NCBI RefSeq assembly: GCF_020532625.1 | Contig: NZ_JAJAUY010000020.1 | Coordinates: 1-64,000 of the forward strand | Source of the DNA: Streptomyces antimicrobicus | Lineage (GTDB): Bacteria > Actinomycetota > Actinomycetes > Streptomycetales > Streptomycetaceae | Reading direction: 5' to 3' | Length of the DNA: 64,000 bases | Shown here: one piece after another, positions 1-64,000 of the stretch | Numbering within the stretch: the first letter of the stretch is position 1 | How the letters are laid out: the number at the start of each line of letters is the position of its first letter | Position numbers and translations under genes: made by a program | The notes under the pieces: model-generated | Databases searched by the model: none | What the model was told of the DNA's origin: nothing | The model's input: only the letters and a program-made list of their open reading frames with translations

Positions 1-360
1 GGGGGCCCCGCGTTCTCGCGCGTGCCGGTGCTGGAGCACGAGATCGTCGACCACGTCTACAGCTACGGCATCGCCGCCGCCGAGACCGTGCCCGTCGCCC
101 TGGCCCTGGCCACCGCCGCCCGGGGCGACGTCGCCGGTGCCGTCCCGGCCGCCGCCTGCCTGTCGCGGGTCGCGGACTCCGCCCCCGCGCTGGCCGGGGC
201 GCTCACCGGCGCGCTCGGTGGCGGGGCGGCGATCCCCGCGGCCTGGCGCGAGGCCTGCCGCACCCTCTCCGGCTGCGCCCTGCCCCGCCTCGCCGGCACC
301 GACCTCGTCGAACTCGCCGGGCTGCTCGCTCGCTCGGAACTGACCTCACCCAAGGGATGA
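1..360 (+). CDS. ADP-ribosylglycohydrolase family protein, C-terminal part (cut by window edge)
   Basis: The reading frame is open from base 1 to a TGA at 358-360, so the start lies outside the window and only about 119 C-terminal residues are visible. The segment aligns by eye with the end of the next gene: SRVADSAPALAGALTGAL here against GRDCDSIATMAGALAGAL there, followed by a shared IPAAW/VPATW. This is the all-helical ADP-ribosylglycohydrolase (ARH/DraG) fold, which cleaves N- or O-ribosyl bonds using two metal ions. The first aspartate of the usual D-x-D-S metal site appears as valine, so this copy may be catalytically altered. It is the first of three paralogues in one operon, with only 7 bases before the next start. 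Confidence 0.75.
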   Translation, partial: GGPAFSRVPVLEHEIVDHVYSYGIAAAETVPVALALATAARGDVAGAVPAAACLSRVADSAPALAGALTGALGGGAAIPAAWREACRTLSGCALPRLAGTDLVELAGLLARSELTSPKG

Positions 361-367
361 TTCGGAC

Positions 368-1513
368 ATGACGCTCACTCTGGAGGACCGCGCGGCCGGC
401 TGCCTCGTCGGTGCCGCCGTCGGCGACGCGCTCGGCGGACCGGTGGAGGGCTGGTCCCCCGACCAGATCGTGGAACGGCACGGCGGCCGCGTGCACGGCA
501 TCGTCGGCCCGTGGCACGAGGACTGGCGCACGGCCCGCCCCATCGCGCCGTACCACAAGGGCGACGGGCACGTCACCGACGACACGTTGATGACCCACGC
601 CCTGGTCCGCGTCTACGAACGGGTCCGCGACCACCTCGACGCCTACGCCGTCGCCGAGCACCTCGTCCCCGACCTCATGACGACCCCCCGGTGGATCCCG
701 GAGCTGGAGGCGGAGGCACTGCCGCTCCAACGGATCTTCCTCGCCGAGAAGTGGCTGGTCGCCCGGCTGCACTACGGGCACGTGGACCCGCGGGAGGCCG
801 GCACCGGAAACATCGTCAACTGCGGCGCGGCGATGTACATGGCCCCGGTCGGCGTCGTCAACGCCGGCAATCCGGCCGGAGCCTACGCCGAGGCCCTCGA
901 CATCGCCGGCGCCCACCAGTCGTCGTACGGCCGCGAGGCCGCGGGGGTGTTCGCGGCTGCCGTGGCGGCGGCCTGCGCGCCGGACGCCACGGCGGCGTCC
1001 GTGGTGGACACCGCCCTGTCGCTGGCCAAGGACGGCACCCGCGCGGCGATCGAGGCGGTCGCGGAGGCGGCGGCGCGGTACCGGGACGTGGAGTCGGCGC
1101 TGGGGCCGCTGCGGGCGGCCGTCGCACCGTACGACACGGTGGGGCCGGACTACCGGAACCCGTCGCTCGGCGCGCGCCGCCCCTCCCGGCTGCACGCCGT
1201 CGAGGAACTTCCGGTGGCGCTCGGGATGTTGCTCGTGGCGGACGGCCGGTACGAGGGGGCGGTGCTGGGAGCGGTGAACTACGGACGGGACTGCGACTCG
1301 ATCGCGACGATGGCGGGGGCGCTGGCCGGGGCGCTGGGCGGCGCCGACGCCGTGCCCGCCACCTGGGCGAAGCAGGTCGCCGAGGCGAGCCGGCTGGACC
1401 TGCACGCGCCGGCGGCGGCACTGGCCGCCGTCGCGCGCGAGGTCTTCGCCCTCGACCGCACCCGCCACGCCGCCCACGCGGCGGCCTTCGCGGCCCTGGC
1501 GGACCCCCGATGA
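368..1513 (+). CDS. ADP-ribosylglycohydrolase family protein
   Basis: A 381-residue protein of the ARH/DraG family, whose members remove ADP-ribose or ribosyl groups with a dinuclear metal centre. The N-terminal glycine-rich signature (GAAVGDALGGPVEGW, residues about 14-28), the metal-binding TDDTLM segment near residue 73 and the C-terminal GRDCDSIATMAG segment near residue 310 are all present, so this copy looks active. The ATG at 368 immediately precedes the family's N-terminal motif. The stop overlaps the next start by four bases (ATGA). Neighbours are two paralogues and a ribokinase, suggesting that the released product is ribose or a ribosyl compound for phosphorylation. The true substrate cannot be read from sequence. 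Confidence 0.88.
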   Translation: MTLTLEDRAAGCLVGAAVGDALGGPVEGWSPDQIVERHGGRVHGIVGPWHEDWRTARPIAPYHKGDGHVTDDTLMTHALVRVYERVRDHLDAYAVAEHLVPDLMTTPRWIPELEAEALPLQRIFLAEKWLVARLHYGHVDPREAGTGNIVNCGAAMYMAPVGVVNAGNPAGAYAEALDIAGAHQSSYGREAAGVFAAAVAAACAPDATAASVVDTALSLAKDGTRAAIEAVAEAAARYRDVESALGPLRAAVAPYDTVGPDYRNPSLGARRPSRLHAVEELPVALGMLLVADGRYEGAVLGAVNYGRDCDSIATMAGALAGALGGADAVPATWAKQVAEASRLDLHAPAAALAAVAREVFALDRTRHAAHAAAFAALADPR

Positions 1514-2928
1514 CCACCGGCACCGCGCCCGTGCGGATGACCTGGGTCCAGCCCGAGGACCTGCTCGGGCACGAGGTCCGGCAGGCCCGCGAGGACGGGC
1601 GGGGCGAGGCGGCGGCGCGGGTGTGGGCACGGTGGGTCGCCGCCGGCGGCGGCCCGGCGCCCGGCAGCGGCGGGGCCTCCCCCGAGCCGGCCCCGCCGGC
1701 GCTGCGCGCCTTGGCCCTGGACCTGCTGGACGAGCTGGACGCCGTCCCGTCACCGCTGCAACCGGACGAGCCGGACCACCTCCCCGACCCGACCGCCCTT
1801 CCCGGCCGCCGCGGTCTGCCGGCCGTCCCCGCCCGCCGGGAGGACGCCGGGGCGTACGAGGAGCTCGTGGCCCGGCTGGAGGCCGCCTGGCTCGGGCGGG
1901 CCGTCGGGTGCGTGCTCGGCAAGCCGGTGGAGAAGGTGGGGCTCGACGGGGTGCGGGCGTTGGCGCGGGCCGCCGGGAACTGGCCGCTCGACGACTGGTT
2001 CACCGCCCGCGGGGTCCCCGCGGAGGTGCTGGCGGCGCATCCGTGGAACCGGCGGTCCGCCGCCACCTCCCTCGCCGAGAACCTCGACGGCACGCCCGAG
2101 GACGACGATCTCGACTACGCCCTGCTGAACCTCCTCCTGCTCCAGCGCCACGGCAAGGACTTCACCACCGCCGACGTCGCCCGGCTCTGGCTGGACGAGC
2201 TGCCCGCCGGGCGGGCGTTCACCGCCGAGCGGATCGCGTACCGCAACCTGCTGCTCGGCCTCGAACCCCCGCTCACCGCCCGCCACCGCAATCCGTTCCG
2301 CGAGTGGATCGGCGCTCTCATCCGCGCCGACGTGCACGGCTGGACCAATCCCGGCGACCCCGCCCGCGCCGCCGCGCAGGCCTGCCGCGACGCCGCCCTC
2401 ACGCACACCGCCGCCGGCGTCCACGCCGCCGCGTTCGCCGCCGCCGCCCTGGCCGCGGCCGCGGGCGGCGACGGCGACGTGCACACCGCGCTGCGGGCCG
2501 GCCTCGCCGTCGTGCCGTCCCGCTCGCGCCTGGCCGAGGCGGTCCGCTCGGGCATCGACGCCGCCGAGCGGGCCCCCGCCGGTCCCGCCGGCTTCGACAC
2601 CGTCGTGGACCGGCTGCACGCCTGTTACGGGCACTACCACTGGGTGCACGCCGTGCCCAACACCGCCCTGCTCGCCGCCGCCCTCACCCACGCCGACGGC
2701 GACTTCACCGGGTCGGTGTGCCGGGCCGTGTCGGGCGGCTGGGACACCGACTCCAACGGCGCCACGGCCGGTTCCCTCGCCGGCCTGCTGGCCGGCTCCC
2801 CGGCCCGGATCCCCGAGCGCTGGACCGCGCCCCTGAAGAACCGGCTGGCGACCACCGTGGCCGGCTTCGACGGCATCGGCTTCGACACCCTCGCCCACCT
2901 CACCGCACAGGAGGCAGCCCGCTCATGA
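1510..2928 (+). CDS. ADP-ribosylglycohydrolase family protein, long N-terminal extension
   Basis: A 472-residue protein starting at the ATG that overlaps the previous stop. The open frame extends far upstream, but coupling by ATGA supports 1510. About 110 N-terminal residues precede the ARH domain. That domain begins at LEAAWLGRAVGCVLGKPVEK and ends with SGGWDTDSNGATAGSLAG, a canonical D-T-D-S metal site. The first metal motif differs from the usual TDDT: it reads EDDDLDY near residue 200, marking a different subfamily from the preceding gene. The next gene, a ribokinase, overlaps by four bases. The likely role is hydrolysis of a ribosylated substrate in the same pathway. ADP-ribose removal from protein is the alternative. 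Confidence 0.87.
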   Translation: MTTGTAPVRMTWVQPEDLLGHEVRQAREDGRGEAAARVWARWVAAGGGPAPGSGGASPEPAPPALRALALDLLDELDAVPSPLQPDEPDHLPDPTALPGRRGLPAVPARREDAGAYEELVARLEAAWLGRAVGCVLGKPVEKVGLDGVRALARAAGNWPLDDWFTARGVPAEVLAAHPWNRRSAATSLAENLDGTPEDDDLDYALLNLLLLQRHGKDFTTADVARLWLDELPAGRAFTAERIAYRNLLLGLEPPLTARHRNPFREWIGALIRADVHGWTNPGDPARAAAQACRDAALTHTAAGVHAAAFAAAALAAAAGGDGDVHTALRAGLAVVPSRSRLAEAVRSGIDAAERAPAGPAGFDTVVDRLHACYGHYHWVHAVPNTALLAAALTHADGDFTGSVCRAVSGGWDTDSNGATAGSLAGLLAGSPARIPERWTAPLKNRLATTVAGFDGIGFDTLAHLTAQEAARS

Positions 2929-3836
2929 CGGCCATCGCCGTGCTCGGCAGTACGAACATGGACCTCGTCGCCTACGTCGCCAAGGCGCCCCGCCTCGGCG
3001 AGACCGTGACCGGCCGGGAGTTCCGCACGGTCCCCGGCGGCAAGGGGGCCAACCAGGCCGTGGCCGCCGCCCGGTGCGGCGGCCGGGTGGCGATGATCGG
3101 GGCGGTCGGCGCCGACGAGTTCGGGCTGCGGCTGCGCTCGTCCCTCGGTGCCGCCGGGGTCGACACGGCCGCCCTGCGCACCGTCGAGGGCGCCAGCGGC
3201 ACCGCCCACATCACCGTGGACGACGAGGGCGGCAACAGCATCGTCGTCGTGCCCGGCGCCAACGCCCGCCTGACCGCCCTGGAGGACGGCGACGAGGCCC
3301 GGATCGCCGCCGCCGACACGCTGCTGCTCCAGCTGGAGGTGCCGCTGGAGGTGGTCGGCGCGGGGGCCCGGGCCGCCCGCGCCCACGGCGTGCGGACGGT
3401 GCTGACCCCGGCGCCCGCCCAGCCGCTGCCGCCCGGGCTGCTGGCCGCCACCGATCTGCTGGTGCCCAACGAGCACGAGGCGGCGGCCCTCACCGGCCTC
3501 ACCGACGTGCGTCAGGCCGCCGAGGCCCTGCTGCAGGAGGTGCCCGCGGTGGCCGTCACGCTCGGCTCCGCCGGTGTGCTGTACGCGGCGCGCGGCCGGG
3601 AGCCGTTCACCGTGCCCGCGCCCCGGGTGCGGGCGGTGGACACCACCGCCGCCGGCGACACGTTCGTGGGCGCGCTCGCCGTCGCCCTCGGCGAGGGCCG
3701 GCCGGAGCGGGAGGCGCTGGGCTGGGCCTGTGCGGCGGCCTCGCTGTCCGTCCAGCGGCCCGGCGCCCAGGCCTCGATGCCCGCCCGGGCCGAGGTCGAC
3801 GCCGCCTGGGCCGCGCGGGTCGGCGACGCGTCATGA
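2925..3836 (+). CDS. Ribokinase (PfkB family carbohydrate kinase)
   Basis: A 303-residue PfkB-family sugar kinase predicted to phosphorylate ribose at O5 with ATP. The N-terminus reads AVLGSTNMDLVAYV. The substrate motif GGKGANQAVAAARCGG (about residues 40-55), the nucleotide-side PNEHEAAALTG and the C-terminal anion-hole and catalytic-base motif TTAAGDTFVGALA (about residue 242) are all intact. Length is normal for ribokinase (about 300). It overlaps the upstream glycohydrolase and the downstream CoA-transferase by four bases each, so all are co-translated. Context makes it the enzyme that captures ribose freed by the glycohydrolases. Another pentose or nucleoside as substrate cannot be excluded. 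Confidence 0.88.
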   Translation: MTAIAVLGSTNMDLVAYVAKAPRLGETVTGREFRTVPGGKGANQAVAAARCGGRVAMIGAVGADEFGLRLRSSLGAAGVDTAALRTVEGASGTAHITVDDEGGNSIVVVPGANARLTALEDGDEARIAAADTLLLQLEVPLEVVGAGARAARAHGVRTVLTPAPAQPLPPGLLAATDLLVPNEHEAAALTGLTDVRQAAEALLQEVPAVAVTLGSAGVLYAARGREPFTVPAPRVRAVDTTAAGDTFVGALAVALGEGRPEREALGWACAAASLSVQRPGAQASMPARAEVDAAWAARVGDAS

Positions 3837-5140
3837 CGAGCTCCGGCGCCGCCTCCCCGACCTCCCCCGCCTCCTCTGCCTCCCCCGCCTCCCCTGTCTC
3901 CTCCGCCTCCCCGGCCTCCGCCCCCTCCTCCGGCACTCCCGACGCCCCGCCGCCGGCCGGCCCGCTCGCCGGGCTGCGGGTGCTGGACCTCGCCACGCTC
4001 TTCGCCGGTCCGCTGGCGGCGACCCTGCTCGGCGACTTCGGCGCCGAGGTGGTCAAGGTCGAGCACCCGGACCGGCCGGACCCCTCCCGGGGCCACGGCC
4101 CCGCCAAGGACGGCGTCGGCCTGTGGTGGAAGCTGCTCGGGCGGAACAAGCGCACGATCACCCTGGACCTGTCCGCGCCCGGCGGCCGGGACGTGCTGCT
4201 GCGGCTGGCCGCGGGGGCGGACGTGGTGATCGAGAACTTCCGCCCGGGCACCCTGGAGCGCTGGGGCCTGGGCTGGGAGGAGCTGAGCGCGGCCAACCCC
4301 CGCCTGGTCCTGGCCCGGGTGACCGGCTTCGGGCAGAGCGGCCCGTACGCCCACCGCCCCGGCTTCGGCACCCTCGCCGAGGCGATGAGCGGCTTCGCCG
4401 CGCTCACCGGCGAGCCGGACGGGCCGCCGACCCTGCCGCCCTTCGGGCTCGCCGACTCCATCGCCGCGCTCACCGCCGCCTACGCCGTGATGACCGCGCT
4501 GGCCGGCCGTGAGCGCACCGGGCACGGCCAGGTCGTGGACCTGGCGATCATCGAGCCGGTGCTCACCGTGCTCGGGCCCCAGCCGCTGTGGTACGACCAG
4601 CTCGGCTACGTCCAGCCGCGCACCGGCAACCGGTCCCCGAACAACGCCCCCCGCAACACCTACCGCTCCGCCGACGACCGCTGGCTGGCCGTCTCCGCCT
4701 CGGCGACCTCGGTGGCCGAGCGGGTGGTGCGGTTGGTGGGGCGGCCGGAGCTGGCGCGGGAGCCGTGGTTCGCGACGGGCTCGGGCCGGGCGGCCCACGC
4801 GCACGTGCTGGACGAGGCGGTCGGCGCGTGGATCGCCCGCCACAAGGCGGAGGAGGTCGTCGGCGCCTTCGAGGAGGCCCAGGCGGCCGTGGCACCGGTC
4901 TACGACGTCCGGGACGTGCTGGCCGACCCGCAGTTCGCCGCGCTGGGCACGGTGACCGAGGTCGACGATCCCGAGCTCGGGCCGCTGCGGATGCAGAACG
5001 TGCTGTTCCGGCTGTCCGGGACCCCCGGCGGGATCCGCTGGGCCGGCCGCCCGCACGGCGCGGACACCGACGCGGTGCTCGCCGAGCTCGGCCTGTCCGA
5101 GGCGGAGGTCACCGCCCTGCGCAAGGACCGGGTCCTGTGA
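3833..5140 (+). CDS. CaiB/BaiF (family III) CoA-transferase
   Basis: A 435-residue family III CoA-transferase, which moves CoA between carboxylic acids through an aspartyl intermediate. The core starts near residue 45 with LAGLRVLDLATLFAGPLAA, followed by DFGAEVVKVEHP, VVIENFRPGTLERWGL and GFGQSGPY. The catalytic aspartate is probably that in FGLADSIAAL (about residue 208). The first 40 residues are an unusual Ser/Pro/Ala-rich low-complexity leader encoded by cct/tcc repeats, absent from the family core. Start chosen at the ATGA overlap with the kinase gene. It is followed by a CitE-like lyase overlapping by four bases. Together they suggest activation of an acid to its CoA thioester and then cleavage. 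Confidence 0.9.
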   Translation: MTSSGAASPTSPASSASPASPVSSASPASAPSSGTPDAPPPAGPLAGLRVLDLATLFAGPLAATLLGDFGAEVVKVEHPDRPDPSRGHGPAKDGVGLWWKLLGRNKRTITLDLSAPGGRDVLLRLAAGADVVIENFRPGTLERWGLGWEELSAANPRLVLARVTGFGQSGPYAHRPGFGTLAEAMSGFAALTGEPDGPPTLPPFGLADSIAALTAAYAVMTALAGRERTGHGQVVDLAIIEPVLTVLGPQPLWYDQLGYVQPRTGNRSPNNAPRNTYRSADDRWLAVSASATSVAERVVRLVGRPELAREPWFATGSGRAAHAHVLDEAVGAWIARHKAEEVVGAFEEAQAAVAPVYDVRDVLADPQFAALGTVTEVDDPELGPLRMQNVLFRLSGTPGGIRWAGRPHGADTDAVLAELGLSEAEVTALRKDRVL

Positions 5141-5958
5141 TCCTGACCTGGCTGTACGCGCCCGGCGACCGGCCCGAGGTGGTCGCCAAGGCGCTCGCCG
5201 CGGGCGCCGACGCGGTGATCGTGGACCTGGAGGACGCGGTGCCGGCCTCCCGCAAGGAGTACGCCCGCGCGGCGACGGCGCAGCTGCTGGCGGACCGGCC
5301 GCCGGTGCCGGTGCACGTGCGGGTGAACGCCCTGGACTCGCCGTGGGCCGGGGCGGACCTGTCCGCGTTGGCCGGGCTGCGCGGGCTCGCGGGCCTGCGG
5401 CTGCCGAAGGTGACCGGGCCGGAGCAGGTCGTCGCGGCGGCCGACCGCTCGGGCGGGGTGGCGCTGTACGCGCTGCTGGAGTCGGCGCTGGGCGTGGAGC
5501 GGGCGTACGACATCGCCCGCGCGCACCCGGCCCTGCGCGGGCTGACGCTGGGCGAGGCGGACCTGCGGGCGGACCTGGGGGTGTCGGCGGACGCGGGCCT
5601 GGACTGGCCGCGCTCGCGGGTGGTGACGGCGGCCCGGGCGGCGGGGCTGGCCCCGCCCGCGCAGTCGGTGTTCCCCGACGTCCGGGACCTGGAGGCGCTG
5701 GCGGCGTCCTGCGCGCACGGGCGGGCGCTGGGGTTCCTGGGTCGGGCCGCGATCCATCCGCGGCAGCTGCCGGTGATCGAGCGGGCCTATCTGCCCGCGC
5801 CCGAGGAGGTGTCCGCCGCCGAGGAGATCGTGACCGCGGCCGAGGCGGTGCCGGGCGCTCAGGCGCTGCCCGACGGGCGTTTCGTCGACCCGGCCGTGGT
5901 CGGCGCCGCCCACCGGACGCTGCTCCTGGCGGAGCGGGCCGGTCAGCTCGCCCGGTAG
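5137..5958 (+). CDS. CitE-like HpcH/HpaI aldolase / CoA ester lyase
   Basis: A 273-residue TIM-barrel enzyme of the CitE / malyl-CoA lyase / citramalyl-CoA lyase group, which performs retro-aldol or Claisen cleavage of CoA esters with Mg2+. Signatures: LYAPGDRPEVVAKAL at the N-terminus, metal ligands in VDLEDAVP (about residue 29) and LLESALGV (about 113), GEADLRADLG, and RAAIHPRQL near the C-terminus. The GTG start overlaps the CoA-transferase stop (GTGA). It is the last gene of the operon, followed by a strong hairpin at 5970-5998. In context it would cleave the CoA ester made by the preceding transferase. The identity of the ester is unknown. Confidence 0.88.
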   Translation: MILTWLYAPGDRPEVVAKALAAGADAVIVDLEDAVPASRKEYARAATAQLLADRPPVPVHVRVNALDSPWAGADLSALAGLRGLAGLRLPKVTGPEQVVAAADRSGGVALYALLESALGVERAYDIARAHPALRGLTLGEADLRADLGVSADAGLDWPRSRVVTAARAAGLAPPAQSVFPDVRDLEALAASCAHGRALGFLGRAAIHPRQLPVIERAYLPAPEEVSAAEEIVTAAEAVPGAQALPDGRFVDPAVVGAAHRTLLLAERAGQLAR

Positions 5959-5969
5959 CGGCACGGCGA

Positions 5970-5998
5970 AGGGGGCGCCGCTGCGCGCGACGCCCCCT
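5970..5998. terminator. Bidirectional terminator hairpin between convergent genes
   Basis: AGGGGGCG (5970-5977) pairs perfectly with CGCCCCCT (5991-5998) around a 13-base loop. It lies between the convergent CitE-like gene and lgt and has no T-run, as is usual for Streptomyces terminators. Confidence 0.75.
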
Positions 5999-6010
5999 GC
6001 GTGATGCCCG

Positions 6011-6955
6011 TCAGGACTTCTTGAGCTTGTCCTGCGCCGGCTGCGGCGCGGCCTTGGCCCCGGCCTCGGTCTCCGGCTCGGCCTTCGCCCCCGCCTTCGC
6101 CCCGGCCTTCGTCCCGTCCGCCGGCTCCGTCGGCCGGGGGTCGCGGTCCGGTTCGACCACGGTTTCGCGGCCCGGGCGCAGCCTGGCCGACAGGATGAAG
6201 TAGGTCACCGCCAGGACGAAGACCACGATGGCCGTCCAGACGTTCAGGCGCAGGCCCAGGACGTGGTGCGCCTCGTCCACGCGCATGTACTCGATCCAGC
6301 CGCGGCCGGCGCAGTACGCGGCCACGTACAGCGCGAACGCCCGGCCGTGGCCCAGCTTGAAGCGGCGGTCGGCCCAGATGACCAGCAGCGCGACGCCGAC
6401 GCACCACAGGGACTCGTACAGGAACGTCGGGTGGTAGGTGCCCGCGACCCGGTTCGGCCCGTCGGTGATCTTCAGCGCCCAGGGCACGTCGGTGGCGCGG
6501 CCGTACAGCTCCTGGTTGAACCAGTTGCCCCAGCGGCCGATCGCCTGGGCCAGCGCGATGCCGGGGGCCAGGGCGTCCGCCCAGGCCGGGAGCGGGATGC
6601 CCCGGCGGCGGCAGCCGATCCACGCGCCGACCGCACCGAGCGCGATGGCGCCCCAGATGCCGAGGCCGCCCTCCCAGATCTTGAAGGCGTCGACCCAGTT
6701 GCGGCCCTCGCCGAAGTAGAGCTGGTAGTCGGTGACCACGTGGTAGAGGCGACCGCCGACCAGGCCGAACGGGACCGCCCACACGGCGATGTCCGCGACC
6801 GTGCCCGGCTTGCCGCCGCGCGCGATCCAACGCTTGTTGCCGAGCCAGACGGCGACGAAGACGCCGAGGATGATGCAGAACGCGTAGCCGCGCAGCGGGA
6901 TCGGTCCGAGGTGGACCACGCCGGTCGACGGGCTGGGGATGTAGGCAAGTGTCAT
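6011..6955 (-). CDS. lgt: Prolipoprotein diacylglyceryl transferase Lgt
   Basis: A 314-residue polytopic membrane enzyme that transfers diacylglycerol from phosphatidylglycerol to the lipobox cysteine of prolipoproteins, the first step of lipoprotein maturation. The Lgt signature GRWGNWFNQELYG is intact (about residues 134-146), as are the early GGRLYHV segment and the RGWIEYMRVDE segment. The N-terminus reads MTLAYIPSPSTGVVHLGPIP, typical of actinobacterial Lgt. The open frame continues further upstream, but this ATG is the family start. A TAGCGT hexamer lies 10 bases upstream (6966-6971), so the mRNA may have almost no leader. The last 50 residues are an Ala/Lys/Glu-rich cytoplasmic tail beyond the conserved core. 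Confidence 0.96.
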   Translation of the reverse strand: MTLAYIPSPSTGVVHLGPIPLRGYAFCIILGVFVAVWLGNKRWIARGGKPGTVADIAVWAVPFGLVGGRLYHVVTDYQLYFGEGRNWVDAFKIWEGGLGIWGAIALGAVGAWIGCRRRGIPLPAWADALAPGIALAQAIGRWGNWFNQELYGRATDVPWALKITDGPNRVAGTYHPTFLYESLWCVGVALLVIWADRRFKLGHGRAFALYVAAYCAGRGWIEYMRVDEAHHVLGLRLNVWTAIVVFVLAVTYFILSARLRPGRETVVEPDRDPRPTEPADGTKAGAKAGAKAEPETEAGAKAAPQPAQDKLKKS

Positions 6956-6972
6956 GGCAGGACCGACGCTAC

Positions 6973-7009
6973 CTTGCCGGGCGGTGGCCACCGCAACCCG
7001 CCCGGCAAG
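6973..7009 (-). terminator. Terminator hairpin downstream of the DsbA-like gene
   Basis: CTTGCCGGGCGG (6973-6984) and CCGCCCGGCAAG (6998-7009) form a perfect 12-bp stem with a 13-base loop, between the DsbA-like stop (7024) and the lgt start (6955). It should separate the trp-side transcript from lgt. Confidence 0.75.
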
Positions 7010-7023
7010 CTGAAACCAAAACG

Positions 7024-7824
7024 TCAGCTGCCGCCCGCCTTGGCGGCCGCCTCGACCTTCGCCTTGAGCTTCTGCGGGGTGAGCGGATCGGCCTGGTCGC
7101 CGAAGACGTCCTTGCCGTTGAGCAGCACGGTGGGGGTGCCCCGGAACTTGCCGGTGCGGAAGGCCTCGTACGACTTGCCGACCCAGGCGTTGTGCACCCC
7201 GTCCGCCACGCACTTCTCGAACGTGGGGGTGACCAGTCCGTCCACCTTGCGGGCGAGCTCGATCAGCTTGGCGTCCTTGGCGTAGGCGTCGTCGGTCTCG
7301 GGCGGCTGGTTCTGGAAGAGGACGTCGTGGTACGCGGAGAACTTGCCGGCGTCCTGGGCGCAGGCGGCCGCGTTCGCCGCCTTCAGGGAGCCGCTGCCGC
7401 CCATGTTGCCGTCGATCAGGGTGACCAGGTGGTACTCGACCTTGAGCTGGCCCTTGGCCTCCAGCTCGTGGACCGTCGTGCGGTAGGTGTCCTCGAAGAC
7501 CTTGCAGGCCGGGCAGCGGAAGTCCTCCCAGACCACCAGCGTGGACGGGGCCCCGTCCTTGCCGGTCCGGATGGCCAGGGCGTCCTTGCCCGTGGCGCCG
7601 GAGGGGGCGACGACCGGACCGGCTTCGGCGGCGCCGTCCTTGCCGGTGTTCGCCGCGATCACGCCGACGACGGCCGCCAGGCCCAGGACGCCGACGACGG
7701 CCCCGGCCACGATCAGGGTCCGGCGCCGCTTGTCCCGGGCCTTCTCCCGCTCGCGCTGCTGCTGGAGCCGCTCCCGGGCCGATCGTTTCGCTTCGCGGTT
7801 CGCACCGTGGTTCTTCTCGTTCAC
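7024..7824 (-). CDS. Membrane-anchored DsbA-family thioredoxin-fold protein
   Basis: A 266-residue protein with a charged, Lys/Arg/Glu-rich cytoplasmic N-terminus (residues 1-35), one transmembrane helix (TLIVAGAVVGVLGLAAVVGV, about 36-56) and an extracytoplasmic thioredoxin-like domain. The redox motif is C-P-A-C in FRCPACKVF (about residue 106), and the cis-proline loop is RGTPTVLLNG near residue 224. The role is presumably disulfide formation or isomerisation outside the membrane. The GTG at 7824 is preferred, because an upstream start at 7878 would read through a perfect hairpin at 7841-7864. The gene follows trpA, with that hairpin between them. A paralogue with the same plan lies at 36325-37119. 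Confidence 0.88.
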   Translation of the reverse strand: MNEKNHGANREAKRSARERLQQQREREKARDKRRRTLIVAGAVVGVLGLAAVVGVIAANTGKDGAAEAGPVVAPSGATGKDALAIRTGKDGAPSTLVVWEDFRCPACKVFEDTYRTTVHELEAKGQLKVEYHLVTLIDGNMGGSGSLKAANAAACAQDAGKFSAYHDVLFQNQPPETDDAYAKDAKLIELARKVDGLVTPTFEKCVADGVHNAWVGKSYEAFRTGKFRGTPTVLLNGKDVFGDQADPLTPQKLKAKVEAAAKAGGS

Positions 7825-7840
7825 GTCCCGCAAACGAAAC

Positions 7841-7864
7841 GGGGAGGCACTCGCGTGCCTCCCC
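7841..7864 (-). terminator. Hairpin between trpA and the DsbA-like gene
   Basis: GGGGAGGCAC (7841-7850) and GTGCCTCCCC (7855-7864) form a perfect 10-bp stem with a TCGC loop. It sits 56 bases after the trpA stop and only 16 bases before the next start, so it either ends the trp message or attenuates read-through into the DsbA-like gene. Confidence 0.75.
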
Positions 7865-7919
7865 GCTCCCACTTCCACCCGATCGGACTACAGAACCTCC
7901 CGGGGGGAACAGTCGTACG

Positions 7920-8729
7920 TCAGCGGCGGACGCCCTCGGCGAGCTCGCCGGCCAGCGCCCGTACGGCCTCCAGCCCGGTCGGCAGGTCCGGCGCGTCGAG
8001 CAGCAGCTTGACGAAGGCGGAGCCGACGATCACCCCGTCGGCGAAGCCGGCCACCTCCTTGGCCTGCTCGGCGTTGGAGACGCCCAGGCCCACGCAGACC
8101 GGGGTGTCGGTGGTCCGGCGGGTGCGCTCGACCAGTTCCCGGGCCTGTGCGCCGACGGAGGCGCGGGTGCCGGTGACGCCCATCAGCGAGGCGGCGTAGA
8201 CGAAGCCGGTACCGGCCGCGGTGATGGTCGCCAGGCGCTCGTCCTTGCTGGAGGGGGCGACGACGAAGACGGTGGCCAGGCCGTGCTTCTCGGCGTGCTC
8301 GCGCCACAGCGCGGACTCCTGGACCGGCAGGTCGGGCAGGATGCAGCCGGCGCCGCCGGCCGCCGCCAGCTCGGCGGTGAAGCGCTCGACGCCGTAGCGG
8401 TCGATGGGGTTCCAGTACGTCATCACCAGCACCGGGGCGCCGGTGGCGGCGTGGGCCTCGCGGACCGTGCGCAGCACGTCGGCGATCTTGACGCCGCCGC
8501 GCAGGGCGATGTCGTCGGCGGTCTGGATGACCGGTCCGTCGAGCACCGGGTCCGAGTGGGGCAGGCCGACCTCGACGATGTCGGCGCCGCCGGCGAGGAC
8601 GGCCTTGACCGCCTCGATGCCGCCCTCGACGGTGGGGAAGCCGGCCGGGAGGTAGGCGACCAGGGCCGCGCGGTTCTCGGACTTGGCCTTGGCGAGCGTG
8701 TCGCTCAGCAGCTGGATGTTCCCGCTCAC
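7920..8729 (-). CDS. trpA: Tryptophan synthase alpha subunit
   Basis: A 269-residue TIM barrel that splits indole-3-glycerol phosphate to indole and glyceraldehyde 3-phosphate, passing indole to TrpB. The catalytic glutamate is in [10 protein letters not shown] (about residue 48), and the catalytic aspartate follows in [17 protein letters not shown] and the phosphate-binding GLGVSN and GVIVGSAF segments are intact. Normal length. The start overlaps the trpB stop by four bases (8726-8729), the usual coupling for the two subunits. Confidence 0.97.
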
Positions 8730-9973
8730 TTGCTCTCCCCCTCGGCAGCGCCGTCGTACAGCCCGAAGTAGCGGGCGGCGGTGTCCATGTCCTTGTCGCC
8801 GCGGCCGGACAGGTTGACGATCAGCAGACCGTCCTTGCCCAGTTCCCGGCCGAGGTCGAGGGCGCCCGCGAGGGCGTGCGCGGACTCGATGGCGGGGATG
8901 ATGCCCTCGGTGCGCGAGAGCAGCCGCAGCGCCTGCATGGCGGCGTCGTCGGTGACCGCGCGGTACTCGCCGCGGCCGGTGCTCTTGAGGTAGGCGTGCT
9001 CCGGGCCGATGCCCGGGTAGTCCAGGCCGGCCGAGATCGAGTACGGCTCGGTGATCTGGCCCTCCTCGTCCTGCAGGACGTAGGAGCGGGAGCCGTGCAG
9101 GATGCCGGGCTCGCCGGCGGTCAGGGTGGCGGCGTGCTCGCCGGTCTCCACGCCGTGCCCGGCGGGCTCGAAGCCGACCAGGCGGACGTCGGTGTCCGGG
9201 ATGAAGGCGTGGAACAGGCCGATGGCGTTGGACCCGCCGCCGACGCAGGCGGCGACGGCGTCGGGCAGGCGCCCGGCGCGCTCCAGGATCTGCCGGCGGG
9301 CCTCGACGCCGATGACCCGGTGGAAGTCGCGGACCATCGCGGGGAAGGGGTGCGGGCCGGCGACGGTGCCGAAGAGGTAGTGGGTGCGGTCGACGTTGGC
9401 GACCCAGTCGCGGAACGCCTCGTTGATGGCGTCCTTCAGGGTGCGCGAGCCGGACTTCACGGCCACGACCTCGGCGCCCAGCATCCGCATCCGGGCCACG
9501 TTGAGGGCCTGGCGCTGGGTGTCGATCTCGCCCATGTAGATGGTGCAGTCGAGGCCGAAGAGGGCGCAGGCGGTGGCGGTGGCCACGCCGTGCTGGCCGG
9601 CTCCGGTCTCGGCGATCACGCGGGTCTTGCCCATGCGCTTGGTCAGCAGCGCCTGGCCCAGCACGTTGTTGATCTTGTGCGAGCCGGTGTGGTTGAGGTC
9701 CTCGCGCTTGAGGAAGATCCGCGCGCCGCCCGCGTGCTCGGCGAACCGCGGGACCTCCGTCAGGGCGCTGGGCCGGCCGGTGTAGTTGACCAGGAGGTCG
9801 CCCAGTTCGGCGACGAACGACGGATCGTCCTTGGCCTTGTCGTACTCGACGGCGACCTCGTCCACGGCGGCGACGAGCGCCTCGGGGATGAACTTGCCGC
9901 CGAAGTCGCCGAAGTAGCCCGCGGCGTCGGGAACGTGACCCTCAGGGTCCGGAATGAAGAACTCGCTGGACAT
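8726..9973 (-). CDS. trpB: Tryptophan synthase beta subunit
   Basis: A 415-residue PLP enzyme condensing indole with serine to give tryptophan. The PLP lysine is in [11 protein letters not shown] (about residue 102) and the phosphate-binding loop is [11 protein letters not shown]. The segment NHTGSHK and the C-terminal NLSGRGDKD are canonical. The ATG at 9973 is preceded by a good ribosome-binding site (GTAGGAG, 9980-9986). That site touches a long inverted repeat at 9984-10023 that may limit translation. TrpA follows with a four-base overlap, and upstream is the small trpM gene. Confidence 0.97.
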
Positions 9974-9983
9974 GCCAGTACTC

Positions 9984-10023
9984 CTACGGAAGCGACGGTT
10001 GGATGCACCGTATTGCGCCGTAG
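9984..10023 (-). promoter_or_regulatory. Inverted repeat abutting the trpB ribosome-binding site
   Basis: Outer arms CTACGG (9984-9989) and CCGTAG (10018-10023) enclose inner arms ACGGT (9995-9999) and ACCGT (10007-10011). In the mRNA this makes a two-stage hairpin whose 3' arm contains the first bases of the trpB Shine-Dalgarno GTAGGAG. Its effect on translation is inferred. Confidence 0.5.
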
Positions 10024-10082
10024 GTCCCGCGGCCCTCGCGCCCCGCTGCAGCGCGGCTGCACCGGGTGCGGGCGGGGGACGG

Positions 10083-10325
10083 CTACCGCGCGGCTCCGCG
10101 GCGCCATCGCATGCCGTTGACCTGGCCGGGCTCGGAGCCGATCACGTACCGCACGCGGCGGCCGAGCACGCGCCGGGCCGGGGCCCGGCAGCCGCGCGGC
10201 TTGCAGCCGCGGGCGAGCGGGGCGTGCGGGTCGCGGCCGGCCGCCACCGCCACCGTACGCGCGCCGACCGGCCCCGGGCGCAGGGCGCCCGGGGTGCGGC
10301 GGCGGGTGCGGTGGGAGGCGGACAC
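10083..10325 (-). CDS. trpM: TrpM-like tryptophan biosynthesis modulator
   Basis: A very basic 80-residue protein between trpC and trpB. The C-terminal core, [18 protein letters not shown] followed by [16 protein letters not shown], matches the small TrpM/TrpX protein found at this position in Streptomyces trp operons, where it modulates tryptophan supply. Two cysteines flank PRG. The start is uncertain: GTG at 10325 lies 8 bases after the trpC stop, with GGAG upstream inside the trpC end. The first 35 residues are low-complexity Arg/Pro/Ala and may not all be translated. Biochemical function is not established by sequence. Confidence 0.72.
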
Positions 10326-10333
10326 GACCGGTC

Positions 10334-11143
10334 TCAGCTCCGCCCGTGCCGCAGGGCGGGGTGGGCGCCGGCGGCGACGAGGTCGGCCACGGCCGACTTC
10401 GGGTCACGGCCGGTGACCAGGGACTCGCCGACCAGGACGGCGTCGGCGCCCTCGTTGGCGTAGGCGATCAGGTCGTGCGGGCCGCGGATGCCGGACTCGG
10501 CGACCTTGACGATCCCCGCGGGGATCTCGGGAACGACGCGCTCGAAGGTCGAGCGGTCCACCTCCAGGGTCTTGAGGTTGCGGGCGTTGACCCCGATGAT
10601 CCGGGCGCCGGCGGCCACCGCGCGCTCGACCTCCTCCTCGTCGTGGACCTCGACGAGCGGGGTGAGCCCGATGGACTCGGCGCGCTCGATGAGGGAGACG
10701 AGGGCCTCCTGCTCCAGGGCGGCCACGATCAGCAGCGCGAGGTCGGCGCCGTAGGCACGGGCCTCCCACAGCTGGTACGCGGTGACGATGAAGTCCTTGC
10801 GGAGGATCGGGATGTCCACGCGGGCGCGGACGGCCTCCAGGTCCGCCAGCGAGCCGCCGAAGCGGCGCTGCTCGGTCAGGACGGAGATGACGGCCGCGCC
10901 GCCCGCCTCGTAGTCGGCGGCGAGCCCGGCCGGGTCGGCGATCGCGGCCAGCGCGCCCTTGGACGGGCTGGACCGCTTGACCTCACAGATCACCTTGACG
11001 CCGTCGCCCCGCAGGGCCGCGACGCCGTCCTTGGCCTGGGGCGCCTTGGCGGCACGCTCCTTGAGCTCGTCGAGGCTCACGCGGGCCTGCCGTTCGGCAA
11101 GGTCTTCGCGGACCCCTTCGATGATCTCGTCGAGCACACTCAC
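10334..11143 (-). CDS. trpC: Indole-3-glycerol phosphate synthase
   Basis: A 269-residue TIM barrel converting 1-(2-carboxyphenylamino)-1-deoxyribulose 5-phosphate to indole-3-glycerol phosphate. Catalytic lysines are visible in [11 protein letters not shown] (about residue 55) and ILRKDFIV (about 114); catalytic glutamates are in VEVHDEEE and VAESGI. The conserved GVNARNLKT and VLVGESLV segments follow. The GTG start at 11143 has GGAAGGGGG upstream. This is the first enzyme gene of the trpC-trpM-trpB-trpA unit and does not overlap the small membrane genes before it. Confidence 0.96.
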
Positions 11144-11189
11144 GCGAGCGGCCCCCTTCCGGGTCGGTCGGCTGGTTCAAGGTCAGCAG

Positions 11190-11255
11190 TCACATCGTAT
11201 CCGCGTGGGGCGTCGCGCTCCGCACGTGGTTGACGGCGTCCCACTGGCTGGACAT
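11190..11255 (-). CDS. Possible 21-residue leader ORF upstream of trpC
   Basis: An ATG-initiated frame of 21 codons (MSSQWDAVNHVRS, ending HADTM) lies in the 137 bases between the DUF2752-like gene and trpC. It ends in ATG TGA. It has one tryptophan codon, at position 5, and only a weak upstream purine stretch (GTAGGAA, about 13 bases away). No terminator/antiterminator pair was found around it, so a classic attenuator is not supported. It may be a chance frame. Confidence 0.3.
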   Translation of the reverse strand: MSSQWDAVNHVRSATPHADTM

Positions 11256-11280
11256 TCGGAATCGGAGGTTCCTACGAGGC

Positions 11281-11766
11281 TCAGGGAGCCAGGGCCGATC
11301 CGACGGGCAGGTTCCGGACGACGGTGAAGGCCAGGGCCGCACCGCCCAGCACCCACCAGTGCCAGGGCCGCAGCGCCGGACGCGGTGCCGGGCGGCCCTG
11401 GGCGGCACGAACCAGCCACAGGACGAGGTAGCCGGCGAAGGCGACGTACGCCGTGACGGCGAGCGCGTTGTCCCCGAGGGCCGTGACCGGATCGCCGTGG
11501 GCGAACGCGTGCGCGCTGCGCAGTCCGCCGCATCCGGGGCACAGGATTCCGGTCAGCCGGAACATCGGACAGACCGGGTAGTGGCCGGGTTCGTTCGGAT
11601 CGACCAGGCCCACGTAGGCGAACGCGCCGGCCACGGCCGCGGCGGTCAGGGCCGGGGCGGCCAGCCGCCGGGCCCGGCCGGGCGGGGCCGCGGCGGCACC
11701 GGGAGCGGTGGGACCGGGGGCGGCGGCACCGGGGGCGGCACCGCGAGCGGGACGAGGGTCGGTCAC
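11281..11766 (-). CDS. DUF2752 family membrane protein
   Basis: A 161-residue protein with a 45-residue Pro/Ala-rich N-terminus and about three membrane helices. Between the helices it carries the DUF2752 hallmarks: CPMFRLTGILCPGCGGLRS, a C-x2-C-G-G-x-R cysteine cluster, and then HAFAHGDPVTAL. Function is unknown. The cysteines suggest metal or redox binding. The frame is open further upstream, but the GTG at 11766 has GGGGAG 8 bases before it, which can also be read as a GAGAAT -10 hexamer for a leaderless message. It lies between trp genes, as in other Streptomyces, without a clear role there. Confidence 0.8.
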   Translation of the reverse strand: MTDPRPARGAAPGAAAPGPTAPGAAAAPPGRARRLAAPALTAAAVAGAFAYVGLVDPNEPGHYPVCPMFRLTGILCPGCGGLRSAHAFAHGDPVTALGDNALAVTAYVAFAGYLVLWLVRAAQGRPAPRPALRPWHWWVLGGAALAFTVVRNLPVGSALAP

Positions 11767-11793
11767 GCGCTGATTCTCCCCGTACGGCACGAA

Positions 11794-11819
11794 AGGCGCG
11801 GCCCGACCGGGCCGCGCCT
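11794..11819 (-). terminator. Terminator hairpin after the HGxxPAAW gene
   Basis: AGGCGCGGCCC (11794-11804) and GGGCCGCGCCT (11809-11819) form a perfect 11-bp stem with a GACC loop, between the HGxxPAAW gene and the DUF2752-like gene. Confidence 0.75.
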
Positions 11820-11878
11820 CCTGGGCGACTTCGTACGAACGCCCGTACGCGAGCCGTCCGTGATCCTCACGCGAGCCG

Positions 11879-12127
11879 TCAGGCCTGCGCGGCCTTCGTG
11901 GCGGCGATGGCCTTGGCGAGGTCGTCGTGGACGGGCTTCTTGGCACCCATGCCCGCGGCCTTCATCGCCAGGCCGACGACACCACCGAGGGCGACGACGA
12001 CCAGGCCCGCCCAGAACCCGAGCGGGTTCGCCAGCACCATGAAGGCGCCGGAGACGCAGAAACCGATGAAGGCGATGATGACACCGGTCCAGGCGGCCGG
12101 GGTGTGTCCGTGGTTGCTGCCCGCCAT
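11879..12127 (-). CDS. HGxxPAAW motif small membrane protein
   Basis: An 82-residue protein beginning MAGSNHGHTPAAWTGVIIAF. It carries the H-G-x-x-P-A-A-W motif that names this actinobacterial family, followed by two membrane helices (about residues 13-33 and 40-60) and a short charged tail. Function is unknown. The ATG at 12127 has GAGGAG about 8 bases upstream and is preferred over a longer frame starting at 12193. It lies in the trp region, downstream of the Trp-associated membrane protein, and is closed by a hairpin at 11794-11819. Confidence 0.82.
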   Translation of the reverse strand: MAGSNHGHTPAAWTGVIIAFIGFCVSGAFMVLANPLGFWAGLVVVALGGVVGLAMKAAGMGAKKPVHDDLAKAIAATKAAQA

Positions 12128-12209
12128 GAATAGCTCCTCGTTGCTCTGTCGAACGCGCGCTGTGTGGAACGCTCGGAAAACATTCTTCCGCACCCTGCGG
12201 TGACGGTCG

Positions 12210-12863
12210 TCAGTGGGTGGGCCCCTCGCCGCGGCGGGTGGGGTCCTCGCCGCGGTCCAGGGCCTTCCACAGGTCCTCGGGCCGGTCCGGGTCCACGGGG
12301 GCCGGCCGCCCGGTGCGCGGCCCGCCGGCCCGCTCGTAGCGCCCGCCCATGGCGGGCCAGGACCGGCCGAAGCGCAGGGCCAGCAGCCCGGAGGCCAGGA
12401 TCAGGACGGCGCCGCAGGCCGTGACGTACGGCCACGCCGTATGGGTGAGTCCGGCCACCGTGGCGGCCGCGTCGGCGGTCGTACGGGCCGCCTCGTGGTC
12501 CAGCGCCTGCCGGTCCGAGGCCCCGGCGACGGCCGCCACCGCCGCGCCGAGCCCGCTGAGCGCCAGCAGGCCGGCCACCAGCAGCCGGCCCTTGCCGCGC
12601 ACGGCGAAGACGGCGACCAGGGCCGCGAGCCCCACGATCGCCAGGGCCGCCGGCACCCCGGTCACCATCCGGCCGTCGGCCGCGAGCGGCAACGAGCCGC
12701 CGCCGACGTCGGCGGTGCCACGGGCCCAGGTGCGCCCCGAGGCCAGCAGGACCACGGTGGCGCCGAGGGCGCCGAGCAGCAGGGCGGCGGCCACGCTGCG
12801 CCGCCCGGAGCGGGCGGCGGCGGGCCGGGAGTCATCGGTTCGGGGTGGGGGTACGGCGCTCAC
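12210..12863 (-). CDS. Trp-region conserved membrane protein (TIGR02234-like)
   Basis: A 217-residue protein with four predicted membrane helices: SVAAALLLGALGATVVLLAS, TGVPAALAIVGLAALVAVFA, LLVAGLLALSGLGAAVAAV and YVTACGAVLILASGLLALRF. A hydrophilic tail rich in Arg/Pro follows. Layout and position next to trpE match the trp-region membrane family TIGR02234, whose function is unknown. The GTG at 12863 lies 6 bases after a GACACT hexamer, so it may be translated from a leaderless mRNA. The frame stays open well upstream inside trpE, which is an artefact of GC bias. Confidence 0.78.
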   Translation of the reverse strand: MSAVPPPRTDDSRPAAARSGRRSVAAALLLGALGATVVLLASGRTWARGTADVGGGSLPLAADGRMVTGVPAALAIVGLAALVAVFAVRGKGRLLVAGLLALSGLGAAVAAVAGASDRQALDHEAARTTADAAATVAGLTHTAWPYVTACGAVLILASGLLALRFGRSWPAMGGRYERAGGPRTGRPAPVDPDRPEDLWKALDRGEDPTRRGEGPTH

Positions 12864-12895
12864 GTACCCAGTGTCCCCCCAGGCCCCGGCCCGGT

Positions 12896-12922
12896 GTCCG
12901 CCGGGGGCGGCCCCGGGCGGAC
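12896..12922 (-). terminator. Hairpin downstream of trpE
   Basis: GTCCGCC (12896-12902) pairs with GGCGGAC (12916-12922), and after one mismatch GGGG pairs with CCCC across a CGG loop. It lies in the 104 bases between trpE and the Trp-region membrane protein gene. Confidence 0.5.
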
Positions 12923-12967
12923 GCCCGGCACCCGAACGGGCCCGGGCGCCGGACGCGGGCGGGTGGT

Positions 12968-14470
12968 TCAGGCGCCGTGCAGCCGGTTGGCGGCGCCGAC
13001 GGCGCGCAGCACCGCGGCCGCCTTGTTGCGGCACTCCTGGTCCTCCGCCTCCGGCCGGGAGTCGGCGACCACACCGGCGCCGGCCTGGACGTACGCCGTG
13101 CCGTCGCGCAGCAGCGCGGTGCGGATGGCGATGGCGGTGTCGGAGTCCCCCGCGAAGTCGAGGTAGCCGACGCAGCCGCCGTACAGACCGCGGCGGGAGG
13201 GCTCCAGCTCCTCGATGATCTGCATGGCCCGCGGCTTGGGCGCGCCGGAGAGGGTGCCGGCGGGGAAGCAGGCCGTGAGCACGTCGAAGGCCGTCTTGCC
13301 CTCCGCGATCCGGCCGGTCACGGTGGAGACGATGTGCATGACGTGCGAGTACCGCTCGATCGACATGAAGTCGACCACCTCGACGGAGCCCGGCTCGCAG
13401 ACCCGGCCCAGGTCGTTGCGGCCGAGGTCGACCAGCATCAGGTGCTCGGCGCGCTCCTTGGGGTCGGCGAGCAGCTCCTCGGCGAGGTCGTGGTCCTCCT
13501 GCGGGGTGGCGCCGCGGTGCCGGGTGCCGGCGATGGGGTGCACCATGGCCCGCCCGTCCTCGACCTTCACCAGCGCCTCGGGGCTGGAGCCGACGACGTC
13601 GAAGCCGTTCTCGAAGCGGAAGAGGTACATGTAGGGGGACGGGTTGGTGGCCCGCAGGACCCGGTAGACGTCCAGCGCGGAGGCCGCGCAGGGGGTCTCG
13701 AACCGCTGCGAGGGCACCACCTGGAAGGCCTCGCCGGCGCGGATGCGCTCCTTGATGTCCTCCACGGCCGCCTGATAGGCCTCGCCGCCCCACAGCGCGC
13801 TGAACTCCGGCAGCTCGGAGGCCGGCAGCGGCGTCGGGGTGTACGGGGCGGGCCGCGCGAGGTCGGCCTCCATGGCGTCGAGCCGGGCCACCGCGTCGGC
13901 GTAGGCCTCGTCGACCCCGGTGTCGAGGGCGTTGTGGTTGATCGCGTTGGCGATCAGCAGGACCGTGCCGTCCCAGTGGTCGAGGACCGCCAGGTCGGAG
14001 GTGAGGAGCATGGTCAGCTCGGGGAGCCGCAGGTCGTCACGGCCGTGGTCGCCGATGCGCTCCAGGCGGCGGACGATGTCGTAACCGAGGTAGCCGACCA
14101 TGCCGCCGGTGAACGGGGGCACCACCCCGTCGAAGAACCCGGCCAGGTCGCGCGGGGTGTGCAGCGCCTGCACGGTGGCCCGCAGGGCGTCGAGCGGGTC
14201 GCCGTCGGTGGGGACGCCGACGGGGGCGGTGCCGATCCAGTGGGCCTGGCCGTCCCGGACGGTCAAGGTGGCGTCGGACCGGACCCCGATGAAGGAGTAG
14301 CGGGACCAGGAGCGCCCGTTCTCGGCGGACTCCAGCAGGAAGGTGCCGGGGCGTTCGGCGGCCAGCTTGCGGTAGAGCCCGACGGGGGTGTCCCCGTCCG
14401 CCAGCAGCTTGCGGCTGACGGGGATGACACGGCGGTCGGCCGCGAGTTTGCGGAACGTCTCGAGATCCAT
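12968..14470 (-). CDS. trpE: Anthranilate synthase component I
   Basis: A 500-residue chorismate-utilising enzyme making anthranilate from chorismate with ammonia or with a TrpG subunit. The tryptophan-feedback site [15 protein letters not shown] is present at about residues 45-59. The catalytic core carries [42 protein letters not shown] and [11 protein letters not shown]. No glutaminase domain is fused, so a separate TrpG/PabA must lie elsewhere. The gene starts 14 bases after the hisI stop, so the two are probably one transcript. There is no room for a separate leader or attenuator. Confidence 0.96.
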
Positions 14471-14484
14471 GGGGTGGGGCCTAC

Positions 14485-14871
14485 CTATTCGGCGTCGGCG
14501 GTCAGCGGGAGGACGTCGGCGTCGAAGCAGGTGCGGGCCCCGGTGTGGCAGGCCGCGCCGACCTGGTCGACCTTCACGAGCACGGTGTCGGCGTCGCAGT
14601 CGAGGGCGACGGACTTCACGTGCTGGACGTGGCCGGACGTGTCCCCCTTGACCCAGTACTCCCCGCGGCTGCGGGACCAGTAGGTGCAGCGGCCGGTGGT
14701 CAGGGTGCGGTGCAGCGCCTCGTCGTCCATCCAGCCGAGCATGAGCACCTCGCCGGTGTCGTACTGCTGGGCGATGGCGGGCACCAGGCCGTCCGGGGAA
14801 CGCTTGAGGCGGGCGGCGATGGCCGGGTCGAGGGCGCTGCGGGGCCCGCTGGGGCGGGGGGACGTACTCAT
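14485..14871 (-). CDS. hisI: Phosphoribosyl-AMP cyclohydrolase
   Basis: A 128-residue PRA-CH enzyme (third step of histidine synthesis, opening the adenine ring of PR-AMP). Metal-binding and catalytic motifs are intact: [30 protein letters not shown] and the cysteines in [12 protein letters not shown]. It is monofunctional, without the HisE domain. Two in-frame starts exist: ATG at 14871 (MSTSPRPS) and ATG at 14880 (MALMSTS). Neither has a clear ribosome-binding site. The gene is divergent from the TIGR03085-like gene, with an intergenic gap of 84-93 bases. It is co-directional with trpE, 14 bases apart, coupling a his gene to a trp gene. Confidence 0.94.
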
Positions 14872-14964
14872 GAGGGCCATTGTGCCGCGATCACGGGGGC
14901 GCGACGGGCCGCTGTCCGCCTGATGGGCACGCAGCGGCGGGTCCCCGGACGTAGGCTTGCCGGC

Positions 14965-15597
14965 ATGTCGACCCATGCGAAGCGCGAACGCCTGCTGCTG
15001 GCGGACCTGTTGGAGGCGGCCGGGCCGGAGGCGCCCACGCTGTGCCAGGGCTGGACCTGCCGTGATCTCGCCGCGCACGTGGTGGTGCGCGAGCGGCGCC
15101 CGGACGCGGCCGGCGGGCTGCTGCTGAACGTGCTCAAGACCCGGCTGGACCAGGCGATGGCGCAGTACGCGGCCAAGCCGTACGAGGAGCTGATCCAGCT
15201 GATCCGCACCGGGCCGCCGCGGCTGTCGCCGTACGCGCTGAAGCAGATCGACGAGGCGGCGAACGCGGTGGAGTTCTACGTCCACGCCGAGGACGTGCGC
15301 CGGGCCCAGCCCGACTGGACGCCGCGCGAGCTGGACCCGGTCTTCTCGGCCGCGCTGTGGTCCCGGCTGGAGAAGCTGGCCCGGCTGACCGGCCGGCGCT
15401 CGCCGGTGGGCCTGGTGCTGCGCCGCCCCGACGGCCAGACGGTGGTGGCGCACAAGGGCACCCCGGTGGTCACGGTGACCGGTGAGCCCGGCGAGCTGAC
15501 CCTGTTCTGCTTCGGCCGCCAGGACGCCGCCGCGGTGGAACTGGACGGCGACAAGGAGGCCGTGGCCCGGCTGACCACGGCCAGGCTGGGGATCTAG
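14965..15597 (+). CDS. TIGR03085-like family protein (DinB/maleylpyruvate-isomerase-like fold)
   Basis: A 210-residue protein of the actinobacterial group that resembles mycothiol-dependent maleylpyruvate isomerase and DinB-like four-helix proteins. Seen: an N-terminal [13 protein letters not shown] helix, [20 protein letters not shown] containing the conserved W-x-x-x-D-L-x-x-H pattern, and [17 protein letters not shown] with the second conserved E and H. These histidine/acid positions usually bind a metal. The substrate is unknown. A TAGGCT hexamer at 14952-14957 ends 7 bases before the ATG, with no Shine-Dalgarno, so the mRNA is probably leaderless. Confidence 0.8.
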
Positions 15598-15646
15598 GAA
15601 CGGTCGGAGTGCGTCGTGAGGGGGCGGACCGTAGGGTCCGGACATC

Positions 15647-16085
15647 ATGAACACGTTCCTCCCTCGGCCGCGCCTTTCCGCCGACGAGCTTTTTCACCTC
15701 TTGCGCGCACGCTTGCCCTCGGCGCTTCTGCAGCGGGCCACTACCGCTGCAGGCGTCGAGGTGGTCGGCGTGTCGGTGGCCCGGAACCGGGTGCGTGGCG
15801 TGTGGGACGAGTGGCGCGGGTGTGCCCGGTGCTCGCGCAGCCGCTGCCAGGGGTGTCGCACTGGGCGTCCGGTGAGGAAGGCATCTGGGGCCGGGGCTCG
15901 CCCAGCTCTTCCTCGCCCAGGGTGCGTACCTGGAGCTGGTCGTCGACAGACCGCCGTTGGATCCTCGGGCAGCGGCGCAGGCGGCCACGGAGTTGCTGGG
16001 CTACTGCCACGACACCGTGCAGGACCCGTGGACCGCCGGCGACGGCATGGTCCGATCGACGGTCTGGTCGCTGTGGTGGGACTGA
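15647..16085 (+). pseudogene. Frameshifted gene relic, unrecognised family
   Basis: No single frame covers this region, but coding-like sequence continues across three. Frame 2 reads [20 protein letters not shown], then VEVVGVSVARNRVRGVWDEW. Frame 1 continues with LAQPLPGVSHWASGEEGIWG. Frame 3 finishes with FLAQGAYLELVVDRPPLDPR through MVRSTVWSLWWD to a stop at 16083-16085. GC3 is high in each segment, as in real genes here. A TAGGGT hexamer 9 bases before the ATG resembles the leaderless promoters of neighbouring genes, so the control region survived. Two frameshifts would be needed. Sequencing error is the alternative. No known domain was recognised. Confidence 0.5.
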
Positions 16086-16309
16086 GCCGCTTCGCGGCCG
16101 ACGTATGACGGCCTCAAGAGCCGGCGCGTCGCTGCCCGGCCGGTGGTGACGCGGAGGACCCCGTGATCGTCGGGTTCGGCTGGGCCTGGCGCCCCCCACC
16201 TTTTGCGGTCGCGGCCGGAGTTGGCCTGAACGCACGCTTGTCCGGCCCCGCCCTGGCCTGCTTAATGGGTCGTCCGGTTCACGCCAGTCGAGCGCGTTAC
16301 GGGGGCGCC
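16086..16309. other. Intergenic region without a supported gene
   Basis: About 220 bases between the relic and the DUF6232-like gene. The GC profile is mixed, with lower-GC patches such as CACCTTTTGCGG. A frame starting at GTG 16163 is continuous with the next gene, but its codon usage is poor, and I do not support it as coding. The promoter of the two-gene cassette probably lies here. Confidence 0.5.
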
Positions 16310-16942
16310 ATGGAATCCACTCCGGTCACACCGCCACCTCCGTCCAGACCTCCGGCCGCTCCGCCTCCTGCGGCACCGCCGCCTCCGCCGGTGCCGCCGC
16401 CGATGCGGTCCCACGACGGGGTGCAGCTGGAGGTGAGCAGGCGGCTGCTGTGGGTGGGCGAGGCGGCGTACCCGCTGCACAACATCGCCCGGGTGCACAC
16501 CTTCACCCTGCGTCCCGACCGGTGGGGGGCGTTCGTGTCGTTCCTCAAGTGGCTGGGCGGGACGGTGGTGGTGTTCGTGCTGCTGCAGACCGCGAACGAG
16601 AGCACCTCGTCGTACTCCGAGCGCGACGAGAACGCCGACGGGCTGTGGATCATCGGCGGCATGGCGGCGATCGGCCTGGTCATCACGCTGGTCGCCCGGC
16701 TCGCCACCCCCTCCCGGCACGCCCTCGGCGTGGAGACCTCCGGTCCCTCCACGGCGCTGGTGACCCTGCCGGAGAAGGAGCAGCTGCGGCAGCTGGTCGG
16801 GCTGATCGTGCACGCCATCGAACATCCGGAGACGGAGTTCTCCGTACGGGTCGAGCGGTTGAGCATCAATCCGAAGAACTACCACCTGGGGGACAGCGTG
16901 AACATCTACGGCGGGTCGGGGCACACGGGGGTGGCCAAGTGA
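16310..16942 (+). CDS. DUF6232-like membrane protein with C-terminal glycine-rich motif
   Basis: A 210-residue protein. Order: a Pro-rich N-terminus (about 30 of the first 35 residues are P/A/S), a conserved block QLEVSRRLLWVGEAAYPLHN typical of DUF6232, and two membrane helices (GTVVVFVLLQTAN near residue 85; IIGGMAAIGLVITLVARL near 120). A soluble C-terminal domain ends in YHLGDSVNIYGGSGHTGVAK. That last 20-residue motif recurs at the N-terminus of the next protein, which overlaps by four bases. ATG 16310 has GGGGG 5 bases upstream. Function is unknown. The matched motifs suggest the two proteins contact each other directly. Confidence 0.75.
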   Translation: MESTPVTPPPPSRPPAAPPPAAPPPPPVPPPMRSHDGVQLEVSRRLLWVGEAAYPLHNIARVHTFTLRPDRWGAFVSFLKWLGGTVVVFVLLQTANESTSSYSERDENADGLWIIGGMAAIGLVITLVARLATPSRHALGVETSGPSTALVTLPEKEQLRQLVGLIVHAIEHPETEFSVRVERLSINPKNYHLGDSVNIYGGSGHTGVAK

Positions 16943-17298
16943 CGGCCGAGGGCAGCTCGTACCACTACGGAGACGTGGTCAACCTGCACGGCGGGCACCA
17001 CAACGTCGGCATCCAGCACCACTGGTCCCCGCCGGTGTCGCGGGAGCTGCCCGACGACCAGCGGGCGGCCGTCGAGCAGCTCCTGGAGCTGCTGAGGCAG
17101 CACCGGGACGAGATCGCGGCCGAGGACCAGGAGGAGCTCGCCGAGGCCCTGCCCGTGATCGCTTCCGCCGCCCGCCCCGTCCCGGAGCGCCGGCGGGCGC
17201 TGCGGCGGGTGGCCGGGGTCGCGGCCACCACCGCGGCCCTCGGCCAGCCCGTCGTGGACCTGGTCAACGGGATCATCGCCCTGCTGGGCCCCGCCTGA
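16939..17298 (+). CDS. Small helical protein with N-terminal motif matching its neighbour
   Basis: A 119-residue protein translated from a GTG overlapping the previous stop (GTGA). It opens with SYHYGDVVNLHGGHHNVGIQ, which matches the C-terminus of the upstream membrane protein in the pattern Y-H-x-G-D-x-V-N-x-x-G-G-x4-G. The rest is predicted helical: an acidic/amphipathic stretch (QRAAVEQLLELLRQHRDEIA), a basic linker (PERRRALRRV) and a C-terminal hydrophobic helix (PVVDLVNGIIALLGPA) that could insert in a membrane. No known domain was recognised. The plan of a short glycine/asparagine motif plus helical domain resembles bacterial amyloid-signalling effector partners, but that is inference. 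Confidence 0.72.
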   Translation: MTAEGSSYHYGDVVNLHGGHHNVGIQHHWSPPVSRELPDDQRAAVEQLLELLRQHRDEIAAEDQEELAEALPVIASAARPVPERRRALRRVAGVAATTAALGQPVVDLVNGIIALLGPA

Positions 17299-17313
17299 GC
17301 GGCGGCCCCGGGG

Positions 17314-18069
17314 TCAGCGCACCGGGTGGCCGGCCTCGCGCAGGGCGTCCTTGACCTGGCCGATGCGCAGGTCGCCGAAGTGGAAGACGGAGGCCGCCAG
17401 CACCGCGTCCGCGCCGGCGGCGACCGCCGGCGCGAAGTCGCCGAGCCTGCCGGCGCCGCCCGAGGCGATCACCGGGACGCTCACGTGCTTGCGGACCGCC
17501 GCGATCATCTCGATGTCGTAGCCGTCCTTGGTGCCGTCGGCGTCCATCGAGTTCAGCAGGATCTCCCCGGCGCCCAGCTCGGCCGCCCGGTGCGCCCACT
17601 CGACGGCGTCGATGCCGGTGCCCCGGCGGCCGCCGTGCGTGGTGACCTCGAACGAGCCCGACGGCGTGCGGCGGGCGTCGACCGACAGGACCAGCACCTG
17701 CCGGCCGAACCGCTCGGCGATCTCCTGGATCAGCTCCGGGCGGGCGATGGCCGCCGTGTTCACCCCGACCTTGTCGGCGCCGGCCCGCAGCAGCTTGTCC
17801 ACGTCCTCGGCGGTGCGGACGCCGCCGCCCACGGTGAGCGGGATGAACACCTGCTCGGCGGTGCGGCGCACCACGTCGTAGGTGGTCTCTCGGTCCCCGG
17901 AGGAGGCGGTGATGTCCAGGAAGGTGAGCTCGTCGGCGCCCTCGGCGTCGTAGAGCTTGGCCATCTCCACCGGGTCACCGGCGTCGCGCAGGTTCTGGAA
18001 GTTGACGCCCTTGACCACCCGGCCGTTGTCCACGTCCAGGCAGGGGATCACCCGTACCGCCAGCGTCAT
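17314..18069 (-). CDS. hisF: Imidazole glycerol phosphate synthase cyclase subunit
   Basis: A 251-residue (beta/alpha)8 cyclase. It takes ammonia from HisH and converts PRFAR to imidazole glycerol phosphate and AICAR. The two catalytic aspartates are visible in [15 protein letters not shown] (about residue 11) and LSVDARR (about 130). The phosphate loops [10 protein letters not shown] and [10 protein letters not shown] are intact. Normal length. It overlaps the ridA-like gene by four bases and is the last gene of the his run. Confidence 0.97.
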
Positions 18070-18473
18070 GCCGCACCTCCTCGGTACGCCTCGACCTCGA
18101 CCTCGACGACCAGGTTGGGGTCGACCAGCCCGGCCACGATCACCATCGTGCTGGCCGGGCGGGCCGCGTCGAAGAGCTCCTTGTGGGCGCGGCCCACCTC
18201 GTCGACGTCCCGGGCGTGGGTGAGGTACATCCGGGTGCGGACCACGTGCTCCGCGCCCAGTCCGACCTGGGCGAGGGCCCCGAGGGCCACGTTGAAGGCG
18301 TTGATCGTCTGCTCGTACGGGTTGCCGTAGGCCACGGCCCCGTCGACCACGGAGGTGCAGCCGGAGACCAGCACCAGGCCGCCGGGCAGCTCGACCGCGC
18401 GGGAGTAGGCGATCACGTCCTCCCAGGGGCCGCCGGAGGAGATCCGCCGGACGCCGTTGTCGGGCGCGCTCAT
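18066..18473 (-). CDS. RidA (YjgF/YER057c/UK114) family protein
   Basis: A 135-residue protein of the RidA family, whose members hydrolyse reactive enamine/imine intermediates released by PLP enzymes. Seen: [79 protein letters not shown]. The arginine of V-R-T-R-M and the glutamate of the VEVEVEA segment correspond to family active-site positions. It is embedded in the his operon between priA and hisF, overlapping both by four bases, so it is produced with the histidine enzymes. Whether it detoxifies an intermediate there is inference. Confidence 0.88.
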
Positions 18474-19207
18474 GCGGAGACCACCTCCAGCGCCTCCTGA
18501 AGGGTGAAGGCCTTGGCGTACAGCGCCTTGCCGACGATCGCGCCCTCGACGCCCTCGCCGACCAGCCCGGACAGCGCCCGCAGGTCGTCCAGCGAGGAGA
18601 CGCCGCCGGAGGCGACGACCGGCTTGTCGGTGGCGGCGCAGACGCTCCGCAGCAGCTCCAGGTTGGGGCCGGTCAGGGTGCCGTCCTTGCCGATGTCGGT
18701 GACGACGTACCGGGCGCAGCCCTCGGAGTCCAGCCGGGCCAGGGTCTCGTAGAGGTCGCCGCCCTCGCTGGTCCAGCCGCGGCCCTTGAGGGTGGTGCCG
18801 ACGACGTCCAGGCCGACGGCGATCCTGTCGCCGTGCTCGGCGATGACCTTGGCGACCCACTCGGGGGTCTCCAGCGCGGCGGTGCCCAGGTTGACCCGGG
18901 TGCAGCCGGTGGCCAGGGCGGCGGCGAGCGTGGCGTCGTCGCGGATGCCGCCGGACAGTTCCACCTTGATGTCCATGGCCCGGGTGATCTCGGCGACCAG
19001 GGCGCGGTTGTCCCCGGTGCCGAAGGCGGCGTCGAGGTCGACCAGGTGCAGCCACTCGGCGCCGGCGGACTGCCAGGCCAGGGCCGCCTGGAGCGGGGAG
19101 CCGTAGGAGGTCTCGGTGCCGGACTCGCCGTGCACGAGGCGGACCGCCTGGCCGTCGCGGACGTCCACGGCGGGCAGGAGTTCGAGCGTCTTCGCGGTCG
19201 CGGTCAT
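18470..19207 (-). CDS. priA: Bifunctional HisA/TrpF isomerase PriA
   Basis: A 245-residue TIM-barrel isomerase. It catalyses the ProFAR Amadori rearrangement of histidine synthesis and, in actinobacteria, also the PRA isomerase step of tryptophan synthesis, which explains the lack of trpF near trpC. Catalytic aspartates lie in [16 protein letters not shown] (about residue 16) and [15 protein letters not shown] (about 134). The general [12 protein letters not shown] and [10 protein letters not shown] motifs are present. ATG 19207 overlaps the hisH stop by one base (TGATG). Dual specificity is inferred from taxonomy and context, not from a diagnostic residue alone. Confidence 0.93.
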
Positions 19208-19842
19208 CACAGGGTCTCGATCCAGTTGGTGAGGAGCTGGGCGCCGGCGTCCCCGGACTTCTCCGGGTGGAACTGCGTCGCCCACAGGGCGCCGTTCTCG
19301 ACGGCGGCGACGAACGGCTCGCCGTGCGTGGCCCAGGTGACCTTGGGGGCCCGGATGTTGGGGTTGCCGATCTCCAGGGTCCAGTCCCGCACGGCGTAGG
19401 AGTGGACGAAGTAGAAGCGGGCGTCGGCGTCCAGCCCGGCGAAGGCCTGGCTGTCCTCGGGGGCGCGGACGGTGTTCCAGCCCATGTGCGGGACGACCGG
19501 GGCGCGCAGCGGCTCGACCGTGCCGGGCCACTCGTCGAGGCCCTCGGTCTCCACGCCGTGCTCGATGCCCCGCTCGAAGAGGATCTGCATGCCGACGCAG
19601 ATGCCCAGGACCGGACGGCCGCCGGAGAGCCGGCGGCCGACGATCCAGTCGCCGCGCGCGGCCTTGAGGCCCTGCATGCAGGCGGCGAAGGCGCCGACGC
19701 CGGGGACCAGGAGGCCGTCGGCGTCCATCGCCTGGTCGTAGTCGCGGGTGATCTCCACGTCCGCGCCGACCCGTGCGAGGGCGCGTTCGGCGGAGCGGAC
19801 GTTGCCGAAGCCGTAGTCGAAGACGACTACTTTCTTGCTCAT
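19207..19842 (-). CDS. hisH: Imidazole glycerol phosphate synthase glutamine amidotransferase subunit
   Basis: A 211-residue class I glutaminase supplying ammonia to HisF. The nucleophile cysteine is in [12 protein letters not shown] (about residue 84). The catalytic histidine and glutamate are in TQFHPEKSG (about 193-197). The oxyanion strand [11 protein letters not shown] is normal. The ATG at 19842 starts [20 protein letters not shown] and overlaps the stop of the small membrane gene by four bases; a longer frame from 19884 is not needed. One-base overlap with priA downstream. Confidence 0.97.
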
Positions 19843-20006
19843 TCCCAGATTCCTCGGATGCGCAGGACCCCGGCGACCAGACACATCGCGGAGCCGATGG
19901 CGAGCAGCAGGACCACCGACTTGGGCAGCTGCTGCTTGTGGAAGGAGTAGACGCCGCCGGCCAGGAACAGGCCGACGACGATCAGGACGGTGGACAGGCC
20001 GTTCAC
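19839..20006 (-). CDS. Small two-helix membrane protein inside the his operon
   Basis: A 55-residue protein starting at GTG 20006, two bases after the hisB stop. It has two hydrophobic helices, [19 protein letters not shown] (about 4-22) and [20 protein letters not shown] (about 30-49), joined by HKQQLPK. No known domain. It overlaps hisH by four bases and is therefore translated with it. Its place between hisB and hisH is common in Streptomyces, but no histidine-related role is known to me. The frame continues upstream inside hisB, which is not expected to be coding. Confidence 0.72.
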
Positions 20007-20008
20007 GA

Positions 20009-20602
20009 CTACAGGGCGCCCTTCGTCGAGGGCAGGATGCCGGCGGCCCGCGGGTCGCGCTCGCTGGCGTAGCGCAGGGCCCGGGCCAGCGCCTTGAACT
20101 GGCACTCCACGATGTGGTGCGCGTTGCGGCCGTACGGGACGTGGACGTGCAGGGCGATCTGCGCCTGCGCGACGAAGGACTCCAGGATGTGCCGCGTCAT
20201 CGTCGTGTCGTACGCGCCGATCATCGGCGCCATGTTCTCGGGCTCGGTGTGCACGAGGTACGGGCGGCCGGAGAGGTCGACGGTGACCTGGGCGAGGGAC
20301 TCGTCCAGCGGCACGGTGCAGTTGCCGAAGCGGTAGATGCCGACCTTGTCGCCGAGGGCCTGCTTGAAGGCGGCGCCCAGGGCCAGGGCGGTGTCCTCGA
20401 TGGTGTGGTGCGAGTCGATGTGCAGGTCGCCGTCGGTCTTGACGGTCAGGTCGAACAGGCCGTGGCGGCCGAGCTGGTCGAGCATGTGGTCGTAGAAGCC
20501 GACGCCGGTCGACACGTCGACCTTGCCGGTGCCGTCGAGGTCTATCTCGACCAGGACCGAGGTCTCCTTGGTGGTGCGTTCCACCCGTCCGATGCGGCTC
20601 AT
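20009..20602 (-). CDS. hisB: Imidazoleglycerol-phosphate dehydratase
   Basis: A 197-residue monofunctional IGPD (dehydrates imidazole glycerol phosphate to imidazole acetol phosphate, Mn-dependent). Metal-binding histidine motifs are intact: [29 protein letters not shown] and [16 protein letters not shown]. The ATG at 20602 ([16 protein letters not shown]) overlaps the hisC stop by four bases. No phosphatase domain is fused, so histidinol phosphatase must be encoded elsewhere. Confidence 0.97.
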
Positions 20603-21711
20603 GCCTGCTGCTCCTTCTTCAGTGCGCGAACCGCTTCCAGGAACGCGTCGTTCTCCTGCGGGGTGCCGGCGGTGACCCGCAGCCACCCCGGTACGCCGTT
20701 GTCCCGGACCAGGACGCCCTGGTCGAGGATCCGCTGCCAGGCGGTGTGCGAGTCCTCGAACCGCCCGAACTGCACGAAGTTCGCGTCGGACTCGGTCACC
20801 TCGTAGCCGATGGCGCGCAGTTCGGCGACCAGCCGGTCGCGCTCGGCCTTGAGCTGCTCGACGTAGCCGAGCAGGGTGTCGGTGTGCTCCAGCGCGGCCA
20901 GGGCCGTGGCCTGGGTGACGGCCGACAGGTGGTACGGCAGGCGCACCAGCTGGACGGCGTCCACGACGGCCGGGTGGGCGGCGAGGTAGCCCAGGCGCAG
21001 GCCGGCCGCGCCGAAGGCCTTGGACATGGTCCGGGAGACCACCAGGTTCGGCCGGCCCTCGATGAGGGGCAGCAGGGAGTCCCGGTGGGAGAACTCCACG
21101 TACGCCTCGTCCACGACCACCAGCGAGGGCTTGGCGGCCTGCGCGGCCTCGTACAGGGCGAGGACCGTCCCCGCGTCGACGGCGGTGCCGGTGGGGTTGT
21201 TCGGGGAGGTGATGAAGACGACGTCGGGCGCGTGCTCGGCGATGGCCCGCCGGGCCGCGGCCACGTCGATCGTGAAGTCCTCCCGGCGGGGACCGGAGAT
21301 CCAGCCGGTGCCGGTGCCGCGGGCGATGAGCGCGTGCATGGAGTACGAGGGCTCGAAGCCGATCGCGGTGCGGCCGGGCCCGCCGAAGGCCTGCAGCAGC
21401 TGCTGGAGGACCTCGTTGGAGCCGTTGGCCGCCCAGACGTTCTCCTTGCCGACCGGGTGCTTGCCGGTGCGGGTCAGGTACGCGGCGAGCTCGGTGCGCA
21501 GCTCCACCGCGTCCCGGTCGGGGTAGCGGTTGAGGGTGCGGGCCGCCTCGGCGACGCGCTCGGCGATCCGCCGTACGAGCGGCTCGGGCAGCTCGTACGG
21601 GTTCTCGTTGGTGTTCAGCTGCACGGGCACGTCGAGCTGGGGGGCGCCGTACGGGGACTTGCCGCGCAGCTCGTCGCGCAGGGGGAGGTCGTCGAGGCCG
21701 AAACCGGTCAT
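20599..21711 (-). CDS. hisC: Histidinol-phosphate aminotransferase
   Basis: A 370-residue class I/II PLP aminotransferase transferring the amino group of glutamate to imidazole acetol phosphate. Motifs: [11 protein letters not shown] at the N-terminus, [30 protein letters not shown], and the PLP lysine in [17 protein letters not shown] (about residue 232). The ATG at 21711 overlaps the hisD stop by four bases. Normal length. Confidence 0.96.
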
Positions 21712-23030
21712 GCCGTCGGCACCTTCCATCCGAAGCGGGCCTTGAGGGCCGCGCCGTGCGCCGGCAGGTCCTCGGCCTCGGCCAGCGTCACCACGTGGTG
21801 GGTGACCTCGGCGAGGGCGTCGCGCGTGTAGTCGACGATGTGGATGCCGCGCAGGAAGGACTGCACGGACAGGCCCGAGGAGTGGCAGGCGCAGCCGCCG
21901 GTGGGCAGGACGTGGTTGGAGCCGGCGCAGTAGTCGCCGAGGGAGACCGGGGCCCAGGGGCCGACGAAGATCGCGCCGGCGTTGCGGACCCGGGCGGCCC
22001 ACGCGGCGGCGTCGGCGGTCTGGACCTCCAGGTGCTCGGCGCCGTACGCGTCGACCACGCGCAGGCCCGCCTCCAGGTCGTCGACCAGGACGATCGCGGA
22101 CTGCTTGCCGGCCAGGGCCGGCTTGATGCGGTCCTCGACGTGCTTGGTGGCGGCGACCTGGGTCTCCAGCTCGGTCTCGACGGCCTTGGCCAGCTCCTCG
22201 GAGTCGGTGACCAGGACGGCGGCGGCCAGCGGGTCGTGCTCGGCCTGGCTGATCAGGTCGGCGGCGACGTGCACCGGGTCGGCGGTGGAGTCCGCGAGGA
22301 TCGCGATCTCGGTCGGGCCGGCCTCGGTGTCGATGCCGATCTTCCCGGTGAAGTAGCGCTTGGCGGCGGCCACCCAGACGTTGCCGGGGCCCGTCACCAT
22401 GTTCGTCGGGGCGCACTCCTCGGTCCCGTACGCGAACATCGCCACCGCCTGGGCGCCGCCGGCGGCGTACACCTCGTCCACGCCGAGCAGCGCGCACGCG
22501 GCCAGGATGGTCGGGTGCGGCAGGCCGCCGAACTCCGCCTGCGGCGGGGAGGCGAGCGCGACGGACTCGACGCCGGCCTCCTGGGCGGGGACCACGTTCA
22601 TCACCACGGACGAGGGGTACACGGACCGGCCGCCGGGGGCGTACAGGCCGACGCGTCCGACCGGGACCCACTTCTCGGTCACGGTGCCGCCGGGGACCAC
22701 CTGGGTGGTGTGCTCGGCGCGGCGCTGCTGGGCGTGGACGGTCCGGGCGCGCCGGATCGACTCCTCCAGGGCCGCGCGGACCGCGGGGTCCAGCTGCTCC
22801 AGGGCGTCGTGCAGGGCCCGGACGGGCACCCGTACCTGCTCCAGGGTGACCCCGTCGAACTTCTGCGCGTACTCGATCAGCGCCGCCGTGCCCCGATGAT
22901 GGACGTCCTCGCAGATGGGCCGCACCTTCTCCAGGGCGGCTTCCACGTCGAACTCGGCACGGGGCAGCAGGTCGCGCAGGGCGCCGCCCTCGGGGAGGGC
23001 GTCACCGCGCAGGTCGATACGAGAGATCAC
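21708..23030 (-). CDS. hisD: Histidinol dehydrogenase
   Basis: A 440-residue Zn- and NAD-dependent enzyme performing the last two oxidations to histidine. Seen: [32 protein letters not shown], the zinc/catalytic segment [10 protein letters not shown], and [18 protein letters not shown]. It heads the his run. The GTG start at 23030 is 6 bases after a GAGAAT hexamer (23037-23042) with no Shine-Dalgarno, suggesting a leaderless mRNA. A perfect inverted repeat at 23071-23087 lies about 41-57 bases upstream of that start and may be an operator. Confidence 0.96.
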
Positions 23031-23070
23031 GCCCCAATTCTCTCAGACCGCCTCCCACCACCGTCTCTCC

Positions 23071-23087
23071 GTATCACTGGCTGATAC
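23071..23087. promoter_or_regulatory. Candidate operator upstream of hisD
   Basis: GTATCA-CTGGC-TGATAC is a perfect 6-bp inverted repeat in the 126-base divergent region between hisD and the beta-helix membrane protein gene. If hisD is leaderless, the site spans roughly -41 to -57. The binding protein is unknown. Confidence 0.45.
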
Positions 23088-23156
23088 GCGCCCCGGCTGT
23101 CACTGCCGGGCATTAGCGTTCGAGTACACGGGGTGACGAGCGGAGGGGGGACCGCC

Positions 23157-24758
23157 ATGACCGAGGTGCGCACCGACGTGCAGCCGGCGGACCTGACGGA
23201 TGCCGAGCGGCGGATGTGGGAGGCCTTCCGGTTCGGTCGCGTATGCGATCTCAGCAGCCGGATCCCGGCGCAGGACGACCCGATGTCGGACCGGGTCTGG
23301 GGCCCGGAGCGCACCGTCCGCGCGGACGTTGTGGGCCTGCTGCTGCTCCACGGCCCGCCGCCGCTGCCGGGCCGGGTGTCCTCGCTGAAGCTGCGCGGGG
23401 CCCGGATCACCGGTCGGCTGGACCTCTCGGGCGGCACCGTCGACCCGTACGTCGAACTCCAGTCCTGCCGCTTCGACCGCGAGGTGCAGCTCTCCGAGAC
23501 CCGGTTCGGCACCCTGCGCATGATCAGCTGTGCGATCCCCCGGCTGGACGCGGCCAGGCTGCACACCGAGGGCGACCTGCACCTGCCGCGCTGCCGGGTG
23601 GCGCGCGGGATCCGCCTGACGGACGCGCAGATCGGCACGGACCTGCTGATCAGCCAGGCCGTGCTGGAGCGCGACAGCAAGGGCAAGGCGCTGTCGGCCG
23701 ACGGGATGTCGGTGGCCCAGGACTTCCAGGCCGAGCTGCTGACCACGCACGGCGAGGTCAGCCTGCGCGGGGCGAAGGTCGGGGTGTCGATGAGCCTGCG
23801 CGGGGCGCGGCTGGCCAATCCGTACGGCCGGCGTGCGCTGAACGCGCCGCAGCTGACCGTCGAGCGGACCCTGTACCTGACCTCGGTCGCCCTGGACGCG
23901 ACCGGCGGCGACCCGACCTCCACTCCCCCGTTCGGGCTGGGCCAGACCCCGGCGCCGGTCCGGGGCGGGCGGGTCCGGCCGTTCGAGTGCCGGGGCGGGC
24001 TGCGGCTGGACGACGGGCGGTTCGGGGACGCGGTCGACTTCTACGGGGCCCGGTTCGTGCTCGACGAGGACCAGGAGGTGTCGCTGCGGCGGATCCAGAC
24101 CCCCGAGTTCCGCTTCGTCGGGGAGGGGCCGGAGCGCGGCCGGGTGGTGGTGTCCGGGGCGAAGGTGGTCAAGCTGGTCGACCTGTCGACGAGCTGGCCG
24201 GGTCCGGGCCGGCTGTCGATCGAGGGGTTCGTCTACGAGAACCTCGCCCCGCGCGGCCACTTCCCGCTGGGCCGCCGGCTGGCCTGGCTGGAGGCGGCGA
24301 CGCCGGAGTACTCGCCGGAGCCCTACGAGCGGCTGGCGAGCGTGCTGCGGGCCAGCGGCGAGGACGCCGACGCCCGGGAGGTGCTGCTGGCCAAGCAGCG
24401 CCGCCGCCGGCGCACGCTGCCACCGGCGGCCAAGCTGTGGGGGTACCTCCAGGACTGGACGGTGGCCTACGGGTACCGGCCCGGCCGGGCGGCCATGTGG
24501 ATGGCGGTGCTGTGGGCGGCGGGGGCGCTGCTGTTCTCCGGCCACCGGCCCTCCGCGATCAAGCCGGGCGAGTCGCCCGAGTGGAACCCGACGCTGTTCG
24601 CCCTCGACCTGCTGCTGCCGGTGGTCGACCTCGGCCAGCAGGGGTTCTGGCGGCTGACCGGACCGTGGCAGTGGGCGGGCTCGGCCCTGGTCATGCTGGG
24701 GTGGATCCTGGCGACGACGGTGGCGGCGGGGGCGTCCCGGCTGCTGCGCCGGGGGTAG
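23157..24758 (+). CDS. Beta-helix (pentapeptide-like) repeat membrane protein
   Basis: A 533-residue protein. After an N-terminal helical segment (LTDAERRMWEAFRFGRVCDL) come repeated short beta-strand units of the type LRGARITGRLDLSGGTV and LRGAKVGVSMSLRGARL over about residues 75-365. This is compatible with a right-handed beta-helix as in pentapeptide-repeat proteins. Two membrane helices close the protein (AAMWMAVLWAAGALLFSG near 455; GSALVMLGWILATTVAAGA near 510). Similar proteins are often labelled membrane-associated oxidoreductase, but I see no nucleotide-binding or redox motif. ATG 23157 has a strong GGAGGGGGG 6 bases upstream and is preferred to GTG 23133. Confidence 0.72.
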   Translation: MTEVRTDVQPADLTDAERRMWEAFRFGRVCDLSSRIPAQDDPMSDRVWGPERTVRADVVGLLLLHGPPPLPGRVSSLKLRGARITGRLDLSGGTVDPYVELQSCRFDREVQLSETRFGTLRMISCAIPRLDAARLHTEGDLHLPRCRVARGIRLTDAQIGTDLLISQAVLERDSKGKALSADGMSVAQDFQAELLTTHGEVSLRGAKVGVSMSLRGARLANPYGRRALNAPQLTVERTLYLTSVALDATGGDPTSTPPFGLGQTPAPVRGGRVRPFECRGGLRLDDGRFGDAVDFYGARFVLDEDQEVSLRRIQTPEFRFVGEGPERGRVVVSGAKVVKLVDLSTSWPGPGRLSIEGFVYENLAPRGHFPLGRRLAWLEAATPEYSPEPYERLASVLRASGEDADAREVLLAKQRRRRRTLPPAAKLWGYLQDWTVAYGYRPGRAAMWMAVLWAAGALLFSGHRPSAIKPGESPEWNPTLFALDLLLPVVDLGQQGFWRLTGPWQWAGSALVMLGWILATTVAAGASRLLRRG

Positions 24759-24803
24759 ACCGCGAGGGGCTCGGCGGGTCGCGGGCCCATTACCCTGTGC
24801 GTC

Positions 24804-25544
24804 GTGACCACCGTTCGCCTGCCCCTGTTCCCGCTGAACTCGGTGCTGTTCCCGGGACTCGTGCTCCCGCTGAACGTCTTCGAGGAGCGTTATCGCGCCA
24901 TGATGCGCGAGTTGCTGCGGACGGGCGACGAGGAACCCCGCCGGTTCGCCGTCGTCGCGATCCGCGACGGCCGTGAGGTGGCGCCGACGGCGCCGGGGAT
25001 GCCCGACCAGACCGCCCTGCCGGAGAAGGGGCCCGCGGCCGGCTTCGGCCCCGACCCCATCCAGGCGTTCCACCGGGTGGGCTGCATCGCGGACGCCGCG
25101 ACCATCCGGGAGCGCGAGGACGGCAGCTTCGAGGTGCTGGCCACCGGCACCACCCGGGTGCGGCTGCTGTCGGTGGACGCGTCCGGGCCGTTCCTGACGG
25201 CCGAGCTGGAGGAGCTCGCCGAGGATCCCGGCGACGGCGCGGGCGCGCTGGCCGAGGGGGTGCTGCGGGCCTTCCGCGCCTACCAGCAGCGGCTGGCCGG
25301 GGCGCGGGAGCGCTCGCTGGCGTCGGCCTCGGAGCTGCCGGACGAGCCGAGTGTGGTGTCGTACCTGGTCGCGGCGGCGGCCGTGCTGGACGTCCCGTCG
25401 AAGCAGCGGCTGCTCCAGGCGCCGGACACGGCGACCCGGCTGGCGGAGGAGCTGAAGCTGCTGCGGGCCGAGACCGCCGTGATCCGGCACCTGCCGTCGC
25501 TGCCGATGACGGACCTGACCCGGACCCCGACCCACCCCAACTGA
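24804..25544 (+). CDS. LON peptidase N-terminal (substrate-binding) domain protein
   Basis: A 246-residue protein consisting of the Lon N-terminal domain alone, without ATPase or protease parts. The typical start TVRLPLFPLNSVLFPGLVLP and VFEERYRAMMREL is followed by VGCIADAATIREREDGSFEV and a helical second half (PSVVSYLVAAAAVLDVPSKQ). Such stand-alone proteins are thought to bind peptides or recruit substrates. In eukaryotes the fold occurs in cereblon. GTG 24804 follows TACCCT (24791-24796) by 7 bases with no Shine-Dalgarno, consistent with leaderless translation. Confidence 0.87.
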   Translation: MTTVRLPLFPLNSVLFPGLVLPLNVFEERYRAMMRELLRTGDEEPRRFAVVAIRDGREVAPTAPGMPDQTALPEKGPAAGFGPDPIQAFHRVGCIADAATIREREDGSFEVLATGTTRVRLLSVDASGPFLTAELEELAEDPGDGAGALAEGVLRAFRAYQQRLAGARERSLASASELPDEPSVVSYLVAAAAVLDVPSKQRLLQAPDTATRLAEELKLLRAETAVIRHLPSLPMTDLTRTPTHPN

Positions 25545-25621
25545 CCTGACCGGCCCTGACCCGGACCCGGCTTGCGGCCGGGTCCCGGCCCCGGCCGGAC
25601 CGACGGGAGCGAGAGCCTCGG

Positions 25622-26116
25622 ATGGCGAAGAAGCGACAGGCCGCGGCGGGCACGCCCGCGCTGACCGCGGTCACGGCGGCGGGGGTCGCCCACACGGTGC
25701 ACTCCTACGCGCACGACCCGGCCCACCCCAGCTACGGGCAGGAGGCGGCCGAGGCCCTCGGGGTCTCCCCCGCGCAGGTCTTCAAGACGCTGGTCGCGGA
25801 CGTGGACGGCGAACTGACCGTGGCGGTGGTGCCGGTGTCGGGTTCGCTGGACCTCAAGGCGCTGGCCTCGGCGGTCGGCGGCAAGCGGGCCGCGATGGCG
25901 GACCCGGCGCTGGCGGAGCGCACCACCGGCTACGTCCGCGGCGGCATCTCCCCGCTCGGCCAGCGCAAGCGGCTGCGTACGGTCCTGGACGCCTCGGCGG
26001 CGGACCTGGCGACGGTGTGCGTCTCGGCGGGGCGGCGGGGGCTGGAGGTCGAGCTGGCCCCGACGGACCTGGCGGCCCTGACGGGTGCCGTGCTGGCCCC
26101 GATCGCCCGCGGCTGA
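25622..26116 (+). CDS. ybaK: Cys-tRNA(Pro) deacylase, YbaK-like
   Basis: A 164-residue YbaK/EbsC-family trans-editing protein that hydrolyses Cys-tRNA(Pro) made in error by prolyl-tRNA synthetase. Features: GVAHTVHSYAHDP, then ALGVSPAQVFKTLVADVDG with the conserved lysine of the V-F-K-T-L motif, VAVVPVSGSLDLKALASAVGGK and GYVRGGISPLGQRK. Normal length. It follows the Lon-N gene by 77 bases, with no overlap. Substrate assignment is by family, and related editing domains act on other tRNAs. Confidence 0.88.
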   Translation: MAKKRQAAAGTPALTAVTAAGVAHTVHSYAHDPAHPSYGQEAAEALGVSPAQVFKTLVADVDGELTVAVVPVSGSLDLKALASAVGGKRAAMADPALAERTTGYVRGGISPLGQRKRLRTVLDASAADLATVCVSAGRRGLEVELAPTDLAALTGAVLAPIARG

Positions 26117-26120
26117 CGGC

Positions 26121-26142
26121 CGGGCGGGCGCCGCCCCGCCCG
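26121..26142. terminator. Terminator hairpin between convergent ybaK and DUF2567-like genes
   Basis: CGGGCGGG (26121-26128) pairs with CCCGCCCG (26135-26142) around a short CGCCGC loop, four bases after the ybaK stop. Confidence 0.65.
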
Positions 26143-26148
26143 CCCCGA

Positions 26149-26805
26149 TCAGCGCGGGGGCTCGCTGTCCGCCGGGACCGGGCCGCCGTGCACATGCGGC
26201 GGCGGGTAGCCGGCGCCGTACGGCGGCAGCTCGTGGCCGGGCGCCGGGTCGCGCGGGGTCCACAGGGCCGTCATGGCCAGGTGGGCGGCGACCGCCACCA
26301 TCGGCCAGGCCAGCAGCACGCCGTACGCCAGCAGCTGCAGCGGCGCGTCGAAGGGGACGCCCTTGCCCGCCTCGGCGGCGGCCGCGGCGAGGTCGCGGGA
26401 CGGGCCGAGCCGCATCCCCAGGCGCCAGCCGAGCAACGAGGCGAAGACCGAGCCCAGGGCCAGCCCGACGACCAGCGGGACCCCGCCGCGGCGGCGCCAC
26501 AGGAAGACGGCGACCGCGCTGAGCAGGCCCAGGCCGGCGCCGAGCAGCAGGAAGGTGCCGTCGGCCCCGATGCGGGCCTCGCTCTCGGTGTCGGCCAGGA
26601 AGACGGCCTGTCCGTTGGAGACGAACCGCATGCGCGGGGCGAGCCACGCCCACAGCACCCCGAGCAGGAGGCCGCAGACCCCGACGGCGAGGGCCACGGC
26701 CGCGCCGTCGCGGACGTCGGCCGCCGTGATCCGCCCGGGGTTCTGCTCGGGCGTCGGCTCGGGTGCGGCGGGGGACGGCTGCGGCGGGGTCACGGCTTCG
26801 GTCAC
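26149..26805 (-). CDS. DUF2567-like membrane protein
   Basis: A 218-residue protein with four membrane helices: AVALAVGVCGLLLGVLWAWL, TFLLLGAGLGLLSAVAVFLW, GVPLVVGLALGSVFASLLGW and LLAYGVLLAWPMVAVAAHLA. An extracytoplasmic segment QAVFLADTESEARIGADGTF lies between the first two, and the tail is Pro/His-rich. The organisation fits DUF2567, of unknown function. GTG 26805 is preferred because a CACGAT hexamer ends 6 bases upstream (leaderless layout). GTG at 26811 is the in-frame alternative. It is downstream of an ABC exporter operon with a 34-base gap. Confidence 0.72.
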   Translation of the reverse strand: MTEAVTPPQPSPAAPEPTPEQNPGRITAADVRDGAAVALAVGVCGLLLGVLWAWLAPRMRFVSNGQAVFLADTESEARIGADGTFLLLGAGLGLLSAVAVFLWRRRGGVPLVVGLALGSVFASLLGWRLGMRLGPSRDLAAAAAEAGKGVPFDAPLQLLAYGVLLAWPMVAVAAHLAMTALWTPRDPAPGHELPPYGAGYPPPHVHGGPVPADSEPPR

Positions 26806-26839
26806 CCCCACATCGTGCCAGGTGGCGCCGGGCGGGGCG

Positions 26840-27619
26840 TCAGCGGACCGCCGCCCGGCGGTACGCCCAGGTGGCGAGGGCCAGCGAGAGCACGCCGACG
26901 GCCCCGCAGACGGCGAGGTCCAGGGCGACCGCGCCCCAGTCGGGCGAGGCGGCGAAGGTCCGGGCGAAGGCCTCCACGCCGTAGGTGGAGGGCAGCAGGT
27001 CGCGGGCCCGCACGACGAGTTCGGGCATCCGCTCGGGCGGCAGGACGCCGAGCAGCAGCGCGGCGGACATGCCGAGCTGACCGGCGAGCGTGGCCAGTTC
27101 CTGGCGCGGGGCGAGCAGTCCGAGGGCGGCGCCGAGCCCGGCCAGGGCGGCGCCGGCCAGCGGGACCACCAGCAGCAGGATCCACAGACCGCCCATGGGC
27201 AGGCCGAAGAGCAGGCAGCCGAAGACGGCGGTGACGAGGGTCCCGGGCAGGGTGAAGGAGGCGTAGGCGGCCGCCGCGCCGAGCACCACGGAGGCGGGCG
27301 GCACCGGCAGGGTGGCGTAGTGGTCGAGGCCGCCGCCGGCCCTGAGCTGGCCGAAGTACTGGGCGAGCAGGTTCAGCGCGACGAAGGCGACGACGAGCAC
27401 GGAGGAGCCGGCGACGACGGCCCGCGCCTCGGACCCGCCGTCCACCACGCCCCGCATCAGGACCATGATCCCGACGGACTGGAAGGTGGCCACGAACAGC
27501 AGCGGGATCCGCGCCACCCGGGCCCGCGACAGCTGCGCCCGGTAGACGGCCCCGAGCGCGGGCCACAGCCGCGCCCGGGGCGCCAGGGGCGCCGCCGGGG
27601 CCACGCACTGGTCGGTCAT
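26840..27619 (-). CDS. ABC-2 type transporter permease
   Basis: A 259-residue permease with six predicted membrane helices, including PLLFVATFQSVGIMVLMRGV, AGSSVLVVAFVALNLLAQYF, SVVLGAAAAYASFTLPGTLV, LWILLLVVPLAGAALAGLGA and ALDLAVCGAVGVLSLALATW. The ABC-2 pattern is clear, with the pre-C-terminal ARDLLPSTYGVEAF loop. ATG 27619 overlaps the ATPase stop by four bases, so the two form one exporter. The cargo (drug, lipid or peptide) cannot be predicted. Confidence 0.87.
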   Translation of the reverse strand: MTDQCVAPAAPLAPRARLWPALGAVYRAQLSRARVARIPLLFVATFQSVGIMVLMRGVVDGGSEARAVVAGSSVLVVAFVALNLLAQYFGQLRAGGGLDHYATLPVPPASVVLGAAAAYASFTLPGTLVTAVFGCLLFGLPMGGLWILLLVVPLAGAALAGLGAALGLLAPRQELATLAGQLGMSAALLLGVLPPERMPELVVRARDLLPSTYGVEAFARTFAASPDWGAVALDLAVCGAVGVLSLALATWAYRRAAVR

Positions 27620-28644
27620 GTCCTTACCAAACCCTTCGTCCGGCCGCCGAGGGCCAGGTAGACGTCCTCCAGGCTCGGCGTGGCCAGGGTGAAGTCGTCC
27701 AGGGCGGCGAAGGCGGGGCCGCCGGTCACCGCGGCGACCGCCGCGCGGGCCTGGTCCTGGGGCAGGCGGAGCAGCCAGCGGCGGCCCGCCTCGGTGGCCT
27801 TCGGCCGCAGGGCGGCGACCTCGGGGACGTCCAGCGGCGGCGCCTGGCGCCACACCAGGTCCAGCCGGACCTCGTCGGAGACCAGGGCCTTCAGCCCGGC
27901 CGGGGTGTCGCAGGCGATGACCTTGCCGCGGTCCACGACGGCGACCCGGTCCAGGACCGTCTCCGCCTCGATCACGTTGTGGGTGACCAGCAGCACCGTG
28001 GCCCCGCACTGCGCGCGCCGCCGGTCCACGGCGGACCACACCGCGCGCCGGGCCACCGGGTCCATGCCGGTCGTGGGCTCGTCCAGGACGAGCACGGGGC
28101 GCTCGCCGACCAGGGCCGCCGCGAAGCAGGCGAGCCGGCGCTGGCCGCCGGACAGCTTCTTCAGGGGCTTGTGGGCGAGCGGCGTCAGGGCCAGCTCCTC
28201 CAGGACCTCGTCCCGCGCGGCCCGCGCCTCGCGGGCCCGCAGGCCCCGCAGCCGCCCGGTGGTCTCGGCGGCCAGGGCCACCGTGAGCTCGTCCAGGGCG
28301 GTGGACTCCTGCCCGAGGTAGGCCAGCAGCCGGGCCGCCCGCTCGGGGTGGCGCACGAGGTCGTGGCCGAGGAGCTCGACCGTGCCGGAGTCGGGCCGCA
28401 GCAGGCCGGTCAGCTGGCGTACCAGGGTGGACTTGCCGGCCCCGTTCGGGCCGAGCAGGCCGAAGATCTCGCCGCGCCGGACGTCCAGGGAGATCCCGTC
28501 GGTCGCCCGGGTCTCCGGCAGGGCCGGCGCGCCGCGCCCGGCCCGCACCGCGGGGTAGGTCTTGACCAGGTCACGCACCACGCAGACAGCGTCGCCCGTG
28601 GCTCCTGCCGCGGTGTGCCCCGCCTGTGCTGTGCCCGTACTCAC
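27616..28644 (-). CDS. ABC transporter ATP-binding protein
   Basis: A 342-residue nucleotide-binding subunit for the adjoining ABC-2 permease. Walker A LLGPNGAGKSTL (about residue 65), the ABC signature KKLSGGQRRL (about 162), Walker B VLVLDEPTTGMD and the switch histidine LLVTHNVIEAE are all intact. An extra C-terminal domain of about 90 residues (LKALVSDEVRLDLVW onward) is typical of drug-export ATPases. GTG 28644 lies 8 bases after a TAGGCT hexamer (28653-28658), suggesting a leaderless transcript that begins in the 19-base gap behind the NYN gene. Confidence 0.92.
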   Translation of the reverse strand: MSTGTAQAGHTAAGATGDAVCVVRDLVKTYPAVRAGRGAPALPETRATDGISLDVRRGEIFGLLGPNGAGKSTLVRQLTGLLRPDSGTVELLGHDLVRHPERAARLLAYLGQESTALDELTVALAAETTGRLRGLRAREARAARDEVLEELALTPLAHKPLKKLSGGQRRLACFAAALVGERPVLVLDEPTTGMDPVARRAVWSAVDRRRAQCGATVLLVTHNVIEAETVLDRVAVVDRGKVIACDTPAGLKALVSDEVRLDLVWRQAPPLDVPEVAALRPKATEAGRRWLLRLPQDQARAAVAAVTGGPAFAALDDFTLATPSLEDVYLALGGRTKGLVRT

Positions 28645-28663
28645 GAGGGAGCAGCCTACGGGG

Positions 28664-29983
28664 TTACGGCGCCTCCCCGGCCGCCGGGGTGGCCGGGACG
28701 CCCGGTGCGGCGGCCACGTGATCTGCCGCGGCCCGGACGTCGATCTCCCGCCAGAAGCCGGCCCGGATGGCGTACCGGTCGTGTTCGTCGATCTGGTCGT
28801 CCTTGTGCGCGAGCAGGCCGAACCGGGCGGCGTAGCGCAGCAGCTCGCCGTCGATCCGGTGCGGGATGCGCGGGTAGAGGGTGGCCAGTTTCTGCAGGTG
28901 GCCGGTCTCCGGCAGGCGTTCCATCCAGCGCCGGGCGAACACCTGGCCGACCTCGAAGGGGTCGCCGCCGACGGTGGTGATGTCCTCCTCCCGGTCGGCC
29001 CAGCGCTGCTCCGCGCTGGTCAGCTGGGCCAGGGTCGGCAGGGAGGCGGTCTCGGCCGGTTCGCCGAGCGGGCCGGGCCGGTCGATCCAGCCCTTGTCGG
29101 AGGACCACCGCAGGGCGCTGCCGGCGGCGGTCGGCGCGGGGGCGGGCGCGGCTCCGGTGCCGGGCGCGCGCAGGCCGGCCAGGTCCTTGGGGGTGGGCAC
29201 TCTGCTGCCGGGGCCCGGGGCCGGCGCCGGGGTGGCCGGGTCGCCCGGTCCGTCGTCCGGGGCGGTGCTCCGGGGCGGCCCCACCGGTACGCCGGTGACG
29301 CCGGGTCCGACCGGCACCGAGCCGTTGCGCGCGGCCTCGGCGAGGGCCGCTTCCGGCAGCGGGGCCGACAGGATGGCCGCGATCTCGGGCCGGGGCGCGG
29401 GCGGGGGCGGGCACAGTCCGCTCAGGTCCTTGGCCCGGACGGCCCGGGTGATCCAGGCCCGGTCCAGGACCCGCCGTTCGTCGGCCTCGGCCACCAGGTC
29501 CTCGGACTGGTTGTAGTCGCCGTCGGCGGCCTGGACGGCCCACAGGTGCACGGCGACGCCGTGCTCCTTGGCCGACATCAGCCCCGGCAGGAGGTCCCCG
29601 TCGCCGGTGACCAGGACGACGTCGGAGCAGGCCCGGTTGCGCGCGAGTTCGGTGAGCTCGGCGTGCATGGCCGCGTCCACGCCCTTCTGGGCCCAGCGGC
29701 CGTCGCTGCGGGTCAGGGCACCCAGCCGGACGGTGACCCGGGACATCACGCGCAGCCGCCGGTGCTCGGGCTGGGGCACCCGGTCGGGTGCCCCGTCGAA
29801 CCAGTAGATGCGCAGCAGCGGCTGCTCGGTGTCGGCCTCGGCCCGCTCGCGCAGGCCCTGGATGAGGGCGGCGTGGTCGACGGTGATGCGGGAGCGGGAG
29901 GGCTCCCCGGCGAGCAGACTGGCGGCGGCGCCCAGCAGATAGCCGGCGTCCACCAGGACGACGCAGCGGTCCACGCGATCCAC
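28664..29983 (-). CDS. NYN-domain (PIN-like) ribonuclease-type protein
   Basis: A 439-residue protein with an N-terminal NYN/PIN-like nuclease domain. Acidic metal ligands are visible in CVVLVDAGYLLGA (about residue 12), QKGVDAAMHAEL (about 101) and DVVLVTGDGDLLPGL (about 121-127). A Pro/Ala-rich linker (about 195-275) leads to a C-terminal OST-HTH/LOTUS-like or winged-helix-like region (LYPRIPHRIDGELLRYAARF, about 372-391). NYN proteins are RNA-processing nucleases. GTG 29983 is the longest start; GTG 29974, 9 bases inside, sits at a better distance from AGAGG. Confidence 0.82.
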   Translation of the reverse strand: MDRVDRCVVLVDAGYLLGAAASLLAGEPSRSRITVDHAALIQGLRERAEADTEQPLLRIYWFDGAPDRVPQPEHRRLRVMSRVTVRLGALTRSDGRWAQKGVDAAMHAELTELARNRACSDVVLVTGDGDLLPGLMSAKEHGVAVHLWAVQAADGDYNQSEDLVAEADERRVLDRAWITRAVRAKDLSGLCPPPPAPRPEIAAILSAPLPEAALAEAARNGSVPVGPGVTGVPVGPPRSTAPDDGPGDPATPAPAPGPGSRVPTPKDLAGLRAPGTGAAPAPAPTAAGSALRWSSDKGWIDRPGPLGEPAETASLPTLAQLTSAEQRWADREEDITTVGGDPFEVGQVFARRWMERLPETGHLQKLATLYPRIPHRIDGELLRYAARFGLLAHKDDQIDEHDRYAIRAGFWREIDVRAAADHVAAAPGVPATPAAGEAP

Positions 29984-30182
29984 CCTCTTTCGGGGAGCGG
30001 TCTTGGTTGCCCCCGAGTCTGCCCGAACGCCGGGGTGTCGGCGGCCGGAACTCGATCACCGGCGTGGCGGAACCAAGGGTTCCACCTGCTACGCGCGGTA
30101 AAGATCCAAAATGCGCGCTCCGGGGCGGTATGTGAGGGTGAAGGCGGCCCTGGCCCCTACAACCTTCCCAGGAGGCTCCCCC
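29984..30182. other. Intergenic region with a perfect short palindrome
   Basis: The 199 bases between the NYN gene and the small basic protein gene hold GGAACC-AAG-GGTTCC (30069-30083), a perfect inverted repeat, and an AT-richer patch (TAAAGATCCAAAATG). They probably contain divergent promoters. No gene is supported. Confidence 0.4.
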
Positions 30183-30350
30183 ATGGCCAAGAACAAGAAC
30201 CGCCAGCAGCCCTCCCAGAAGCAGCAGCCCCGGTCTCAGCAGGACATGAGCAAGGGTCAGTCGGAGACCTCGTCCGAGAGTCACTCCTCGGGCCCGAGCC
30301 CGATGGACATGGCGCACAAGCGCAAGGAGAAGAGGTTCGGCCACAACTGA
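30183..30350 (+). CDS. Small hydrophilic Lys/Gln/Ser-rich protein
   Basis: A 55-residue protein (MAKNKNRQQPSQKQQPRSQQ start, MAHKRKEKRFGHN end), strongly polar and probably disordered. It has no cysteine and no hydrophobic core. A clear ribosome-binding site AGGAGG (30170-30175) lies 7 bases before the ATG. The region is followed by a perfect 13-bp hairpin, so this is a properly bounded gene. Small proteins of this composition are widespread in Streptomyces. Function is unknown; nucleic-acid association is only a guess from charge. Confidence 0.75.
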   Translation: MAKNKNRQQPSQKQQPRSQQDMSKGQSETSSESHSSGPSPMDMAHKRKEKRFGHN

Positions 30351-30378
30351 GGCCGGCTCCGCAACGACGCTCGACGCA

Positions 30379-30408
30379 GGACGCCCCCGGCACCGGCCGG
30401 GGGCGTCC
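30379..30408. terminator. Bidirectional terminator hairpin
   Basis: GGACGCCCCCGGC (30379-30391) and GCCGGGGGCGTCC (30396-30408) form a perfect 13-bp stem with a 4-base ACCG loop, between the convergent small basic protein gene and dnaE. Confidence 0.8.
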
Positions 30409-30415
30409 CGTGCGT

Positions 30416-33400
30416 TCAGCCCGCCAGGCAGGAGGGCCCGAGCAGCACCTTCAGGTCGCCGAACAGGGCCGGGTCGGGCTGCACCCGGTGCCGGTCCAGC
30501 CGCAGCACGGTGGTCGAGCGCGGCCCCTGGAGCTTGATCCGGACCTCGGTGTTGCCCTTGTGGTGGCTGAGGATCTCGCCGAGCCGGGTGACCATCGGAG
30601 GAGTGACCTTGACGGTGGGGATGGTGAGGACCACCGGCGCGTTCGTGCCCGCGGACGACAGGTCGGGGACCATCAGCTCCATCGCGACCAGCCGGGGCAC
30701 GTCCTCGCGCTTGTCCAGGCGCCCCTTGACGAAGACGACGGCGTCCTCGACCAACTGGGTGGAGACCAGCTGGTAGGTGGCCGGGAAGAACATGCACTCG
30801 ATCGAGCCGGCCAGGTCCTCCACCGTGGCGATCGCCCAGGCGTTGCCCTGCTTGGTCATCTTGCGCTGGAGACCCGAGATGATGCCGCCGATGGTGACGA
30901 CCGCGCCGTCGGCGTGCTCACCGCCGGTGAGCTGGGAGATCCCCGCGTCCGTCTTGTCCGACAGCACGTGCTCCAGCCCGAACAGCGGATGGTCGGAGAC
31001 GTAGAGGCCGAGCATCTCGCGCTCCTGGGCGAGCAGGTAGGACTTCTCCCACTCCACGTCGGAGAACTCCACGTCGAGTCCGAAGCCCGGCTCGCTGCTC
31101 TCCTCGTCCCCCATGCCGCCGAACAGGTCGAACTGCCCCTCGGCCTCCTTGCGCTTGACCGAGACCACGTTGTCGATCATCGGTTCGTGCTGGGCGACCA
31201 GGCCCTTGCGGGTGTGGCCCATCTCGTCGAAGGCGCCGGCCTTGATCAGCGACTCGATGGTCCGCTTGTTGCAGACCACGGCCTCGACCTTGTCCAGGAA
31301 GTCGGGGAAGGAGCTGTACTTCCCCTTCGACTTCCTGGTCTTGATGATCGAGTCCACGACGTTCTGGCCGACGTTGCGCACGGCGGTGAGGCCGAAGAGG
31401 ATCACGTCGTCGCCCTGGGCGGCGAAGTTCGACTCCGACTCGTTCACGTTCGGCGGGAGCACCTTGATGCCCATGCGGCGGCACTCGTTCAGGTAGACCG
31501 CGGACTTGTCCTTGTCGTCCTTGACCGAGGTCAGCAGGCCGGCCATGTACTCGGCCGGGTGGTTGGCCTTCAGGTACGCCGTCCAGTACGACACCAGGCC
31601 GTACGCGGCGGAGTGCGCCTTGTTGAAGGCGTAGCCGGCGAACGGGACCAGCACGTCCCACAGCGCCTGGATGGCTTCGTCGGAGTAGCCGTTCTTCCGG
31701 GCGCCGGCCTGGAAGATCGTGAAGTTCTTGGCCAGCTCCTCGGGCTTCTTCTTGCCCATGACGCGGCGCAGGATGTCGGCCTCGCCGAGCGAGTAGCCGG
31801 CGATGATCTGGGCGGCCTTCTGCACCTGCTCCTGGTAGACGATCAGGCCGTAGGTGACGTCCAGGACCTCCCGCAGCGGCTCCTCCAGCTCCGGGTGGAT
31901 GGGGGTGATCTCCTGCTGCTTGTTCTTGCGCAGCGCGTAGTTCGTGTGGGAGTTCATGCCCATCGGGCCCGGCCGGTACAGGGCGGACACGGCGGAGATG
32001 TCTTCGAAGTTGTCGGGCTTCATCAGGCGCAGCAGCGAGCGCATGGGGCCGCCGTCGAACTGGAAGACGCCGAGGGTGTCACCGCGCTGGAGCAGCTCGA
32101 AGGTCTTGGGGTCGTCGAGCGGGAGGGCCAGGAGGTCGATGTCGATCCCCTTGTTGGCCTTCACCATCTTGACGGCGTCGTCCATGATCGTGAGGTTGCG
32201 CAGGCCCAGGAAGTCCATCTTCAGCAGGCCGAGCGCCTCGCAGCTCGGGTAGTCCCACTGGGTGATGGTCACGCCGTCCGTGTGCCGCACCCAGACGGGC
32301 ACGTGGTCGGTGATCTTCTCGCTGGACATGATCACACCGGCGGCGTGCACGCCCATCTGGCGGACCAGGCCCTCCACACCGCGGGCGGTGTCGATGACCT
32401 TCTTCACGTCCGGCTCGTTCTCGTACATCGCCCGGACCTCGCCCGCCTCGGAGTACCGCGGGTGGCTGGGGTCGGTGATGCCGGACAGCGGGATGCCCTT
32501 GCCGAGGACGTCGGCGGGCATGGCCTTGGTGATCCGGTCGCCCATGGCGTACGGGTAACCCAGGACGCGCGCCGAGTCCTTGATCGCGTTCTTGGCCTTG
32601 ATGGTGCCGTAGGTGCCGATCATGGCGACCTTGTCGGCGCCGTACTTCTCGGTCACGTACCTGATCACCTCGACGCGCCGGCGCTCGTCGAAGTCGATGT
32701 CGACGTCGGGCATCGAGATGCGCTCGGGGTTGAGGAACCGCTCGAAGATCAGGCCGTGGGGGATCGGGTCGAGGTCGGTGATGCCGAGGGCGTAGGCGAC
32801 GATCGAGCCGGCCGCGGAGCCTCGGCCGGGGCCGACCGCGATGCCCTGGTTCTTGGCCCACATGATGAAGTCGGCGACCACGAGGAAGTATCCCGGGAAG
32901 CCCATCGAGATGATCGTGTCCATCTCGTACTCGACCTGCTTCATGCGGTCCTCGGGGATGCCGCCGGGGAAGCGGCGGTGCATGCCCCGCATGGTCTCCT
33001 CGCGGAACCAGGTGACCTCGGTGTAGCCCTCCGGGATGTCGAACTTCGGCATCAGGTTGCGGAAGGTGAACATGCCCTCGGTGTCGACCTGCTCCGCCAC
33101 CAGCCGGGTGTTGGCGCAGCCCTCCTGCCAGGCGTCGGAGGAGTCGATGGCGTACATCTCCTCCGTGGACTTCAGGTAGTAGCCGGTGCCGTCGAACTTG
33201 AAGCGGTCCGGGTCGGAGAGGTTCTTGCCGGTCTGGATGCACAGCAGCGCGTCGTGCGCGCCGGCCTCGTGGGCGTAGGTGTAGTGGGAGTCGTTCGTCA
33301 CCAGCGGCGGGATGCCGAGCTTCTTGCCGATCTCCAGCAGGCCGTCGCGGACCCGGCGCTCGATCTCGATGCCGTGGTCCATCAGCTCCAGGAAGTACCG

Positions 33401-33955
33401 GCCCTCGCCGAAGATGTCCTTGTAGTCGGAGGCCGCCTTGATCGCCTCGTCGAACTGACCCAGGCGCAGCCGCGTCTGCACCTCGCCGGAGGGGCAGCCG
33501 GTGGAGGCGATCAGGCCCTCGGACCACTGGGCGATGGTCTCCTTGTCCATCCGGGGCCACTTGGTCAGCCAGCCCTCGGCGTAGGCGTCGGAGGACAGCC
33601 GGAAGAGGTTGTGCAGGCCGGTGTTGTTCGCCGCCCAGATCGTCTTGTGGGTGTAACCACCGGAACCGGAGACGTCGTCCCGCTTCTGGTGCGGCTGGCC
33701 CCAGGTGATCCTGCGCTTGTTGCGCCGGGACTCGGGGGCGACGTACGCCTCGATGCCGATGATCGGGGTGACGCCGGCCTTCTGGGCGCTGTGGAAGAAG
33801 TCGTACGCCCCGTGCAGGTTGCCGTGGTCGGACATGGCGATGTGCGTCATGCCCATTTCATTGCAGGCTGCGAACATGTCCTTCAGCCGCGCGGCACCGT
33901 CCAGCAGCGAGTACTGGGTGTGGACGTGCAGGTGCGTGAACGGCGTCTTGGTCAC
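30416..33955 (-). CDS. dnaE: DNA polymerase III alpha subunit
   Basis: A 1179-residue C-family replicative polymerase. Order: PHP domain at the N-terminus (FTHLHVHTQYSLLDG, then AMSDHGNLHG), and the palm with catalytic aspartates in MPDVDIDFDERRR (about residue 415). This is followed by fingers and the beta-binding region, and an OB-fold near the C-terminus (IISGLQRKMTKQGNAWAIAT). GTG 33955 begins VTKTPFTHLHVHTQYS, the family N-terminus. The frame is open 249 bases further upstream without homology. Length fits actinobacterial DnaE1 (about 1180). It faces a divergent DUF2252 gene 182 bases away. Confidence 0.97.
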   Translation of the reverse strand: MTKTPFTHLHVHTQYSLLDGAARLKDMFAACNEMGMTHIAMSDHGNLHGAYDFFHSAQKAGVTPIIGIEAYVAPESRRNKRRITWGQPHQKRDDVSGSGGYTHKTIWAANNTGLHNLFRLSSDAYAEGWLTKWPRMDKETIAQWSEGLIASTGCPSGEVQTRLRLGQFDEAIKAASDYKDIFGEGRYFLELMDHGIEIERRVRDGLLEIGKKLGIPPLVTNDSHYTYAHEAGAHDALLCIQTGKNLSDPDRFKFDGTGYYLKSTEEMYAIDSSDAWQEGCANTRLVAEQVDTEGMFTFRNLMPKFDIPEGYTEVTWFREETMRGMHRRFPGGIPEDRMKQVEYEMDTIISMGFPGYFLVVADFIMWAKNQGIAVGPGRGSAAGSIVAYALGITDLDPIPHGLIFERFLNPERISMPDVDIDFDERRRVEVIRYVTEKYGADKVAMIGTYGTIKAKNAIKDSARVLGYPYAMGDRITKAMPADVLGKGIPLSGITDPSHPRYSEAGEVRAMYENEPDVKKVIDTARGVEGLVRQMGVHAAGVIMSSEKITDHVPVWVRHTDGVTITQWDYPSCEALGLLKMDFLGLRNLTIMDDAVKMVKANKGIDIDLLALPLDDPKTFELLQRGDTLGVFQFDGGPMRSLLRLMKPDNFEDISAVSALYRPGPMGMNSHTNYALRKNKQQEITPIHPELEEPLREVLDVTYGLIVYQEQVQKAAQIIAGYSLGEADILRRVMGKKKPEELAKNFTIFQAGARKNGYSDEAIQALWDVLVPFAGYAFNKAHSAAYGLVSYWTAYLKANHPAEYMAGLLTSVKDDKDKSAVYLNECRRMGIKVLPPNVNESESNFAAQGDDVILFGLTAVRNVGQNVVDSIIKTRKSKGKYSSFPDFLDKVEAVVCNKRTIESLIKAGAFDEMGHTRKGLVAQHEPMIDNVVSVKRKEAEGQFDLFGGMGDEESSEPGFGLDVEFSDVEWEKSYLLAQEREMLGLYVSDHPLFGLEHVLSDKTDAGISQLTGGEHADGAVVTIGGIISGLQRKMTKQGNAWAIATVEDLAGSIECMFFPATYQLVSTQLVEDAVVFVKGRLDKREDVPRLVAMELMVPDLSSAGTNAPVVLTIPTVKVTPPMVTRLGEILSHHKGNTEVRIKLQGPRSTTVLRLDRHRVQPDPALFGDLKVLLGPSCLAG

Positions 33956-34137
33956 GGCGGCGGACTCCTGGGGTGGTCGGTGGCCGGGAGGCGGGGCAGC
34001 TTCGAATCCTACGTCCCACGAGTGACAGAGCCGGGGCACCGAGCGGTACGGTCGGGCCGTTGCAGAACCAGGAGAACCTCCACCGGCGTCCCGCCGGTCA
34101 GAACCTGTACCAGCCCGTGCACCAGGAGGCACCCGCC

Positions 34138-35472
34138 ATGGCGGTCCCCGAGACGACGAACGAGCAGCGCGCCGAGCAGATACTCGATGTGTTCGACACC
34201 GCATTCGGCGAGCTGCTCGCGGCCGACCCCGCCGCCTTCCAGGTCAAGTTCCGCAAGATGGCGGCCTCGGCCTTCGCCTTCTACCGGGGCACGGCCTGCC
34301 TCTTCTACGCCGACCTGGAGCGGGAGCGCCACGGCGGCCCGTACCTGGACGACCGGACGGGCCGGGTGTGGATCCACGGCGATCTGCACGCCGAGAACTT
34401 CGGCACGTACATGGACTCCCACGGCCGGCTGATCTTCAACGTCAACGACTTCGACGAGGCCTACGTCGGCCCCTTCACCTGGGACCTCAAGCGCTTCGCG
34501 GCCTCGATCGCCCTGATCGGCTACACCAAGGCGCTCAGCGACGAGCAGATCAGCGGCCTGGTGCGCGTCTACGCGGCCGCCTACCGGGAGCGGATCCACC
34601 ACCTGGCCACCGGCGCCGAGCACGGTGACGGGTCCGAGCTGTCCTCCTTCACCCTGGACACCGCCGAGGGCGCCCTCCTGGACGCCCTGCGCGCGGCCCG
34701 CTCGCGGACCCGCTTCGCGCTGCTGGACTCGATGACGGAGATCCGCGACCACGAGCGCCGCTTCTCGGCCGGCGGCGGCGCGGTCGAGCTGGACGCGGCC
34801 ACCCGCTACAAGGTGCTCGCCGCCTTCGACGGGTACCTGGAGACCCTGCCGGAGGAGTCCCTGGTGCGCCCGGACTCCTACCGGGTCAAGGACGTGGTCG
34901 GCCGCCGGGGCGTGGGCATCGGCTCGGCCGGCCTGCCCTCGTACAACATCCTGCTGGAGGGGCACAGCGACGCCCTGGAGAACGACGTCGTGATCTACGT
35001 CAAGCAGGCCCAGACCCCGGCCGTGTCCCGGCACGTCACCGACCGGGCGGTGCGGGAGTACTTCCGGCACGAGGGCCACCGCACGGTGATCTCCCAGCGG
35101 GCCCTGCAGGCGCACGCCGACCCGTGGCTGGGCTGGACCGAGCTCGACGGGGCCGGCCAGCTGGTGGCGGAGGTCTCGCCCTACGCGGTCGACCTGGACT
35201 GGTCGGACCTCGACGACCCGGAGGCGATCGCGGCCGTGGTCGCCGACCTCGGCCGGGCCACGGCGACCATGCACGCCTGTGCCGACGAGGACCAGAGCGG
35301 CCAGTCGCTGGTCCCGTTCTCCACCGAGCGCGCCATCCACGCGGCGATCGCCGCCGACGAGGAGGGCTTCGCCCCGCTGCTGGTCGACTTCGCCCACGCG
35401 TACGGGGCGCGGGCCCGCGCCGACCACCAGATCTTCGTGGACCTCTTCCGCAACGGCCGGCTCGTCCGCTGA
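34138..35472 (+). CDS. DUF2252 family protein (kinase-like fold)
   Basis: A 444-residue DUF2252 protein. The key motif WIHGDLHAENFGTYMDSHGR (about residues 78-97), followed by VNDFDEAYVGPFTWDLKRFA, resembles the catalytic H-G-D-x-x-x-x-N and D-F-D loops of aminoglycoside phosphotransferase-like kinases, so a phosphotransferase activity is plausible but unproven. The start is set by GGAGG (34124-34128) eight bases before the ATG; upstream in-frame sequence is not needed. It is transcribed divergently from dnaE. Confidence 0.87.
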   Translation: MAVPETTNEQRAEQILDVFDTAFGELLAADPAAFQVKFRKMAASAFAFYRGTACLFYADLERERHGGPYLDDRTGRVWIHGDLHAENFGTYMDSHGRLIFNVNDFDEAYVGPFTWDLKRFAASIALIGYTKALSDEQISGLVRVYAAAYRERIHHLATGAEHGDGSELSSFTLDTAEGALLDALRAARSRTRFALLDSMTEIRDHERRFSAGGGAVELDAATRYKVLAAFDGYLETLPEESLVRPDSYRVKDVVGRRGVGIGSAGLPSYNILLEGHSDALENDVVIYVKQAQTPAVSRHVTDRAVREYFRHEGHRTVISQRALQAHADPWLGWTELDGAGQLVAEVSPYAVDLDWSDLDDPEAIAAVVADLGRATATMHACADEDQSGQSLVPFSTERAIHAAIAADEEGFAPLLVDFAHAYGARARADHQIFVDLFRNGRLVR

Positions 35473-35579
35473 GCCGGCCGTTGCGGCAGGCGCCGCCGGG
35501 GCCGGTTCCCGGCCGGATGCGGCCGCCGGTGCGGGACCTGGGGCACGGATTCACAGGCTCCCGTGGCACACTCGCGGCG

Positions 35580-36275
35580 ATGGACATATCAGGGACCGGG
35601 CTCAGGGCGTTGCGGGCCGCGCTGTTCAGCGCGGTGGTCGTGCTGCTCTCGGCCGGGTCGCACGTCCTGATGTCCCGGGTGCCGCTGCCGCCCGCGCTGG
35701 TCACCGGCGCCTTCGCCGGGGTCTTCGTGATCGCCTTCGCGCTGGCCGGCCGGGAGCGCGGCTTCGGCCCGATCGCCGGGGCCCTGGTCCCGCTGGAGCT
35801 GGCCGCCGACACGGTGTTCACCTCCGGCCAGCACGTCTGCTACGGGCCGGCGGGCGGGCCGGTCTCCGGCCCGCTGCGCGCCATCGGCCTGGAGGAGCTG
35901 TGCGGCGGCGCCCCGGTCGGCGGACCGCTGTCCGACGTCGCGGGGCCCGCCGACGCGGCGGCGCTGCTCACCTCCCCCGGCCCGTGGACCCCCTGGCTGC
36001 TGCTGGGGGCGCACGTCTCGGTCGGGCTGCTGGCGGCGCTGTGGCTGCGGCACGGCGAGCGGGCGCTCGGGCAGGTGCTGCGGGCGGTGGCCGCCTTCGC
36101 GTTCCGGCCGCTGCGGCTGGCCGTGGCGGCGGTCGCCCCGGCGGTCCGGCCGGCGCCGCGCGCGGCGCGGGGCACCTCGGCGGCGCCGCGGCCGCGCACC
36201 CGTTTCCCCGCCCACTCCGTGGGGCGGCGGGGACCGCCCGCGGGGGTGCTCGGCCTCGGCCGGGCCCCCGCGTAG
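35580..36275 (+). CDS. Hypothetical membrane protein
   Basis: A 231-residue protein with about four hydrophobic segments: LFSAVVVLLSAGSHVLMS, ALVTGAFAGVFVIAFALAG, GPIAGALVPLELAADTVF and LLLGAHVSVGLLAALWLRH. An extracytoplasmic loop carries two cysteines (GQHVCYG and EELCGG), and a basic Pro/Arg/Ala-rich tail of about 50 residues follows. No known domain was recognised. ATG 35580 follows a CACACT hexamer by 7 bases without a Shine-Dalgarno, again a leaderless layout. The longer upstream frame overlaps the DUF2252 gene and is not supported. Confidence 0.68.
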   Translation: MDISGTGLRALRAALFSAVVVLLSAGSHVLMSRVPLPPALVTGAFAGVFVIAFALAGRERGFGPIAGALVPLELAADTVFTSGQHVCYGPAGGPVSGPLRAIGLEELCGGAPVGGPLSDVAGPADAAALLTSPGPWTPWLLLGAHVSVGLLAALWLRHGERALGQVLRAVAAFAFRPLRLAVAAVAPAVRPAPRAARGTSAAPRPRTRFPAHSVGRRGPPAGVLGLGRAPA

Positions 36276-36324
36276 GACAGTCCCCCCTTTTTTCCACCGT
36301 CAGAGCACCCCACGGAGAACCACC

Positions 36325-37119
36325 ATGAGCGCACGTAACAGCCAGGCCAACAAGGCGGCCGCCCGCGAGCGGCTGCGCGCCGAGCGCGAGGCCCAGGCGA
36401 AGAAGGCCAAGGTCCGCCGCCAGCTCGTCGCCGGCGTCTCGGTCGTCGCCGGTCTGGCCCTGGCCGGCGGCATCGCCTTCGCCGTCGTCAAGGCGAACGA
36501 GCCGGGCCACTGGGAGAAGGCCGCCACGGCGGAGCTGGTCAAGCCGAAGAACACCGAGGGCGAGAACGGCACCACCGTCGTCATCGGCAAGCCGGAGGCG
36601 AAGAAGACGCTGGAGCTGTACGAGGACTCGCGCTGCCCGGCGTGCGCCGCGTTCGAGCAGGCGGTCGGCGAGCAGGTCAAGAAGGACGTGGAAGCCGGCA
36701 AGTTCAAGCTGCAGTACGTCGGCGCGACCTTCATCGACAACGCCGCCAAGGGCGAGGGTTCGAAGAACGCGCTGAGCGCCCTGGGCGCCGCGCTGAACGT
36801 CGGCCCCGACGCGTTCCTGGCGTACAAGAACGCCCTGTACTCCGCGGAGAACCACCCGAGCGAGACGGACGACAAGTTCGCCAAGGACGACTACCTGCTC
36901 AAGATCGCCGACCAGGTCCCGGCCCTGAAGGGCAACGCCGAGTTCAAGGCGGCCGTCGAGAACGGCACCTACGACCGCTGGGCGCTGGAGATGTCCAAGG
37001 CCTTCAACAAGTCGGGCGTGACGGGCACCCCGACCTTGAAGATGGACGGGAAGAAGATCGAGACCCCGTCGACCGCGCAGGCGTTCACCGAGGCGATCGA
37101 CAAGGCGCTGCAGGGCTGA
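36325..37119 (+). CDS. Membrane-anchored DsbA-family thioredoxin-fold protein (second copy)
   Basis: A 264-residue protein with the same plan as that at 7024-7824: a charged N-terminus ([20 protein letters not shown]), one membrane helix ([20 protein letters not shown], about residues 35-54) and an extracytoplasmic thioredoxin domain with C-P-A-C in [13 protein letters not shown] (about residue 104) and the cis-proline loop [13 protein letters not shown]. It probably oxidises or isomerises disulfides in exported proteins. The neighbouring exported PhoD and metalloprotease could be clients, but that is inference. GGAG lies 7 bases before the ATG. It ends at a strong terminator (37150-37180). 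Confidence 0.88.
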
Positions 37120-37149
37120 CCTGGGCCGATTTCCCAGGTCCGGACCAAC

Positions 37150-37180
37150 GGGCGGGCGAACTCCTGGAGTTCGCCCGCCC
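37150..37180 (+). terminator. Strong terminator after the DsbA-like gene
   Basis: GGGCGGGCGAACTCC (37150-37164) and GGAGTTCGCCCGCCC (37166-37180) are perfectly complementary. The usable hairpin has about 13 paired bases and a small loop. Confidence 0.82.
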
Positions 37181-37234
37181 GTCGCCTGCACGGGGGTGTT
37201 CCTGGAACCGTACCGGTCAGTAATGTTCTTGGTC

Positions 37235-38890
37235 GTGACCAGTCAACTCCCTTCTTCACCCAGCGCGTCGCCGCGCCGCCGTTCGGTCGTCAAGGCCGCC
37301 GCCGCCACCGCCGCGCTCGCCCCGCTCGCCGCCGCCCTGGCGGGGCCCGCCCACGCGGCCGCGACCGCGCCCGCGTTCCTGCACGGCACCGCCTCGGGCG
37401 ACCCGCTGCCCGACGGCGTCCTGCTGTGGACCCGGGTGACCCCCACCGCCGACGCCCTGCCCGGCTCGGGCAAGGGCCCGGACACCGAAGTGGCCTGGGA
37501 GGTCGCCGAGGACAAGGGCTTCACCCGGATCGTCGCGCGGGGCACCGTGACCGCCGGCGCGGCCACCGACCACACCGTCAAGGCCGACGTGCGCGGACTG
37601 CGCCCGCAGACCACCTACTTCTACCGGTTCACCGCGGGCGGCACCGTCTCGCCGGTCGGGCGCACCCGCACCACCGCCGCGCACGACGCGAGCACGCCGG
37701 GAGTCCGCTTCGGCGTGGTCTCCTGCGCCAACTGGGAGTCGGGCTACTTCTCCGCCTACCGCCACCTGGCCGCCCGCACCGACCTGGACGCGGTCCTGCA
37801 CCTGGGCGACTACATCTACGAGTACCAGAGCGGCGGGTACCCCGAGGCGAAGTACGCCGTACGCCAGCACGAGCCCCGCCACGAGATCACCACCCTGGCC
37901 GACTACCGCATCCGGCACGGCCGCTACAAGACGGACCCCGACCTCCAGGCCCTGCACGCCGCCCACCCGGTCGTGGCGATCTGGGACGACCACGAGTTCG
38001 CCAACGACGCCTGGTCGGGCGGCGCCGAGAACCACACCGCGGGCGGCGAGGGCGAGTGGGCGGCCCGGGCAGCCGCCGCCAAGCAGGCCTACTTCGAGTG
38101 GATGCCGGTGCGCCCCTCCGTCGCGGGCACCGTCTACCGCCGGCTGCGTTTCGGCAACCTGGCCGATCTGCACCTGCTCGACCTGCGCAGCTTCCGCTCG
38201 CAGCAGACCAAGTTCGGCAACGGCTCGGTGGACGACCCCGAGCGCACCATCACCGGCCGCGCCCAGCTCGACTGGCTCAAGTCGGGGCTGGCCTCGTCCG
38301 ACGCCACCTGGAAGCTGGTCGGCACGTCGGTGATGATCTCGCCGGTGGCCTTCGGCTCGCTGCCCGCGCACCTGCTGGGCCCGCTGGCCAAGCTGCTCGG
38401 CCTGCCCGAGGGCGGGCTCGCGGTCAACGTGGACCAGTGGGACGGGTACACCGACGACCGCAAGGAGCTGCTGAACCACCTCAAGGACCGGGGCATCCGG
38501 AACACGGTGTTCCTCACCGGCGACATCCACATGGCCTGGGCCAACGAGGTGCCGATGAACATGGCGACGTACCCGGGATCGGGCACGGCCGCCACCGAGT
38601 TCGTCGTGACGTCGGTGACCTCCGACAACATCGACGACCTCCTGCACGTGCCGGCCGACACCGCCTCCCTGGTCGCCGAGGCGGCCGTCAAGGCGGCCAA
38701 CTGGCACGTGAAGTGGCTCGACATGGACGCGCACGGCTACGGCGTGCTGGACGTGACGGCCCAGGCGTCCCAGATGGACTACTACGTCGTGTCGGACAAG
38801 ACCCAGCAGAACGCCACCTCGGCGTGGAGCCGGTCGTACCGCACGCTGAACGGCACCCAGAAGGTGGAGCGGGTCTACCGCCCGGTGTGA
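37235..38890 (+). CDS. phoD: Alkaline phosphatase D (PhoD family), Tat-exported
   Basis: A 551-residue secreted phosphodiesterase/alkaline phosphatase that releases phosphate from organic esters. It has a twin-arginine signal ([16 protein letters not shown], residues 12-27) with a probable AHA/A cleavage near residue 41. Metal and catalytic motifs of Pho[34 protein letters not shown]. Fe/Ca binding is known for the family. GTG 37235 is chosen because a TAATGT hexamer ends 8 bases before it and the signal peptide is then of normal length; ATG 37223 would include that hexamer. A PhoP box was not confidently seen. Confidence 0.93.
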
Positions 38891-38924
38891 TCATTTACTG
38901 ACGGAGTGTCAATTCTTCGGCTCG

Positions 38925-38957
38925 AAGGGGCATCTGGGCAAACACCAGGTGCCCCTT
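38925..38957 (+). terminator. Terminator hairpin after phoD
   Basis: AAGGGGCATCTGG (38925-38937) pairs with CCAGGTGCCCCTT (38945-38957), 13 pairs with one G-U wobble and a 7-base loop. Confidence 0.78.
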
Positions 38958-38993
38958 GTGCGTCTTCGGCAACAAATCTTTTACGCACAAGCC

Positions 38994-39022
38994 TTGACCA
39001 GCGCATGTCATACACACATAAG
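38994..39022 (+). promoter_or_regulatory. Candidate vegetative-type promoter of the metalloprotease gene
   Basis: TTGACC (38994-38999), a 17-base spacer and CATAAG (39017-39022) resemble a Streptomyces HrdB promoter, 57 bases before the GTG start, in a locally AT-richer stretch. Confidence 0.6.
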
Positions 39023-39079
39023 CTTCGCGCCAGCGTGAGGAAAACCCTCCGCCCCCACCACGCTTGCGAGGAGTTCCAC

Positions 39080-40078
39080 GTGCGCGCTTCTGCCCGCATA
39101 TCCCCCCTGCTCCGCCGCCGTCTGCTGGGCGCTGCCGCACTGACCGGCGCCCTGACGTTCGCCCCGCTCTCCGCGCCCGCCACCGTCGCGGCCGCCCCCA
39201 CGGGCGCCGAGCAGTGCGCCGAGTCCGGGGCTTCCGCCAACGCCCGTGTCGCCAAGCCGCAGGGCGGCCACGCCGCCGAGCCCAACGAGGTGACCGAGGC
39301 TCAGGTCCAGGCCATGGACGCCGACCTGAAGAAGAAGCTCTCCCAGCTCACCCCCCAGAAGCTGGACGGGCTGCGCATGGCCGGTGCGACCGGCGCCACG
39401 GCGACCACCATCCCGGTGTACTTCCACGTCATCCACTCCGGCACGACCGGCAAGCTGACGGCCACCGACATCAACAACCAGATCGCCGTCCTGAACGCCG
39501 CGTACGCCGGCCAGGGCACCGGCAACGTGGACTCGGGCTACCAGTTCCAGCTGGTCTCCACCGACTACACGGACAACTCGACCTGGTACAACGTCGGCAG
39601 CGGCAGCCAGGCCGAGAAGGACATGAAGAACGCCCTGCGCAAGGGCGGCGCCAACGCGCTGAACATCTACACGGCCAACCTCGGCGGCGGCCTGCTCGGC
39701 TGGGCGACCTTCCCGAGCTCCTACGCCTCGCAGCCCAAGATGGACGGCGTCGTCCTGCTCGACTCCTCGCTGCCCGGCGGCGCGGCCGCCAACTACAACG
39801 AGGGCGACACCGCCACCCACGAGGTCGGCCACTGGATGGGCCTGTACCACACCTTCCAGGGCGGCTGCAACGGAAGCGGTGACTCCGTCTCCGACACCCC
39901 GGCCGAGAAGAGCGCCGCGTACGAGTGCCCGACCGGCCGCGACTCCTGCGCCAGCAAGGCGGGCGTGGACCCGATCCACAACTTCATGGACTACACGTAC
40001 GACGCGTGCATGTACCAGTTCACCGCCGGCCAGGTCTCCCGCATGAAGACCATGTGGAGCGCCTACCGCGCGGGCTGA
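39080..40078 (+). CDS. Secreted zinc metalloprotease (M43 / pappalysin-like)
   Basis: A 332-residue exported protease. The signal peptide has a basic N-terminus ([17 protein letters not shown]) and ends near APATVAAA (about residue 39). The zinc site [11 protein letters not shown] is at about residues 247-257 (HExxHxxGxxH), and the Met-turn region [13 protein letters not shown] follows. Several cysteines ([22 protein letters not shown]) are likely to form disulfides. GTG 39080 has GAGGAG about 6 bases upstream; the longer frame from 38906 crosses the phoD terminator and is rejected. The family cleaves peptides outside the cell. Exact specificity is unknown. Confidence 0.88.
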
Positions 40079-40119
40079 GTGCCCTTCGGGCCGCTGGAGC
40101 GGCTCGGCGGTGCAGACAG

Positions 40120-40151
40120 GGGCACGGTCCGGCGCGCGCCGGGCCGTGCCC
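40120..40151. terminator. Bidirectional terminator hairpin
   Basis: GGGCACGG (40120-40127) pairs with CCGTGCCC (40144-40151), and the inner CCGGC...GCCGG extends the stem after one T-G pair. It lies between the convergent metalloprotease and hydrolase genes. Confidence 0.75.
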
Positions 40152-40176
40152 TTCGGCGTCCTGCGGCCGAGGCTCC

Positions 40177-40746
40177 TTACAGGCTGTCGAGGAAGGCCAG
40201 CGCCGCCGCCCAGGCCTGCTCCGCGGCCTCCTTGTCGAAGTCCGCGAGCTCCGGATCCGTGAACAGGTGACCGGCTCCGGGGTAGCGGTGCACCTCCACG
40301 TCCGCCCCGGCCCGCCGCATCCGCAGGTACCAGGCGGTCAGCCAGTCGTGCGGCTCGAACGGGTCCGGGTCGGCCACGTGCAGCTGGACGGGCAGTTCGT
40401 CCACCGCCGTGTCGTCGGCGATGTCGGCCGTGCCGTGCAGCAGGAGCAGCCCGCGCGTCTTCTCGTCGGCGAGGGCGAGCTGCTGGGCCACGGAGCCGCC
40501 GAACGAGAAGCCCGCGTACACCAGCCCCCGGTCGGAGTACGGGGCGGCGGCCAGGACCGCCCGCTTCAGCAGTTCGTCCCGGCCGACCTCGTCCCGGAAC
40601 GCCATGCCCTCCTCGACGGTGTCGAAGGTGCGTCCCTCGAACAGGTCCGGCACCACGACCGTGTGCCCGGCGGCGCGCAGCCGGGCGGCCGCGTCCTGCA
40701 CTGCGGGCCGCAGCCCGTACGTCGAATGGAAGAGCATGATGTCCAT
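40177..40746 (-). CDS. Dienelactone-hydrolase-family alpha/beta hydrolase
   Basis: A 189-residue alpha/beta hydrolase of the dienelactone hydrolase group. The nucleophile elbow reads GFSFGGSVA (about residue 92), with serine where true dienelactone hydrolases have cysteine. The acid and histidine are probably in VADPDPFEPHD and PGAGHLFTDPE. This points to a small esterase or thioesterase rather than a dienelactone hydrolase. ATG 40746 follows a CACGAT hexamer by 7 bases. It is divergent from the MscS gene across only 51 bases. Confidence 0.85.
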   Translation of the reverse strand: MDIMLFHSTYGLRPAVQDAAARLRAAGHTVVVPDLFEGRTFDTVEEGMAFRDEVGRDELLKRAVLAAAPYSDRGLVYAGFSFGGSVAQQLALADEKTRGLLLLHGTADIADDTAVDELPVQLHVADPDPFEPHDWLTAWYLRMRRAGADVEVHRYPGAGHLFTDPELADFDKEAAEQAWAAALAFLDSL

Positions 40747-40797
40747 GCCTCCCATCGTGCCAGTTTCCGCCGACCCCCTTCGGTTACGTTCACAGGC

Positions 40798-41889
40798 ATG
40801 GAGATGGAGACCGTACTGCGCCCGCTGATCGTGATCGGTGGGACGGTCGTACTCACCCTGCTCGTCGGCCGGCTGCTCGACCTGGTGCTGCGCCGGGTGG
40901 ACGCCGCACACAGCGAGACCCCGCTGTGGGGACTGCTGCGCCGCTGCCGGGTGCCGTTCCAACTGGTGCTCGGCACCGCGCTGCTGCGCGGGTCGTACCG
41001 GCAGTCCGGACTGCTGCCCCGGCACGGCGCGGCGGTCGGGCACGCCCTGACCCTGGTCCTGATCGCCGCCGCGGCCTGGCTGCTGGTGCGCGTCGTGAAC
41101 GCCGCCGTGGACACGGTCTACGTGCGGTGGGCGGCCGCCACCCCGGACGAGGCCCGGGTCCGCCGGGTGCGGACCCAGGTGACGCTGATCCACCGGGTGG
41201 TGATGGCGGTGGTCGTGGTGGTGGCGCTGGCGGCGATGCTGCTGACCTTCCCCACGATGCGGACGGCGGGCGCCTCGGTCCTGGCCTCCGCCGGACTGCT
41301 GGGCATCGTGGCGGGCATCGCCGCGCAGTCCACGCTCGGCAACGTCTTCGCCGGCCTGCAGATCGCCTTCGGCGACACCGTCCGGATCGGGGACACGGTC
41401 GTGGTGGACAAGGAGTGGGGGCGGGTCGAGGAGATCACCCTGACCTTCCTGACCGTCCGGACCTGGGACGAGCGGCGCATCACCATGCCGGTCTCCTACT
41501 TCACCGGCAAGCCGTACGAGAACTGGTCGCGCGGCGGCGCGCAGATGACCGGCACGGTGTTCCTGCACCTGGACCACACCGCCCCGGTGGCGCTGATGCG
41601 GGAGCGGCTCACGCAGGTCCTGGCCGCGATCCCGGAGTGGGACGGCCGCACCGGCACCCTGGCGGTGACCGACACCGGCCCGCACACCATGGAGGTGCGC
41701 GCGGTGGTCTCGGCCGGGGACGGCGACGACCTGTGGACGGTGCGCTGCGCGGTGCGCGAGCAGCTCATCGGCTGGCTCTGCGCGGAGCATCCGTACGCCC
41801 TGCCGCGCGTCGCGCTCTCCCGCGCCCTCCCGCCACCCGCGGCCGACGACGCCGCGGCGCCGGTCAGCGGGACCGGACCCGCCGGCTGA
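40798..41889 (+). CDS. Small-conductance mechanosensitive ion channel (MscS family)
   Basis: A 363-residue MscS-type channel that opens under membrane tension to release solutes. It has an N-terminal helix (LIVIGGTVVLTLLVGRLLDL), two further helices (ALTLVLIAAAAWLLVRVVN; VMAVVVVVALAAMLLTF) and the pore helix GLLGIVAGIAAQSTLGNVFA. The MscS beta domain starts IAFGDTVRIGDTVVVDKEWG, followed by the cytoplasmic domain. ATG 40798 lies 7 bases after TACGTT (40785-40790), a leaderless arrangement. It is convergent with the antiporter gene with only 2 bases between stops. Confidence 0.92.
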   Translation: MEMETVLRPLIVIGGTVVLTLLVGRLLDLVLRRVDAAHSETPLWGLLRRCRVPFQLVLGTALLRGSYRQSGLLPRHGAAVGHALTLVLIAAAAWLLVRVVNAAVDTVYVRWAAATPDEARVRRVRTQVTLIHRVVMAVVVVVALAAMLLTFPTMRTAGASVLASAGLLGIVAGIAAQSTLGNVFAGLQIAFGDTVRIGDTVVVDKEWGRVEEITLTFLTVRTWDERRITMPVSYFTGKPYENWSRGGAQMTGTVFLHLDHTAPVALMRERLTQVLAAIPEWDGRTGTLAVTDTGPHTMEVRAVVSAGDGDDLWTVRCAVREQLIGWLCAEHPYALPRVALSRALPPPAADDAAAPVSGTGPAG

Positions 41890-41891
41890 GC

Positions 41892-43481
41892 TCACAGCCG
41901 CAGGCTGCGCACGTCCAGGTGCCGCAGGACCCGGTCCACGATCTCGGGGTCGGCGCCGGGCTCGCTGCGGGCGGCGAGCACCTCGTGGCGGGCGGCGGAC
42001 ATCATCTCGCGCTGGATGCGCTGGATGTGGCGCAGCCGCCGGACCCGCCCGGCGTACGCCTCGCGGCGCTCCTCGTCGACCAGGTCGGGGCTGATCCGGG
42101 CGCCGACGTCGTACGCCCGGCGGTGGAGCTGCTCCAGCAGGTCCTCGGGGAGGTCCTCGACCTGCTCGATCTCCTTCAGCCTGCGCTTGGCGGCCTTGGC
42201 GGCCCGCAGCGCCAGCTCCCGCCGGAAGGCCTGCTCGGCGCCGGTGTCGGCGACCACGCCGAGCCGGCGCACCAGCCAGGGCAGGGTCAGGCCCTGGACG
42301 ACCAGGGTGGTCATGATGACGGCGAACGCGATGAAGACCGCCTCGTCCCGGTCCGGGTAGGGCGCGCCGCCGTCGACCGTGTACGGCAGGGCGAGGGCCA
42401 GGGCCACCGAGGCGACCCCGCGCATGCCGGACCACCACATGATCACGCTCTCCCGCCAGCTGAGCGGGATCTCCTCGGCGTAGTCGCGCCGGGTGTGCAG
42501 CCGGCGGGCCAGCCACGAGGCGGGCAGCAGCCACACCAGCCGCACCCCGACCACGGTGGCCACCACCGCCGCCGCCCAGCCGGTCATGGCCCACGCGCGG
42601 CCCTCCGCGGTGCCGAAGACGTGGTGCAGCTCCAGGCCGATGAGGCCGAACGCCACACCCGTGACGAGCATGTCGACGACCTCCCAGAAGGTGTGCCCGG
42701 CCAGCCGGCCCAGCACGTCGTCGGCGTCGTTGGCGTACTCCGCCAGGAACAGCGCCGTGGTCAGCACGGCGAGCACGCCCGAGCCGCCCAGCTCCTCGGC
42801 CACGGCGTACGCCACGAACGGGACGAGCAGGGTCAGCCCGATCTGCAGCGCGGCGTCGCCCAGCCGCCCCATCAGCGCGTTCGTGGCCCAGCCGAGGGCG
42901 AGTCCGACCACCACGGCGACCACGGCCGAGAGCACGAAGTCGGCGAGCGCGTCCGGCCAGGAGAAGGTGCCGCTGACGGCGGCGGCCACCGCCACGTGGT
43001 AGAGCACGATGGCCGTCACGTCGTTGAAGAGCCCCTCGCCCTCCAAGATCGACACCAGCCGCCGGGGCAGCCCGAGCGAGCCGGCGACGGCGGTGGCCGC
43101 GACCGGGTCGGGCGGGGCCACCAGCGCGCCGAGGGCGACGGCCGCGGCGATCGGCAGACCGGGCACCACGGCGTGGGCGACCGCGGCGACGGCGGCGGTG
43201 GTGACGAAGACCAGCGCCACGGCGAGCAGCAGGATGGGCCGGAGGTTGGCGGCGAACTGCCGCCAGGAGGTCCGCTGGGCGGAGGCGTACAGCAGCGGCG
43301 GGAGCACCAGCGGCAGGATGAGCTCGGGCGGGAAGTCGACGTTGGGCACCGCCGGCACCAGCGCCAGCACCATCCCGCCGAGGGTCATCAGGACCGGCGC
43401 GGGCAGCCGGAGCCGGTCGCCGAGCGGCACGGTGACCACGGCGCCGAGCAGCAGCACGAAGAACAGGGCGAGCTGATCCAT
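41892..43481 (-). CDS. CPA1-family Na+/H+ antiporter
   Basis: A 529-residue cation/proton antiporter with about 12 membrane helices. Signature ion-site segments: VAPPDPVAATAVAGSLGLPR and the conserved ILEGEGLFNDVTAIVLYHV (Asn-Asp pair, about residue 153), then WWSGMRGVASVALALALP (conserved Arg). A charged cytoplasmic tail of about 130 residues (RRELALRAAKAAKRRLKEIE onward) probably regulates activity. A CACCCT hexamer ends 7 bases before the ATG (43489-43494), again leaderless. Its role is pH and sodium homeostasis. Ion specificity is not certain. Confidence 0.92.
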   Translation of the reverse strand: MDQLALFFVLLLGAVVTVPLGDRLRLPAPVLMTLGGMVLALVPAVPNVDFPPELILPLVLPPLLYASAQRTSWRQFAANLRPILLLAVALVFVTTAAVAAVAHAVVPGLPIAAAVALGALVAPPDPVAATAVAGSLGLPRRLVSILEGEGLFNDVTAIVLYHVAVAAAVSGTFSWPDALADFVLSAVVAVVVGLALGWATNALMGRLGDAALQIGLTLLVPFVAYAVAEELGGSGVLAVLTTALFLAEYANDADDVLGRLAGHTFWEVVDMLVTGVAFGLIGLELHHVFGTAEGRAWAMTGWAAAVVATVVGVRLVWLLPASWLARRLHTRRDYAEEIPLSWRESVIMWWSGMRGVASVALALALPYTVDGGAPYPDRDEAVFIAFAVIMTTLVVQGLTLPWLVRRLGVVADTGAEQAFRRELALRAAKAAKRRLKEIEQVEDLPEDLLEQLHRRAYDVGARISPDLVDEERREAYAGRVRRLRHIQRIQREMMSAARHEVLAARSEPGADPEIVDRVLRHLDVRSLRL

Positions 43482-43527
43482 CCGCCCCAGGGTGCCAGGT
43501 CCGCCCTCGTACGGGGGTAAGGCCCGG

Positions 43528-43998
43528 CTACGGGGTCAGGGTGCGGCGCATGGCGCGGTGGGCGATGCCCGCCTCCTCGAACTCCGGGCCGTACGCCACG
43601 TAGCCGAGCGCCTCGTAGAAGCCCAGGGCGTGGACCTGCGCGCCCAGGTCCACGGCGGTCAGGCCCAGCCGGGCCGCCTCCGCCTCGATCGCCCGGACGA
43701 GGGCGGCGCCCACGCCGGTGCCCCGGGCGGACCTGAGCACGGCCAGCCGGCCGAGCGAGCCGACCCCGGCCGAGCCCGTCTTGGCCTCGGCGGGCGCGCC
43801 GTGCAGCAGCCGGCCGGTGCCGATCGGGCTGCCGTCGCGGTCCACGGCCAGGACGTGCACCGCCCCGGCGTCGTAGGCGTCGTACTCGATCGACTCCGGC
43901 ACCCGCTGCTCGACGACGAAGACCTCGGTGCGGACGGCGAAGCACGCCGCGCGGTCCGCCTCGCTGCGGGCCACCCGGATCCCGTAGGGGGCGGTCAC
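43528..43998 (-). CDS. GNAT family N-acetyltransferase
   Basis: A 156-residue acetyl-CoA-dependent acyltransferase. Motif A for CoA binding is [19 protein letters not shown] (about residues 93-111), preceded by the beta-strand LGRLAVL and followed by [20 protein letters not shown]. The N-terminal [16 protein letters not shown] resembles the ElaA-like subgroup. GTG 43998 overlaps the rluD stop by four bases, so it is co-translated with a pseudouridine synthase. The substrate is unknown. Confidence 0.9.
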
Positions 43999-44936
43999 TC
44001 GCTCTCCGCCCGGATGACGTCCAGGGCGTGCTGGAGGTCGGCCGGGTAACCGCTCTCGAACTCCACCCACCGGCCGTCCGCCGGGTGCTCGAAGCCGAGC
44101 CGGACCGCGTGCAGCCACTGGCGGGTCAGCTTCAGCCGCTTGGCGATGGTCGGGTCGGCGCCGTAGGTGAGGTCGCCGACGCAGGGGTGCCGGTGGGCGG
44201 ACATGTGCACGCGGATCTGGTGCGTGCGGCCGGTCTCCAGCTTGATGTCGAGCAGCGAGGCGGCGCGGAAGGCCTCGATCAGGTCGTAGTGGGTGATCGA
44301 GGGCTTGCCGTCGGAGGTGACGGCCCACTTGTAGTCGGCGCTGGGGTGGCGGCCGATGGGCGCGTCGATGGTGCCGCTCATCGGGTCCGGGTGGCCCTGG
44401 ACCAGGGTGTGGTAGCGCTTGTCCACGATGCGCTCGCGGAACTGGTGCTTGAGCGAGGTGTACGCGCGCTCGGACTTGGCGACGACCATCAGGCCGGAGG
44501 TGCCGACGTCGAGGCGGTGCACGATGCCCTGGCGCTCGGCGGCGCCGGAGGTGGAGATCCGGTAGCCGGCGGCGGCCAGGCCGCCGATGACGGTGGTGCC
44601 GGTCCAGCCGGGGCTGGGGTGGGCGGCGACACCCACCGGCTTCATGATCACGACGATGTCCTCGTCGTCGTGGACGATCTCCATGCCCTCGACGGGCTCG
44701 GCGACGATCTCGACGGGCCGCGGCGGCGCGGGCATCTCGACCTCCAGCCAGGCGCCGCCGTGCACGCGCTCGGACTTCCCGACGACGCTGCCGTCGACCG
44801 AGACCTTGCCCGAGGCGGCGAGCTCGGCGGCCTTGGTCCGGGAAAATCCGAACATACGGGCGATGGCGGCGTCGACGCGCTCGCCTTCGAGGCCGTCGGG
44901 AACGGGCAGGGTGCGGATCTCGGGAATCGTACTCAC
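43995..44936 (-). CDS. RluA/RluD-family 23S rRNA pseudouridine synthase
   Basis: A 313-residue enzyme converting uridine to pseudouridine in RNA. It has an N-terminal S4 RNA-binding domain ([20 protein letters not shown] through GKVSVDG) and a catalytic domain with the active aspartate in [19 protein letters not shown] (about residue 137). KRYHTLVQG and the C-terminal [13 protein letters not shown] follow. It is most like RluD. GTG 44936 lies 6 bases after a CATACT hexamer, a leaderless layout. Position downstream of lspA is conserved across Streptomyces and other bacteria. Exact target uridines are inferred from family only. Confidence 0.92.
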
Positions 44937-45040
44937 CCGTCGAGTATGCCGGACTTCCCCGCCGGCCCCGTCCCGCGCCGGCCCTGGCCGCGGCCCGCAG
45001 GCCCTCGCCGGCGCCCGTCGTCCCTCGTCGGTCCTCGCGG

Positions 45041-45607
45041 TCAGTCCTTGTGGACGGTGCCGTCCGGGTCCAGACCGCGGAACGACAGCAGCACGATCAG
45101 GATGCCGCCGCACACGATCGCCGAGTCGGCGAGGTTGAAGACGGCGAAGTGCGAGGGCGCGATGAAGTCCACGACGGCCCCGCGGAAGACGCCGGGCGAG
45201 CGGAAGATCCGGTCGGTCAGATTGCCGAGCGCACCACCGAGCAGCAGGCCGAGGGCGATGGCCCAGGGCAGGCTGTAGAGCTTGCGGGCCAGCCGTACGA
45301 TCACCACGATCACGGTGGCCGCGATGATGGTGAAGATGATCGTGAAGGCCTCGCCGAAGCCGAAGGCGGCACCCGGGTTGCGGATCGCCTCGAACTTCAG
45401 CAGGTCCCCGACGATCCGGATCGGCGGCTGGTGCTCCAGCTTGGCGACCACCAGCATCTTGCTGCCGAGGTCGAGGAGGTACGCCAGCAGGGCCACCACG
45501 AGCAGCGCCGTGATCCGCCGGCGCCCCCTGGGCTCCGCGGTCACCGGCTGCGGCTGCGTGTCGTCCCCGACCTCCGGCGTATCGATGATGCGCTCCGCCT
45601 CTGCCAC
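45041..45607 (-). CDS. lspA: Lipoprotein signal peptidase (signal peptidase II)
   Basis: A 188-residue membrane aspartyl protease that removes the signal peptide from diacylglyceryl-prolipoproteins made by Lgt (also in this window). It has four helices. The catalytic aspartates are in [14 protein letters not shown] (about residue 137) and [16 protein letters not shown] (about 159). [11 protein letters not shown] is the usual loop. The N-terminal 30 residues are a polar extension common in actinobacteria. GTG 45607 has GAGGGA upstream. Possibly co-transcribed with rluD, 104 bases downstream. Confidence 0.96.
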
Positions 45608-45664
45608 GTGAGTCCCTCGAACTAGCTCGACAACTGAGGACGAGGGTACGTCAGACGGCCGGGG

Positions 45665-47119
45665 TCAGTGTCGCCGCTCCTGCTTCTGCTTGCACTCCAC
45701 GCACAAGGTGGCTCGCGGGAAGGCCTGCATCCTGGCCTTGCCGATGGGTCGGCCGCAGCTCTCGCACAGGCCGTAGGTCCCCGCGTCCAGCCGTTCCAGG
45801 GCCCGCTCGGTCTGCTCCAGCATCTCGCGGGCGTTCGAGGCGAGGGCCAGTTCGTGCTCGCGGGTGATGTTCTTGGTGCCGGTGTCGGCCTGGTCGTCGC
45901 CGGCGCCGTCCCCGGAGTCGCGCATGAGGCCGGAGATGGCCTCCTCCGAGGCGTGCAGCTCGGCGCGCAGCCGGTCGACCTCGGCCTGCAGCTCGGTGCG
46001 GGCCTCGGCCACCTCCTGCGCGGTCCAGGGCTCCTCGCCCTCGCGTACGGCGAGCTCGCCGGGCGGGACCGAGAGGACCGCGCGCGTCTTGGGCAGGCCG
46101 CTGCTCGCGGCCGCGGCGGCCTTCCTCGACGTGCCCGAACCGGTGTTCTTCTTGGCTACCACGTTCCCCGCTCCCGTCTGTTCGGTGGACCCCTCGGCGG
46201 CGGACGCCGCCCCCTCGGCCTCGGCCTCCTTGGCGTTGGCCGTCGCCTTGACCGTCCTGGTGCTCCTGGCCGGTGCCTTCCTGCCGGCCGGCTTCTTGGC
46301 CGGGGCCGTCCGGGCGGCCGCCTTGGGGGCCGCCGCCCACGCCGCCGTGGCCCTGCCGGCCTTGGCCGGCGGCGGCTCGGGGGCGTGGGCCAGGGTCTTG
46401 CGGGCGGCGGTGCCGCCGGTGACCGCGAGGTCGTGGACCTCGGCGAAGTCGGCCGCGTGCGTGGCCGGCGCGTGCGCCAGCGTCTTGCGGGCCGCCACCG
46501 CCCCGGTCACGACCTCGGGCAGCACCGGCTCGGCCAGCGCCGCAGCCGCGCCGCCCGGCCCGGCCACGGCCTTCTCGGCCGCCTTCTTGGCCGCCTTCTT
46601 GACGGCAGCCTTGACCGGGGCCTTCTCGGCGGCCGCCTTCTTGGCCACGACCGCCTTCCTGGCCGGAGCCTTCTCGGCAGCGGCCTTCTTCGCCGGAGCC
46701 TTCTTGGCCGGAGCCTTCTCGGCAGCGACCTTCTTCGCCGGAGCCTTCTTGGTCGCGGCCTTGGCCGCCGCGGCCTTCTTGGCCACGGTCTTGGTCGCCG
46801 GGGACTTCTTGGCCACGGCCTTGGTCGCTGCGGACTTCTTGGCCACGGCCTTCTTGACCGCGGCCTTCTTCGTCGCGGCCTTCTTCGTCGTCTTCCCGGC
46901 GGCCGTCCTGGTCCCGGCCGCGGCCTTCGGCGCGGTTCTCGTGGCGGCGCCGGGGGCGGCCTTGGGCGAGGTCGCCTTCTTGGCGGGGGCCTTCTCGGCC
47001 GTGGTGGTCACCTTGCTCGCCGCCTTCTTGTCAGCCGTGGCCCCGGCCGAGGCCTTCGAGCCCCCGCCGGAGGCCTTGGTGGTCGTCGATCTTGTGGATG
47101 CCGTCTTCTTCGCCACCAT
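45665..47119 (-). CDS. DksA/TraR-type C4 zinc-finger protein with histone H1-like N-terminal tail
   Basis: A 484-residue protein. Residues 1 to about 340 are extremely Ala/Lys-rich, with repeats of the type AKKAPAKK and ATKKAVAKK as in histone H1-like DNA-binding tails. The C-terminal 110 residues form a DksA/TraR domain: a coiled-coil segment ([20 protein letters not shown]) and a four-cysteine zinc finger, [20 protein letters not shown] then LCVECKQKQ. DksA proteins act on RNA polymerase through the secondary channel. The tail suggests nucleoid binding in addition. ATG 47119 has GAAGGGG upstream; a longer frame is rejected. A TTGCCG-17-TATCGT promoter fits at 47169-47197. Confidence 0.88.
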
Positions 47120-47168
47120 GGCCGCGGCCCCTTCACATATTGTGATCTTGCTCGCGAATCGTGCTGGG

Positions 47169-47197
47169 ACGATAAATCGACTCCCACCCCGCGGCAA
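47169..47197 (-). promoter_or_regulatory. Candidate promoter of the H1-tailed DksA gene
   Basis: On the minus strand, TTGCCG (47197-47192), a 17-base spacer and TATCGT (47174-47169) match a Streptomyces vegetative promoter, about 50 bases before the ATG, in a relatively AT-rich patch. Confidence 0.55.
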
Positions 47198-47358
47198 CGG
47201 GGCGCGCACCCGCAGAGGCCAACCTGCATCCGTTGTGCCCAGCTCCGCGCCCGGTAATCCGCCACCCGGGGCATGCCGGAGCCCGTACGGGCGCATCTGA
47301 CCGTCCGGGTCACCCGCACGCCCCGCACGCACCACCCCGGCGCCCCGCGAAAACCGGT

Positions 47359-47387
47359 CTGCCGAGCTCCGCCCCGGCCCGTACACT
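47359..47387 (+). promoter_or_regulatory. Candidate promoter of the ileS leader
   Basis: CTGCCG (47359-47364), a 17-base spacer and TACACT (47382-47387) lie about 20 bases upstream of the T-box leader stem I. The -10 is good, the -35 weak. Confidence 0.5.
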
Positions 47388-47406
47388 GGGCCCAGCGAAA
47401 GGCATG

Positions 47407-47640
47407 GATGGGGACGAGTAGCGTCGGACGCAGCCAGGAGCGACCCGGGGACGGTGAGAGCCCGGGGGCGAGCGCGACGTGAAGCATCACCCCGGAGCCG
47501 CCGGAAGAACGCCCAGGCACCCGCCGAGGGCCAGTAGAACCGGCTCGCAGCCCTAATGAGGGGGCCACCGGACCCGTCCGGCGGCCAAGGAGGGTGGTAC
47601 CGCGGGAGCCGCGCAGGAATGCGGCCTCTCGTCCCTCCGG
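47407..47640 (+). ncRNA. T-box riboswitch (isoleucine-type) in the ileS leader
   Basis: The T-box core AGGGTGGTACCGCG is at 47591-47604. Upstream, a short Stem I can be drawn. GGGG (47410-47413) pairs with CCCC; then comes ACGAGTA with the AGTA loop-E element, and GCGTCG pairs with CGACGT (47475-47480). The opposing strand GAAGCATCA holds the Ile codon ATC at 47486-47488 as specifier. Downstream, GTCCCTCCGG (47631-47640) can pair either with the T-box-side GGAGGG or with the ileS ribosome-binding site CCGGAGGA (47656-47663). This is the translational sequestration design known for actinobacterial ileS T-boxes. Uncharged tRNA-Ile should open the ribosome site. Confidence 0.9.
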
Positions 47641-47675
47641 ACGGACCCGACACCGCCGGAGGAAGACCACAGCCG

Positions 47676-50600
47676 ATGAGTACGCAGCCGAACCCGCCGC
47701 AGTACCGCCCGGTACCCGCCCAGGTGGACCTGCCCGCCCTGGAACACGCCGTCCTGGAGTTCTGGCAGGACAACAAGACCTTCGCCAAGACCCTGGAGCA
47801 GTCCGAGGGCCGCCCGGAGTGGGTCTTCTACGAGGGCCCCCCGACCGCCAACGGCATGCCCGGCGCCCACCACATCGAGGCCCGCGTCTTCAAGGACGTC
47901 TTCCCGCGCTTCCGCACCATGCGCGGCTACCACGTCGCCCGCAAGGCCGGCTGGGACTGTCACGGCCTGCCCGTGGAGCTCGCCGTCGAGAAGGAGCTCG
48001 GCTTCAACGGCAAGCAGGACATCGAGGCGTACGGCATCGCCGAGTTCAACGCCAAGTGCCGCGAGTCCGTGACCCGCCACACCGACGCCTTCGCCGAGCT
48101 GACCACCCGCATGGGCTACTGGGTGGACCTGGACGACGCCTACCGGACCATGGACCCGGAGTACGTCGAGTCCGTGTGGTGGTCGCTGAAGCAGATCTTC
48201 GACAAGGGCCTGCTGGTCCAGGACCACCGCGTCGCCCCCTGGTGCCCCCGCTGCGGCACCGGCCTGTCCGACCACGAGCTCGCCCAGGGCTACGAGACGG
48301 TCGTCGACCCCTCGGTCTACGTCCGCTTCCCGCTGACCTCCGGCCCGCTGGCCGGCGAGGCCTCGCTGCTGGTCTGGACGACCACCCCCTGGACCCTGGT
48401 CTCCAACACCGCCGTGGCCGCGCACCCCGAGGTCACGTACGTCGTCGCCACCGACGGCACCGAGAAGATCGTCGTGGCGCAGCCGCTGCTGGAGAAGGCG
48501 CTCGGCGAGGGCTGGGAGGCCACCGGCCGGAGCTTCACCGGCAAGGAGATGGAGCGCTGGACCTACCGGCGCCCGTTCGAGCTGGTCCCCTTCGAGGCCC
48601 CGGCCCACTTCGTGGTCAACGCCGAGTACGTCACCACCGAGGACGGCACCGGTCTGGTCCACCAGGCCCCGGCCTTCGGCGCCGACGACCTCGCCGTCTG
48701 CCGCGCCTACGGCCTGCCCGTGGTGAACCCGGTCCGCCCGGACGGCACCTTCGGCGAGGAGGTCCCGCTGGTGGGCGGCGTCTTCTTCAAGAAGGCCGAC
48801 GAGAAGCTGACCGCCGACCTCGACGCCCGCGGCCTGCTCTTCAAGCACATCGCCTACGAGCACAGCTACCCGCACTGCTGGCGCTGCCACACCGCGCTGC
48901 TCTACTACGCGCAGCCGTCCTGGTACATCCGCACCACCGCCGTCAAGGACGCGATGCTGCGGGAGAACGAGAAGACCAACTGGTACCCGGAGTCGGTCAA
49001 GCAGGGCCGGTTCGGCGACTGGCTGAACAACAACATCGACTGGGCGCTGTCCCGCAACCGCTACTGGGGCACCCCGCTGCCGATCTGGCGCTGCGAGGAC
49101 GGCCACCTGACCTGTGTCGGCTCGCGCGCGGAGCTGTCGGAGCTGTCCGGCCAGGACCACTCGGGCCTGGACCCGCACCGCCCGTTCATCGACGAGGTCA
49201 CCTTCCCCTGCACCGGCGCCGGCTGCGCGCACACCGCGGTGCGCGTGCCCGAGGTCATCGACGCCTGGTACGACTCGGGCTCGATGCCGTTCGCGCAGTA
49301 CGGCTACCCGTACAAGAACAAGGAGCTCTTCGAGACGCGCTACCCGGCGCAGTTCATCTCGGAGGCCATCGACCAGACCCGCGGCTGGTTCTACACGCTG
49401 ATGGCGGTCGGCACCCTGGTCTTCGACAAGTCCTCGTACGAGAACGTCGTCTGCCTCGGCCACATCCTCGCCGAGGACGGCCGCAAGATGTCCAAGCACC
49501 TGGGCAACATCCTCCAGCCGATCCCGCTGATGGACCAGCACGGCGCCGACGCGGTGCGGTGGTTCATGGCGGCCGGCGGTTCCCCGTGGGCGGCGCGGCG
49601 CGTGGGCCACGGCACGATCCAGGAGGTCGTCCGCAAGACCCTGCTGACGTACTGGAACACCGTCGCCTTCCAGGCCCTGTACGCGCGCACCGCCAACTGG
49701 GCGCCGTCGGCGGCCGATCCGGCCCCGGCCGACCGTACGGTGCTGGACCGCTGGCTGCTGTCGGAGCTCGGCGTGCTGGTCACCGAGGTCACCGAGGCGA
49801 TGGAGGCCTACGACACCCAGCGCGCGGGCAAGCTGCTGTCGGCCTTCGTGGACGACCTGTCCAACTGGTACGTGCGGCGCTCGCGTCGGCGGTTCTGGCA
49901 GGGCGACGCGGCGGCGCTGCGCACCCTGCACGACGTGGTGGAGACGGTCACCCGGCTGATGGCCCCGCTGACCCCGTTCATCACCGAGCGGGTGTGGCAG
50001 GACATGGTCGTGCCGGTCACGCCGGAGGCGCCGGAGTCCGTGCACCTGTCGTCGTGGCCGCAGGCCGACGCGGCGCTGGTGGACCCGGTGCTGTCGCAGC
50101 AGATGCTGCTGGTCCGCCGCCTGGTGGAGCTGGGCCGCGCCACCCGCGCCGAGTCGGGCGTGAAGACCCGGCAGCCCCTGTCGCGGGCGCTGGTCGCGGC
50201 GGCCGGCTTCGAGGCGCTCTCGCCCGAACTGCAGGCGCAGATCACCGAGGAGCTGAACGTCTCCTCGCTGGCCTCGCTGTCGGAGGTCGGCGGTTCGCTG
50301 GTCGACACCACCGCCAAGGCCAACTTCCGCGCGCTGGGCAAGCGGTTCGGCAAGGGCGTGCAGGACGTGGCGAAGGCGGTGGCCGCGGCCGACGCGGCGG
50401 CGCTGTCGCTGGCGCTGCGCTCCGGCGAGGCCACGGTCGAGGTGAACGGCGAGACGGTGACCCTCTCCCCGGAGGAGGTCATCATCACCGAGACCCCGCG
50501 CGAGGGCTGGTCCGTCGCCTCCGACTCGGGCGCCACGGTGGCCCTGGACCTGGAGATCACCCCGGAGCTGCGGCTGGCGGGCCTGGCCCGTGACGCGATC

Positions 50601-50831
50601 CGGCTGATCCAGGAGGCCCGGAAGAACTCCGGCCTGGACGTCGCGGACCGCATCGCCCTGCGCTGGACCGCCTCGGACGCCGAGCTGACCGCGGCCCTGA
50701 CCGACCACGCGGCGCTGATCGCGGACGAGGTCCTGGCCACGGACTTCGCCTCGGGCGCGGCCGACGACAGCTACGGCGACACGTTCACGGACGAGGCCCT
50801 CGGCCTGGCCTTCCGCCTGCGCAAGGCGTAA
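47676..50831 (+). CDS. ileS: Isoleucyl-tRNA synthetase (type 2, GXHH signature)
   Basis: A 1051-residue class I synthetase charging tRNA-Ile. Length and sequence (FYEGPPTANGMPGAHHIEAR) indicate the long IleRS2 type, which is less sensitive to mupirocin than IleRS1. The ATP-binding signature, normally H-x-G-H, reads G-A-H-H at residues 63-66 (47862-47873), and KMSKS reads KMSKH at 604-608. The CP1 editing domain and anticodon-binding domain follow in the usual order. Swapped GXHH motifs are known in some IleRS2 enzymes with mupirocin hyper-resistance. ATG 47676 is preceded by GGAGGA, under T-box control. A terminator follows at 50852-50887. Confidence 0.96.
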   Translation: MSTQPNPPQYRPVPAQVDLPALEHAVLEFWQDNKTFAKTLEQSEGRPEWVFYEGPPTANGMPGAHHIEARVFKDVFPRFRTMRGYHVARKAGWDCHGLPVELAVEKELGFNGKQDIEAYGIAEFNAKCRESVTRHTDAFAELTTRMGYWVDLDDAYRTMDPEYVESVWWSLKQIFDKGLLVQDHRVAPWCPRCGTGLSDHELAQGYETVVDPSVYVRFPLTSGPLAGEASLLVWTTTPWTLVSNTAVAAHPEVTYVVATDGTEKIVVAQPLLEKALGEGWEATGRSFTGKEMERWTYRRPFELVPFEAPAHFVVNAEYVTTEDGTGLVHQAPAFGADDLAVCRAYGLPVVNPVRPDGTFGEEVPLVGGVFFKKADEKLTADLDARGLLFKHIAYEHSYPHCWRCHTALLYYAQPSWYIRTTAVKDAMLRENEKTNWYPESVKQGRFGDWLNNNIDWALSRNRYWGTPLPIWRCEDGHLTCVGSRAELSELSGQDHSGLDPHRPFIDEVTFPCTGAGCAHTAVRVPEVIDAWYDSGSMPFAQYGYPYKNKELFETRYPAQFISEAIDQTRGWFYTLMAVGTLVFDKSSYENVVCLGHILAEDGRKMSKHLGNILQPIPLMDQHGADAVRWFMAAGGSPWAARRVGHGTIQEVVRKTLLTYWNTVAFQALYARTANWAPSAADPAPADRTVLDRWLLSELGVLVTEVTEAMEAYDTQRAGKLLSAFVDDLSNWYVRRSRRRFWQGDAAALRTLHDVVETVTRLMAPLTPFITERVWQDMVVPVTPEAPESVHLSSWPQADAALVDPVLSQQMLLVRRLVELGRATRAESGVKTRQPLSRALVAAAGFEALSPELQAQITEELNVSSLASLSEVGGSLVDTTAKANFRALGKRFGKGVQDVAKAVAAADAAALSLALRSGEATVEVNGETVTLSPEEVIITETPREGWSVASDSGATVALDLEITPELRLAGLARDAIRLIQEARKNSGLDVADRIALRWTASDAELTAALTDHAALIADEVLATDFASGAADDSYGDTFTDEALGLAFRLRKA

Positions 50832-50851
50832 AAGGCGTCAGCACGTCCCGC

Positions 50852-50887
50852 ACGGCCCGGCAACCCTTTCGGGGGCTGCCGGGCCGT
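50852..50887 (+). terminator. Terminator hairpin after ileS
   Basis: ACGGCCCGGCA (50852-50862) and TGCCGGGCCGT (50877-50887) form a perfect 11-bp stem with a 14-base loop. Confidence 0.78.
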
Positions 50888-50911
50888 CGTGCGTTCCGAA
50901 AGGATCGGCCC

Positions 50912-51553
50912 ATGGAACAGCGGATCAAAGGGGCGGCCATTGTCGGATCCGGAGCGGAGCGGGCCTTTTTCCTGGCCGAGAACGGGGACGTTTATGCATG
51001 TCGCAGAAATACCGGAAAAGGTGCGCAATGGACATCTGACGTTCCTGCGCGTCAGCCGTGGGAGAAGGCCTTCCCCGAGGTGCGCCACCAGATCCCGGTG
51101 CGCGACCGGACCCGGATGACCCTGATGTTCGCCGAGGCGCCCGACCGTCTGCACTGGGTCCACCACTCCCCCTGTGGCGAACAGCACATCGTCGGGCGGC
51201 CCGGCGAGCCCGTGACCCTGACCGTCCACCGGCCCGCGTGGTGGCCGCACGACGCCGACCGCCCGGTCAGGGGCGCGGCCCCGCTGCCCGACGGGTCCGT
51301 CCTGCACGCCACGCCCACCGCGCTGCACGTGCACCGGACCGATTCCGGTTCCCGCCGGCTGGGGCCCGCCCCGGACGGCACGGCGGCCCTGTGCTTCGAC
51401 CCGGCCGACGGCACCGTCTTCTGCTTCACCGGCCCGGACACCATGAGCACGTTCCGGCTCACCGGCTCCGGACCCGCCGACTACGTCCTCACGCCCACCG
51501 GGAGCGCCCGCGTCGGCTCGCTCTGGCCGGACCCGGGGTCGGGCTCCCGGTGA
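50912..51553 (+). CDS. Orphan hypothetical protein with atypical codon usage
   Basis: A 213-residue protein of unknown function. Short beta-strand/turn units such as FLAENGDVYACRRNTG, PDRLHWVHHSPCGEQHIVG and GTAALCFDPADGTVFCF suggest a beta-propeller-like or beta-sandwich fold; no signal peptide or membrane helix is seen. AAAGGA lies about 8 bases before the ATG. Codons 10-50 are unusually rich in A/T at the third base (ATT, TTT, GTT TAT GCA TGT, AGA AAT, AAA GGT, CAA, TCT, GTT CCT) compared with all neighbours, while the rest is normal. It lies alone between the ileS terminator and the convergent divIVA, so it may have been inserted here. Confidence 0.68.
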   Translation: MEQRIKGAAIVGSGAERAFFLAENGDVYACRRNTGKGAQWTSDVPARQPWEKAFPEVRHQIPVRDRTRMTLMFAEAPDRLHWVHHSPCGEQHIVGRPGEPVTLTVHRPAWWPHDADRPVRGAAPLPDGSVLHATPTALHVHRTDSGSRRLGPAPDGTAALCFDPADGTVFCFTGPDTMSTFRLTGSGPADYVLTPTGSARVGSLWPDPGSGSR

Positions 51554-51560
51554 CGGACAT

Positions 51561-51600
51561 GGGCCGGGCCCGGTACCCCGCAGGGAACCGGGCCCGGCCC
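51561..51600. terminator. Bidirectional terminator hairpin
   Basis: GGGCCGGGCCCGGT (51561-51574) and ACCGGGCCCGGCCC (51587-51600) form a perfect 14-bp stem between the convergent orphan gene and divIVA. Confidence 0.8.
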
Positions 51601-51629
51601 AGAAGGTCGACCGAGGATCGATCGGTCGA

Positions 51630-52748
51630 TCAGTTGTCGTCCTCGTCGATCAGGAAGCCCCGCATCGGCGAGGGCGCCTGCTGCATCGGCTGCGGCGCGG
51701 CCGGCCGGACCGGAGCCATCGGCTGGGTCATCGCCGGGGACATCTGCTGCTGGCCACCGTAGGAGGGACCGCCGCCCATCGGGGACGGGGCACCCATCGG
51801 GGACGGGCCGCCCATGCTGTGGCCCATGGCACCGGCCGGGGCCATCGACGGCGCCGGGGACGGCGGCAGCGAGGCGGTGGCCGGAGTGCGCGGCGGGGCG
51901 AGGGAGTCGTCGGCCTGGGTCTCCAGCTGGCGCAGCTGCGACTCCAGGTAGGACTTCAGACGCGTCCGGTACTCGCGCTCGAAGCCCCGCAGGTCCTCGA
52001 CCTTGCGCTCCAGCGTGGCGCGGGCGGACTCCAGGGAGCCCATCGCGACGCGGTGCTTCTCCTGGGCGTCCCGCTCCAGGGCGTCGGCCTTGGCGCGCGC
52101 GTCGCGCTCCAGGCCCTCGGCGCGCGAACGGGCCTCGCCGACGATCTTGTTGGCCTCGGAACGGGCCTCCGCGATCGCCTGGTCGGCGGTCTGCTGGGCG
52201 AGGGAGAGGACGCGCGCGGCGCTGTCGCCACCGGGGCCCTGCTGCGGCATGCCCATGGGCTGGCCCATCGGCTGCATCTGCTGACCCATGGGCTGCCCCA
52301 TGGGCTGACCCATCGGCTGGCCGAGCTGGTTCTGACCACCCATGCTGTGCTGCATGGGGCCGCCCATCGGGCCGGGGCCCTGGGGACCGTGACCCTGCGG
52401 ACCGTGACCACCGGGACCGGCCGGCAGCTGGGGCGCGCCGCCCGGCAGCTGCGGCGGACCCATCTGGGGCTGCTGCGGCGGGCCGGATATGGCGGCCGGC
52501 ACCGGGGCGCCCGGACCGCGCTGGTCCTGCGGCTCCGGCTTGCGCATACCCTGCTGCTGCTGGTTCTGGGCGGCGGCGCGCGTCGCGGCGGCCAGCTTCG
52601 CCCGCAGGTCCTCGTTCTCGCGCAGCAGGCGCGTCAGTTCGGCCTCGACCTCGTCGAGAAAGGCATCGACCTCGTCCTCGTCGTAGCCTTCTCGGAGGCG
52701 GACGGTCGTGAACTGCTTGTTCCGCACGTCCTCGGGGGTCAGCGGCAT
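51630..52748 (-). CDS. divIVA: Polar growth scaffold DivIVA
   Basis: A 372-residue coiled-coil protein that marks negatively curved membrane and directs tip growth; essential in Streptomyces. The N-terminal membrane-binding domain starts MPLTPEDVRNKQFTTVRLRE, followed by a short coiled coil (DEDEVDAFLDEVEAELTRLL). Then comes a Gln/Pro/Gly/Met linker with GQPMGQPMGQPMGQQ repeats (about 65-175), a long second coiled coil (about 180-285) and a Met/Pro/Gly-rich tail ending FLIDEDDN. The linker repeats are a natural place for length variation. It stands just downstream of sepG and sepF as in all streptomycetes. Confidence 0.97.
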   Translation of the reverse strand: MPLTPEDVRNKQFTTVRLREGYDEDEVDAFLDEVEAELTRLLRENEDLRAKLAAATRAAAQNQQQQGMRKPEPQDQRGPGAPVPAAISGPPQQPQMGPPQLPGGAPQLPAGPGGHGPQGHGPQGPGPMGGPMQHSMGGQNQLGQPMGQPMGQPMGQQMQPMGQPMGMPQQGPGGDSAARVLSLAQQTADQAIAEARSEANKIVGEARSRAEGLERDARAKADALERDAQEKHRVAMGSLESARATLERKVEDLRGFEREYRTRLKSYLESQLRQLETQADDSLAPPRTPATASLPPSPAPSMAPAGAMGHSMGGPSPMGAPSPMGGGPSYGGQQQMSPAMTQPMAPVRPAAPQPMQQAPSPMRGFLIDEDDN

Positions 52749-52797
52749 GTCTTCTTCACCTCTACGTAGTCGTCGGCAGTCGGCAAGACCAAATCGT

Positions 52798-53094
52798 TCA
52801 CACGCTTCTCGCAGCTGTGCTCACGAGACTGATCAAGATGTAAACGATGATCATCAGAACGAAGAAGGACAGGTCGAGTGCCACGCCCCCGAGGCGTAGC
52901 GGCGGGATGAACCGCCGCAGAAGCTTCAGCGGTGGATCGGTGACAGTGTAGGTGGCCTCAAGAACGACCACCATCGCCTTCCCGGGTTGCCATGACCGCG
53001 CGAACTGGAAGACGTAGTCCATGACCAGCCGGAAGATCAGCACGATGAGGAAGCACACCAAAGCGATGTAGACCACCTGCAGTGCGACGCCCAT
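52798..53094 (-). CDS. sepG: YggT/YlmG family membrane protein (SepG)
   Basis: A 98-residue protein with two membrane helices (LQVVYIALVCFLIVLIFRLV; LDLSFFVLMIIVYILISLVS) and the conserved loop TDPPLKLLRRFIPPLRLGGV. YlmG in Streptomyces (called SepG) helps position SsgB and organise the nucleoid during sporulation division. ATG 53094 is chosen at the family start (MGVALQVVYIAL); the longer frame reads Arg-rich junk. It sits between sepF and divIVA. Confidence 0.93.
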   Translation of the reverse strand: MGVALQVVYIALVCFLIVLIFRLVMDYVFQFARSWQPGKAMVVVLEATYTVTDPPLKLLRRFIPPLRLGGVALDLSFFVLMIIVYILISLVSTAARSV

Positions 53095-53131
53095 CCCGTG
53101 CTTCCCTCTCCCCTTGCCCTCGTGATCCGGT

Positions 53132-53749
53132 TCAGCTCTGGTTGAAGAACCCGCCCTCCGCAATGCGGGCCTTGTCCTCCGCCGTGACATCGACGTTAGC
53201 AGGAGACAGCAGAAACACCTTCTGTGTCACGCGCTCAATGCTGCCGTGCAGACCGAACACGAGACCGGCCGCGAAGTCGACCAGACGCTTGGCGTCCGTG
53301 TCGTCCATCTCGGTCAGGTTCATGATCACCGGAGTGCCCTCACGGAAGTGTTCCCCGATGGTACGGGCCTCGTTGTAGGTCCGGGGGTGAAGCGTCGTGA
53401 TGCGGTACGGCTCCCGCTCGGACACGACCTTGGGCATGATCACGGGGGCGTTCTTCTCCAGGTTCGGGCGTTCAGGTGTGATGGATGCCACGGGGGCGAT
53501 TCGGGCGGGTCGTCCGTTTTCTACCGACAACGGAACGGGGTCGCGCTGCGCGGGAGGCTGAACGGCTCGTACCGGTTCGTCCGTTACGGGCGGTTGGTGC
53601 ACCGGCTGGGGCCGGCGGTCCCGCTCCCGGACCCGCTCGGGTTCCGGTTCGGGCTCGAACTCGTCATCGGGGTCGTATCCGGGGTTGTCGTACCGGTCGT
53701 CCTCCACGAGGCCGAGGTAGACCGCCATCTTGCGCATCGCGCCGGCCAT
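53132..53749 (-). CDS. sepF: Cell division protein SepF
   Basis: A 205-residue FtsZ-membrane linker. The N-terminal amphipathic segment ([14 protein letters not shown]) binds membrane. A Pro/Glu/Arg-rich linker (about 25-85) leads to the globular C-terminal domain ([55 protein letters not shown]), which binds FtsZ. ATG 53749 has GGAGGA about 9 bases upstream; the second Met (residue 5) is an alternative. Length is typical. Confidence 0.95.
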
Positions 53750-53898
53750 TCTCCGAGTCCTCCGCTCTGGGGTGGATCGCCCTGCCGCCGATGTCCGTTG
53801 TCACCAAAGTCACCAACTGCCCACGATCCACGCGGTCCGCCCCGCCCGTCAGCGGGAATGACCATATTTTCTGCTGTGGTCCGACTTTCTTCGCGACG

Positions 53899-54618
53899 TT
53901 ACCCGAGCCGGGGTCTCGCGCCGAGTACCGCAGTACCGACGCGCACATGTGTCGCACCCGCCATGACCGCCTGTTCCAGGTCGGAGCTCATACCGGCCGA
54001 CACCATCGTGGCAGCCGGATGGTCCGCGCGCAGGCGGGATGACAATTCCATCAGGCGCTCGAAGGCGGCCTGTTCGCGCCCCGCGTACGGTCCGGCCAGG
54101 GGCGCGACGGTCATCAGGCCGTCGAGCCGCAGTCCGGGGGCCGCGGCCACCTGGTCCGCCAACTCCCCGAGCAGGTCGGGCGCCGCGCCGCCGCGCTCGC
54201 CCCGCTCCCCCGACTCGGCGTCGAGCGCGATCTGCACCAGGCACCCGAGCTCCCGGCCGGCCTTCTGCGCGGCGCCCGAGAGGGCGGTCACCAGCCGGGA
54301 CCGGTCGACGGACTGCACGACATGCGCATATCCCGCCACGGAACGGACCTTGTTGGTCTGCAACTGACCGACGAAGTGCCAGGTGAGCGGCAGATCCGCG
54401 CAGGCCGCCGCCTTCGGCGCGGCGTCCTGGTCGCGATTCTCCGCCACATGACGGACCCCCAGGTCCGCCAGCAGACGTACGTCGCTCGCGGGGTAGGTCT
54501 TGGTGACGACGATGAGCGTCACCTCGTCCCGCGCCCGCCCGGCCGCGGCGCACGCGGACGCGATGCGCTCCTCCACCACCGCCAGGTTCGCGGCGAGTTC
54601 GGCCTTACGATCCGTCAT
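53899..54618 (-). CDS. ylmE: YggS/YlmE family PLP-binding protein
   Basis: A 239-residue single-domain PLP protein (PLP homeostasis) with an alanine-racemase-like TIM barrel. The PLP lysine is in LIVVTKTYPASDV (about residue 40). Phosphate-binding segments WHFVGQLQTNK, MVSAGMSSDLEQA and HVRVGTAVLGARP are intact. ATG 54618 overlaps the ylmD end by 14 bases. The gap of 149 bases to sepF holds a direct repeat and probably a promoter. Confidence 0.93.
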   Translation of the reverse strand: MTDRKAELAANLAVVEERIASACAAAGRARDEVTLIVVTKTYPASDVRLLADLGVRHVAENRDQDAAPKAAACADLPLTWHFVGQLQTNKVRSVAGYAHVVQSVDRSRLVTALSGAAQKAGRELGCLVQIALDAESGERGERGGAAPDLLGELADQVAAAPGLRLDGLMTVAPLAGPYAGREQAAFERLMELSSRLRADHPAATMVSAGMSSDLEQAVMAGATHVRVGTAVLGARPRLG

Positions 54619-55357
54619 CACTTGGGTCCAACCAGACATATCCGGCAAGCCGCCCGGTCACCCGGTCACGGCGGTACGAGAAGTGGTCCCGCGACTCCAG
54701 CGTGCAGACGGGGGAGAAAGAGGTGTCCACCACCCCCAGCCCCGCGAGCTGCGCGTGCACCCCGGCGACCACGTCGACGGCGGGGGTGCCCCAGCTGGTC
54801 TCGCCGTACGCGGCGGGGACCACCTCGGCGACCGCGGCCCGCATCTCCTCGGGCACTTCGTAGCAGCGCCCGCAGACCGCCGGGCCGGTACGGGCCACGA
54901 TCCGGGCGGGCTCGGCGCCGAGCGAGACCATCGCCGCCACGGCGGCGGGGACCACTCCGGCGACCAGTCCGGGCCGGCCGGCGTGGGCGGCGGCCGCGAC
55001 CCCGGCGACGGGGTCGGCCATCAGGACCGGTACGCAGTCGGCGGTGAGGACCGCGAGGGCGAGCCCCCGGCGGGCGGTCACCACCGCGTCGACGGCGGGG
55101 ACCTCTGCGCCGAGCGGCCAGGGGCCGTCGACCACGGCCACGTCCCGGCCGTGCACCTGGTTCATCCAGACGACGCGGTCCGGGTCGAGGCCCAGGAACC
55201 GGGCGGCACGCGCCCGGTTCTCCTGTACGGAGGCGGGGTCGTCACCGACCGCTCCGCCGAGGTTGAGCTCCTCGTACGGAACGGCGCTCACCCCGCCCCA
55301 CCTGTCGGTGAAGGCGAAGTGCGCGCCGTCCACGGTGTGCTGCTGTCCTATCGTCAC
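54605..55357 (-). CDS. ylmD: YlmD / PgeF multicopper-polyphenol-oxidase-fold protein
   Basis: A 250-residue protein of the YfiH/DUF152 (laccase-domain) family. Members act as purine nucleoside phosphorylases or peptidoglycan-editing factors. Zinc ligands: [10 protein letters not shown] (about residue 69), [13 protein letters not shown] (about 108) and [12 protein letters not shown] (about 125). The usual A-H-A-G-W-R-G motif reads A-H-A-G-R-P-G here, keeping the histidine. GTG 55357 overlaps the ftsZ stop by four bases. Confidence 0.92.
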
Positions 55358-56571
55358 TTCAAGAAGTCCGGAACATCCAGTTCCTCGGCCGGGCTGTCCT
55401 GGTACGGCCGGGTGGTCGGGATCTGCGGGGCGGTGGTGGCCGGAGCGACCGGGACCTCGGCGACCGGGGCCGGCTCGGCCGGGGCCGGGGGCTCCTCGCG
55501 GGGGGTCACGGTGCCCAGTCCGCCGAACGCCGGCCGGACCGGCTCGGGCGTGCGGGCCGGAGCCGGGGGCTCCTCGCGCTTGGTGGACGCGGCGCCGATG
55601 ACGTTGTCCCGGCGGGCCGGGGGCTGGCCGCCGTCGAAGCCGGCGGCGATGACGGTGACGCGCACCTCGTCGCCGAGGGCGTCGTCGATGACGGCGCCGA
55701 AGATGATGTTCGCCTCGGGGTGGGCGGCCTCGCTGACCAGCTGGGCGGCCTCGTTGATCTCGAAGAGACCGAGGTCGGATCCGCCGGAGATGGACAGCAG
55801 CACACCGCGGGCGCCGTCGATGGAGGCCTCCAGCAGCGGCGAGGAGATCGCCATCTCGGCGGCGGCCACCGCGCGGTCGTCCCCGCGGGCCGAGCCGATG
55901 CCCATGAGCGCCGAGCCGGCCTCGGACATCACGGACTTGACGTCGGCGAAGTCGAGGTTGATCAGGCCCGGGGTGGTGATGAGGTCGGTGATGCCCTGGA
56001 CGCCGCTCAGCAGCACCTGGTCGGCCGACTTGAAGGCGTCGAGCACCGAGACCTGGCGGTCCGAGATGGACAGCAGCCGGTCGTTGGGGATGACGATGAG
56101 GGTGTCGACCTCTTCGCGGAGCTCGGCGATGCCGTCCTCCGCCTGGTTCGCCCGACGGCGGCCCTCGAAGGTGAAGGGCCGGGTGACCACACCGATCGTC
56201 AGGGCGCCCAGGGAGCGGGCGATGTTGGCCACGACGGGCGCGCCGCCGGTGCCGGTGCCGCCGCCCTCGCCGGCGGTGACGAAGACCATGTCGGCCCCCT
56301 TGAGGACCTCCTCGATCTCCTCGCGGTGGTCCTCTGCCGCCTTGCGTCCGACGGCCGGGTTGGCGCCGGCGCCGAGGCCGCGGGTCAGTTCCCGGCCGAC
56401 GTCGAGCTTGACGTCGGCGTCGCTCATCAACAGCGCCTGGGCGTCGGTGTTGATGGCGATGAACTCGACGCCCTTGAGACCGACCTCGATCATTCGGTTG
56501 ATGGCATTGACACCACCGCCGCCGACACCGATGACCTTGATGACTGCGAGGTAGTTCTGCGGTGCTGCCAC
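55354..56571 (-). CDS. ftsZ: Cell division GTPase FtsZ
   Basis: A 405-residue tubulin homologue forming Z rings and sporulation Z ladders. The GTP-binding tubulin signature [16 protein letters not shown] is at about residues 100-115, and the T7 synergy loop reads [11 protein letters not shown]. The C-terminal linker has a doubled REEPPAPA unit and ends in the conserved DVPDFLK peptide that binds partners. GTG 56571 has GAGAGG about 8 bases upstream. The long upstream region (56572-56850) carries a candidate promoter and two inverted repeats. Confidence 0.98.
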
Positions 56572-56850
56572 GTCGAAGGCCTCTCGCCTCGATTACGTGT
56601 CGTCGCCCCGCGGGCCTGCGGTGCGCCGACTGATGCCGAAATGTGGGACGGTCCGAACGCGCCGACCCGAACCCTCACCCTTAAGTTTAGGGTTAGGGAT
56701 GTGCCTGTTCCTCGGGACTCTCCGGACAGGACACTAAGTCGACAAGTAGCGCGTGTTCAACGAACACGCCGAACCTCCCGTTTTTCTTTTCACCCTATGT
56801 GATCACCCATATCGCTGGCCAACCAGGGTGCGCCGCTGTTCGACCGGACG
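56572..56850 (-). promoter_or_regulatory. ftsZ upstream control region
   Basis: These 279 bases between ftsQ and ftsZ are unusually AT-rich for the window. On the minus strand a candidate promoter TTGAAC (56760-56755), an 18-base spacer and TAGTGT (56736-56731) is visible. A palindrome GCGTGTTC-AAC-GAACACGC (56751-56769) covers its -35, and GACAC (56730-56734), the WhiA/WhiB target word, covers its -10. A hairpin at 56672-56698 lies in the leader. Multiple ftsZ promoters are known in Streptomyces; which one this is cannot be told. Confidence 0.65.
56672..56698 (-). repeat. Imperfect hairpin in the ftsZ leader
   Basis: CCCT-C-ACCCT (56672-56681) pairs with AGGGT-T-AGGG (56689-56698) around the loop TAAGTTT, with a single mismatch. 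It lies about 100 bases before the ftsZ start and downstream of the candidate promoter. Confidence 0.6.
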
Positions 56851-57621
56851 TCAACTCCCGGACACGGCAGGGGAGCTGGGGGCGCTCACGTCGAAGTGGT
56901 CAGCCTTGGGCGCGGCTTTCAGCAAGGCGGTCAGCGCCCGCGCCTTGGCGGCCCCCTGTTCGGAACTCCCCCACACCACGTTGCGCCCGCCGGCCAACTC
57001 CAGCACGACCGAGTCGTACGAGGACACCTTGACCCGCGCGGTCTGCCTGGCCACGGCCTCGGGGAGGTCGCCGGCGATCGTCACGGCCTCGTGCAGCAGC
57101 CGTTCCTCGTCGAAGCGGCGGGCGCTCGGGGAGTGCTGCGCGGACAGTTCCAGGACGGGGACCCCGGCGGGCGCCCGTCCGACCGTGTCGAACCGCACAC
57201 CGGACGCGTCCACTTCGACGAAGCCCGTGCCCTTTCGGATGAGCAGGACGGGTTTGCGTTCCGTCACTTTCAGCCCGATCGCGTTCGGCCAGGACCGCAC
57301 CACATCGACCGAATCGATGCGGGGCAGCCGGCCGCGCAGCCGGGTCGCGACCGCGTCGGTGTCCACCGACACCAGGGGCTCCCCGACGGGCACCTCGGCG
57401 GCGGCGAGCACCTGCGCCGGGGTGAGCACATCGGTGCCGCCGGCGGTGACCTTCTCCACCCGCAGCCAGTCGGACCCGTACAGCACCCAACTGCCGCCGC
57501 CCGCCAGGACGACGACGGCGGCGGCCAGCAACGCCGGCACCCGGCCCCGGCGCGGTCGCGCACCGGGGCCCTGCGGGCCGGACCTCTTGGACGGCTTCGC
57601 CGTCGGTTTCGCTCCGGCCAC
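56851..57621 (-). CDS. ftsQ: Cell division protein FtsQ
   Basis: A 256-residue divisome protein. It has a basic cytoplasmic N-terminus (KPTAKPSKRSGPQGPGARPR), one membrane helix (VPALLAAAVVVLAGGGSWVL, about 27-46), a POTRA domain (WLRVEKVTAGGTDVLTPAQV) and the beta domain (about 120-240). It scaffolds FtsL/DivIC outside the membrane. GTG 57621 has GGAGG 7 bases upstream; the longer frame lies in murG and is not used. The 3' end is followed by the ftsZ control region. Confidence 0.93.
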   Translation of the reverse strand: MAGAKPTAKPSKRSGPQGPGARPRRGRVPALLAAAVVVLAGGGSWVLYGSDWLRVEKVTAGGTDVLTPAQVLAAAEVPVGEPLVSVDTDAVATRLRGRLPRIDSVDVVRSWPNAIGLKVTERKPVLLIRKGTGFVEVDASGVRFDTVGRAPAGVPVLELSAQHSPSARRFDEERLLHEAVTIAGDLPEAVARQTARVKVSSYDSVVLELAGGRNVVWGSSEQGAAKARALTALLKAAPKADHFDVSAPSSPAVSGS

Positions 57622-57653
57622 GTCGGTGCCTCCTGCGTGTGTGCTGGCCCGGC

Positions 57654-58748
57654 TCAGCGGGCTCGGTGAGCCGCTACCGCCTCGTACACCATGGCGACGA
57701 GCAGGTCGTCGGCGTCGCGGCGGCCGAACTCGGCGGCGGCCCGGGACATCTCGTAGAGCCGGTGCCGGTCGGCGAGCACCGGCAGGACCTGGCTCTGCAC
57801 CCACTCGGGGGTCAGCTCCGCGTCGTCCACGAGCAGACCGCCACCGGCCTTGACCACCGGCTGGGCGTTCAGCCGCTGTTCGCCGTTGCCGATCGGCAGC
57901 GGGACGTAGGCGGCGGGCAGCCCGACGGCGGACAGCTCGGCCACGGTCATGGCCCCCGCGCGGCACAGCATCATGTCGGCGGCGGCGTAGGCCAGATCCA
58001 TCCGGTCCAGGTACGGTACCGGGACGTACGGCGGCATCCCGGGCATGTTGTCGACACGCGGGACCTCGTTCTTCGGGCCGACCGCGTGCAGGATCTGGAT
58101 CCCGGAGCGCTGGAGGGTCGGCGCGATGGCCTGGACGACCTCGTTGAGCCGGCGCGCGCCCTGCGAACCGCCGGACACCAGCAGCGTCGGCAGGTTGGGG
58201 TCGAGGCCGAACGCCGCGCGGGCCTCCGGGCGGGCCGCCGCGCGGTCCAGGGTGGCGATGGAGCGGCGCAGCGGGATGCCGATGTAGCGGGCGCCCCGCA
58301 GCTTGCTCTCGGGCGTGGAGACGGCCACGACGTCCGCGTAGCGGGAGCCGATCTTGTTGGCCAGGCCCGGCCGGGCGTTGGCCTCGTGGACCACGATCGG
58401 CACGCCGAGCCGCTTGGCGGCCAGGTAGCCGGGCAGGGCCACGTAGCCGCCGAAGCCGACGACGCAGTCGGCCTTGGTGCGCTCCAGGATCTGCTCGGCC
58501 GCCTTGATGGTGCCGCGCAAGCGGCCGGGGACCGTGATCAGCTCGGGGGTGGGCTTGCGGGGCAGCGGCACGGCCGGGATCAGCCCCAGCTCGTAGCCCC
58601 GCTCCGGCACCAGACGGGTCTCCAGCCCGCGCTCCGTGCCGAGGGCAGTGATGCCCACGGACGGGTCATGCCTGCGCAGGGCGTCCGCGAGGGCGAGCGC
58701 CGGCTCGATGTGGCCGGCGGTCCCCCCACCGGCGAGTACGACATGCAC
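57654..58748 (-). CDS. murG: UDP-GlcNAc:lipid I N-acetylglucosaminyltransferase
   Basis: A 364-residue GT28-type transferase making lipid II from lipid I at the inner membrane face. N-terminal [33 protein letters not shown] and the acceptor segment [15 protein letters not shown] are canonical. UDP-GlcNAc site: [36 protein letters not shown] 58748 lies 6 bases after the ftsW stop. Normal length. Confidence 0.97.
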
Positions 58749-58754
58749 CGAAAT

Positions 58755-60116
58755 TCACCGCTCTCCGGACGGACGCCTACTGACGCGCCGTCTCATCGAC
58801 TTACCAATCAGCCTCGCCCGCTTCCAGCCGAACCTCGGCTGCCGCATCGCGAGCGCCGCGCGCGCGGCGGGCTCCTCCCGCGCGAAGGCGATGAGCAGTC
58901 CGACCGCGAACATGGTCGGCAGCAGGGCGGAACCACCGTAGGAGAACAGCGGGAGGGGGACTCCGGCGATCGGCAGCAGACCGAGCACCGCACCGATGTT
59001 GATCACGGCCTGCGCCGTGATCCAGGTGGTCACGCCTCCCGCGGCATACCTGACGAAGGAATCCTCCGAGCGTCCGGCCACGCGGATACCCGCATAGCCT
59101 AGAGCCGCGAACAGGGCGAGTACCGACAGCGTCCCCGCCAGTCCCAGTTCCTCCCCGGTGATGGCGAAGATGAAGTCGGTATGGGCTTCGGGTAGTTGCC
59201 CCCATTTTTCCACACTCGCACCCAGACCGGAACCGAACCATCCGCCGGAGGCGAGGGCGTAGATCCCGTGTACGGCCTGCCAGCACATGTCGTTTTTGCC
59301 CGGATCGGTGGCGCCGAGGCAGGCGAGCCGCTCCATGCGGTGCGGGCTGGTCCTGATGAGCACGGCCACGATCACACCCGCGAACGCGAGCACCCCGACG
59401 AACAGCCGGGTCGGCGCTCCGGCCAGCCAGAGCAGGCCGAACAGGATGGCGCCCAGGATCATCGCGGTGCCCATGTCGCCGCCCAGCATGATGAGGCCGA
59501 GCAGCAGGAAGGCGACCGGGACCAGCGGCACCAGGAGGTGCTTCCACTGGCTCAGCAGGCCCTTGTCGCCCTTGCGGGCCAGCAGGTCGGCGCCCCACAG
59601 GATGAGCGCCAGCTTGCCGAACTCGCTGGGCTGGAGCATGAAGGGGCCGCCGAGCGAGATCCAGTTCTGGTTGCCGTTGATGGACTTCCCTATCCCGGGG
59701 ACCTGCACCAGGATCATCAGGAACAGCGTCGCGGCGAGCACCGGGTACGACAGCGCCCGGTGCAGCTTGACCGGCATCCGGGAGGCGACCAGCAGCAGTC
59801 CGGTGCCCAGCAGGGCGGCGACGAACTGCTTCTTGAAGAAGTAGGCGTCGCCGAGGCCCAACTGGAGCGCCTTGATCATGGACGCCGAGTAGACCATCAC
59901 CAGACCGAGCACGGTGATGAGCAGGGCGCTGCCGAAAATCAGGTAATACGCGGTGAGGGGCCGGTCCCAGGCCCGGCGCAACTTCCGCTGCGTGCGCCGC
60001 ACCTGCTCCAGGGGCCCGCGTCCGGCGGGCCCCTTCGGCTTCGGTACGGGACGCCAGCGGGCCGGCGGCCGCGCCGAGGACGGCCGCCGCCCGGACAGGA
60101 CTTGCTTGGCCGGCAT
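58755..60116 (-). CDS. ftsW: SEDS peptidoglycan glycosyltransferase FtsW
   Basis: A 453-residue SEDS-family protein with about 10 membrane helices that polymerises lipid II at the septum with a class B PBP (FtsI). Seen: a long basic N-terminus (about 50 residues), NQNWISLGGPFMLQPSEFGK, GGDMGTAMILGAI, the conserved acidic TDFIFAITGEELGLAG and PLPLFSYGGSALLPTM near the C-terminus. ATG 60116 has GGAGGGGAAG upstream. A 67-base gap separates it from murD. Confidence 0.95.
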   Translation of the reverse strand: MPAKQVLSGRRPSSARPPARWRPVPKPKGPAGRGPLEQVRRTQRKLRRAWDRPLTAYYLIFGSALLITVLGLVMVYSASMIKALQLGLGDAYFFKKQFVAALLGTGLLLVASRMPVKLHRALSYPVLAATLFLMILVQVPGIGKSINGNQNWISLGGPFMLQPSEFGKLALILWGADLLARKGDKGLLSQWKHLLVPLVPVAFLLLGLIMLGGDMGTAMILGAILFGLLWLAGAPTRLFVGVLAFAGVIVAVLIRTSPHRMERLACLGATDPGKNDMCWQAVHGIYALASGGWFGSGLGASVEKWGQLPEAHTDFIFAITGEELGLAGTLSVLALFAALGYAGIRVAGRSEDSFVRYAAGGVTTWITAQAVINIGAVLGLLPIAGVPLPLFSYGGSALLPTMFAVGLLIAFAREEPAARAALAMRQPRFGWKRARLIGKSMRRRVSRRPSGER

Positions 60117-60183
60117 CTGTGTCTTCCCCTCCACTCCTGCGAGCAGCCGGTCAGACAGGGCCCCTGCCCTGGACCCGGGCGAC

Positions 60184-61635
60184 CTAGGCGCTCTCCGCGG
60201 CCAGTTGGCGCACCGCGTCGGCGAACGCGTCTCCGCGCTTGTTGTAGTTCGCGAACATGTCCATCGAGGCACAGGCAGGTGCCAGCAGGACGGTGTCGCC
60301 GGGCTCCGCGAGCCGCGCCGCTTCCCGGACCGCGGCGAGCATCGCCTCAGTGTCGGTCCGGTCGAGGTCCACGACCGGGACCTCGGGCGCGTGTCGCGCC
60401 AGCGCGTCGCGGATCAGCGCCCGGTCGGCGCCGATCAGGACCGCGCCGCGCAGCCGCCCCACCGCGCCCTTCACCAGCTCGTCGAAGGTCGCGCCCTTGG
60501 CCAGGCCGCCGGCGATCCAGACGACCGGCTCGTAGGCGGCCAGCGACGCCTGGGCGGCGTGGGTGTTGGTCGCCTTGGAGTCGTCGACGTACGCGACCCC
60601 GCCGACGTCGGCGACGTGCGCGATGCGGTGCGCGTCGGGCCGGAAGGCCCGCAGGCCGTCCCGGACCGCGCGGGGTGCGACGCCGAAGGCGCGGGCCAGG
60701 GCGGCGGCGGCCAGGGCGTTGGCGATGTTGTGCGGGGCGGGCGGGTGGACGTCCTCGACGTGCGCCAGCTCCTGGGCGTTCTTCTGCCGGTTCTGGACGA
60801 ACGCCCGGTCGACCAGGATGCCGTCGACCACGCCCAGCATGGACGGGCCGGGGGCGCCGAGGGTGAAGCCGATGGCCCGGCAGCCCTCGACGACGTCGGC
60901 CTCCTCCACCAGCCGCTCGGTGGCGGGGTCGGCGACGTTGTAGACGCAGGCGACCGTGTTGCCCTCGTAGATCCGGCCCTTGTCGGCGGCGTACGCCTCC
61001 ATGGAGCCGTGCCAGTCGAGGTGGTCGGGGGCCAGGTTGAGCACGGCGGCCGAGTGGGCGCGGACGGAGGGCGCCCAGTGCAGCTGGTAGCTGGAGAGCT
61101 CGACGGCCAGGACGTCGTACTCCTCGTCCCCGAGGACCACGTCGATGATCGGCGTGCCGATGTTGCCGACGGCGGCCGTGCGCAGCCCCTCGGCCTCCAG
61201 GATCGAGGCCAGCATCTGCGTCGTGGTGGTCTTGCCGTTGGTCCCGGTGATCGCGAGCCACTCGGCGGGCTTGCGCCCGTCGGTGCCGCGCAGCCGCCAG
61301 GCGATCTCGACGTCGCCGACCACGTCCACTCCGGCCGCGGCGGCGGCCGTGAACAGCGGGCTGTCGGGCTTCCAGCCCGGCGAGGTCACCACCAGCTCGG
61401 TGCCCTCCGGCAGGACGTCCCCGGCCCGGGAGCCGTCGGCGAGGTGGCCGAGGCGGACCTCGATGCCCTGCTCGGCGAGCTCCGCGGCGCGGGCCCGGTG
61501 GGCGTCGCCGTCGCCGTTGTCGACGACGGTCACGACCGCGCCGAGGCCGGCCAGGGCGCGGGCGGCGCTGATGCCGCTCACGCCCAGGCCGGCGACGGTG
61601 ACGCGCTGGCCCTGCCAGTCCTGCGGGGTGCTCAC
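60184..61635 (-). CDS. murD: UDP-N-acetylmuramoyl-L-alanine--D-glutamate ligase
   Basis: A 483-residue ATP-dependent Mur ligase adding D-Glu to UDP-MurNAc-L-Ala. N-terminal UDP-binding Rossmann segment [20 protein letters not shown], the ATP P-loop [15 protein letters not shown] (about residue 130), [20 protein letters not shown], and the C-terminal domain with [12 protein letters not shown] and [15 protein letters not shown] 61635 overlaps the mraY stop by four bases. Confidence 0.97.
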
Positions 61636-62702
61636 TTGTCGGCCGCCCATCCGGCGTAGAACAGACCCAGACCCACGATCACGCACATGCCCTGGATGAT
61701 CCAGAAGCGGACCACGACCAGGACCTCGGACCAGCCCTTGAGCTCGAAGTGGTGCTGGAGGGGAGCCATCCGGAAGACCCGCTTGCCGGTGAGCCGGAAG
61801 GAGCCGACCTGGATGACCACGGACATGGTGATGAGGACGAAGAGGCCGCCCAGCAGCGCGAGCAGCAGCTCGGTGCGGGAGCAGATGGCCAGGCCCGCGA
61901 GCGCGCCGCCGAGGGCGAGCGAGCCGGTGTCACCCATGAAGATCTTGGCCGGCGAGGTGTTCCACCACAGGAAGCCGAAGCAGGCACCCATGAGGGCGGA
62001 GGCCACGACCGCGAGGTCGAGTGGGTCGCGGACCTCGAAACAGGCCGCCGGGTTGGTCAGCGTGGCCGCGTTGGCGCAGGACTCCTGGAACTGCCAGACG
62101 CCGATGAAGGTGTAGGCGCCGAAGACCATCACGGAGGCGCCGGTGGCCAGACCGTCGAGGCCGTCGGTCAGGTTCACGCCGTTGGACATCGCCAGGATCA
62201 TGAACAGCGCCCAGACGACGAACAGCACCGGGCCGATGGACCAGCCGAAGTCCGTGACGAACGACAGCTTGGTGGACGCCGGGGTGTTGCCGCGGATGTC
62301 CTTGAACTGCAGGGCGAGCACCGCGAAGGCGACGCCGACGATCAGCTGCCCGGCCATCTTCGCCTTGGCCCGCAGACCCAGCGAACGCTGCTTGACGATC
62401 TTGATGTAGTCGTCGAGGAAGCCGACGAGGCCCATGCCCGCCATCAGGAAGAGCACGAGCAGACCCGAGAACGACGGCTCGCTGCCGGTCAGCACCTTCG
62501 TCAGGGCGTACGCGATGAGCGTCGCCAGGATGAAGGAGATGCCGCCCATGGTGGGCGTGCCCTTCTTCCCCAGGTGGCCGCGCGGACCGTCGTCGCGGAT
62601 GAACTGGCCGTAGCCCTTGCGGGCCAGCAGCTTGATCAGCAGCGGGGTGCCGATGACGGTCAGGAACATACCGATGACACCCGCGAACAGGATCTGCCTC
62701 AT
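61632..62702 (-). CDS. mraY: Phospho-N-acetylmuramoyl-pentapeptide transferase
   Basis: A 356-residue enzyme with 10 membrane helices that transfers phospho-MurNAc-pentapeptide to undecaprenyl phosphate, forming lipid I. Conserved cytoplasmic motifs: [27 protein letters not shown] (paired aspartates), [28 protein letters not shown] and the histidine cluster [15 protein letters not shown] 62702 overlaps the murF stop by four bases. Confidence 0.98.
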
Positions 62703-64000
62703 CGGCCGGCGACCTCGCCTTCGAGCAGCGCCTGCGCGACCCGCTCCAGACCGGCCGACCTGGATGCCTTCACCAGCACGACGTCTCCCGGGCGCAGTTC
62801 ACTGCGCAACAGGTCGACCGCCGCCTGCGCGTCGGACACGAGCACCGACTCCTCACCCCACGAACCCTCGTTATATGCGCCCAGTTGCAGCCAGGACGCT
62901 TCCCTGCCCCCGACTGCCACGAGCTTGCTCACGTTGAGCCGGACGACAAGTCGCCCGACCGCGTCGTGCTCGGCCAGCGAGTCGTCCCCGAGCTCGGCCA
63001 TGGGACCGAGCACCGCCCACGTACGCCCCCCCTTCGCCTGGGCGGAGCCGCCCATCGCGGCCAGCGCGCGCAGTGCGGCCCGCATGGACTCGGGGTTCGC
63101 GTTGTAGGCGTCGTTGACGACCGTCACGCCGTCGGCCCGCTCGGTGACCTCCATCCGCCAACGGGACAGCGTGCCCGCCGCGGAGAGCGCGGTGGCGATC
63201 TCGTCGACGGACATGCCCAGCACATGGGCGACGGCGGCCGCGGCGAGCGCGTTCGACACGTGGTGCTCACCGTACAGCCGCAAGGTCACGTCGCTGCACC
63301 CGGTGGGTGTGTGCAATGTGAAGGACGGCTGTCCCTGGGGCGTCATCCGGACTTCGGTGGCGCGTACGTCGGCGTCCTCGGCCTCGCCGAACAGCACGGT
63401 ACGGGCCTTGGTCCGGGCGGACATGGCGCGCACCAGCAGGTCGTCGGCGTTGAGGACGGCGACCCCGCCCTCGGCCGCGCTCGGCAGGGCCTCGACCAGC
63501 TCGCCCTTGGCCTGGGCGATGGCCTCGCGGCCGCCGAACTCGCCGATGTGGGCGCTGCCGACGTTGAGCACGAGGCCGATCCGGGGCGGGGTGAGCCGGG
63601 TGAGGTAGCGGATGTGGCCGATGCCGCGGGCGCCCATCTCCAGCACCAGGTGGCGGGTCTCCGCGGTGGCGCGCAGGGTCGTGACCGGCAGGCCGATCTC
63701 GTTGTTGAGGTTCCCCGGCGTCCACACGGTCGGCGCGTGGTGCTGGAGGACCTGGGCGATGAGGTCCTTGGTGGAGGTCTTGCCGGCCGAGCCGGTCAGG
63801 GCCACCACGTCGGTGCCGATCCGCTCGACGACGGCCCCGGCCAGGGCGCCGAGAGCGGCGACCACGTCGTCCACGACGACGGCGGGGACCCCGACGGGGC
63901 GGGTGGCCAGCACCGCGCGGGCGCCGGCGGCGACCGCGGCGGCGGCGTAGTCGTGGCCGTCGACGCGCTCGCCGGCGAAGGCGGCGAACAGGCTGCCGTC
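62699..64000 (-). CDS. murF: UDP-N-acetylmuramoyl-tripeptide--D-alanyl-D-alanine ligase (5' end beyond window)
   Basis: The frame runs off the right edge, so 433 C-terminal residues of MurF are visible. The enzyme adds D-Ala-D-Ala to the UDP-MurNAc-tripeptide. Visible: the end of the N-terminal domain ([20 protein letters not shown]), the ATP P-loop [33 protein letters not shown] and [17 protein letters not shown] in the C-terminal domain. Both mraY and murF end in four-base overlaps, a continuous translation-coupled wall operon. A GTG at 63913 is internal and is not the real start. Confidence 0.95.

Follow-up and report, generated by a model that had tools for sequence, protein, structure and literature searches.

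Operon of ARH-fold proteins, a ribokinase and CoA-ester enzymes in Streptomyces antimicrobicus as a candidate core of riboside utilisation

The genes at the start of the window, a 64,000-nt stretch of the Streptomyces antimicrobicus genome, form part of a conserved operon that, on balance and with slightly better than even confidence, is best explained as the core of a riboside-utilisation system. This explanation is favoured by the importer and LacI context of the operon in relatives, the grouping of the ARH-C protein, the clade formed by the CoA-transferase homologue T and the motifs kept in A1, B, C, the ribokinase K and the lyase E; it is weakened by the loss of an Asp from T, by ARH operons without T and E, by the absence of importer and LacI upstream of A1 in the organism's own genome, and by the patchy occurrence of the kinase and ARH-B. 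The analysis established gene content, conservation, synteny, the motifs kept or lost and, by modelling, the ARH fold of C; from this evidence we infer catalysis, substrate class, the order of steps and the role of T. In the complete form of the system, found in relatives, a LacI-type repressor would control a sugar ABC importer, and the imported ribose-containing compound would be cut inside the cell by A1 (probably together with the degenerate A2), B and C, working as metal-dependent ribosidases of the ARH fold rather than as hydrolases of ADP-ribosylated protein. The ribokinase would then trap ribose as ribose 5-phosphate. In actinomycetes T and E, usually in the same operon, would handle the compound's acid moiety in the form of a CoA ester, which T may form or rearrange and which E, if it is a beta-hydroxy, citramalyl- or malyl-like ester, would split by retro-Claisen cleavage.

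Layout and conservation of the operon

The gene set of an earlier note, three ARH genes followed by a ribokinase, a CoA-transferase homologue and a CitE-like lyase in tight coupling, was confirmed on the forward strand. ARH-A2 (1..360; ORF and Pfam) is represented by its C-terminal 119 aa, because base 1 of the window is also base 1 of the contig and the contig end cuts the gene. After a gap of 7 bases it is followed by ARH-B (368..1513, 381 aa), identified by ORF, Pfam and both metal motifs (TDDT and GRDCDS), and by ARH-C (1510..2928, 472 aa), which consists of an N-terminal extension and an ARH domain (about 115-472) with DDDL and DTDS. The ribokinase K (2925..3836, 303 aa; Pfam, NCBIfam and motifs), the family III (CaiB-type) CoA-transferase homologue T (3833..5140, 435 aa) and the CitE/RipC-like CoA-ester lyase E (5137..5958, 273 aa, GTG start) complete the series. 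The four-base overlaps described from 1510 onward stood, being exactly 4 bases at 1510, 2925, 3833 and 5137 (n = 4). A hairpin at 5970..5998 on the forward strand, between the operon and a convergent lgt-like gene, is a possible, weak terminator (z −1.23). The count of three ARH proteins had to be corrected to four: ARH-A1, above the gathering score of PF03747, ends another contig (C254; L113:16584-17735), and a sequence gap separates it from the rest of the operon on contig C113.

Spacing was compared among 81 close loci, comprising 80 Streptomyces/Kitasatospora records and the window, with gene starts taken from a purpose-written finder that misplaced the window's own T start. A spacing of −4 was found for C/K in all 44 loci with a kinase, for K/T in 39 of these 44, for T/E in 78/80 and for C/T in 33 of the 36 loci without an intervening kinase; the B/C spacing was −13 in 39/79 and −4 in 30/79. 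The ribokinase was called in 44/81 loci and not called in 37, one of which was cut by a contig end. The position of the operon, between gltB/VIT1 and lgt-trp, was constant (a VIT1-like gene lay next upstream in 70/81), and LacI was recognised at only one of the 81 loci. These observations support the view that the operon genes are one conserved unit.

Regulator and importer in relatives

The earlier note also expected a regulator and a permease upstream, outside the window. In this genome VIT1 and gltB precede A1 instead, so a regulator and permease directly upstream were rejected here; in relatives LacI and sugar ABC genes do occupy that place. Our non-genus sample consisted of 20 loci from five families, chosen from 33 non-genus genomes with ARH-B, and in all 20 the ARH genes came after LacI and genes for two permeases and a binding protein. 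ARH-C was present in 19 of these loci, T in 18, E as well as A1 and A2 in 17, and the ribokinase in 15. Gene order was altered in two loci, T and E leading in G438 and B standing ahead of A1, A2 and T in G603, with the genes still together; T and E were absent from the examined stretch of G585, G632 and Nonomuraea, and E was not found in G603. Nine of the 20 loci carried an extra protein of 622-709 aa. In the three of these proteins compared with Pfam, an FGE-sulfatase domain at the C-terminus was all that was recognised, and a profile built from the nine matched PDB sequences confidently in the FGE-sulfatase part alone; by eye the N-terminal part looks like a TIM-barrel glycosidase, an impression that no match backs. 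ARH-B itself was detected in 8 of 296 genomes of the phylum, all in the genus (E ≤ 1e-40), and in 62 of 394 genomes of the class; 11 listed genomes of the genus had no ARH-B.

Similar settings were found at greater distance. In Mycolicibacterium and Deinococcus, relatives of ARH-C have ABC and ribokinase genes as neighbours. Rhizobiales plasmids (four records read of 21 with a match) have LacI, ABC genes and an ARH gene ahead of UgpC in 4/4, and a ribokinase in 1/4. These plasmid operons share with the present one LacI, the sugar ABC genes and an ARH-B homologue at ~44% identity, but they contain no T or E (4/4) and in three of the four a second ARH protein of ~700 aa. ARH genes in such a setting were seen in Actinomycetota, Alphaproteobacteria and Deinococcota. 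The importer and sugar-type regulator of the relatives suggest that the ARH enzymes here break down a ribose-containing compound as food. That the ARH fold is put to catabolic use, as the earlier note already proposed, is well supported by LacI, sugar ABC genes and often a ribokinase in actinomycetes, Rhizobiales and Deinococcus.

Most close Streptomyces loci, including the window, have neither importer nor regulator, and the ribokinase is optional; the substrate here is therefore probably internal or enters through another transporter. After loss of the importer the Streptomyces operon could have come to serve the salvage or repair, inside the cell, of a self-made ribosylated metabolite, an alternative partly compatible with riboside utilisation and a real possibility, although we lean against it. 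It would fit the constant place of the operon, the retention of the hydrolase, T and E genes, and a search of this genome with the S. gossypii binding protein, which returned no close homologue (best identity 26%). Against it, another transporter could serve, and S. gossypii, named as a Streptomyces, has the full set, with LacI and three sugar-ABC genes preceding the ARH genes and A1, A2, B, C, K, T and E all present. Its LacI, the sole one tested, scored highest to RbsR models, under their cut-offs. A LacI match at orthologue level was present in 12 of 150 genomes of the family, all 12 outside the genus as classified there.

Motifs, fold and phylogeny of the operon proteins

The window's three ARH proteins matched PF03747 with 33.4 (A2), 177.4 (B) and 159 bits (C) against a cut-off of 26.2. 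We take TDD and DxD[TS] to be the dinuclear metal motifs and counted them over alignment rows, reference row included. Both motifs were present in 89/89 rows of A1 (two with SDDT); B had TDDT in 97/102 rows (five gapped) and DxDS in 102/102; and C had DDD, in which Asp replaces the first Thr, and DTDS in 102/102. In A2 the first ligand of the second metal motif was not Asp in any of the 96 rows listed (of 98), which counts against the pathway as first drawn. A2, whose sequences were sister to those of A1 (support 95/89, in a tree without the window's A2 fragment), is a diverged ARH protein and probably a non-catalytic partner of A1. In the ARH tree, which included no biochemically known ADP-ribosylhydrolase, C grouped with ABC- and kinase-linked ARH proteins (support 100/100), and the four other ARH proteins of the genome lay elsewhere. 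Because a search of ARH-C against PDB sequences gave no match, its structure was modelled, and the model indicated an ARH fold (Z 26.7 to DraG and 28.5 to ARH3). ARH-C would thus share fold and metal motifs with the ADP-ribosylhydrolases DraG and ARH3, but it differs from them by DDDL in place of TDDT, by another loop (EWIGALIR) and by its ribokinase and transporter context.

Pfam domains were recognised in all three remaining proteins (PfkB in K, CoA_transf_3, PF02515, in T and HpcH_HpaI, PF03328, above its gathering score in E). K scored above the TIGR02152 cut-off (317.8 versus 299.65) and kept the ribokinase motifs GGKGAN and (A/G)AGD. E shares PF03328 and conserved motifs with the RipC/CitE/citramalyl-CoA lyase family, but its best NCBIfam model, RipC, gave 141.7 bits against a cut-off of 375, and CitE gave 127.9 against 443.4, both below the cut-off. 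T is a full-length PF02515 match (418 bits), in common with the family III (Frc/CaiB) CoA-transferases, and differs from them in GFGTLAEAMSG, where Gly stands at the catalytic Asp position in 98/98 ARH-linked proteins (99 rows, with the window's T twice) and in 27/29 further homologues, two distant paralogues retaining Asp. This Asp is the catalytic nucleophile of the family (PMC9813914), and its loss makes CoA activation by a family III transferase, as the earlier note wrote it, doubtful; the conserved unit and the catabolic ARH setting of that pathway survived.

In the T tree, one clade (99/97) took in 26 of the 28 T proteins linked to ARH genes, those of loci L250 and L252 lying outside it; among the E proteins, those of L250 and L251 stood apart from other ARH-linked E on long branches. 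T, with or without E, was also found without nearby ARH genes, next either to hydantoinase-like, cyclase, MmgE/PrpD and FAD genes or to a dicarboxylate-type permease. The T clade closest to the ARH-linked one comes from hydantoinase/PrpD operons, and such a pathway was considered as the direct function; the two clades joined only at 85/40, and none of those genes was recognised among the operon genes at the ARH loci. Since T occurs without nearby ARH genes and some ARH operons lack T and E, the ARH proteins can only be presumed to release the acid. The same facts would suit two modules on one transcript, with the ARH proteins and ribokinase acting on a riboside and T and E on an acid from elsewhere, so that regulation and not substrate is common. 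We consider this unlikely given the frequency of T and E at non-genus ARH-B loci, the single ARH-linked T clade, the T/E overlap at nearly all close loci and the survival of T through two rearrangements and of E through one (L251 keeps both despite another gene order, L252 only T).

ADP-ribosylation and the known ARH loci

Besides PMC9813914 we drew on PMC5087735, PMC13036486, PMC9411070, PMC5036795, PMC11833690 and PMC10819704. In the portions of these sources available, S. coelicolor is cited for its large number of ARH proteins, and SCO2028-SCO2031, four consecutive ARH genes that by numbering and synteny, without sequence alignment, appear to be the same locus, are treated solely as ADP-ribosylhydrolases, with no mention there of ribokinase, T, E or importer-linked relatives. 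That the ARH proteins reverse protein or nucleic-acid ADP-ribosylation, as this literature assumes, while the rest recycles ribose and an unrelated acid, fits the fold, the metal motifs and the listing of SCO2028-SCO2031 as uncharacterised DraG/ARH homologues, but is quite improbable, since sugar importers, LacI and often a ribokinase are present instead, no ADP-ribosyltransferase was recognised by eye, Pfam or annotation in the operon genes read, and purified SCO2028 and SCO2030 reportedly had no detectable activity on the one substrate used, U-alpha-ADP-ribose. E. coli yegTUV, whose function is given as unknown, likewise joins a transporter, an ARH-like and a sugar-kinase-like gene in one operon, but has an MFS-type transporter, a GntR-family regulator, a single ARH gene and no T or E. 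No ARH-ribokinase-ABC or ARH-T-E operon was described among the matches listed by a literature search of mainly non-subscription sources.

Returning to riboside utilisation, we propose tentatively, at somewhat less than even confidence, that a branch of the ARH fold consists of true ribosidases of a widespread riboside-utilisation operon and that actinomycetes add a two-enzyme CoA route with an Asp-free CaiB-like member of undescribed chemistry. The LacI-type regulator and the binding protein offer testable handles for finding the substrate, and the Asp-less CoA-transferase subfamily poses a separate question of enzymology. ARH proteins are routinely annotated and counted as erasers of ADP-ribosylation; if the four S. 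coelicolor proteins serve a nutrient pathway, the negative results with ADP-ribosyl substrates would be simply explained and the picture of ADP-ribosylation would change.

Operon structure and its upstream side

The window begins at the first base of contig C113, where six genes sharing one direction (1-5958) follow one another closely: four of their five junctions are 4-base overlaps and the first is a 7-base gap. They encode an ARH (ADP-ribosylglycohydrolase fold) protein cut by the contig start (A2, 1-360), two further ARH proteins (B, 368-1513; C, 1510-2928), all three matching Pfam ARH, a kinase passing the ribokinase cut-off (K, 2925-3836; Pfam PfkB), a family III CoA-transferase homologue (T, 3833-5140; Pfam CoA_transf_3) and a CitE/RipC-like lyase (E, 5137-5958; Pfam HpcH_HpaI); no NCBIfam cut-off was reached by T or E. 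Gene order, domains and 4-base overlaps were all recovered as described in the earlier note. The convergent genes downstream were named by eye as lgt-like, DsbA-like and trpA- and trpB-like, and a small minus-strand ORF adjoining trpB (10083-10325) might be a trpX/trpM-type gene such as that described for S. coelicolor (PMC5036795).

In the source genome, contig C254 terminates within a fourth ARH gene (A1), and a stretch absent from the available sequence separates it from C113. Upstream of A1 lie a divergent VIT1 gene (PF01988), gltB and gltD (glt names by eye). The window was compared with the best 80 of at least 575 ARH-C relatives, all named Streptomyces except one Kitasatospora. Our purpose-written gene finder called B, T and E in 80 of these 81 close loci each, C in all 81, the kinase in 44 and a tandem pair of A-type genes in 68; with calls of this kind, a gene missing from a single locus may reflect a miscall or a contig end. 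Next upstream of the first A-type ARH, the finder called a VIT1-like gene in 70 loci and another gene in four; a contig edge intervened in five, and in two the A-type ARH itself was not called. LacI was recognised in S. gossypii only (1/81). The operon therefore comprises four ARH genes and a kinase that is optional in relatives, with no adjoining importer; the regulator and permease previously expected upstream, and with them the uptake part, are not at the operon locus in the source genome.

Complete loci in other actinomycetes

In S. gossypii, LacI, ABC, ARH, K, T and E genes all lie in a single run, and its LacI is closest to the RbsR model, scoring under the model cut-offs. LacI matches at 1e-70 occurred in 12 of 150 family genomes, none of these 12 in the genus. 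At E 1e-50 or better, ARH-B was found in 62 of 394 class genomes (29 within the genus, 33 outside) and was missing from at least 11 genus genomes among those searched; a separate draw of 296 phylum genomes gave only eight, all in the genus. We examined 20 of the 33 non-genus genomes, chosen by us to cover five families. LacI, two permeases and a binding protein preceded the ARH genes in all 20, accompanied by C in 19, A1 and A2 in 17, the kinase in 15, T in 18 and E in 17.

Variants included L251, with T and E at the opposite end of the operon; L252 (1.3-Mb genome), where B lies ahead of A1, A2 and T, and C, kinase and E were not found; and L250 (1.8-Mb genome), which keeps the usual gene order but without A1, A2 and kinase. 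The Nonomuraea gerenzanensis locus holds LacI, ABC, four ARH genes and ribokinase, without T or E. An additional 622-709-aa protein, encoded directly before T (L243:5369-7336 and eight other loci), occurred in 9 of the 20 loci; all three scanned with Pfam carried a C-terminal FGE-sulfatase domain, the N-terminal part having no confident match.

ARH proteins and their wider relatives

Metal motifs are retained in A1, B and C and not in A2, which is the sister of A1 (support 95/89), making it plausible from sequence that A1 and A2 act as a pair. The ARH-C model (pLDDT 81, pTM 0.85) showed the ARH fold from about residue 115, with Z-scores of 25-29 against MJ1187, ARH3, DraG and ARH1. ARH-C clustered with ABC- and kinase-linked ARH proteins (100/100) in a tree that included no known ADP-ribosylhydrolase.

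Among 21 matching records, four from Rhizobiales plasmids were read, and these placed ARH-B homologues within LacI-ABC-ARH-UgpC operons, with ribokinase in one and T or E in none. ABC and ribokinase genes lie beside ARH-C relatives in Deinococcus aetherius and Mycolicibacterium arabiense, a weakly matching Rhizobium relative (28.8% over 55%) accompanies a BMP-type ABC transporter, and further actinobacterial relatives lie with ABC or PfkB genes, and another adjoins DUF2961. At this last locus (L111:8073-11179) the DUF2961 gene and the ARH-C relative overlap by 4 bases; the DUF2961 family counts GH172 furanosidases among its members, which would fit a furanoside-cleaving role there. Separately, a second ARH-C paralogue (46-49% identity) in loci L101, L102 and L103 of other Streptomyces genomes has NUDIX-like and glycerate-kinase-like neighbours, with a Sir2-like gene also nearby in L101 and L102, and a 4-base overlap joins another ARH gene of the source genome (L205) to a NUDIX-like gene (neighbours named by eye).

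In the accessible parts of the literature, S. coelicolor SCO2028-SCO2031 appear as uncharacterised DraG/ARH homologues, of which SCO2028 and SCO2030 gave no detectable activity on U-alpha-ADP-ribose, and the analogous E. coli operon yegTUV is unsolved. Our literature search gave no description of the present operon among the matches listed.

The proposed CoA-ester steps

The motifs of K and E are intact. In T, Gly occupies the family III catalytic Asp position in 98 of 98 ARH-linked proteins and in 27 of 29 wider homologues, and alignments to solved family III members agree on this replacement. Such Asp-less CaiB-type proteins (L179-L204) occur in bacteria and haloarchaea, their genes often lying with hydantoinase-like, cyclase, MmgE/PrpD or other CoA-ester lyase genes.

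One clade of the T tree holds 26 of 28 ARH-linked sequences (99/97), the two outside it coming from small genomes, and weak support (85/40) links this clade to the hydantoinase-linked one. Of the 27 ARH-linked sequences in the E tree, 25 cluster (88/99) and two stand apart. T homologues at ARH-free loci (52-67% identity) neighbour hydantoinase-like amidohydrolase, cyclase, MmgE/PrpD, IclR and FAD genes or, alternatively, an SLC13 permease and PrpF, and some have an E homologue alongside. These neighbourhoods point to a dicarboxylic or related acid.

The detailed route proposed in the earlier note is plausible but unproven, and its CoA-transfer step is questionable because T carries Gly for the catalytic Asp. 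The broader proposal, a catabolic use of ARH enzymes, is strongly supported by the relatives' loci.
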